From: Planctomycetota bacterium
Lineage (GTDB): Bacteria; Planctomycetota; Uabimicrobiia; Uabimicrobiales; JABWCH01
Length of the DNA stretch: 36,126 bases
Direction: 5' to 3'
Assembly: GCA_020057085.1 (NCBI GenBank)
Contig: JAGVGO010000118.1
Coordinates: 1 to 36,126 of the forward strand
Shown: positions 1-36,126 of the stretch, one piece after another
Layout of the letters: each line of letters begins with the position of its first letter
How positions within the stretch are numbered: the stretch's first letter is position 1
Made by a program: the position numbers and the translations under genes
The notes under the pieces: generated by a model
The model's database searches: none
What the model saw: the letters and a program-made list of their open reading frames with translations, nothing else
What the model was told of the DNA's origin: nothing

Positions 1-321
1 GCCTCGCTTGCCGTGGCGCGACTTCTGGTATTCGCGGATGGCCAAAGACAGGCGCATGGCGGCATTTTTAGCGACCGAGGAGTAGAGCGATTTGACAAAG
101 CCATGCTGCTCTTTGATGCCAGGGATGAGGTTGCGTAGTCCGCGTTGGCTGTAAAGTGTCTTGCCGACAGAGGCATCCTGACTTTTGACAAACTCCTGGC
201 GCAACAGATTGGCCTGTTCCAGCAGATGGTTGTACAGCCAGTTGGCGATCCGCGACTGACTATCGAGTATCGCCGCTGTCCTCTCATCCACGTCCAGCCT
301 AAGTTTTACCGCCGATCTCAC
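1..321 (-). CDS. TnpB/OrfB-like (IS200/IS605-type) RNA-guided nuclease family protein, N-terminal part; truncated by window edge
   Basis: Reverse-strand frame with GTG start at 321 preceded by GGAGG: VRSAVKLRLDVDERTAAILDSQSRIANWLYNHLLEQANLLRQEFVKSQDASVGKTLYSQRGLRNLIPGIKEQHGFVKSLYSSVAKNAAMRLSLAIREYQKSRHGKRG; resembles the N-terminal helical region of TnpB/OrfB proteins. Not in the ORF track. Confidence 0.72.
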   Translation of the reverse strand, partial: MRSAVKLRLDVDERTAAILDSQSRIANWLYNHLLEQANLLRQEFVKSQDASVGKTLYSQRGLRNLIPGIKEQHGFVKSLYSSVAKNAAMRLSLAIREYQKSRHGKRG

Positions 322-365
322 GTGCTGCCTCCTGCAAATGCTTCATCACTTCTTTATTTTTGTGG

Positions 366-668
366 CTTCGACTGCCATATAACCGCCTTGCACAGGTAGA
401 CAGTGCCAGCAAAGGCAGCCGGGCCGATGCCATACAGCGATTTGCGCCGTATTACAACGGCATGTCTTCGGCGGCTCTTGCTGAACAAGGCCGAGCGCCG
501 ATCCGCGTCCTCATCTCCACCGATGTCCTCTCCGAAGGCTTGAACCTACAGGACGCCACGCGCATGATCAACTACGACATCCACTGGAATCCGGTGCGCC
601 TGATGCAACGCATCGGTCGAGTGGATCGGCGCATGAATCCGGAGATCGAAAAACGGCTCATCGCCACA
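366..668 (+). pseudogene. Fragment of SNF2/superfamily II helicase C-terminal domain
   Basis: ORF 360..740 contains VLISTDVLSEGLNLQDATRMINYDIHWNPVRLMQRIGRVDRRMNP (helicase motifs V and VI) but no N-terminal motifs I-III, and unrelated residues after about 668. Confidence 0.75.
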
Positions 669-707
669 CTGTTATTTTTGTATGGACATGCTCCAAAGAT
701 AATGTTA

Positions 708-743
708 ATATCAAAAATAAATGTATATTGTTATTTTTGATAT
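708..743. promoter_or_regulatory. Perfect 13-bp inverted repeat upstream of the AAA ATPase gene (candidate operator)
   Basis: ATATCAAAAATAA (708-720) / 10-nt spacer / TTATTTTTGATAT (731-743); a further half-site-like GTTATTTTTG at 671-680; ATG at 757. Confidence 0.5.
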
Positions 744-756
744 TTCGGAGACAGGT

Positions 757-1896
757 ATGAATCCATTTATTACCGGCTTTCCTGCGACTCCCAACGTGTT
801 TGTGGGGCGTGCCAGAGAAATAGAGTTTTTTCAGAAAGCTCTTGAACAGACGTGTACATCCAAGCCAGCTACGCCACAAAATACAGCAATCACAGGCGGG
901 TGGGGGATCGGTAAGACATCCTTGCTCAATAAGTGTCTGGCAATGGCTACGAATGCGCAGTGTCTGGTGGTGAAGACGACTTTAAGCCCTGAAAAATGTA
1001 AGAGTATGGAAGAATTCGCTATAAACACCATAGATGCGTTGCACCAAGCTATCTGGAAGCACGAAGAGATTTCCGCGAAAATAAAAAACCAGTTCTCGCA
1101 TTGGAAAATTGACGGGTTTCAACTCTTAGGAGTGCAAATTAAAAATAAGAAAGAAAATAGCAGTACGGCTTCCACCATCTTAACCAGAAAAATAGTGGAG
1201 TTCTGGGAATATTTGCGGAATACAGTGCCGGCCATTGTTTTGGCTTACGATGATTTGCAATATTTATCTCGATTTTGCCCGAATGGGCTTTACGATTTGC
1301 GAGCTATCTTCCAAGATACACGGGAAGCTGGTGTGCGAGCTATGCTCATGATTACGGGCGATACCTCTCTGTTCGCCAATATCAGAGGCATCAGCGAACC
1401 TTTGCTGCGTTTTTTTGAACAGATACAATTAGGACCATTTTGCGAACAAGAAGCCATAGAAGCTTTGCATCTGCCGTTAAAAATACACCAACTGAAATTG
1501 GTCTTCGAGAAAAAAGTAATGGATACTCTCTTTGAGAAAACGCAAAAACATCCGTATTTTCTCAATTTTCTGGCGCACGATTTGTTCGAGTATAAAAGCA
1601 GCGGTAGGGTTACGTTGCCTTTGTTCCAACGCGTTTTCCGAAACATTCTGGAGCATCTTGCGGCGGTCAGATTTTTGAATGATATTGCTATTACCAGTGA
1701 AACAGAACGAGAGTTGCTGTATAATTTTTGTCAAAAAGAAACCTTAAGCAGTAAAGATGTTGAACATTTTACCAATCCTGGCTTACTTTTTAAAAGGCTC
1801 GAAGAAAAAAGTTTGCTGATCAAAATCAGAAGAGGTTACTATCAAATTTATCATCCTTTATTTCGTGAATATCTCTTGTCAACAGGGCGTATCTAA
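757..1896 (+). CDS. AAA/STAND-type ATPase (AAA_16/archaeal-ATPase-like) with C-terminal winged-helix-like tail
   Basis: MNPFITGFPATPNVFVGRAREIEFF; Walker A GGWGIGKTS; Walker B-like AIVLAYDDLQ; ATG at 757 after GGAGACAGGT. Confidence 0.75.
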   Translation: MNPFITGFPATPNVFVGRAREIEFFQKALEQTCTSKPATPQNTAITGGWGIGKTSLLNKCLAMATNAQCLVVKTTLSPEKCKSMEEFAINTIDALHQAIWKHEEISAKIKNQFSHWKIDGFQLLGVQIKNKKENSSTASTILTRKIVEFWEYLRNTVPAIVLAYDDLQYLSRFCPNGLYDLRAIFQDTREAGVRAMLMITGDTSLFANIRGISEPLLRFFEQIQLGPFCEQEAIEALHLPLKIHQLKLVFEKKVMDTLFEKTQKHPYFLNFLAHDLFEYKSSGRVTLPLFQRVFRNILEHLAAVRFLNDIAITSETERELLYNFCQKETLSSKDVEHFTNPGLLFKRLEEKSLLIKIRRGYYQIYHPLFREYLLSTGRI

Positions 1897-1955
1897 CAAT
1901 TCGGGGGGATGGTTGCCGTGCACCTTCAGGGCGTGGGTCTGGTGAATGCCATTTA

Positions 1956-2025
1956 CCCAGGGCTTGCCGCAGGCAGAGCCTGCTATCGCCCTGGGCTATA
2001 ACAATTCGCGCCGTTGGCGCTGAAT
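1956..2025 (+). repeat. Intergenic double-hairpin element, copy 1
   Basis: CCCAGGGC-ttgcc-GCAGGC-aga-GCCTGC-tatc-GCCCTGGG (1956-1995), linker CTATAACAATTC, then GCGCC-GTT-GGCGC. Confidence 0.6.
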
Positions 2026-2052
2026 CAAAAAACCTTGCTAGGCAGGATTATG

Positions 2053-2100
2053 GGATAGGCTATCCTGGCAATCCTGACATCCTTCCGCTCATCGTGGTTC
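2053..2100. repeat. 48-bp direct repeat, copy 1, with internal near-palindrome GGATAGgCTATCC
   Basis: ggataggctatcctggcaatcctgacatccttccgctcatcgtggttc; 46/48 identical to 2737-2784. Confidence 0.85.
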
Positions 2101-2180
2101 TGACTAGCCGCGTTTGCAACTCCCGGTAAACGGGTGTATACTTGGGAAAAAGAGTATTGAGTTTGAGAAAGGCAGGTTGC

Positions 2181-2396
2181 ATGAGTACCAAAGAATTAAT
2201 CTTCAAAGAGATTGAGCAAATCCCGGAGCCATATCTGGAAACTGTGTTGAAGATGGTGCAGAACTTCAGACAGCATAAGGTGAGAATGTTTAAAGGGCGG
2301 CCCATATTGCGCAAAGAAGATATCAATGAAAAGACCTGGCCGTACCCACCGGAGCCGGATGGTGAAGAAATTTGGAGGGAGCTCAATCAGGAATGA
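2181..2396 (+). CDS. Small putative antitoxin paired with PemK-like toxin
   Basis: 71 aa MSTKELIFKEIEQIPEPYLETVLKMVQNFRQ...; stop overlaps the toxin start (ATGA at 2393-2396). Confidence 0.55.
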   Translation: MSTKELIFKEIEQIPEPYLETVLKMVQNFRQHKVRMFKGRPILRKEDINEKTWPYPPEPDGEEIWRELNQE

Positions 2397-2722
2397 ACCC
2401 TCAACCCAAAGATATCTACATAATGCAGGTAACGGTGGGCTATAGCACCTATCCACGTCCATGTGTGATTATTGAGGTAATAGGAGATTTGGTAACTGTC
2501 GTCCCTCTCTCTTCTGCTTTAGACTTATACAATCCTGTAACCGATTTTATGATTGAAAATACCCATCCTGACTTTATTGCTACCGGTTTGCAGCGAACTT
2601 CGTATGTCTCAGGGCAATACTCTTTCGCTGTCCCGGCAGCCGATCTCAGTAAAAAGAGGAGAGGTTGTCTCAGTGGAGAATTGGGCAAAGCATTTGACGA
2701 ATGGATGGAAGACATAGCATGA
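2393..2722 (+). CDS. PemK/MazF-family toxin-like protein
   Basis: 109 aa; PRPCVIIEVIGDLVTVVPLSSA...TGLQRTSYVSGQYSFAVPAADLSKKRRGCLS resembles the PemK/MazF fold pattern; 4-bp overlap with upstream small ORF. Confidence 0.6.
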   Translation: MNPQPKDIYIMQVTVGYSTYPRPCVIIEVIGDLVTVVPLSSALDLYNPVTDFMIENTHPDFIATGLQRTSYVSGQYSFAVPAADLSKKRRGCLSGELGKAFDEWMEDIA

Positions 2723-2736
2723 GAAACAACGCACTA

Positions 2737-2784
2737 GGATAGGCTATCCTGGCCATCCTGACATCCTTCCACTCATCGTGGTTC
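2737..2784. repeat. 48-bp direct repeat, copy 2
   Basis: ggataggctatcctggccatcctgacatccttccactcatcgtggttc; two mismatches from copy 1. Confidence 0.85.
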
Positions 2785-2842
2785 AGATGGTTGGGCAATG
2801 TTCTGGAAAATTGATGTGATCGGTGAAATATGAAGGTAGCAC

Positions 2843-4966
2843 ATGGGCACTGAAGATATCATCAAAATTTTTATTTTCTTGCTGGGCAGTACGCTGCAGA
2901 TTGCCACATTGATCTTGATGGCAAAACGCAAGGGCAACAAGAAACGCGAAATCATGTTCGCTTTTTTTACCTTCAGTGTATTTTGCTGGAGTTTCGGTAT
3001 TTTCACTTCTCTTTTCTGTGGCTATCTGTACCGCGAAGTGAACATCGTCGAGCAACATTTCGGCACAATCGCCATTTACAGTTTCCCTGTCATCTTCCCG
3101 CTTCTGGCGCATTCTCTTCTCAACTTCATCGCAAGCAAATACAATCAGCCACGCAAGATTATCAAATACCCTACGCTTCTGCTCATTTACCTGCCTACTC
3201 TGATGTTTATCCATCCCCTATCCAGATCGCTCAAGGAACCTTTCCCCATTCTCGAACGGCTGCAAAATTTTATCGCTTCCGATTCGCTGTTTCTCGTATG
3301 GCAGTTTGCCCTGCTTACCATAGCCTGGTACATGATTGTGCATCTGTGCCGTCAGGTGGAAGTGCCAGAAGAAAGACGTTCTCTCGGCATGGTTGGCTGG
3401 GGCATTACAGTACTGCTCACCATCTATTTTTTTACTTTCGTCCTGCAAGGTCGTTTTTTATACGCTGTTGGCCCTTATCTCGTGCTAGGCACCGAAGCAA
3501 TCACCTGTCTCATTCCACCACTCTTTGCCTACTATCTCTATTGCTATAACTACATGGAATATTTGCTCAAACGCAGTCTGATCTACTGTGTGCTGGGAAT
3601 TTTCGTCATCTCCTTTTACCTCTCTGTCATACGCCCTATGGGTGAAGCATGGGAAAAAAAGTTTCAGATCAACTTTCGTATGATAGAAGGTATTCTGGTG
3701 ATGGGACTTGTTTTTTTCTTCGACCCACTCAAAAAAAGTTTGCACGAACTGAGCAACCGTATTTTCTTCAGCGAACGGCAATACTATCGCACGGTGTTCA
3801 GCGAAATATCTACCGTCATCAATCAATCCAGCTACATGGATGTCACTACGTTGCTCACTTATGTCGCAAGCACCATCAGTCGTGCCATGAAAATACGCGA
3901 AGTGACGTTCATGTTCTTTAAGGGAGAGAAAGAAAACCGCAAGCTCGAGGAAACCACTGCCAACATTACATTGAGCGACCTGGGAAACATCGTGAGTCAC
4001 ATCGAAAAACGGCGGATGCAAGTTCTCAATATCTACGATTTGGGCGAAGACGATACGGAAGTGTTGCGAGAGATGAGAAAGATTCGCGTGTTTACCATCA
4101 TTCCCATCTACAACGAAGGCTCTTTGATCGGTCTCCTCAACCTGGGACGGCGCATCATCCGTCACCAATTGCTAGCCGAGGAAGAGGAAATGCTGCTCAT
4201 TCTCATCAACCAGATCGTTACTGCGCTGGAAAATACCAGACTGGCGCGTGAAAAATTTGCCATCGAGCGCAGGATGTACGAGAATGAAAAGTTGTCCTCT
4301 CTTGGCCGCCTGTCCGCCAGCATCGCGCACGAGGTGAAAAATCCGTTGTCCTCTATCAAGACCATCGCTCAGGTAATGAAAGAAGAGATATCATCAGATG
4401 ACCCAAACCATGAAGGGCTTACTTTGATTGTCGAAGAGGTGAACCGCCTGTCGCGTGTGGTCAAACAACTCTTGCTGTTTGCTCGTCCCTACAACCGCGC
4501 ACTGACGCGCGTGAATATGAGTGAGGTATTGCACAATGTGTTGTTGCTGCTGCGCCATGAAGCGGAGCGCAACAATGTGGTTATCAAAAATATGTTCGAG
4601 CAGGAATTGTGGCTGGTATCGGATCGTGATGCGTTAAGCGAAATTTTTTTCAACTTGCTCCACAACAGCATCCAGGCAATGCCGCAGGGCGGTGAGGTAA
4701 CAATCTGCTACGGTACGGAAGCCAACGAAGAAAAAGGCGAAGCTGCCACACTGAAAATCCGTGTGGCCGACACCGGCCCCGGTATCGCACCTGCCGACCG
4801 CGACAAAATTTTCGCGCCCTTCTATACCACCAAGCAGACCGGCACCGGACTTGGTTTAGCGATTGTCCGGGACAGGGTGCAAAAGCTGAACGGTAAAATC
4901 ATCCTTGCCGACGATTACCCGGGGGCGGTATTCGAAATCTTTTTTCCCATGCCGTCAGGGGCATAG
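2843..4966 (+). CDS. Membrane sensor histidine kinase (N-terminal multi-TM, GAF-like, HisKA, HATPase_c)
   Basis: Hydrophobic N-terminus; H-box SASIAHEVKNPLSSIKT; N box NLLHNSIQAMPQGG; G boxes DTGPGIAPADRDKIFAPFYTTKQTGTGLGLAIV. Confidence 0.92.
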   Translation: MGTEDIIKIFIFLLGSTLQIATLILMAKRKGNKKREIMFAFFTFSVFCWSFGIFTSLFCGYLYREVNIVEQHFGTIAIYSFPVIFPLLAHSLLNFIASKYNQPRKIIKYPTLLLIYLPTLMFIHPLSRSLKEPFPILERLQNFIASDSLFLVWQFALLTIAWYMIVHLCRQVEVPEERRSLGMVGWGITVLLTIYFFTFVLQGRFLYAVGPYLVLGTEAITCLIPPLFAYYLYCYNYMEYLLKRSLIYCVLGIFVISFYLSVIRPMGEAWEKKFQINFRMIEGILVMGLVFFFDPLKKSLHELSNRIFFSERQYYRTVFSEISTVINQSSYMDVTTLLTYVASTISRAMKIREVTFMFFKGEKENRKLEETTANITLSDLGNIVSHIEKRRMQVLNIYDLGEDDTEVLREMRKIRVFTIIPIYNEGSLIGLLNLGRRIIRHQLLAEEEEMLLILINQIVTALENTRLAREKFAIERRMYENEKLSSLGRLSASIAHEVKNPLSSIKTIAQVMKEEISSDDPNHEGLTLIVEEVNRLSRVVKQLLLFARPYNRALTRVNMSEVLHNVLLLLRHEAERNNVVIKNMFEQELWLVSDRDALSEIFFNLLHNSIQAMPQGGEVTICYGTEANEEKGEAATLKIRVADTGPGIAPADRDKIFAPFYTTKQTGTGLGLAIVRDRVQKLNGKIILADDYPGAVFEIFFPMPSGA

Positions 4967-4987
4967 AATAAGCCGGGACGATAGTCC

Positions 4988-6706
4988 TTACCTGAGAGCC
5001 ACCACCTCTTCGTTCAGGTATTCGAGCGCCGCCTCATGTGTCTGGCAGGCAAGCACGCGGCGTGCCACCTCGGCTGCGTGGTATCTGGTGAAGCGACGGA
5101 TCACATCCTTGATTTCCGGGATCATAGCCGGCGACATGCTGAATTCTCGCAACCCAAGCCCCACCATCGGGATGAGATAACAAATCTCGCTCGACATCTC
5201 GCCACACACACACACCTTGACATGGTTGGCTCGCGCCACCTCCACCACCCGCTGCATCAGGCGGAAAATGGCCGGATGTCCAGGTTTGTAGAGATGCGCC
5301 ACTCGCTCGTTAATGCGGTCAACCGCTAGAGTGTATTGGATGAGGTCATTGGTGCCGATGGAAAAGAAGTTCACTTCCCGCGCCAGAATGTCGCAAATAA
5401 TCGCCGCCGAGGGAATTTCGATCATGATACCTACTTTGATGTTGTGGTTGAAGGGAATGTTCTCTCGCGCCAATTCGGCTTTCACTTCGGCGAGTATAGC
5501 TTTAGCCTGCAGCACCTCTTCCAGAGAGGAAATCATGGGAAACATGACATCAATATCACCAAGCGCCGACGCACGTAGAATGGCGCGTAACTGGGCGCGA
5601 AACACATCCATTTTTTCAAAGCAAAGGCGGATCGAGCGGCAGCCGAGAAACGGATTTTGCTCGTTAAGTTCCTCGCCGCCCATTTTATCCGCACCCAGAT
5701 CGAAAGTACGAATCACCAGCTTGTGTCCCTGCAGATCGCTGATCGCCTGGCGGTAAATCTCGAACTGCACCTCTTCCCTGGGATCAGGGTGGGAAACATA
5801 GATGAATTCGGTGCGGTAAAGCCCGATACCAGCGGCACCATTGTCAATGGCGATCTTCACTTCGGTGTGGTCTTCGATGTTGGCACGTAAGGTGATACTG
5901 AATCCGTCTACGGTTTCGGTCGGCAAATGGCGGAGGCGGAAGATCTTTGTTTTGCGTACCGTCTGCTGGTGCTGGATTTCGCTGTAATGTGACAGAGTCG
6001 CCGTATCCGGCTGGATGATGAGAGAACCTTCGAAGCCGTCAACGATCACCGTGTCGCCACTACAGACATCCGTGGAGCAATTGCCGAGTGCCACTACTGC
6101 AGGGATGCCACGGGTACGCGCCACGATGGCAGTGTGGGAAGTGCGCCCGCCGCGGTCAATGGCAAAACCGAGAACTGTGTCGAGTGGCAGGAGAGCCGTT
6201 TGTGAAGGGGTAAGATCGCGGGCAATGAGAATCACCGGTTTTTGCTGGCTTGGTATGTCCTCTGGCTGTCCGCCCAAAAGATGTCGCAGCAGCCGGTGTT
6301 CGATGTCTTCCAGATCACTCAACATGCGACTGGCATATTCGTTTTTCAACACCTTGAGCTTGCGCCGATGCCACCACATCACATTATAGACCGCGTATTC
6401 GGCGGTGTAAAACGAATTTTCGATACGGTCCATCACCTCGTGTTCGATGCTTGCGTCTTCGATGATGAGGCGATGCCCCTGGAAAATGACGGAGATGTCT
6501 TTGCTGTGGGCAGTGGATTGTTCGATGGCTGCCAATTCGTCAATGGCACTCTGTATGGCATGGCGATAGCGGTCTTTTTCGGTTTGGATGGCGGCAGGCT
6601 CCTGCGGGATGAATCTTTTGAGGATACGATAGGCTTTGGAGGTGAGAACAAAAGCTTCGCCAATGGCAATACCGCCAAACACGGGAATGCCCTTTTTGGT
6701 TTCCAT
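4988..6706 (-). CDS. ptsI: PTS enzyme I (phosphoenolpyruvate-protein phosphotransferase)
   Basis: GGRTSHTAIVARTRGIPAVVALG active-site His region; GAAGIGLYRTEFIY; FSIGTNDLIQYTLAVDR; ATG at 6706 preceded by AGGAAA. Confidence 0.95.
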   Translation of the reverse strand: METKKGIPVFGGIAIGEAFVLTSKAYRILKRFIPQEPAAIQTEKDRYRHAIQSAIDELAAIEQSTAHSKDISVIFQGHRLIIEDASIEHEVMDRIENSFYTAEYAVYNVMWWHRRKLKVLKNEYASRMLSDLEDIEHRLLRHLLGGQPEDIPSQQKPVILIARDLTPSQTALLPLDTVLGFAIDRGGRTSHTAIVARTRGIPAVVALGNCSTDVCSGDTVIVDGFEGSLIIQPDTATLSHYSEIQHQQTVRKTKIFRLRHLPTETVDGFSITLRANIEDHTEVKIAIDNGAAGIGLYRTEFIYVSHPDPREEVQFEIYRQAISDLQGHKLVIRTFDLGADKMGGEELNEQNPFLGCRSIRLCFEKMDVFRAQLRAILRASALGDIDVMFPMISSLEEVLQAKAILAEVKAELARENIPFNHNIKVGIMIEIPSAAIICDILAREVNFFSIGTNDLIQYTLAVDRINERVAHLYKPGHPAIFRLMQRVVEVARANHVKVCVCGEMSSEICYLIPMVGLGLREFSMSPAMIPEIKDVIRRFTRYHAAEVARRVLACQTHEAALEYLNEEVVALR

Positions 6707-6723
6707 ATTGTTTCCTGTCAATG

Positions 6724-7014
6724 TCAGTAGGTGGTTTTCGGGATCGCTTCTTCGTCGCTGTATTCGCGAAAAAAACGCACCAGCGCATCCGTCGCTTCTA
6801 CTGCATCCCAGCCATCGGCAACTATCTTTATGCGATCGCCTAACGGGGCAAACAATGTGATGATCTGGATAACACTTTTGGCATCACAAGATTCGTTATC
6901 TTTAACAAGCCTCACCTGGCAGGAAAATTTACGCAACAATTTGGCAATATGCGTAGCCGGACGGATATGCAGTCCCAATACCCAATTGACCGTTACTTCC
7001 CGTATTATTTGCAT
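6724..7014 (-). CDS. ptsH: HPr family phosphocarrier protein
   Basis: MQIIREVTVNWVLGLHIRPATHIAKLL (phospho-His motif GLHIRPA), CDAKSVIQIITLFAPLGD with a Ser at the HprK-type position. Confidence 0.88.
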   Translation of the reverse strand: MQIIREVTVNWVLGLHIRPATHIAKLLRKFSCQVRLVKDNESCDAKSVIQIITLFAPLGDRIKIVADGWDAVEATDALVRFFREYSDEEAIPKTTY

Positions 7015-7082
7015 AACAGCCCATGCGGGGCTGCTCCTTACCACCGCAAGCAGCAGCCGCCGAGTTTTACAGCGACTTATAT

Positions 7083-7445
7083 TTATTCGTGCTCTTTTTC
7101 CTCTTCGTGGCCGTCCAATTCTTCTCTAAGTTCTACAGGTTGTTGTTTCTTGACATGATGGCTCTTTACTTTGTCTTTGAGTTTACGAAGCTGTCGTTCC
7201 ACTTTGTCACTTGCCTGATCTATCGCCGAAAACCAATCCGCCGACTGCGCAGTACCCATCATAGGTGTGCCGCCCTTTTCAGGCGAAACCATGATTTCAA
7301 CGCAATAATTTTCCGCTTCTTTATCCATGATAACTTCGAGTATTCTGAGTCGGGAGAATTTTCCCAGCTTCTCGGCCTTCTGTGTCGCATACTGTTTGGT
7401 CTGGTCGGGAATACTGGTGTGTCTCGTGCTGATGATGATGTTCAT
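7083..7445 (-). CDS. hpf: Ribosome hibernation promoting factor (HPF/RaiA/YfiA family)
   Basis: MNIIISTRHTSIPDQTKQYATQKAEKLGKFSRLRILEVIMDKE...DWFSAIDQASDKVERQLRKLKDK: typical HPF pattern; next to ptsH/ptsI. Confidence 0.88.
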   Translation of the reverse strand: MNIIISTRHTSIPDQTKQYATQKAEKLGKFSRLRILEVIMDKEAENYCVEIMVSPEKGGTPMMGTAQSADWFSAIDQASDKVERQLRKLKDKVKSHHVKKQQPVELREELDGHEEEKEHE

Positions 7446-7665
7446 GAAATAAAACTGCCTTTCAAAATATGGACAAAAGTAGTCAAATTTTGATTTTCTG
7501 GTTACCCAGACACACCGCACGTTGAGGGCAACGTGTATGGCCCCTGCCGGGCAAGGAACCGCTAATGCGTTATTGTTCCTTAAATTATTTTGGTATCGGT
7601 TGCTATTGCAACCTCTGTCATAGCTCTTTCAGCCGATGAACAGATAGAAGATACCTAGTGACCAC

Positions 7666-7693
7666 ATCATACCATAAATTGTAATTTTTGCAA
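7666..7693 (-). promoter_or_regulatory. Candidate sigma70-type promoter for hpf-ptsH-ptsI
   Basis: Minus strand TTGCAA-N16-TATGAT, about 220 nt upstream of the hpf ATG. Confidence 0.4.
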
Positions 7694-7789
7694 TAGTGAT
7701 TTTTTGTGTTGCAAATACACTCAAAATTTACACTTTTAAAGTACATTTGTCTATAAATATCGGCACTTAACATTGCTCCTTCGTAATTT

Positions 7790-7820
7790 AAAAAAGGGAC
7801 AAAATCGGAGATTTTTTGTC
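7790..7820 (-). terminator. Candidate intrinsic terminator after the phosphoesterase gene
   Basis: Minus strand GACAAAAAATC-TCC-GATTTTGTC followed by CCTTTTTT, about 26 nt after the stop codon. Confidence 0.4.
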
Positions 7821-7845
7821 GTGAGCCGCTGACTTGGATACCTGT

Positions 7846-8619
7846 TTATGTCCCGAATTCCAAGCGATCTGCGTTACGATTGTCAAGCTGTGGAATTTTG
7901 CGGATTCTTTCCTGTGTTTTGATAAAATCGTAAGGAATGCGGTGATAACAGATTTCCTTGTCGTTGAACGTGACATAGCTCGCCCGATTATCCTTGTCGC
8001 GTGGCTGGCCGACCGATCCTACATTGCAAATGATTTTTTCATTGCTTTTGTGTTCCCAGACATAATCGAAATCCTGGATGTTAAACCACTGGCTGTTTTG
8101 CGTGATAATGCCTGGTGTATGCGTATGGCCGACAAAACAGATACGATCTACCTGTTCAAAAATCTCCTTGATTTTTTCGGGAACGTCACCGAACAGATCA
8201 TCGGTGTCCGATTTGAGAATGTATTCCATGGTCGGATCACGGGGAGAACCGTGTACGAACAAGCAATCGTCTTCGGTATAGGAAAGCGGCAAATTTTTCA
8301 ATATTTCCCAACGTGTACGTGTGTTGGACAGACTGCACCATGACGGCTTGAGCTGACGTCTGGTCCAATCTACTGCTTCTTTGGCGGCCGGATGGAAGCC
8401 AAAAGCTCCCGTCAACACAGCCTCTTCATGATTACCCAAAAGAATGAATTCGCAGACGCGAAAAGCCTCTTCCAAACACTGCACAGGATTTGGTCCATAC
8501 CCAATCACATCTCCGAGACAATAAATGGCCTCCACATTGCGCTGCTTGATGTCTTCGAGGACAGCGGTTAATGCCTCCAGATTGCCATGAATATCGGAGA
8601 TAATTGCTTTTTTCTGCAT
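7846..8619 (-). CDS. Metallophosphoesterase (YfcE/calcineurin-like)
   Basis: AIISDIHGNLEAL, YCLGDVIGYGPNP, LLGNHEEAV, VHGSPRDP, CFVGHTHTPG. Confidence 0.92.
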   Translation of the reverse strand: MQKKAIISDIHGNLEALTAVLEDIKQRNVEAIYCLGDVIGYGPNPVQCLEEAFRVCEFILLGNHEEAVLTGAFGFHPAAKEAVDWTRRQLKPSWCSLSNTRTRWEILKNLPLSYTEDDCLFVHGSPRDPTMEYILKSDTDDLFGDVPEKIKEIFEQVDRICFVGHTHTPGIITQNSQWFNIQDFDYVWEHKSNEKIICNVGSVGQPRDKDNRASYVTFNDKEICYHRIPYDFIKTQERIRKIPQLDNRNADRLEFGT

Positions 8620-8673
8620 AGTCCGATACCTTTCTCCTATGTCGCTGCAAAAAATAATGTTACATTAATTTCT

Positions 8674-8714
8674 AATCTCTGCAAAATTGTAGCCTTTATT
8701 CTTTTACAGCTCCT
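8674..8714 (-). repeat. GAGCTGTAAAA-type intergenic repeat, copy a
   Basis: Minus strand TAGGAGCTGTAAAAGAATAAAGGCTACAATTTTGCAGAGATT directly after the GT4 stop; matches 10093-10136. Confidence 0.6.
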
Positions 8715-9921
8715 ATGTTCTGGTTTTCCTGCACTGCTTTTCAGCTAAAGACTCCTGGTACACTTCTTCGATTCTGGCTACCATATTTTCTGCACGAAAC
8801 TGAGCAATGAATTGGGCCTTTTCGCTGGCGCTGAAAGGGTCGGGCAATCGGCGACTTTCCAGCCACCCGAGAATGGTTTGCAACAGAATCCGTTCGTCAC
8901 CGGGCGGTACCAGATAGCCGGTACGGCCCGGTACCACTACCTCCTTGGCTCCATCTATATCGAATGAAATAACCGGTTTATCACACAAGATAGCTTGCGG
9001 CAACACGCGGGCCAGCCCTTCACGCAAAGATGGATGAATACAGCAATCCATCACTCTGATATAGCGAGGAATCATCTCCGGTGCTACCAGGCCAGCGAAA
9101 ATCATGTGCTTCCGCAACTGCATATTGTCGGTTTGCCGTTGCAGTTCCTGATACAGTGAGCCGTCTCCCACAAATAAAAATTTGACTGCCGGATAACGGG
9201 AAACGATTTCAGGGGCAATGTGGAAAAGATAGTCATGCCCTTTGAGGGGGGCCAGTCGGGCAATCACGCCAAGCACAATATCGTTTGCTTGCAATCCGAG
9301 CTGCTGACGTAGATCGTCGCTATTCATTTCCCTGATAAACGGGCCCACTTCCATGCCGCTGTAAACGGTAACAAATTTGCTTTCGTTGGCCACTCCCGCT
9401 TGCATGGCCTGCCGTTTCATGGCGTCTGCTACCGTGATGATACGGTCACTCAGCCGCGCACATAGTTTCTCCAGAGTGATATACACACGATTCAACACAA
9501 AATTTTGATAAGAGTGAAAAGGAAGGCCATGAATGGTGTGGATGACAACCGGCACATGGCAATACCATGCGGCAAGCCTTCCCAAAATTCCTGCCTTGGA
9601 GCTGTGTGTGTGGACTATATCAGGGCGTATACGGCGGAAAAAGGCGACCAGTTCCCAAAAACCAAGAATCTCTTGCCAGGGCGATATTTCGCGTGTAAGG
9701 TGCGGGACCAAACGCCAGTCAATATGATTCAAGTTCAGGCGTTCCAGCAATTCCCCTTCCCTGCCTACGGTAGGCCCAGTCAACAAAACTACTTCATACC
9801 TTTGTGGTTGCGCTGCCAGCCCTTCCACGGTAAGTAAGGTATTTTCCTGGGCGCCACCCAAAATCATGCGGGTAATCACATGCACAATTTTGAGCGGTAT
9901 GGTGTAATGTTGATTGATCAT
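8713..9921 (-). CDS. Glycosyltransferase family 4 (group 1)
   Basis: MILGGAQENTLL, DIVHTHSSKAGILGR, VIARLAPLKGHDYLFHIAPEI, FVGDGSLYQEL, HPSLREGLARVLPQAILCDKPVI. Confidence 0.92.
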   Translation of the reverse strand: MINQHYTIPLKIVHVITRMILGGAQENTLLTVEGLAAQPQRYEVVLLTGPTVGREGELLERLNLNHIDWRLVPHLTREISPWQEILGFWELVAFFRRIRPDIVHTHSSKAGILGRLAAWYCHVPVVIHTIHGLPFHSYQNFVLNRVYITLEKLCARLSDRIITVADAMKRQAMQAGVANESKFVTVYSGMEVGPFIREMNSDDLRQQLGLQANDIVLGVIARLAPLKGHDYLFHIAPEIVSRYPAVKFLFVGDGSLYQELQRQTDNMQLRKHMIFAGLVAPEMIPRYIRVMDCCIHPSLREGLARVLPQAILCDKPVISFDIDGAKEVVVPGRTGYLVPPGDERILLQTILGWLESRRLPDPFSASEKAQFIAQFRAENMVARIEEVYQESLAEKQCRKTRT

Positions 9922-9931
9922 GCGTTAGTCG

Positions 9932-10136
9932 CTGTTAAAAAATAACTATTACAACTTGCTTGATCTTTTCGCCAATAGCGTCGTCGCGCCCTCAGTTACA
10001 GAGCTACGGCTATGCGTCTTTCCTCTGTGCTTCTTGACAGAAGCACGAGGACAAGAACCCCTTCGGGGCGGTCGCTTCTCGCTCTTGGCAAAAATCTCTG
10101 CGCAACTTGTAAAATTTATTTTTTTACAGCTCCTTA
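9932..10136. repeat. ~200-bp imperfect palindromic intergenic element
   Basis: Left arm GTTAAAAAATAACTATTACAACTTGC... resembles the reverse complement of the right arm (GAGCTGTAAAAAAATAAATTTTACAAGTTGCGCAGAGAT...); internal hairpins GTGCTTCT-tgac-AGAAGCAC (10027-10046) and CCCC-ttc-GGGG. Confidence 0.65.
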
Positions 10137-10871
10137 GTATTTTACATATTCCAAAAACAGCCCGTGCGCAGGAGCAGTAGGGCCAGCCCATTTACGTTGC
10201 CTGGATTGTAAAATAGTTTCCACTTCTTGTTCGCCACGCCGTTTGTGTCCCACGGCAACTAAAGTGCCAACGATATTGCGTACCATATGATAAAGAAAAC
10301 CGTCTGCCTCAATGAGGATTTTAATATAACAGCTTTCCTGCCGTATGTCAATACAATTTACCGTACGCACACTCGATTTTCGAGGCGAGTTTGCCGCTTC
10401 GAAACTGGAAAAATCATGGGTTCCCAATAAATAGCTACTGGCTTTGCGCATACTTTCCACATCCAGCGGGTTCCATATCCAGTAGGCATATCGGTACCCG
10501 ATGGCTGGCCGTGTGGGACGGCATATGATGCGATAGCTGTAAGCCTTACCTTTGGCCCAGAATTGGGAGTGGAAATCGCTTTCCACTTCTTCCGCTTCTC
10601 GGATAGCGATGGCCGACGGCAGAAACGAATTGAGTGCCTTGCTGAAGGCATGGCTGGGAATCGTACTCGTGGTGTGAAAATTGGCCACCTGTCCGTAGGC
10701 ATGTACCCCGGCATCCGTACGCCCGGCGCCGTATACCACCACATTTTCGCCTGTCAGGCGGTAGATGCAGTCTGTAATGCATCCCTGGATCGTAGGTTTA
10801 TCGCTTTGTTCCTGCCAGCCGTTATAGTCGGTACCGTCGTATTCGATCAGCAACTTGATATTGCGTGGCAA
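10134..10871 (-). CDS. truA: tRNA pseudouridine synthase A
   Basis: KLLIEYDGTDYNGWQEQ, VYGAGRTDAGVHAYGQVANF, FHSQFWAKGKAYSYRI, GFLYHMVRNIVGTLV. Probable TTG start at 10871; the ATG-based ORF extends into the upstream gene. Confidence 0.93.
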   Translation of the reverse strand: MPRNIKLLIEYDGTDYNGWQEQSDKPTIQGCITDCIYRLTGENVVVYGAGRTDAGVHAYGQVANFHTTSTIPSHAFSKALNSFLPSAIAIREAEEVESDFHSQFWAKGKAYSYRIICRPTRPAIGYRYAYWIWNPLDVESMRKASSYLLGTHDFSSFEAANSPRKSSVRTVNCIDIRQESCYIKILIEADGFLYHMVRNIVGTLVAVGHKRRGEQEVETILQSRQRKWAGPTAPAHGLFLEYVKY

Positions 10872-10872
10872 T

Positions 10873-11466
10873 CTAATTGCTTTCCTTGTACACAATATCC
10901 ACTGCCAAGCCCGCCGCCAGTAGCAGAACAGCCTTCTCTGGCGTGGGTTCGTCACGCAAGGAGATGATGTAGTTGTCCGCGGAGGTAAAAAGTTCTTTGC
11001 CGATGCCGGCCCATTTTTTTGTGATGCTTCCTATTTCGTTCTTCGACATGTCGAGGAAGCGGAAGTTCCATCCCTTCCAATCGCCCTTTACCATAGCGAT
11101 TTCGTGGCCTGCAGTGTCAAAAACTCGGAATGCTCCGCCAAGCGAGAAGAGCTTGCTCTTGAGATGTCCAAGAACATTGCCGTTAATATCGCAAATGTTG
11201 ACCGTGGAACTGAGGAGAGTAAACCCGCGTTGAATCGAGAACAACAACTTGCTTTCATCTTCGGGGTTATCCCCTTCATAAACGAAGACTTTTGTGGGCA
11301 GGAGTCTCTTGTTTACGAGAAAACGCAACACATGCATGAGCGTACTCGGTTTTTCTTTCGCAATGCCCAATTGTTCTTTTGTCTCCGGATCAAGAATGTC
11401 GAACGTATCCGAAAGTTTAAGGAAGCCAACGTGTTCACGAATGAAATACGCTTTTCTGTTGAGCAT
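10873..11466 (-). CDS. LURP-one/phospholipid scramblase-related protein
   Basis: 197 aa: SLGGAFRVFDTAGHEIAMVKGDWKGWNFRFLDMSKNEIGSITKKWAGIGKELFTSADNYIISL, LURP-one-like repeats. Confidence 0.75.
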   Translation of the reverse strand: MLNRKAYFIREHVGFLKLSDTFDILDPETKEQLGIAKEKPSTLMHVLRFLVNKRLLPTKVFVYEGDNPEDESKLLFSIQRGFTLLSSTVNICDINGNVLGHLKSKLFSLGGAFRVFDTAGHEIAMVKGDWKGWNFRFLDMSKNEIGSITKKWAGIGKELFTSADNYIISLRDEPTPEKAVLLLAAGLAVDIVYKESN

Positions 11467-11595
11467 CTATTTTGCCTTTCCTGCAAGGTTATGTTTGCTA
11501 ACTACAAGGTACATAGTTTACATAATATCACGAAATTGAGTCACAAGCAAGCCATGTCAGAGAATTCGGCAATTATTACTTGCTGACGCTCTAAG

Positions 11596-12069
11596 TTATT
11601 TCGTGTTCAGCCATTGTTCCGGCGGCAACAAATAAAGGCCTAGTGCCTGATTCATTTGCAAGAGATAAACCGGCGAGCCGCACTGTGTAAGTTCTGTTTC
11701 CAATTCTCGCAGCTGTACACGCAGACGATCTCGTTCTTTTTCCAGTTGCATGATTTGATAGCCGATAGAGAATCCTTCCAGGCGCACCCGGGTGAGCATA
11801 AAAATAGAACCGATCAACAACATACCACACAAGATGAACGCCGCATAGCCTACGGCAAAAGAACGGGGCACCTCTGATGTCTGTGCAAATTCAACGATGT
11901 GGCGTCCTACGCGGGCGGTTGACTTGGCCAGACGGACCACTCGCTGGGTCATGGCCGCGCCACCGGATTTGGCCAGACGGGCCACACGCTGGGTCAAAGC
12001 GCCGCCTCTCTTAGCCATCTGGCGCATGGTTGACGAGGCTACTTCACTACTCTTGTCGTGTCGTTGCAC
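11596..12069 (-). CDS. FtsL-like cell division protein (positional and architectural assignment)
   Basis: 157 aa, one TM (FAVGYAAFILCGMLLIGSIFML) then coiled coil (IMQLEKERDRLRVQLRELETEL); overlaps rsmH; 15-aa tandem repeat GGALTQRVARLAKS/GGAAMTQRVVRLAKS. Confidence 0.65.
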   Translation of the reverse strand: MQRHDKSSEVASSTMRQMAKRGGALTQRVARLAKSGGAAMTQRVVRLAKSTARVGRHIVEFAQTSEVPRSFAVGYAAFILCGMLLIGSIFMLTRVRLEGFSIGYQIMQLEKERDRLRVQLRELETELTQCGSPVYLLQMNQALGLYLLPPEQWLNTK

Positions 12070-12982
12070 TGTCGCTTCCTATTTTTTCCGCACAACGCAA
12101 TTTGGCGCTGCGACTGCGGTGGTTTTGTCGTTCCTCCTGACGCGAAGGAGTGACCGGTTTCTCGGTCACACTGGCCAACATCGGCTGCTGGCGCACAAAT
12201 TCTTTGACTATGCGGTCTTCCAGTGAGTGAAAGCTGATCACCACGAGTCGCCCGCCAGGCATTAGATAAGGCACTATGGCGGCAAGAGCTGCCGGCAACT
12301 CTTGTAATTCCTTGTTGACGGCGATGCGCAAAGCCTGAAATATGCGGGTGGCCGGATGGATGCGTCCGTGCGTGTAACCGGTAGCTTCGGCCACCAGATG
12401 TGCCAGTTCAAGTGTGCTGCGGAGTACGTGGCGCTGTCTTGCCTTGACGACGGCGGCGGCAATCTTGCGTGCCCTTGGCTCTTCGCCGTATTCCCAGAAA
12501 ATCCGGCCAAGCTCTTGTTCGGAGCTGCGGCAGAGAATTTCTTCGGCGCTCGTGGCGGCATCGCTGCCCATGCGCATGTCAAGCGGGCCTTCGCGCGACA
12601 GACTGAAGCCACGCCGCCCCTGATCCAACTGGTAAGAAGAAACACCCAGATCGAACAAAGCGCCGTCTAGCGCCGTGATTTTCAATTCCTGCAAGAGTTG
12701 AGCGATTTGCGAAAATGGCAGACAATGAAGGGAACAGCCCTCGCTGTAAGGGCGTAGTGTCGCCTTGGCAAAAGGCAAAACCTCCGCGTCGCGGTCTATG
12801 CCGATGACACGGCCTTTTCCTTGCAATCGTTCCATGAGGGCGCGTGCATGCCCGCCTGCCCCCACAGTCATGTCAACATAGCATCCGCCTGCGCGCGGAG
12901 CAAGATAAGACAACACCTCCTGCAGCATGACCGGAAGGTGTACGCCCGGCATTCTGGTTTTAGGCTGTTCCATATAGTCCAT
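12047..12982 (-). CDS. rsmH: 16S rRNA (cytosine(1402)-N4)-methyltransferase RsmH (MraW)
   Basis: HLPVMLQEVLSYLAPRAGGCYVDMTVGAGGHARALME, DGALFDLGVSSYQLDQGRRGFSLSREGPLDMRM, FQALRIAVNKELQEL, ISFHSLEDRIVKEF. Confidence 0.95.
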   Translation of the reverse strand: MDYMEQPKTRMPGVHLPVMLQEVLSYLAPRAGGCYVDMTVGAGGHARALMERLQGKGRVIGIDRDAEVLPFAKATLRPYSEGCSLHCLPFSQIAQLLQELKITALDGALFDLGVSSYQLDQGRRGFSLSREGPLDMRMGSDAATSAEEILCRSSEQELGRIFWEYGEEPRARKIAAAVVKARQRHVLRSTLELAHLVAEATGYTHGRIHPATRIFQALRIAVNKELQELPAALAAIVPYLMPGGRLVVISFHSLEDRIVKEFVRQQPMLASVTEKPVTPSRQEERQNHRSRSAKLRCAEKIGSDSATTRQE

Positions 12983-12983
12983 T

Positions 12984-15900
12984 TTACTTATACACTTCCC
13001 ACGCTGTGGCCACCATTGCTTCTTTGCCATATTTTTGCAACAACAACAGCCCTCTTTTCTCTTCTCCCGCGTAGAAATAGAGTACACCAAGGGCCAGCTC
13101 GACGAGGTCGCTGCGACGATTTTTGCTTAATGACTCCATGTTTTGCATGCCAAGTTCACTTATTTTCAGCATAATATCCTCGTCTTTCACTGTCTTCAGG
13201 AAAATGGTTCCTTCGCCCACTTTAAGAACTTTGCCGGTAAATTTTTCGTTTGTGTATGTATAGAAAGTGGAGCGTCGGTTGGTCATTTTTTGCGCCTCTT
13301 TTTCCGCCAGAGCGAACAACTCTCGCAGGCCATCATGCTCACGCCGCAAGGTGGCAAGGTAGCTGTCGAGCAATTTTTTCATATGCGGGCTGCTGGTGGT
13401 GATGTTCGCCATTTCTTGCAGCAGGCGGGTTGCTTCTGCAAATTTACGTGCCTGCATGGCATCACGGTAGCCCTGCAAAAACTGTTGACGATAGCGGTTG
13501 TTAAATTCTGCGACATTGCCTTGCTTCTGCTCGACCTCAGTTTTATTGGCATCCACTTTCTGTTTCAGTTGCTGGAGAAGATTCTGGTTTTGCTGGTAGC
13601 GTTCCTGTAAAGAGGGGACATCGCGTAGAAACTCTTCTAAGGCTGCCTCATCACTGGTCCATGCCTGCGATGGCAGGTCTGACGGCATGGCCATGCGTTG
13701 GCTGGCCGTCTGCAAAGATTGGCTCTCCTGTACTAAGACTTCCTGCGCATTTTGTACGATTCGTTCCTTCATCTTGACCAACTTGTCCTGATAAGATTCC
13801 CCCAGCATGTCGTTAGTGCGCTGCAACTCTTGAGGAAAATGTTTACACGCCTGCCAGGCTTCGGGCAGCTTGTGCAGCTGGTAACTCATGGTGATTTTCT
13901 GGTAACACACGTCGGCCTCGCGTGCAATCTCTTTTTGCAAGCGGCTAACGAGACTTCGCACGTCGGGTATCAGCAAGGCATGCATATAACGCTCCTGAAA
14001 AGATTGTGCAGCTTCCAGTTTGCTCAGTTTGTCCTCGATTGTGGTCTGCGGGCGCATGGCGACAGCTTGCCATTTGTGCCGTAATTCCGCTATCTGTAAC
14101 TGCAGTTTCTCGATTTCAGCCAACAAGAGCGCCACGGCGTTTTGTTCGCTTAACAGGTGATAGCTGGCATACACCCCTTGCTGGCGGCAATGACTGTCCC
14201 ACTTGAATTCTTGCAGATTTTGCATAACTGGGGTAATGAGATCGAGATAGCGACTCACTTCACTTTTGTCCATCAGTCGCCTCACTTCCTGCCACAGATG
14301 CCCTATCTTGACGGAGCCTGCGGCCAGCGATTTAGCACCGAACAATTCGCTACCTCGTGGTATCTCATTGCGCACGACGCGGGTGAAAAGTTCCTTGTTA
14401 GAGGTGAAGACAAGGCAATCTTCCACGATGCCGACAGTGGGAGCGAGAGCGATTTGCATTTGCAGCACGGAAAGGTCAACGGTGTACGCAGAAACATTGC
14501 CAATTTGCCATCGGCTGCAAGCATCAGGCGGCATCTGCGTGGGGAGGCGACTGAAAAGAGTGTTGAGCAACTTGCTGGTAATGGAAGCATCACGGAGCGA
14601 GGCAGCGAAAAGGACATCACAGCTTGGCTGCTCTAAAGATTGCGGCAGATTATATACCACCAGCAAGAACTGCCCCAGGCAATTCAAGATAACCTCTTTT
14701 TCGATGACAATGTTGATATCGAACGTCGCAGCCAACTGTTTCTGCAGTTGCTGCATTAACTCTTGCATACTTTTTGCCGGAGCATTGGGCATGGATTGCA
14801 GTATCTTATCGAGTTCGTTCTTGAGCATCTGCCAACTCTGCACTATATCGCTGTTTACACATGAACACAGCAGGGGATCGCCGCTAATGCGCTGCATAAA
14901 CGGGATAGCTTTGCCGCTTCCTGTCTGGTAGAGATTGATCAATTCCGAATCTTTCTTGAGGTGCAGATAGCTCGACACCTGGATGCCGTTCGCCGCAATT
15001 TCGTAGGCAACGGCGCTGGCCAGCATATCTTTTTTCCAGATCGCCTCATGGAACAATGACTCTACGCCGGGCATGTTCATATACACATAGCCGTCACGCC
15101 GAGCGGCAAGGTTTTGCATCGTTGTCTGAAATTCCTCCAGCTCATAAAACCTCTTACCACGTCCCAGGATATCCTGTTGGAAACAAGATACCAGGTTTTG
15201 TTTATTGAGTGCGGTGTAGAATAGCGCGTATTGCCCCTGGCAACATAAGATGATACTGGGGCTGGCCTTTTGGTCGAGCATGCAATTGACACCGCCAATC
15301 CTGTCCTTGACCAGCGGCGGCAATGGCAATTTGGTCGGATTTTGCATCACTTCGATCAACTTGTTGGCATTGCCAAGAGTCGTGAATAGTACAAAATGCA
15401 GGTCTTGTAACGAAGAGCCGGTAACTGCCACACCAAGCGGCGCATCCACCGCTATACCCATCTCTTTGTAGAAATTGGCATCGAGCAAGTTGCCGCCAGT
15501 GGTGGCCTGGCTCAACTGCACAAGGTTTTCATGCAGGCGTGGGTATGCCTGCAGATTGAGTTTGCGCAGTAACCCTTCGAATGAATCACACACCAGCACC
15601 ATCTTCGTGGTGGCCGGCAGGAATTTGCCAAAGCCTATGCTCGCTGTCTGCCGCACACTAAAATACCAGTAGGCACCTGCCGCCAGTACCAACGCGACAA
15701 GCAGCAATGCCATGGCTGGTATTTTGGTCTGCTGTGAACGTCTGGCAGGAGCTTGAGCCCGGTATGACATCGCTTGCGGCGTGCTTACTCGCTCGGCTAC
15801 AGGTACAGCTTGGCGTACCTCCACTGCTTCGTCGAGCATGGCTGGTTGCGGGCGCATACGCACTGTCGCTTCTCCTGCTATATCTATCTCTTCTATCTCT

Positions 15901-17147
15901 TGCGCGGCGAGGACAGACGGCTTGGTCTGCACAGGCGGTATGCGTTTTTTATCCACCCCGAGCATTTCCAGCAAGGCACGCGGGGTTGGCCGTAAAGTTT
16001 TGTCGGCGCTTAGTAACACAGAGACAGCATGGCAGATTTGCGGTGGCACATACATGGCTGTATCATGAATCTGTTCCGGCGTTATGGTGAAAGCCTGCGC
16101 CAATTTTTGTTCGTACTCTTTGCTGTTGAGAGCGGAGAGTGGTGGTTCACCTACTACCAGCTTGTAAAAAATCGCTCCCAGAGAGAACATGTCGGCCATT
16201 ACATCCACTCCGCTCGGATTGCTGACCTGTTCGGGTGCACTGTAGTTGGAAATGACCATCCTCGCGCCAGGCAGCGTCAAATTGCTTTCGAGCGATTTGA
16301 GCAGGAAAAAACCGGTCAGCCGTACCTCACCATCTTTGTCAACCAGCAAATTTTCCGGAGAAAGATTGCGGCAAGAATAGCCATAGTCTTGCAATATCGC
16401 CAGCCCTCTGCTTACAGCGCAGACAATGTCTCTAGCTTCGTCGGACGACAGAATCGCTTTGCGGGCACTAAAATTTTCAAGTGTCTCCCCTGCGAAATAA
16501 TCCATCACCACATAAGCCAAAAATTTTTCGGGTATGTGCTGGATATCGTGGATTTTGATGAAAAATGGTGCCTCGATGGCCTTGAAGTGTTCTGCCGCCC
16601 GCAAGAAACGTTTGACCACGTCCTTGTTGTTGGTGTAAGACGGACGTAGAATCTTGAGGGCCTTACCATTCTTGGTTTTGTAGATGAGAGTGGTGGGGCC
16701 TTCTTCAATTTTTTCGAGAGAGCCGTACGTGTTTTCCAGGTACGTTTTCGTTTCTTTGGGCAAAACCTCCTGTTCGCGCCGGTATCTGCCGTCAATCATC
16801 GTACCGTTGGGGAAGGTGAAGCGAAAATTGTGGTTGCCCATATCCTGCATATCCAGCACAAACTGCTCACCGGCACCTTTGTGCACATCCACTTTCTTGT
16901 TGCTGATATGTACCGCATCCCGGCATAACAAAGTCATCTTTTGCTCAGACAGAATGCACACCACATGCTGTAGGGAGAGTCCTTTGATGTGAATGTAATC
17001 TTCTGCGCCTTTACCAATGGAAATATGTGTCACCTGTGTTTCGGGGACAAACAACTGCAACCTGCTTTCCAGGGTTTCTCTTTTTACACTGTATTCGTTG
17101 CCCAGTCTGGTGATGTGCAACCGCCAGGAATTACAAGAACTTGACAT
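12984..17147 (-). CDS. Very large membrane protein: FHA-like N-terminus, protein kinase-like (pseudokinase) domain, TM, long extracytoplasmic/coiled-coil region
   Basis: ISIGKGAEDYIHIKGLSLQHVVC (FHA-like); kinase-like region has CRN in place of HRD and TGF in place of DFG; TM IPAMALLLVALVLAAGAYWYF; start M at 17147 after AAAGGGCGAG. Confidence 0.85.
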   Translation of the reverse strand: MSSSCNSWRLHITRLGNEYSVKRETLESRLQLFVPETQVTHISIGKGAEDYIHIKGLSLQHVVCILSEQKMTLLCRDAVHISNKKVDVHKGAGEQFVLDMQDMGNHNFRFTFPNGTMIDGRYRREQEVLPKETKTYLENTYGSLEKIEEGPTTLIYKTKNGKALKILRPSYTNNKDVVKRFLRAAEHFKAIEAPFFIKIHDIQHIPEKFLAYVVMDYFAGETLENFSARKAILSSDEARDIVCAVSRGLAILQDYGYSCRNLSPENLLVDKDGEVRLTGFFLLKSLESNLTLPGARMVISNYSAPEQVSNPSGVDVMADMFSLGAIFYKLVVGEPPLSALNSKEYEQKLAQAFTITPEQIHDTAMYVPPQICHAVSVLLSADKTLRPTPRALLEMLGVDKKRIPPVQTKPSVLAAQEIEEIDIAGEATVRMRPQPAMLDEAVEVRQAVPVAERVSTPQAMSYRAQAPARRSQQTKIPAMALLLVALVLAAGAYWYFSVRQTASIGFGKFLPATTKMVLVCDSFEGLLRKLNLQAYPRLHENLVQLSQATTGGNLLDANFYKEMGIAVDAPLGVAVTGSSLQDLHFVLFTTLGNANKLIEVMQNPTKLPLPPLVKDRIGGVNCMLDQKASPSIILCCQGQYALFYTALNKQNLVSCFQQDILGRGKRFYELEEFQTTMQNLAARRDGYVYMNMPGVESLFHEAIWKKDMLASAVAYEIAANGIQVSSYLHLKKDSELINLYQTGSGKAIPFMQRISGDPLLCSCVNSDIVQSWQMLKNELDKILQSMPNAPAKSMQELMQQLQKQLAATFDINIVIEKEVILNCLGQFLLVVYNLPQSLEQPSCDVLFAASLRDASITSKLLNTLFSRLPTQMPPDACSRWQIGNVSAYTVDLSVLQMQIALAPTVGIVEDCLVFTSNKELFTRVVRNEIPRGSELFGAKSLAAGSVKIGHLWQEVRRLMDKSEVSRYLDLITPVMQNLQEFKWDSHCRQQGVYASYHLLSEQNAVALLLAEIEKLQLQIAELRHKWQAVAMRPQTTIEDKLSKLEAAQSFQERYMHALLIPDVRSLVSRLQKEIAREADVCYQKITMSYQLHKLPEAWQACKHFPQELQRTNDMLGESYQDKLVKMKERIVQNAQEVLVQESQSLQTASQRMAMPSDLPSQAWTSDEAALEEFLRDVPSLQERYQQNQNLLQQLKQKVDANKTEVEQKQGNVAEFNNRYRQQFLQGYRDAMQARKFAEATRLLQEMANITTSSPHMKKLLDSYLATLRREHDGLRELFALAEKEAQKMTNRRSTFYTYTNEKFTGKVLKVGEGTIFLKTVKDEDIMLKISELGMQNMESLSKNRRSDLVELALGVLYFYAGEEKRGLLLLQKYGKEAMVATAWEVYK

Positions 17148-17278
17148 ACTCGCCCTTTCAGAAAACGCCTTTGCCGAATTTTTCGACAATCACATTGTAA
17201 CAATTTAGTATCGCAAAAGCAAGCACTGCAACACAATGTCAGGGCACCCATCCGCACGGGACGTTTTGTTTCATAGAA

Positions 17279-18187
17279 TTATTTGACCGGCAGCGCCAAC
17301 GCGTAGTTTCCTTTGTAACAGGGCACAAGCAGCGATTTTTCGTCTGCTCCTAAAGAAATATCGGCAGGCGCCGCCAGTTTGTCGCTTACCACAGTAGCTT
17401 CGCCTTGTGGTGTGATGCGGTAGATCGTGCCAGTGCCAAATGACGACAAGTACAGATTGCCTTTTTTGTCGAAGGCAATGCCATCGGGGTTGGTAAACTG
17501 CCTCTCCCATTTGCGGCTGGCTTTACCGTCGGCAGAGATAGTGAGTACTTCGCCACTTTGCCAACACACTACGGTAAGGAGTCCACTCAATGGGTCAAGA
17601 GCTACGCCATTGGGCAATGCCAGCAAGGTGTCACGACAGAAGACCTGTGCTTGGCTCTTGCCGGCATCCGACACATTGGGGACGAGACGGAAAATGAGAT
17701 TGTCAAACGTAGCCGAGATGTACAGGCAGTCTGGCGCCGCCACCAAGTCGTTGAGTCCTTTGGCACCGAGCGAAGAGAGCGAATAGCTGAAAATTTTTTG
17801 CGCCGTGGCGGGCACAAAGCCTTTGATCGTGTCGCCGTCGCATACGTACAGGTTGTTTTGCCAGAAGGCAATGCCAGAGGGGGAGTCAAGATCAACGATA
17901 AACTGTTGAATATCCATTTCGCCCTGCTCGTTCAAACGCGAAATATAGCCATTCCGCTCGCTTTTTGGCGGCGCCGTGACGATGTTGGAAATGAAATATT
18001 TCTTGCTCGTCGCGTCATACTGGAAACTTTCCGGCATTTCGAGATCCCGCACCGTAAACAGCGGAGACAGCTTGGCCAAATCGCCGGACGCATCCTGCGC
18101 CGCTGCTGCCACGTTCGCTTCCCTGCGGTAATCGTCACACGCAGGCAGAACAAGAAGTAAGAACAGACATAATGTTGTGCGTAGCAT
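17279..18187 (-). CDS. SMP-30/gluconolactonase/NHL-type beta-propeller lipoprotein
   Basis: Lipobox MLRTTLCLFLLLVLPAC; repeats PNGVALDPLSGLLTVVCW, NPDGIAFDKKGNLYLSSFGTGTIYRITPQG. Confidence 0.8.
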   Translation of the reverse strand: MLRTTLCLFLLLVLPACDDYRREANVAAAAQDASGDLAKLSPLFTVRDLEMPESFQYDATSKKYFISNIVTAPPKSERNGYISRLNEQGEMDIQQFIVDLDSPSGIAFWQNNLYVCDGDTIKGFVPATAQKIFSYSLSSLGAKGLNDLVAAPDCLYISATFDNLIFRLVPNVSDAGKSQAQVFCRDTLLALPNGVALDPLSGLLTVVCWQSGEVLTISADGKASRKWERQFTNPDGIAFDKKGNLYLSSFGTGTIYRITPQGEATVVSDKLAAPADISLGADEKSLLVPCYKGNYALALPVK

Positions 18188-18201
18188 AGGGTTTCCTTGT
18201 T

Positions 18202-18247
18202 CCTGGCCCTAAAGTGCCAGGCGTTACAACTATGCCGCATCCGCGGC
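18202..18247 (+). repeat. Intergenic double-hairpin element, copy 2
   Basis: CCTGGC-cctaaagt-GCCAGG, linker CGTTACAACTAT, GCCGC-atcc-GCGGC followed by AAAAATTTTT. Confidence 0.5.
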
Positions 18248-18385
18248 AAAAATTTTTACACTCGCATCGAAAATTATTTCCAATAATGTCTATTGTACAT
18301 TATTTATTTTTCAAAGTTTACAAATTTTGCTATAATCATAAAAATTCTGTTGTACCTGTTAAATTCATTCATGCGAGCACTTTTT

Positions 18386-19111
18386 ATGAGTACGCCGGAC
18401 AAAGAGAAGCCAAAAGGGGTAAAGAGACCTTTTGATTTTTTCACTATTTGGGCTCACGACTTAAATACTCCTCTCAATGCCGTGGAGTCGTATCTCAATC
18501 TACTGAGCAATCGCATTCTGGGAGATGAAATAGCTCCCTACATTCCTCTGGTAGAAAAATGTATTGGACGCATAAACGAGGCGCGCGAGATTGTCAAAGA
18601 TGCCGCAGATCTGGGACGCATCAGAGCACCTGAGACGCAGCGACAGTTGACGACCGTGGCGGTGTTTCCTCTTGTGGAGGGCGTGATCACCAGCTTCACC
18701 AAGGAAGCGAGTGAAAGGAATATCTCGTTATCTCTTGGCGGAGATGAACGACTCAGTATGGCCGCCGTAGCAGCCGAAATGAAACTCATGTTACGGCATC
18801 TCATCTCCAACGCCATCAAGTATAACAAAGACAAAGGTACAGTTACGGTAACTATCGCTAAACGGCAAGAGAAAATTTGCAAAATTTGCATTGAGGTGGC
18901 TGACACCGGCATTGGTATGTCACCTGAAGAGCAGCGTAAAATTTTCCAGGAATTTGTCCGGATCAAGAATCGTAAGACCACGGGCATACCTGGCAGCGGT
19001 CTGGGGCTGGCCATCGTCAAACGGCTGGCCGATTTATACGGCGGCGAGATTTCCGTGGTCAGCAGCCCGGATCGTGGCAGTAGATTTTCTCTCCATCTTC
19101 CACTCGCCTAG
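18386..19111 (+). CDS. Soluble histidine kinase (HisKA + HATPase_c)
   Basis: H-box IWAHDLNTPLNAVESYL; HLISNAIKYNKDKG; DTGIGMSPEEQRKIFQEF; GSGLGLAIVKRLADLYGG. Confidence 0.88.
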   Translation: MSTPDKEKPKGVKRPFDFFTIWAHDLNTPLNAVESYLNLLSNRILGDEIAPYIPLVEKCIGRINEAREIVKDAADLGRIRAPETQRQLTTVAVFPLVEGVITSFTKEASERNISLSLGGDERLSMAAVAAEMKLMLRHLISNAIKYNKDKGTVTVTIAKRQEKICKICIEVADTGIGMSPEEQRKIFQEFVRIKNRKTTGIPGSGLGLAIVKRLADLYGGEISVVSSPDRGSRFSLHLPLA

Positions 19112-19131
19112 ACTGAGACTGAGGATATATT

Positions 19132-19821
19132 ATGCCCGACAAACCTCCTGCCGCACCAGGCTTGGTGCTGTCACGTTCGCAACTGATCTTCAACCTGCTC
19201 TATTCCCTGGTGCCGTTGATCGGTTTTTGGCTGGTAGAAAAATACTGGGGACTGGAGGCGGGCATCGTCGTCGCCATCGTACTTGGTATCGGTGAGGTAG
19301 CATGGGTGTACTGGCGTGAACGGCGCTGGGAACCTTTTTCTCTGTGGAGTGCCGTGCTGGTTATCGTTATGGGAATCGTCAGTTGGCAACTGGAAAGCGG
19401 CAAAATATTACTGCTCAAACCTGCTATCATCGAGGCCGTGTTTGCCTCGGTGTTTATCGTTTCTTCCATTGCCAAGAAGCCGTTCATGCTGCTCATGGCG
19501 CAAAAACAGTTCGGCAAGGTTGAGTTCAATTCTATGCAGCTACGTTATTTCAACGGTGTCAACTGGCGCATCGGGCTTTTGTTCCTGCTGCATACGATGA
19601 TGACCGTGTATGCCGCGCTATGGTTGTCGAGCGATGCCTGGTTCTTTGCCAAAGGTGTGCTGTTTTACATTTTGCTGGCGCTCTTTTTCTTGGGCGAATT
19701 TGTCTATGCACGTTTTATCGTGAGACCCAGGATGCAGCGTGAGATAGAAAATCAACGGGCGTTTCTCACTTACCAGCGTGAGCTGATCGAGCGCATGCGC
19801 AGGGGCGAGCACAAAAATTAG
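19132..19821 (+). CDS. YciB/IspA-like septation family membrane protein
   Basis: 229 aa, multi-TM: NLLYSLVPLIGFWLVEKYWGLEAGIVVAIVLGIGEV..., EAVFASVFIVSSIAKKPFMLLMAQKQFG. Confidence 0.6.
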   Translation: MPDKPPAAPGLVLSRSQLIFNLLYSLVPLIGFWLVEKYWGLEAGIVVAIVLGIGEVAWVYWRERRWEPFSLWSAVLVIVMGIVSWQLESGKILLLKPAIIEAVFASVFIVSSIAKKPFMLLMAQKQFGKVEFNSMQLRYFNGVNWRIGLLFLLHTMMTVYAALWLSSDAWFFAKGVLFYILLALFFLGEFVYARFIVRPRMQREIENQRAFLTYQRELIERMRRGEHKN

Positions 19822-21851
19822 CTCTTGTTCGGTTTCGCCAGCAACTGCTTCAACTTTAGCAACAGCTCGCCGACGGTGTAGGGTTTTGCCAGAAAGTGAA
19901 ACCCTTGTTGCTGGAATGTCTCTATGAACGAGGGCTGTTCAGAGTAGCCGCTCGCCAGCAGGATGCGCAGGTCTCTTTGCTTTGCAAGCAAAGATGTGGC
20001 CAGTTGCAGGCCATTTTGATCGGGGAGCACCACATCACTGAACAACACCTCGAAATGGTTTTGCTCGCACGCGAACGCGGCGAACGCTTCCTGGGCGTTC
20101 GCGGTGGCATACACGTTATACCCATGTTTGCTCAACATCTTGCTGGCAAACAACCGCAATTTTTCCTCGTCTTCCACCAGTAAAATGTGTTCACCGTTGC
20201 CACGGGAGGCTTGGAAAGCGGCTGTGTCTTTCTTCTTCTGTTCGGGTCGTTCGGCGACGTGCGGCAAATAGATTTTGAACTCCGCGCCGTGCCCCGGTTC
20301 GCTGTCAACATGAATCCAGCCATTGTGCTGCTCTACAATGCCGTAAACCACAGATAAGCCAAGCCCGGTACCTCGATCTTTTTCCTTGGTGGTGAAAAAC
20401 GGCTCGAACAGATGTTGCATGACTTCCTTGCTCATACCTGTTCCGGTGTCGGTTACCGACAGGCAAACAAATATGCCGGGCCGACCCAACAGCATCGGTT
20501 TGACGTCTTCCGTCGTCAGTGTCAGGCTGCGCGTCGCCAGCCATATCTTACCACCTCCGGGCATAGCATCGCGCGCATTGACAATCAGATTCATGACGAC
20601 CTGTTCGATCTGGCTGGAGTCTGCGTTGACGGTAGCCGGTTCGGTCTCGAACACCGTGGTAAGTTCGATATCTTCGCTGATGAGCCGGCGCAGCAGGCTT
20701 TGCATATTGCTCAACAGTTCATTGAGGTCTAAAATTCGGGGCTGGTGCTGTTGTTTCCGGCTAAAAGCGAGTAACTGGCGCGTCAGCGCGGCCGCCTGTT
20801 GGCCGATTTTCTTGATTTCCGCTATGTCCGGCCGCAATTCATGATTTTCGCTAAGCCCATCCAGCAACAGGTCGCTATAGCCGATGATAGCGGTGAGTAA
20901 ATTGTTGAAGTCGTGCGCTACACCCCCGGCAAGTAGCCCCACGGCGTCCATTTTTTGCGCTTGCAAGAGTTGTGCCTGTATCTTTTCTTTTTCTTCCTCG
21001 CTCTTTTTTCGCTCGCTGATATCGGCGATATAGCCTTCGAGAGCCACCAACTCACCTTGCGGCGAGAAGACGCCCTGGCCTTGTTCCCACACCCACTTCA
21101 TGTGATTTTGCGCATCGTAAATACGGTAGGTCAGCTCGAATGGGACACCTTGGGTCACCGCCTTCTGTACATCGCCCCATACTTTTGCCCGATCTGCAGG
21201 ATGTATCAGTTGACCGTACGAGACGCTGCGAGCGTTAATCAATGCTTCTGCATCGTAGCCGGTCAGTGCTTTGCAACCATGACTGACAAATTCCAAGGTC
21301 CAGTCTTGGTCGTTATGGCAACGGTACACCATGCCCGGCAGATTGCTCATCAAGGTAAGCAAGGTACGCTGTGTCTCACGCAACTCGCGTTCCGTGCGTT
21401 TCAATGTTGTGATATCGGTGACTATGCCCAGTATGGAGATGTCGCCTTCGTAGGTGATGAGTTCGGTGGAGATGATAGTCTCGATTTTTTGTTGCAATTT
21501 GGTAACGACAGCACATTCATAAGAAGGAGAGCAGATGCCGCGCATGTGCTTGTAAAAATTTTTAACGACGAGATCGCGCGATTCAGTGGCGATCAACGTA
21601 AGAAAATCGAATTGATCGGCGTAAAATTCGGCACGGCTATATCCCATCACTGTTTCACATTGGCGGTTGGCATATATGATGCGGCCACGCTGGTTAATGA
21701 AAATCATGTTGGGTGATTGCTCGGCCAAGGCCTGAAACTTATCCTCAGCTTTGGCCAGTTCCAGTTGTAATCGTCGAATTTCCAGCACCAGTTCTTCCCT
21801 GCTTTTTCCTACCTTTTCCATTTTTCCCTCCATTTCGCCGGCGACGGTCAT
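19818..21851 (-). CDS. PAS-PAS hybrid sensor histidine kinase with C-terminal receiver domain
   Basis: PAS regions; H-box GGVAHDFNNLLTAIIGYSD; GTGLGLSVVYGIVEQHNGWI; receiver HILLVEDEEKLRLFA...VLFSDVVLPDQNG...LAKPYTVGELL. Confidence 0.93.
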   Translation of the reverse strand: MTVAGEMEGKMEKVGKSREELVLEIRRLQLELAKAEDKFQALAEQSPNMIFINQRGRIIYANRQCETVMGYSRAEFYADQFDFLTLIATESRDLVVKNFYKHMRGICSPSYECAVVTKLQQKIETIISTELITYEGDISILGIVTDITTLKRTERELRETQRTLLTLMSNLPGMVYRCHNDQDWTLEFVSHGCKALTGYDAEALINARSVSYGQLIHPADRAKVWGDVQKAVTQGVPFELTYRIYDAQNHMKWVWEQGQGVFSPQGELVALEGYIADISERKKSEEEKEKIQAQLLQAQKMDAVGLLAGGVAHDFNNLLTAIIGYSDLLLDGLSENHELRPDIAEIKKIGQQAAALTRQLLAFSRKQQHQPRILDLNELLSNMQSLLRRLISEDIELTTVFETEPATVNADSSQIEQVVMNLIVNARDAMPGGGKIWLATRSLTLTTEDVKPMLLGRPGIFVCLSVTDTGTGMSKEVMQHLFEPFFTTKEKDRGTGLGLSVVYGIVEQHNGWIHVDSEPGHGAEFKIYLPHVAERPEQKKKDTAAFQASRGNGEHILLVEDEEKLRLFASKMLSKHGYNVYATANAQEAFAAFACEQNHFEVLFSDVVLPDQNGLQLATSLLAKQRDLRILLASGYSEQPSFIETFQQQGFHFLAKPYTVGELLLKLKQLLAKPNKS

Positions 21852-24800
21852 TCGTCTACCTCTTTTATCAGACGGAATCCGGTCTGGCTTTCGCTGCGCC
21901 CGGCAGAGAATTTTTCGCGATGTACAATGGTACAGTGAGAAGAAAGACTGTAAAACCCGCCGCCCATTTTTACCTGCCCCAGTTCCATGAGTTTTTCCGC
22001 CCCCGGCAGTACTTTGCCCATTTGCTCAGGAGTGGGCCAATCGCTACAGATTTCGGCGACATTGCCCGCCATATCGCAGCAGCCGTATGGCGAATCCCAC
22101 GGCGAAAAGTCGCCCACCCGCGCCGTGTACATATAACCATCGCTGCCCTGGCCGATAAAACTGTCATCGGCGCAGTAATTGCAACGATATACTTTGCCGT
22201 TCAGCCCCATCGCATTTGGTAATTCGTTGCCCCATGGATAAATGCGCAGCGGCAGCGGATTATCGTTGAGCGGCACGACCAATTGTCGCCGTTGCCAGTC
22301 AGGGACTTTCAGCCCGCCACGTGCAGCCTTGCTCCATTCGGCCACGGTAGGGAGGCGTTTGCCACACCACTTGGCATAAGACATGGTATATTCCAGCGAC
22401 ACATAGGCAACAGGATGTGACGGCTTTACTCCCCATGTCGGATACTGCGGCATGGGATGGCCGGTTTCTTTGCAAAATTTTTCATATTGCTGCCAGGTCA
22501 CTTCAAATTTGTCTATGTAGAAAGCGGGCAAATGCATTTGTCGCGCATTTTTTTCCGTTCCCAGCCAAAATTCGCCTGCCGGTACATACACCATTACGGC
22601 ACCGTCGTTTGCGCACAAGTATTCACCGGCTTTGGCACTCTTCGGTAGCCCTTTGCTCAATATTTCCCCGTACCAGCCACGGGAAGGCAGATAGACAATG
22701 AATTCATATTTCACTTCATTACCACTCGTGTCTTTGGCCAAAATAGCAAGCATTTGCTCACCTTCTGTCAGCGTGACAGTGGTGGCAAACGACGTGAGTT
22801 TCTCTTGCACCATGACAGGAATGCGTTCTTTATTTACCCACACCGTTTCTACTTTTTGGTCATCAACGATTTCACCTTTGACGGTAAGGTGTTGTTTATT
22901 GCATGTATAACGCTGGCCGGCCAATATTCCCGATGGTTCACTCAAGGTGATTACGGGCGCAGTGGTATCCGCTATATCGCGCCACAGCACATGCTCATAA
23001 ACTGTTTGCTGGCCACTTACCGTGATGGCGAATTTTAACTGATTGAGCCCTGGTTTCAAGATGAGATCGCTGGTGAACGCCCATAAGTTTTCACTACTGG
23101 CGTGGAAAGGCAAAATCTTGCCATTCAGCTGCACCTGTTCGAGCTTGCCGCATTCTATCAGTGCCTTTAACGCAATTTTTTCCTGGGTCAAATGTGCGCC
23201 GTTCTGCGGCCAGATATCACGGATTTGGATGTAGCTGACCATAGGTTTGTTCACAGGCAGATTCTTGTGCGGAAGAAACTCTGTATGCCGCCACCAGAAC
23301 ATTGCCAGCCAACCGACCAACAGACAGACAGCGACGAGGGCCGTAGCCAATAGCGGCCGTGTTATATATCTGAAAAAATTTTTTTTGCTATTTTGCGGAT
23401 ATTGGCCCTGTTGTACGCGCCATATATCTTCTAAAATTTCGTCTTTGCCCTGACAGCGACGTTCCGGATCTTTGGCCAACATTTTGCGAAGTAAGAGCCG
23501 TGTACCCTGGCTCACCCGTGCGCCAAATTTTTCCAGGCGAGGCGGACGCTGTGTCAGATGCTCTTGCGCCAATGCGTATTTGGTGCCGGAAAGAAACGGC
23601 AGCTGGCCGGTGAGCATCAGGAAAAATGTCACACCAAGAGAGTAGACGTCGGTACGAAAGTCGAGCTGTCTCTCCGGCTGGAATTGCTCAGGGGACATGT
23701 ACTGCGGCGTGCCCATGACACGCCATTCCTCGGTCAGTTGCAAGGGAGATTCCAGTGCTTTGGCCAGCCCGAGATCGCATATCTTGAATACTTCACCGTT
23801 TGACAGAATGTTGTCTGGGGTGATGTTGCGGTGTACGATATTTTGCTTCCAGGCATAGGTAAGGGCTTCCGTAATCTGGTAAAGGATTTCGAGCGCGCGC
23901 GTCTCTTCCATGCGTCCTACTTTAGCGACGATCTGTGACAGAGAAAGGCCCGCTACATGTTCCATTGCCAGATAGTAGATGCCATGTATGCTGCCGAAAT
24001 CAATGGCCTTGACGATATTCGGGTGATTCAGCCGTTTGGCGGCTTCCGCTTCGCGCATAAAACGTACGATATTGTCGGAAGCACTGGAAATACTGGGGGC
24101 AAATACTTTGAGAGCCACGGTGGTATTGCTGCTGGCATGGCGTGCCAGGAAGAGAAGTGCCTGTTCTTTTTCTGCCAGCATATTGACGATTTCGTAGCCG
24201 GGAATGAGCGAGTTGCCGTCCTTATCGCGAAACAGTTTGAGGTTCTGCATGTCAGCCGCTCGCACATAGCCTCTGGCAACAATGATGTCCGACAGACTTT
24301 TGCACTGTCCATGCAATTGGTACTCCACCTGGGTAGCCATGCAGGCAGAAAACTGATCCATGTCCATGAACGAGAAAGAGAGCAAAAGATGTTGCAGAAT
24401 CACATCGGCGATCTTAGTTTTGGGCGCATGTGTAAGAGGCCGTTCATGGCGTAGTGCGACAGGGGTAGTGGGCGGTGTTGGCACTTTTTTTTCAACGGGT
24501 AAAGAAATGGCTACCGGTGCAGACCGCAGTTCTGCTTTGTGGAAAAATTTCATGGGTTTTTTGCTCTGTGGCAATACGCTCGGTTGCTGAAATGAGTCTT
24601 CAAAAGTTTCCTCATCGAAGCTGCTGGCTATTTCCTGCTGGCGCGTCGCCCCATGTGATGGAAGTATCGCCGTTTCCAGGCTGGTGGAGTTTTGCGGTAA
24701 ACGGATGGGTGATGGGATAGTTTTGCGTGGATGAGCGATTTTGATGAGTGAACGCAAATAGTGCACAAATTCCTCAGGCGAACTGCACCGTTTTTGCGGA

Positions 24801-25738
24801 TCTTTATTGAGCATGCGCATGATCAGTTCATCGAACGCGGTGGTTACTGCTACGTGGCGGCTCGGTGGCAGCGGCTCTTTGTTGATATGTGCATTGCAGA
24901 AGCCGATTATCGTCTTTTCGTCGAACAACAGTTTGCCGGTGGTAATAAAATACAACGTGGCACCGAGCGAATAGATATCGGAGCGATAATCGAGGTGCAT
25001 GGCACCGGTAACTTGTTCCGGTGAAATATAATAGGGGCTACCGACAATGGTGCCCGACATGGTGATAGTGACGTTGGCATCAGCCAGCTTGGCCAACCCG
25101 AAATCGCAAATCTTGAGCGAACCGTTGGGCGTGAGGATGATGTTTTCCGGTTTGATGTCGCGGTGAGTAAGCCCTTTGCCCCAGGCATAACACAAGGCAT
25201 TGGTGATGACGACCGCGACCGAGAGCGCGTCCTCCTCTTTCATGCAGCCGAATTTATGGGCGTAAGTGGCCAGATTGTCGCCGTTCACATATTCCATGGC
25301 GAGGTAATACAAATCATCTGCCCTGCCGGAATCAAGGCCTTTGACAATGTTGGCATGGTCGAGCTTTTTGCCGATTTCAATTTCCCGCAAAAAACGGTTG
25401 AGGACAAGCGCATTATCTGTATTCTCAGGGTTGAGAATTTTGATCGCCACATCTTTGCCCAGTTTTTCCGAAAACGCCTTGTAGACGATGCCAAGGCCTC
25501 CGGAACCCAGGATTTCCTTCATGTAATAGCCGGGAATCATGCCTTCCAGATGGATCAATTGTTTGGCCGTTTTTTCGTCTATAAAATCATGTTCCAACAT
25601 GAGCTGCGACAGGGTTTTTTCCATCCCTTTCTCACGTAAACGGCCTTGCTCCTCGACGCACAACTGGAGTTGTGCGCGAGTGATCTTCTGGCTGTTGAGT
25701 GCGTACCTGCCCCAAATGACCTCGGTTGCGGGATCCAT
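21848..25738 (-). CDS. Tandem Ser/Thr protein kinase (first active-looking, second degenerate), TM, Ig-like segment, C-terminal FGE-sulfatase/SUMF1-like domain
   Basis: Kinase 1: GSGGLGIVYKA, VAIKIL, THRDIKPENI, CDFGLAKL. Kinase 2: no GxGxxG, VALKVF, VHRNITPDNI, CDLGLAKA. TM LLATALVAVCLLVGWLAMFWW. FGE-like: MVYVPAGEFWLGTEKN...DMAGNVAEICSDW...GGGFYS...TGFRLIKE. Confidence 0.92.
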   Translation of the reverse strand: MDPATEVIWGRYALNSQKITRAQLQLCVEEQGRLREKGMEKTLSQLMLEHDFIDEKTAKQLIHLEGMIPGYYMKEILGSGGLGIVYKAFSEKLGKDVAIKILNPENTDNALVLNRFLREIEIGKKLDHANIVKGLDSGRADDLYYLAMEYVNGDNLATYAHKFGCMKEEDALSVAVVITNALCYAWGKGLTHRDIKPENIILTPNGSLKICDFGLAKLADANVTITMSGTIVGSPYYISPEQVTGAMHLDYRSDIYSLGATLYFITTGKLLFDEKTIIGFCNAHINKEPLPPSRHVAVTTAFDELIMRMLNKDPQKRCSSPEEFVHYLRSLIKIAHPRKTIPSPIRLPQNSTSLETAILPSHGATRQQEIASSFDEETFEDSFQQPSVLPQSKKPMKFFHKAELRSAPVAISLPVEKKVPTPPTTPVALRHERPLTHAPKTKIADVILQHLLLSFSFMDMDQFSACMATQVEYQLHGQCKSLSDIIVARGYVRAADMQNLKLFRDKDGNSLIPGYEIVNMLAEKEQALLFLARHASSNTTVALKVFAPSISSASDNIVRFMREAEAAKRLNHPNIVKAIDFGSIHGIYYLAMEHVAGLSLSQIVAKVGRMEETRALEILYQITEALTYAWKQNIVHRNITPDNILSNGEVFKICDLGLAKALESPLQLTEEWRVMGTPQYMSPEQFQPERQLDFRTDVYSLGVTFFLMLTGQLPFLSGTKYALAQEHLTQRPPRLEKFGARVSQGTRLLLRKMLAKDPERRCQGKDEILEDIWRVQQGQYPQNSKKNFFRYITRPLLATALVAVCLLVGWLAMFWWRHTEFLPHKNLPVNKPMVSYIQIRDIWPQNGAHLTQEKIALKALIECGKLEQVQLNGKILPFHASSENLWAFTSDLILKPGLNQLKFAITVSGQQTVYEHVLWRDIADTTAPVITLSEPSGILAGQRYTCNKQHLTVKGEIVDDQKVETVWVNKERIPVMVQEKLTSFATTVTLTEGEQMLAILAKDTSGNEVKYEFIVYLPSRGWYGEILSKGLPKSAKAGEYLCANDGAVMVYVPAGEFWLGTEKNARQMHLPAFYIDKFEVTWQQYEKFCKETGHPMPQYPTWGVKPSHPVAYVSLEYTMSYAKWCGKRLPTVAEWSKAARGGLKVPDWQRRQLVVPLNDNPLPLRIYPWGNELPNAMGLNGKVYRCNYCADDSFIGQGSDGYMYTARVGDFSPWDSPYGCCDMAGNVAEICSDWPTPEQMGKVLPGAEKLMELGQVKMGGGFYSLSSHCTIVHREKFSAGRSESQTGFRLIKEVDE

Positions 25739-25751
25739 AGTGTGTTCGCTT

Positions 25752-26246
25752 TTACTGCTGTTGATAGAAACAAACGATATCCGGCTGTAACGTCATTAAC
25801 TGCGAGGCGGCCTGTTGATTGACGACGACGAAATCAAGATAGCCGGATGGCTGTTTGATCTCGACGATAGCAGCGTCGCCATGCTCCAGTTTTTCGCTGA
25901 AGGCATCTTGTATGGAAAGGAAGTAAATCTTGCGTGAGCGCGACACAAAATAAAATTTGCGGTTGCCGAATACGCCTTGTTGGATTCTGCCCTGGCGTAC
26001 GATGTCTTCGACGCGTGCCTGTTTTTCCTTGACGGCACGCTCTTCATTATCCACCTTGGCCTGTTGCTGATCACGCTGTCTTTTCGCTTTTTGTTGTTCC
26101 TCTACGGCCTGCTGTTGTTGCTGTTTCTTTTCTTGCGCCCCTTCCCGTCCGATTTTTTTGTGTTCTACACGTTCCTGATGCTCAAGCTGCTTGAGCTGTT
26201 TTTTGTTGATTAGATTGGCTTTCAACAGTTCGTCTTTGAGCGACAT
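25752..26246 (-). CDS. DUF2058 (YaiL-like) family protein
   Basis: MSLKDELLKANLINKKQLKQLEHQERVEHKKI...IVRQGRIQQGVFGNRKFYFVSRSRKIYFLSI...: DUF2058-type basic coiled coil; ends 13 nt before the kinase gene start. Confidence 0.75.
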   Translation of the reverse strand: MSLKDELLKANLINKKQLKQLEHQERVEHKKIGREGAQEKKQQQQQAVEEQQKAKRQRDQQQAKVDNEERAVKEKQARVEDIVRQGRIQQGVFGNRKFYFVSRSRKIYFLSIQDAFSEKLEHGDAAIVEIKQPSGYLDFVVVNQQAASQLMTLQPDIVCFYQQQ

Positions 26247-26332
26247 GACAGTCTTCTCCTTACCCTTATTGGATACGCCCTTTGCCTCCTGGTATTTTGA
26301 CAAAATTTAGTTTAGATTGCAACAATCTTCTA

Positions 26333-26708
26333 TGAAACATGAAATTTTGCGCGCGATTTTCACGCGACCATTCGCTCGTGCAAAGTCTCTTCCGCGACGA
26401 TGCGAACAACGAACGTTTGCACATGGAGTGGCCGTTGTGTCCTGGCACACCAGGACACGGTGCGTGCAATTTGCTTGCGCTACATGCGCTCGTCGCTGCA
26501 GAGACTTTGCACTTCGCTCTTGGCCACACGATGCCCCACAAGGGGAGCGTGATAGCAAGCCCTGAAGCACAGCGATGAACGTCGAGAAACGACTGGACGC
26601 ACCGACGCGTGCGAACTTGTCAATGCAAGCAATCGTTCAGCAGATCGCCGGCCTGTGCCGCATTGCGGAAGGGCTGCTATCACGCGACCCGTCGAACCGC
26701 ATGTTTCA
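26333..26708. repeat. ~376-bp intergenic element with nested hairpins and 9-bp terminal inverted repeats
   Basis: TGAAACATG (26333-26341)/CATGTTTCA (26700-26708); GTGCAAAGTCTCT (26378-26390)/AGAGACTTTGCAC (26500-26512); GTGTCCTGG-caca-CCAGGACAC (26437-26458); GCGTGATAGCAAGCCCT (26547-26563)/AGGGCTGCTATCACGC (26670-26685). Confidence 0.75.
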
Positions 26709-26748
26709 TCTTGAAAAAATTGGCGCCCCGCCAAACGGGAACCTTTTG

Positions 26749-29058
26749 TTAGGCATCCCGTTTTTTGGCCGTCTTTTCGAGAATGTGCAAGACCACTTTG
26801 GAGAGACGGGAAGGCGCGACTATCCCTTCCAGGAGTTTTTTCACCGTTGCAATCTTCAGGAAAACCGCCAGATCTCGCCCCTGGCTTGCCTCGCGCAGCA
26901 TATCCACCACCTGATTCACGTCATGTATGGCAGCCACCAGACGATTGACGGTAAAAATTTCCTCCTGGCTTAACACACAAAGGCGGCCTTCCTGCGAACG
27001 GACACCGAACTCAACCTGCTCCAGCGTGCGTCCGAAGAAAAACAAATTTTTTTTACTGCTGTGCAGGGTGCGGCCGATCAGGCTGTAATATTCACTGTTC
27101 TCGGCTATCAGGTATTCGCTGCCCAGATGGCTCAGAAACGTCTTGCCTGGAGCCTCACTGAACAGGTCACTAAAAAAATGTTTGAGGCGGCCGCCGACAG
27201 CGACGTGCAGGTGCAATTCGCGTTTGAACTCCGCAAGACGTCTGGCAAAATAATCGGCACGTGGCAATGCCTCGACCTCCTGGCGCGGAAACGACACTTT
27301 GAGACGTCCGGCTTTTACCTGTAGCAGAAGGGCGATGTCACCGCGTTCATCTGCCAGAAAAATACCATAATTTTTTTCCGGCAGCAGTTGCGCCATGTCA
27401 CTGTATTTCTCGCACCATTTGCCCAGTTCGCGTATCAGGTAACTCAGCCCGGCGCAGATCACATAGTGGCGCACTTTACTGAGATCGAGAGCGCCCAGTT
27501 GTTGCGTAAGCCATTTCAGTTGTGCCGAAAGATCCGTGAAAAGACGTTTGGCACGGCTGTGTTCGTAGCGGATGATGGTAAGAAATTCTTTGCCCAGAGC
27601 CGAAGTCCATAGCGGCCACAAGGTGGCAAAATCTTCCGATGTCTCGCTTTTCAGCAGTGCCAGTAAAAATTGATTCCATCCTTCTTCAATGAGCAACCGT
27701 AATGATTTGCTGTCAATTTCGACAGGCAGGAGTGGCAGCGGCCAACTACTTATCTGTTCCTCATGGTTGTTGAGTGCCGCTTCCACCATGCCGTTGACGC
27801 CGTCGAGAATGGCTATGGTCTTCTCAACTTCCTCCCGCTCTCGTAGTTCTCTTGCCACCGGAAACACACTTTCCCAGCCTTGCCGAGAAGTCTCTGTCAG
27901 AACGGAGGATAACCAGGCGAGCGGCGGCGACGCTTGCCAGCCAATGGTATCGTGCCATCTTTTGGCAGAAATGTTAGGCAAAGATACCACATAGCGGGCG
28001 ACATCCGGATGCAACAACGGACGTTTGCCGGCAAAACGCAGTTGATTGAAGAAATCGGTGGTATTTTGCGCAAGAGTGGCCAGCATTGCAAAAATTGGTT
28101 GCGGCAATATGATTTCTTCCTGGTAGCCAATCTTCATGATCTGCGCCAGACGCGACGGAATGCCCATAATTTTAGTGCGCGGTAAGGAGTCTGAGAGATG
28201 CCTGAGGCATGTCGACAGGGAAACGCTGCCTTCACTCACATGAAATATCTGGTGGCCAGGATCGGGAGCAAGAGCAAGCAGCCAGGCGGAGAGAGCCAGT
28301 TCATAACCGCTCAAGGTGGAAATTTGCACCGGCGCATGTTGTGGCTGGCCGAACAAGGCGCCTTCGGCCATGAGGTAAGCGAGAACCATGAGACCGGCTG
28401 GTATGCCGGGTCCATACAAAGCAGGTACGCGCAGACTGTACACTTCGGTTTGTCCCGGCCGATGGTAGGAAAAAGCGATTTGCTCCGCCTGGTACAAACT
28501 TTGCGACAGAGGTAGCTGACAGGCAGGTGGCGCGCTCTCGTCCACTGGTTCTGCCGCAGAGCCATAGATCGTGGCATCGGCAAAGAATAGCAGTCGGTTC
28601 ACCCCGGCAGCAACCGCCGCCTCGCACACAGTTTGCGTGCTACCGACATTGATTTCGTAGAGCTTGAGCAGGTTTTGCTGGTACACATCCCACACATAGT
28701 CGGCATGCAGAATCAAATGCGGGCGGAAGGTGGCGATTATCTCGCGTAACTCTTGGCGGCTACCGATCTGGCGATAGCGCACATTCTGGTAGCGAGGCAT
28801 GGCAAGATAGGCGGGCGGCAAACCGACTGCCACGGCCACGATGTCTCCTACTCCATGCTGGGCCGTGAGCATATGGAGTAAATACCGCCCCAGCCATCCG
28901 GCGGCACCTGTGAGCAAGATTTTCGGACTCTCCAGTGTCTGTAACCAGGGCTGGCGCAGGAAAAAAATTTGTTCGGCCAAAGCGGATAAATCATAGGAAA
29001 ACGGCATATCCGCATCACAGTGCGTGTTGAGCGGCCATGGATAAGGCGAAGCTGGCAT
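26749..29058 (-). CDS. Extended SDR (NAD-dependent epimerase/dehydratase-like) fused to a ~390-aa C-terminal region of unknown function
   Basis: GAAGWLGRYLLHML nucleotide-binding motif, LLFFADATIYGSAAEPVDE, SLYQAEQIAF at the YxxxK position; C-terminal half not recognised. Confidence 0.8.
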   Translation of the reverse strand: MPASPYPWPLNTHCDADMPFSYDLSALAEQIFFLRQPWLQTLESPKILLTGAAGWLGRYLLHMLTAQHGVGDIVAVAVGLPPAYLAMPRYQNVRYRQIGSRQELREIIATFRPHLILHADYVWDVYQQNLLKLYEINVGSTQTVCEAAVAAGVNRLLFFADATIYGSAAEPVDESAPPACQLPLSQSLYQAEQIAFSYHRPGQTEVYSLRVPALYGPGIPAGLMVLAYLMAEGALFGQPQHAPVQISTLSGYELALSAWLLALAPDPGHQIFHVSEGSVSLSTCLRHLSDSLPRTKIMGIPSRLAQIMKIGYQEEIILPQPIFAMLATLAQNTTDFFNQLRFAGKRPLLHPDVARYVVSLPNISAKRWHDTIGWQASPPLAWLSSVLTETSRQGWESVFPVARELREREEVEKTIAILDGVNGMVEAALNNHEEQISSWPLPLLPVEIDSKSLRLLIEEGWNQFLLALLKSETSEDFATLWPLWTSALGKEFLTIIRYEHSRAKRLFTDLSAQLKWLTQQLGALDLSKVRHYVICAGLSYLIRELGKWCEKYSDMAQLLPEKNYGIFLADERGDIALLLQVKAGRLKVSFPRQEVEALPRADYFARRLAEFKRELHLHVAVGGRLKHFFSDLFSEAPGKTFLSHLGSEYLIAENSEYYSLIGRTLHSSKKNLFFFGRTLEQVEFGVRSQEGRLCVLSQEEIFTVNRLVAAIHDVNQVVDMLREASQGRDLAVFLKIATVKKLLEGIVAPSRLSKVVLHILEKTAKKRDA

Positions 29059-29067
29059 GTGTATTTC

Positions 29068-30759
29068 CTATCTTTCTTTGGCAGTTTTCATCAACGCCAG
29101 AAATTCGGTATAACTGGCGACATGGAATATCTGGTCGCGTATTTCTCTGTTCTGGAGGGTGGTGGCGATGTCGGCAATGATTTCCATTTCGGCGCCGTCG
29201 TTGTTTTTGGGAGTCAGGATCAGGCAGATGATGCGCGCAGGCCTGCCGTCGGCTGCATCGAAATCTATACCAGTCTCGGAAATACCTAGTGCCACGAGCG
29301 GTGTATTGAGCCCCTTGACACGCGTGTGTGGTACCGCCACGCCATCATCGAGGCCGGTCGGCATGATTTGTTCCCGCAACCATACCGCGGCGGCGATATG
29401 GGAGGCGTCCAAATGGTTATGGACAGTGCAGATTGCGTTGGTCAGCTCTTCGATTGTTTTTTGCCTCTCCTGTGCCGCCAGCCATTTGATGAAACATTTG
29501 GCCGCCATATAGTCGGTAAAACGCCGCGCCTCCTTGAGTTTGAGGATACGTTGCATGATCGGCCCACTCATGAGCGATGTAGCAAGTGCCACGATGACGA
29601 CGCTCTCCATCAACGTGTTACTGATGATACCCAACTGGTAAGCGACGAGTCCAAGGATGATCTCCATAGCCCCGCGGGCATTGAGACAAAACGCCAGAGC
29701 CAACGACTCATTGGGTGCCATACGGCATAGCCTGGCCCCCAGCAAACATCCGACGATCTTACTGCCGCAGGAAAGAACGAGTAAGAGCAAAGTCAGAAGC
29801 CAGTCGAAATTGGCGACAAAATCCATTTTGAGGCCAATGCTGGCGAAAAAGAGCGGGGCGAAAAAAGAGGAAATGAAATTGTCCATCGTGGCGCGAGTGC
29901 GCTCACGCAGATGCGGTGTATCGCCAATGGCAATGCCCATCATGAAAGTGCCGAAGATGGCATGAATGCCTATCCATTCGGTAAAAGCCGCGCCCAAGAG
30001 CGCCAACGACAGGACAAAGCTGAGTACGCCGCTTGGCCAACTGGCATGAGCCTGAATCCACGGCCATACGGCATGTATCAGCCAGCGTCCCGCCGTGAGC
30101 ATCAGCAGTGTAAAGAGTGCGGTAAGGGCGATGGTGTAACTGACTGGCAACGTGTAGCGGGCGGGCGATTCCGTAATGCTCAAGATGAAGGCGAAGATGA
30201 CCCAGCAGGCCAGATCGTTTAGCGCAGCTACGCCGATCACCACCATGCCCATATCGGAACGGTACAGATTGAGATCCATCAAAATTTTGGCAATAACCGG
30301 CAACGCAGAGACAGAAACCAAGGTGGCAAAAAACATGGCAAAGGCTAACGGCTTGGTGTGGGCCATGCGTCCCAGGCTCTCTGGCGCTGACCAGGCTGCC
30401 GCCATACCGATCAGGAAAGGAACGCTAATAGCAAAAAAACCAATGAGCAAAACCGTCTTTCCCTGTTTCAAAATATTGGCAAAATCCAGTTCGATGCCGG
30501 CTACCAGCAGGAACAGGGCAACAGCAATGGTCGTGATAGCGGCGAAAGCAACGGCATTGTTGCCTTGCGTCGGAAAAAGAAACGCGGTGAGCTGAGGTGC
30601 CAGCGAACCAAGTACCGTAGGCCCCAGTAAAATGCCGGCGAGGATCTCGCCTATCACCGTCGGCTGGCGCAACCGTTTAGCCATCTCCCCCAGAAAACGG
30701 GCAGCAGCCAGGAGCAGGCCAAGAGACAGGAACATCACCATAATTTCATGGCTGGACAT
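29068..30759 (-). CDS. CPA2-family cation/proton antiporter fused to a C-terminal PTS EIIA type-2 (PtsN-like) domain
   Basis: PTVIGEILAGILLGPTVLG, FLLVAGIELDF, FCLNARGAMEIILGLVAYQLGII; C-terminus REQIMPTGLDDGVAVPHTRVKGLNTPLVALGIS (EIIA active-site His). Confidence 0.93.
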   Translation of the reverse strand: MSSHEIMVMFLSLGLLLAAARFLGEMAKRLRQPTVIGEILAGILLGPTVLGSLAPQLTAFLFPTQGNNAVAFAAITTIAVALFLLVAGIELDFANILKQGKTVLLIGFFAISVPFLIGMAAAWSAPESLGRMAHTKPLAFAMFFATLVSVSALPVIAKILMDLNLYRSDMGMVVIGVAALNDLACWVIFAFILSITESPARYTLPVSYTIALTALFTLLMLTAGRWLIHAVWPWIQAHASWPSGVLSFVLSLALLGAAFTEWIGIHAIFGTFMMGIAIGDTPHLRERTRATMDNFISSFFAPLFFASIGLKMDFVANFDWLLTLLLLVLSCGSKIVGCLLGARLCRMAPNESLALAFCLNARGAMEIILGLVAYQLGIISNTLMESVVIVALATSLMSGPIMQRILKLKEARRFTDYMAAKCFIKWLAAQERQKTIEELTNAICTVHNHLDASHIAAAVWLREQIMPTGLDDGVAVPHTRVKGLNTPLVALGISETGIDFDAADGRPARIICLILTPKNNDGAEMEIIADIATTLQNREIRDQIFHVASYTEFLALMKTAKER

Positions 30760-30775
30760 GGCATCGCCTTTCTAT

Positions 30776-30820
30776 GCGCCGCAGGCGCAAAAGTTTTATA
30801 GCCCCGTGCGTTGCACGGGG
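30776..30820 (-). repeat. Intergenic double-hairpin element, copy 3
   Basis: Minus strand CCCCGTGC-aac-GCACGGGG, linker CTATAAAACTTTT, GCGCC-tgc-GGCGC. Confidence 0.6.
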
Positions 30821-30822
30821 GA

Positions 30823-32280
30823 TTATAGCTGCTTTATTTTGTCAATCAGCTGCGAAGTGCTGTAACCCGCTTCCAGCGGATAAAGCTCAACTACGCCGTC
30901 ATAGCTTTCTACCACCTCTTTGCCGACCACCCCTTTTTGTGCCCAGTCAGAGCCTTTGACAAGGACATCGGGCCTGATTTTTTCGATCAACACAGCAGGC
31001 GTCAGCTCGCCAAAAATCGTCACATAATCCACCGCGGACAGCGCGGACAGCATTTCGGCACGATCATTTTCCGGCACAATAGGCCGATGCCCTCCTTTGA
31101 GGGCATGCACCGAGCTGTCGCTGTTGAGTCCTACTACCAGAATATCGCCACGTCTTTTGCAATATTCCAGATAGCGGACGTGACCGGGATGCAGCAGATC
31201 GAAACAACCGTTGGTGAACACGACAAGCCTCCCTTGACTACGCTGCCATTCAAGCCGCAGCAGCAAATCCGGCAAAGCCTTGATCTTGCCGAGGTGCGAC
31301 ACCGGTCCTTCGAGAAACTTGGTCTCCAGTTCGCGCGGCGTCACTGTGGCAGTACCTACCTTGCCTACAACGATGCCGGCCGCGGTATTGGCCAGACGCG
31401 CCGCCGTTTTCCATGGATAGCCGCAACTGGCTGCCAGGCTGAGCAAAGTGAGTACCGTGTCGCCGGCACCGGCCACGTCGAATACCTCGCGTGCTTCGGC
31501 GGCGATATGTGCATCCCCCTGGTGGCGAGAACTGATAAATAGCCCCTTGGCCCCCAACGTGATCACTGTAGCATCCAGATTGAGTTCACTCACGAGTTTG
31601 TGCGCCGCTTCACTTATATTTTCTTCGCTCTTGATGGATATACCCGTCACCATTTCCGTCTCGACACGGTTGGCGGAGATCACATCCGCACCACGGTAGC
31701 GCTGCCAGCTTTTGCCTTTCGGCCCGACGAACACTTTTTTGCCCTGTGCCTTGGCTACGGCAACCAGTCGCTCACAGAGGGTATCGCTCAGTACTCCCTT
31801 GGCATAATCGGACATGACAAGCCCCTGGCACTCCCCAATATGGGCGGTGACAAATGCCAAAATTTTGTCGCTGAATTCACTCGACACCGGCTGGCGGGTT
31901 TCACGGTCGGTACGAAGCAGATGATGCGCATGCGCAATGAGCCTGGTCTTGGTGGTGGTAGGCCGACCGGCATCACGGAAAATACCGGCGGTGCCAAGGC
32001 CCGTATCGACGGCGAACTGGCAGAACAGATCGGCGTTGCGGTCGTCTCCCACCACTCCGCACACGTATGCCCGTGCGCCCAGTGTCACCAGATTGTTGGC
32101 AACATTGGCTGCCCCGCCCAGACGATACTCTTCCTTTTCGACATCGAGAATCTGAATGGGCGCTTCCGGTGATACGCGGTTGACATTGCCAAACGCATAA
32201 TGATCGAGAATGAGGTCCCCTACGACTATCAACTTGCAGCGACGAAAATTGTCCAAGATTTCTTGAATGCGACTCGACAT
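30823..32280 (-). CDS. hldE: Bifunctional heptose-7-phosphate kinase / heptose-1-phosphate adenylyltransferase
   Basis: VVGDLILDHYAFGNVNRVSPEAPIQIL, GGAANVANNLVTLGA, DVAGAGDTVL, then VVFTNGCFDLLHPGHVRYLEYCK, KGSDWAQKGVVG. Confidence 0.95.
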   Translation of the reverse strand: MSSRIQEILDNFRRCKLIVVGDLILDHYAFGNVNRVSPEAPIQILDVEKEEYRLGGAANVANNLVTLGARAYVCGVVGDDRNADLFCQFAVDTGLGTAGIFRDAGRPTTTKTRLIAHAHHLLRTDRETRQPVSSEFSDKILAFVTAHIGECQGLVMSDYAKGVLSDTLCERLVAVAKAQGKKVFVGPKGKSWQRYRGADVISANRVETEMVTGISIKSEENISEAAHKLVSELNLDATVITLGAKGLFISSRHQGDAHIAAEAREVFDVAGAGDTVLTLLSLAASCGYPWKTAARLANTAAGIVVGKVGTATVTPRELETKFLEGPVSHLGKIKALPDLLLRLEWQRSQGRLVVFTNGCFDLLHPGHVRYLEYCKRRGDILVVGLNSDSSVHALKGGHRPIVPENDRAEMLSALSAVDYVTIFGELTPAVLIEKIRPDVLVKGSDWAQKGVVGKEVVESYDGVVELYPLEAGYSTSQLIDKIKQL

Positions 32281-32621
32281 GCTACATTGTCCTAAAAATT
32301 TTTACGATTGCACAATATGTTCAGTGCTGAGTGTACCAAAAAAAGGCCTTTTCGGCAAGTCACTTTTCCCACGCTGCCACCGATAAATTTTTTGTGCGAC
32401 TGCCAGAAATTTGCAAGGCATTCATGGCTGCTTTATAGGAGCGGAATTTCAATTGTCTTATCTCAGAGCATCGGCAAAAAATCGGGAACATTGAAAAATA
32501 AGGCGTCTTGAAAGGGTATAGCCCTAGAAATATTACGAGGCCAACAGGAGAAGCTGATTCTATCATAGCTATGAAATTCATTGACAATGCCAGTCATAAC
32601 CAGTAAAATTATTGACGATTT

Positions 32622-32799
32622 GGCTACTTCGACTTGCTGTTCGGCGCTGCCAAAATCAATCTTAAGATCGTTGCCCATTCGTTACCGCGAGCGCATCTAT
32701 GTCACCACCAATACCAATATCCAACGCTGGCGGCATGGCTGGTTATTGTTATCAATTGTTATCAATGGTGGTGTTGGCGGCACGGAGAAATTCATATGA
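32622..32799 (+). pseudogene. Frameshifted relic of the 3' end of the family 2 glycosyltransferase at 33578-35059
   Basis: Near-identical to 34889-35060; peptides FGAAKINLKIV and LPIRYRERIYVTTNTNIQRWRHGWLLL are in different frames. Confidence 0.88.
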
Positions 32800-33581
32800 A
32801 ACTGTTACATTGGCTGAAACTTCCAGAGGCTCGCACCATTGTCAATCTGGATGACCCCAGTACGACGCTACTGCATGCCCAGATTATTCGTCGCAAAAAA
32901 TTTCTCAGAAAGTTGTACATAGATTTCTACACGCAATTCAAAAAAGACGTGACTCATCTGCCGGTACGCGGTCTGTTTGTGGAACTTGGCAGCGGCGGCG
33001 GTTTCATCAAAGAAATCTTGCCCAACGTCAAAACTTCTGATGTTCTGGATTTGCCAAATGTAGACATGCATTTTTCCGCCCTCGCTATGCCTTTCACCAG
33101 CCACACGGTGGACGCTTACCTGGCAATTAATGTCTTGCATCATCTCCCTGATGCGACAAAATTTTTTCGTGAAATAGATCGCACACTCAAACCGGGAGGT
33201 CGTCTCATCATGGTCGAGGAGGCCAATACTTGGTGGGGCCGCTTTATCTATCGCAATTTTCACCATGAACCATTTGTGACTGACGCAACAGACTGGGGTT
33301 TCCCGTCCACAGGTCCACTTTCATCGGCCAACGGAGCCATAGCATGGATCATTTTTTATCGCGACAGACAAAAATTTAAAGAACTGTTCCCTTCTCTGCA
33401 TGTCTATCGTTTGTCTCCTCATACTCCATTGCGTTATTTATTGAGTGGCGGAATGACTTTGCGTCAACTGTTGCCCTCTTTTACCTACGATTTCATTAAA
33501 ATTATGGAAACAATTATGTCGCCATTCAATAAATACTTAGGCATGTTTATGACTATCGGTATAGAAAAAATCGATCAATGA
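32796..33581 (+). CDS. SAM-dependent class I methyltransferase
   Basis: GLFVELGSGGGFIKEILPNVKTSDVLDLPNVD, LAINVLHHLPDATKFFREIDRTLKPGGRLIMVEE. Confidence 0.85.
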   Translation: MKLLHWLKLPEARTIVNLDDPSTTLLHAQIIRRKKFLRKLYIDFYTQFKKDVTHLPVRGLFVELGSGGGFIKEILPNVKTSDVLDLPNVDMHFSALAMPFTSHTVDAYLAINVLHHLPDATKFFREIDRTLKPGGRLIMVEEANTWWGRFIYRNFHHEPFVTDATDWGFPSTGPLSSANGAIAWIIFYRDRQKFKELFPSLHVYRLSPHTPLRYLLSGGMTLRQLLPSFTYDFIKIMETIMSPFNKYLGMFMTIGIEKIDQ

Positions 33582-35059
33582 TGACGAACGGCTTGGGTAC
33601 GCAGCAACATGGGAGCAAAATCATGGAAAACTCAGCAAGATACCAACAATACAAACAGCAACACGTCGCACACTGGGACGCAGTAGCACGCCAAAGAGAT
33701 ACCTGGCAAGGGTGGGGAGGCTACTATCACCGGCGTATCAATAAAATTTATCGCTTTCTTTGTGGCACTGACGCCAGAATTCTGGAAATCGGTTGCGGGC
33801 AGGGAGAACTTCTCGCGGCTCTTGAGCCAGCGCAAGGTGTCGGTATAGATTTTTCTCCGGCCATGATAGAGCGCGCCCGTCAAAAATACCCGCAATTTCG
33901 TTTTGTCGAAGCCGACGCTCACTCTATCTCTTTGCCTGACAAATTCGACGTAATCATTCTTTCCGATCTGGTGAATGATTTATGGGATGTAGAGACCGTT
34001 TTTCAGCAAATAGTCCCTCTTACCACACCACGCACTCGCATCATCCTCAATTTTTTCAGCCGCATGTGGGAGTTGCCACTGGCATTGGCACAAAAGATGA
34101 GACTTGCCAATCCGTCCCTACCCCAGAACTGGCTTACGGTCGCTGACATTGCCAATTTGCTTGGCCTGGCCGATTTTGAGGTAACCCGCCATTGGGAAGA
34201 AATTTTGTTGCCTTTGCCTTTCCCTCTATTGAGTGGTCTGGCAAACAATTATCTGGCCAAAATCTGGCCATTTTGGTGGGGCGATCTCACTCATTTCATG
34301 GTAGCCCGCCCGTGCCCGCAAGCAACAACAGAGAAAAAAAACCCGACAGTTTCGGTCATTGTTCCGGCGCGCAACGAAGCGGGCAATATCGCCGATATCT
34401 TCCGCCGTACACCGCAAATGGGAGACGGAACAGAACTGATCTTTGTCGAAGGCGGGTCACGCGACAATACGTACGAGGTGATTGCCCAGGCTATGCAAGA
34501 GTACCCTGGAACAAATTGCAAACTTCTGAAGCAGACAGGTAAAGGCAAAGGAGATGCTGTGCGTGTGGGATTTACACAAGCATCGGGTGATATCTTGCTG
34601 ATCCTCGACGCCGATCTGACCGTGCCGCCGGAAGATTTGCCGCGTTTCGTAGCAGCGCTGTCCAGCGGTAAAGGAGATTTTATCAATGGCGTAAGGCTGG
34701 TGTACCCAATGGAAAAACAGGCTATGCGTTTCCTCAACCTGATAGCTAACAAGTTTTTCAGTGCGGCTTTCTCATGGCTGTTGGGACAGACGATCAAGGA
34801 TACTTTGTGTGGTACGAAGGTATTGTGGCGCGAAGATTATGAACTGATAGCTGCCAATCGTCCGTACTTCGGAGATTTTGATCCGTTCGGCGACTTCGAT
34901 TTGCTGTTCGGCGCAGCCAAACTCAATCTCAAGATCGTTGACTTGCCCATTCGTTACCGCGAGCGTATCTATGGCACTACCAATATCCAACGCTGGCGGC
35001 ACGGCTGGTTACTGTTGCAAATGGTGGTGTTTGCTGCTCGCAGGATTAAATTTATATGA
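33578..35059 (+). CDS. Fusion: N-terminal class I methyltransferase + C-terminal family 2 glycosyltransferase
   Basis: ILEIGCGQGELLAALEPAQGVGIDFSPAMIERA; then VSVIVPARNEAGNIADIF, DILLILDADLTVPPEDLPRF. Start at 33578 (overlapping upstream stop) or 33623. Confidence 0.9.
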   Translation: MMTNGLGTQQHGSKIMENSARYQQYKQQHVAHWDAVARQRDTWQGWGGYYHRRINKIYRFLCGTDARILEIGCGQGELLAALEPAQGVGIDFSPAMIERARQKYPQFRFVEADAHSISLPDKFDVIILSDLVNDLWDVETVFQQIVPLTTPRTRIILNFFSRMWELPLALAQKMRLANPSLPQNWLTVADIANLLGLADFEVTRHWEEILLPLPFPLLSGLANNYLAKIWPFWWGDLTHFMVARPCPQATTEKKNPTVSVIVPARNEAGNIADIFRRTPQMGDGTELIFVEGGSRDNTYEVIAQAMQEYPGTNCKLLKQTGKGKGDAVRVGFTQASGDILLILDADLTVPPEDLPRFVAALSSGKGDFINGVRLVYPMEKQAMRFLNLIANKFFSAAFSWLLGQTIKDTLCGTKVLWREDYELIAANRPYFGDFDPFGDFDLLFGAAKLNLKIVDLPIRYRERIYGTTNIQRWRHGWLLLQMVVFAARRIKFI

Positions 35060-35071
35060 GAAAGAAATCTT

Positions 35072-35806
35072 ATGGAACAAGATAGAAGTACTCTGCTAAA
35101 CCATGAAATCGAGCACGGTAAAAAAATCATAGATAATGCCGAAGAAGTATGGGGGTGGTCGTCTCATGCAGGGCGAATCAGGGCAGATCGTAGGGCAAAG
35201 TACATCAAAGACCTCACCGCTATGACCAGTGGCCAATCGGTTCTCGAAATAGGCTGCGGTACCGGCCTGTTTACCGAAAAATTGTTGAGTACCGGCGCGA
35301 AAATTACGGCGACCGATCTGTCACAAGATTTACTGGCAGTTGCCAAAACAAGGCTGGGCGAACAGTGTAGTCTGTGTACTGCCGATGCCCATAGTCTCCC
35401 CTGGGACAATGATACTTTTGATATCGTTTACGGAAGTTCCATATTGCATCATTTGCAAGTAGAAAAGGCTCTCGGTGAGGTATATCGTGTTTTAAAAAAA
35501 GACGGGCGCATGCTGTTTGCAGAACCGAACATGTTGAATCCGCAAATTTTGCTGCAAAAAAATATAGAGTGGATAAAAAAAAGACTGGGTGATTCACCAG
35601 ACGAAACCGCCTTTATCAGATGGAAAATAAAGAAACGAATGCAAAAGATAGGCTTTATTGACTTACAGGTTTTTCCTTACGATTTTTTGCACCCGCTTAC
35701 GCCCGTCTTGTTGATACCATTCGTAAAAACACTGGGGAAGCTGTTGGAACGTACACCATTTTTAAAAGAATTCGCTGGGTCGTTGATTATTTATGGTAAA
35801 AAATAA
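35072..35806 (+). CDS. SAM-dependent class I methyltransferase
   Basis: VLEIGCGTGLFTEKLLSTGAKITATDLSQDLLAVAK, DIVYGSSILHHLQVEKALGEVYRVLKKDGRMLFAEPN. Confidence 0.9.
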   Translation: MEQDRSTLLNHEIEHGKKIIDNAEEVWGWSSHAGRIRADRRAKYIKDLTAMTSGQSVLEIGCGTGLFTEKLLSTGAKITATDLSQDLLAVAKTRLGEQCSLCTADAHSLPWDNDTFDIVYGSSILHHLQVEKALGEVYRVLKKDGRMLFAEPNMLNPQILLQKNIEWIKKRLGDSPDETAFIRWKIKKRMQKIGFIDLQVFPYDFLHPLTPVLLIPFVKTLGKLLERTPFLKEFAGSLIIYGKK

Positions 35807-36126
35807 CCATTTAGCAGCACATTATCCGTTATATGTGTTGTTGTTCTTCGTATTTTTGTTTTTTGTACCTGTATTATTTTTTGAGCAAATGTATTATTTT
35901 CGCGATTTCTTCATGATTCATTACGGCGATAAAAAATTTTTTGCCGATACCTGCGGGCAAGGGCAAATACCACTATGGACCCCTTACCGTTTTTGCGGAG
36001 TTCCCTTTTTTGCCAACGGCTATTCCTCTTGCCTGGACCCGTTCAATATTCTGCTGCTGATGTTGCCGTTTAACTTCGCCTTGAAACTAATGTTTGTGGC
36101 CTCTCTCTTTCTGGCAGGCGTTGGCA
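35793..36126 (+). CDS. Polytopic membrane protein (YfhO-like/putative glycosyltransferase), N-terminal part; truncated by window edge
   Basis: ATG 35793 overlaps the previous stop: MVKNNHLAAHYPLYVLLFFVFLFFVPVLFFEQMYYFRDFFMIHYGDKKFFADTCGQGQIPLWTPYRFCGVPFFANGYSSCLDPFNILLLMLPF. Confidence 0.65.
   Translation, partial: MVKNNHLAAHYPLYVLLFFVFLFFVPVLFFEQMYYFRDFFMIHYGDKKFFADTCGQGQIPLWTPYRFCGVPFFANGYSSCLDPFNILLLMLPFNFALKLMFVASLFLAGVG

Follow-up and report, generated by a model that had tools for sequence, protein, structure and literature searches.

A glycosyltransferase gene in the window (the whole 36,126-nt stretch of DNA that was analyzed) is present twice at its 3' end, once as part of an intact gene and once, 2.3 kb upstream, as a degenerate segment directly in front of a methyltransferase gene. 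The locus thus raises the question of what this segment is, and how it came to lie there. The features on which the answer depends are the following, with coordinates counted from the first nucleotide of the window:

30823..32280, minus strand: hldE (heptose-7-P kinase / adenylyltransferase), the divergent neighbor beyond the promoter
32581..32609, plus strand: predicted sigma-70-like promoter, TTGACA-17-TAAAAT, 11 of 12 consensus positions, ending about 10 nt before the relic
32619..32799, plus strand: relic, the degenerate last ~58 codons and stop codon of MTGT, with indels of about -5, +6, +10, and -4 nt
32784..32787, plus strand: GGAG, Shine-Dalgarno-like, inside the relic and 8 nt before the MT1 start, read in the sequence
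32796..33581, plus strand: MT1, SAM-dependent methyltransferase (Methyltransf_11), whose ATG overlaps the relic stop codon
33623..35059, plus strand: intact MTGT, a fusion of an N-terminal methyltransferase domain and a GT2 domain (open reading frame listed from 33578)
34886..35059, plus strand: segment of intact MTGT homologous to the relic, from repeat search, genome DNA search, and alignment
35072..35806, plus strand: MT3, SAM-dependent methyltransferase of a family other than that of MT1, from domain, homolog, and pairwise comparison

The first-pass annotation had taken the upstream segment for a degenerate copy of the 3' end of the glycosyltransferase gene, and this was borne out. When positions 32600-32800 were searched against the DNA of the whole genome, the only matches were the query itself and 34886-35059 (E = 1.0e-39, 78% with gaps), a similarity far above chance. 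The copy starts at 32619, possibly a few bases earlier, and ends at 32799, spanning about 180 bases. A repeat search resolved it into four ungapped blocks of 77-93% identity with spacings of 2267, 2272, 2266, and 2256, which means that the two copies differ by indels; in the alignment, the +6 indel of the relic is a repeat of ACCAAT, and the +10 indel a repeat of TGTTATCAAT. The two conserved peptides said to lie in shifted frames do so, FGAAKINLKIV being read in the frame of 32601 and LPIRYRERIYVTTNTNIQRWRHGWLLL in that of 32602. Homology extends through the stop codon of the glycosyltransferase gene, with ATATGA at 32794-32799 in the relic and at 35054-35059 in the intact copy. The ATG within the former is the start of MT1, at 32796, in agreement with the earlier statement that the segment ends at the methyltransferase ATG.

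Only ~58 of the ~478 codons of MTGT remain in the relic, and the gene is both truncated and disrupted in frame. Two substitutions, D to Y and G to V, fall at sites that are invariant in 84 homologs. Such frameshifts and changes at invariant sites are what would be expected after constraint was lost. We conclude that the segment is a gene relic (a pseudogene fragment) of MTGT, and no longer a gene. Positions 32281-32618 contained no further pieces of MTGT, and the genome held no third copy, its other GT2 matches being at most 34% identical. Gene finders should be used with caution here, as the open frame of MT1 can wrongly be extended into the relic (ORF 32634-33581).

The gene from which the relic derives had been described as a GT2 glycosyltransferase. 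The encoded protein does carry a C-terminal GT2 domain, but it is not a plain GT2 enzyme: a SAM methyltransferase domain occupies its N-terminus, and the two domains are encoded by one ORF with full-length homologs. The gene is a methyltransferase-GT2 fusion, for which we use the name MTGT. Since the alignment to most relatives begins only around residue 15-25 of the ORF starting at 33578, the ATG at 33623 is the likelier start, which is also favored by a GGAG motif. Relatives with 58-69% identity over nearly the full length were found in Anaerolineae, Syntrophaceae, and other lineages. The family is distributed over different phyla; among relatives from the window's own order, no full-length member was detected.

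To relate the two copies, both were placed in a codon alignment with the 84 homologs, from which a FastTree tree was built. Over 152 aligned columns, the relic shares 87.5% identity with the intact copy, and at most 77% with any of the homologs. The two are mutual best matches and were joined as sisters with a support of 1.0, with a branch length of 0.17 for the relic and 0.04 for the intact copy. Between them are 19 substitutions, distributed over codon positions 1, 2, and 3 as 4, 2, and 13; twelve are synonymous and seven are not, and third-position divergence is 25%. Because 13 of the 19 fall at third positions (binomial P = 0.002, although only 19 differences underlie these counts), the lost copy probably remained functional during much of the time in which the two diverged. 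The pattern fits a copy that would have been first constrained and then dead.

Gene order was surveyed at the MTGT loci of 80 relatives. In eight of these (L040, L056, L059, L068, L087, L097, L108, and L115), an MT1 homolog lies directly 3' of MTGT, on the same strand and at a distance of 0-27 nt. As MTGT directly precedes the MT1 homolog in these relatives, the relic occupies the usual MTGT slot before MT1. Even the junction is matched, as the MTGT stop and MT1 start of L115 overlap as ATGA, exactly like the relic stop position and the MT1 start. An MT3 homolog directly follows MTGT on the same strand, within ~45 nt, in three of the 80 loci (L041, L046, and L083). All three genes are found in one run, MTGT-MT1-MT3, in L108, while MT1 adjoins MT3 in another genome (G036, locus L133), and MTGT precedes an MT1-like gene in a third (G082, locus L147). 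In the order-level relatives the locus is absent, and the state before the loss was not seen in any close relative. Conserved linkage to hldE found no support either: in five order-level relatives, the regions analyzed around that gene carry no homolog of MTGT, MT1, or MT3.

In the window, the surviving MTGT is flanked by MT1 and MT3, with 12 nt separating it from the latter. We considered whether MT1 and MT3 are duplicates of each other, and rejected this, as their identity over the SAM-binding region is 23%, and closer homologs of each one adjoin MTGT genes elsewhere. Of the ancestral tandem unit of glycosyltransferase and methyltransferase that had been proposed, the duplication with loss of most of one glycosyltransferase gene therefore stands, while the idea that both methyltransferases are its kept duplicates is not supported. 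Separately, the MT1 homolog in a genome of the same phylum (L126 / L134, G050:C212) has one TGA and one TAG in the matched stretch, and may also be decaying.

These comparisons give good support to a duplication after which most of one copy was lost, because the copies are sisters and, in several relatives, MTGT lies in the exact place of the relic before MT1. In the history that we consider likely, the ancestral operon would have begun with MTGT-MT1, followed by MT3, as suggested by the relatives. A tandem duplication of MTGT, alone or with MT1, would then have given MTGT-MT1-MTGT'-(MT1')-MT3, in which both MTGT copies appear to have been kept for a time under coding constraint, as the third-position divergence suggests. 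The upstream copy would next have become redundant, and a deletion would have taken everything between the promoter and its last ~180 bases. The slippage indels and missense changes now present in the remainder presumably accrued after this. As a net result, the order MTGT-MT1 would have been swapped to MT1-MTGT, leaving MT1-MTGT-MT3. The duplicated unit was either MTGT alone or MTGT-MT1; in the block version, MT1' would have been lost as well, and the 12 nt that separate MTGT from MT3 retain no certain trace of it. The end of the intact copy, ATATGAGAA, may be a vestige of MT1', as it resembles the MTGT/MT1 overlap of L115, a weak likeness given that 12 of 86 homologs end in ATGA.

The intact copy could also be a newcomer that arrived by horizontal transfer from a close relative rather than a tandem duplicate. 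A fuller form of this idea is that two modules, MTGT-MT1 and MTGT-MT3, were merged by horizontal transfer from close relatives, after which the first MTGT was redundant and decayed. Such two-gene modules exist separately (L040, L056, and L115 versus L041, L046, and L083), transfer of the locus is plausible for a family that spans phyla without a full-length member in the order relatives, and a third-position divergence of 25% would fit two donors that are close relatives of each other. Nevertheless, we consider a merger unlikely: the relic is the fully supported sister of the intact copy, with no other sequence nearly as close, and the single run of all three genes in L108 and the adjacent MT1 and MT3 in G036 make it unneeded.

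Far less probable is an assembly artifact, in which the relic would stem from a different strain or organism in the metagenome. The contig does come from a fragmented draft (288 contigs, 59% complete), but a pair of copies that differ by 19 substitutions and several indels, and whose longest exact match is 24 nt, does not fit a collapsed or duplicated repeat, and the junction of relic and MT1 is the one seen in relatives. We find it similarly hard to credit that selection keeps the relic, be it as a regulatory leader or as an arm of homology through which recombination could delete or amplify MT1. In favor of such a role speak the promoter-like site just upstream, the Shine-Dalgarno-like motif inside, and a terminator-like hairpin at 32726-32743; however, no Rfam family was detected, and the count of two terminator-like sites is unremarkable when 0.8 are expected. 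Indels are accumulating, no conserved counterpart was seen, and at most 24 nt of exact identity between the copies offers little for homologous recombination.

The predicted promoter is the only plus-strand site in the window that reaches 11 of 12 positions, a score reached by 7 of 1,000 random-sequence controls of the promoter region, and it probably drives MT1-MTGT-MT3. With this promoter just upstream and the GGAG inside it, the relic probably serves today as the operon's untranslated leader and carries the ribosome-binding site of MT1. Tentatively, the operon could be viewed as part-way through an order swap by duplication and loss, in which the original promoter was kept and the tail of the dead gene was reused as leader and ribosome-binding site of the next.

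Several other multidomain or long proteins are encoded in the window, all on the minus strand. These are a CPA2-type Na+/H+ antiporter that carries a fused PTS EIIA-2 domain at its C-terminus (29068-30759), a 769-aa protein with an N-terminal NAD-dependent epimerase domain and a long stretch without Pfam match (26749-29058), a 1296-aa protein that matches protein kinases twice and has an FGE-sulfatase (formylglycine-generating enzyme-like) domain at its C-terminus (21848-25738), and a 1401-aa protein in which a protein-kinase domain close to the N-terminus is accompanied by ~1000 residues without Pfam match (12984-17189).

Duplication and loss at a polysaccharide operon is an ordinary kind of event, and the relic does not change the understanding of any system. 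Its value is that of a small but legible record of gene reordering in surface-polysaccharide operons. A literature search on glycosyltransferase pseudogene remnants in O-antigen clusters returned a general genome description only, and one on methyltransferase-glycosyltransferase fusions gave no match. The fusions of Anaerolineae, Syntrophaceae, and others (e.g., L039, L040, and L041) have both domains in common with the intact protein, and several of their loci have downstream methyltransferases as found here; unlike the present locus, none of the 80 surveyed contains two close MTGT copies side by side. A close parallel is tandem duplication and random loss, a model known from gene-order change in mitochondria. 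While duplication of the full block would need the additional loss of MT1', the remnants left by this process are like those described here: a partial copy with disabling indels in the ancestral slot, an intact paralog downstream, and a changed gene order.
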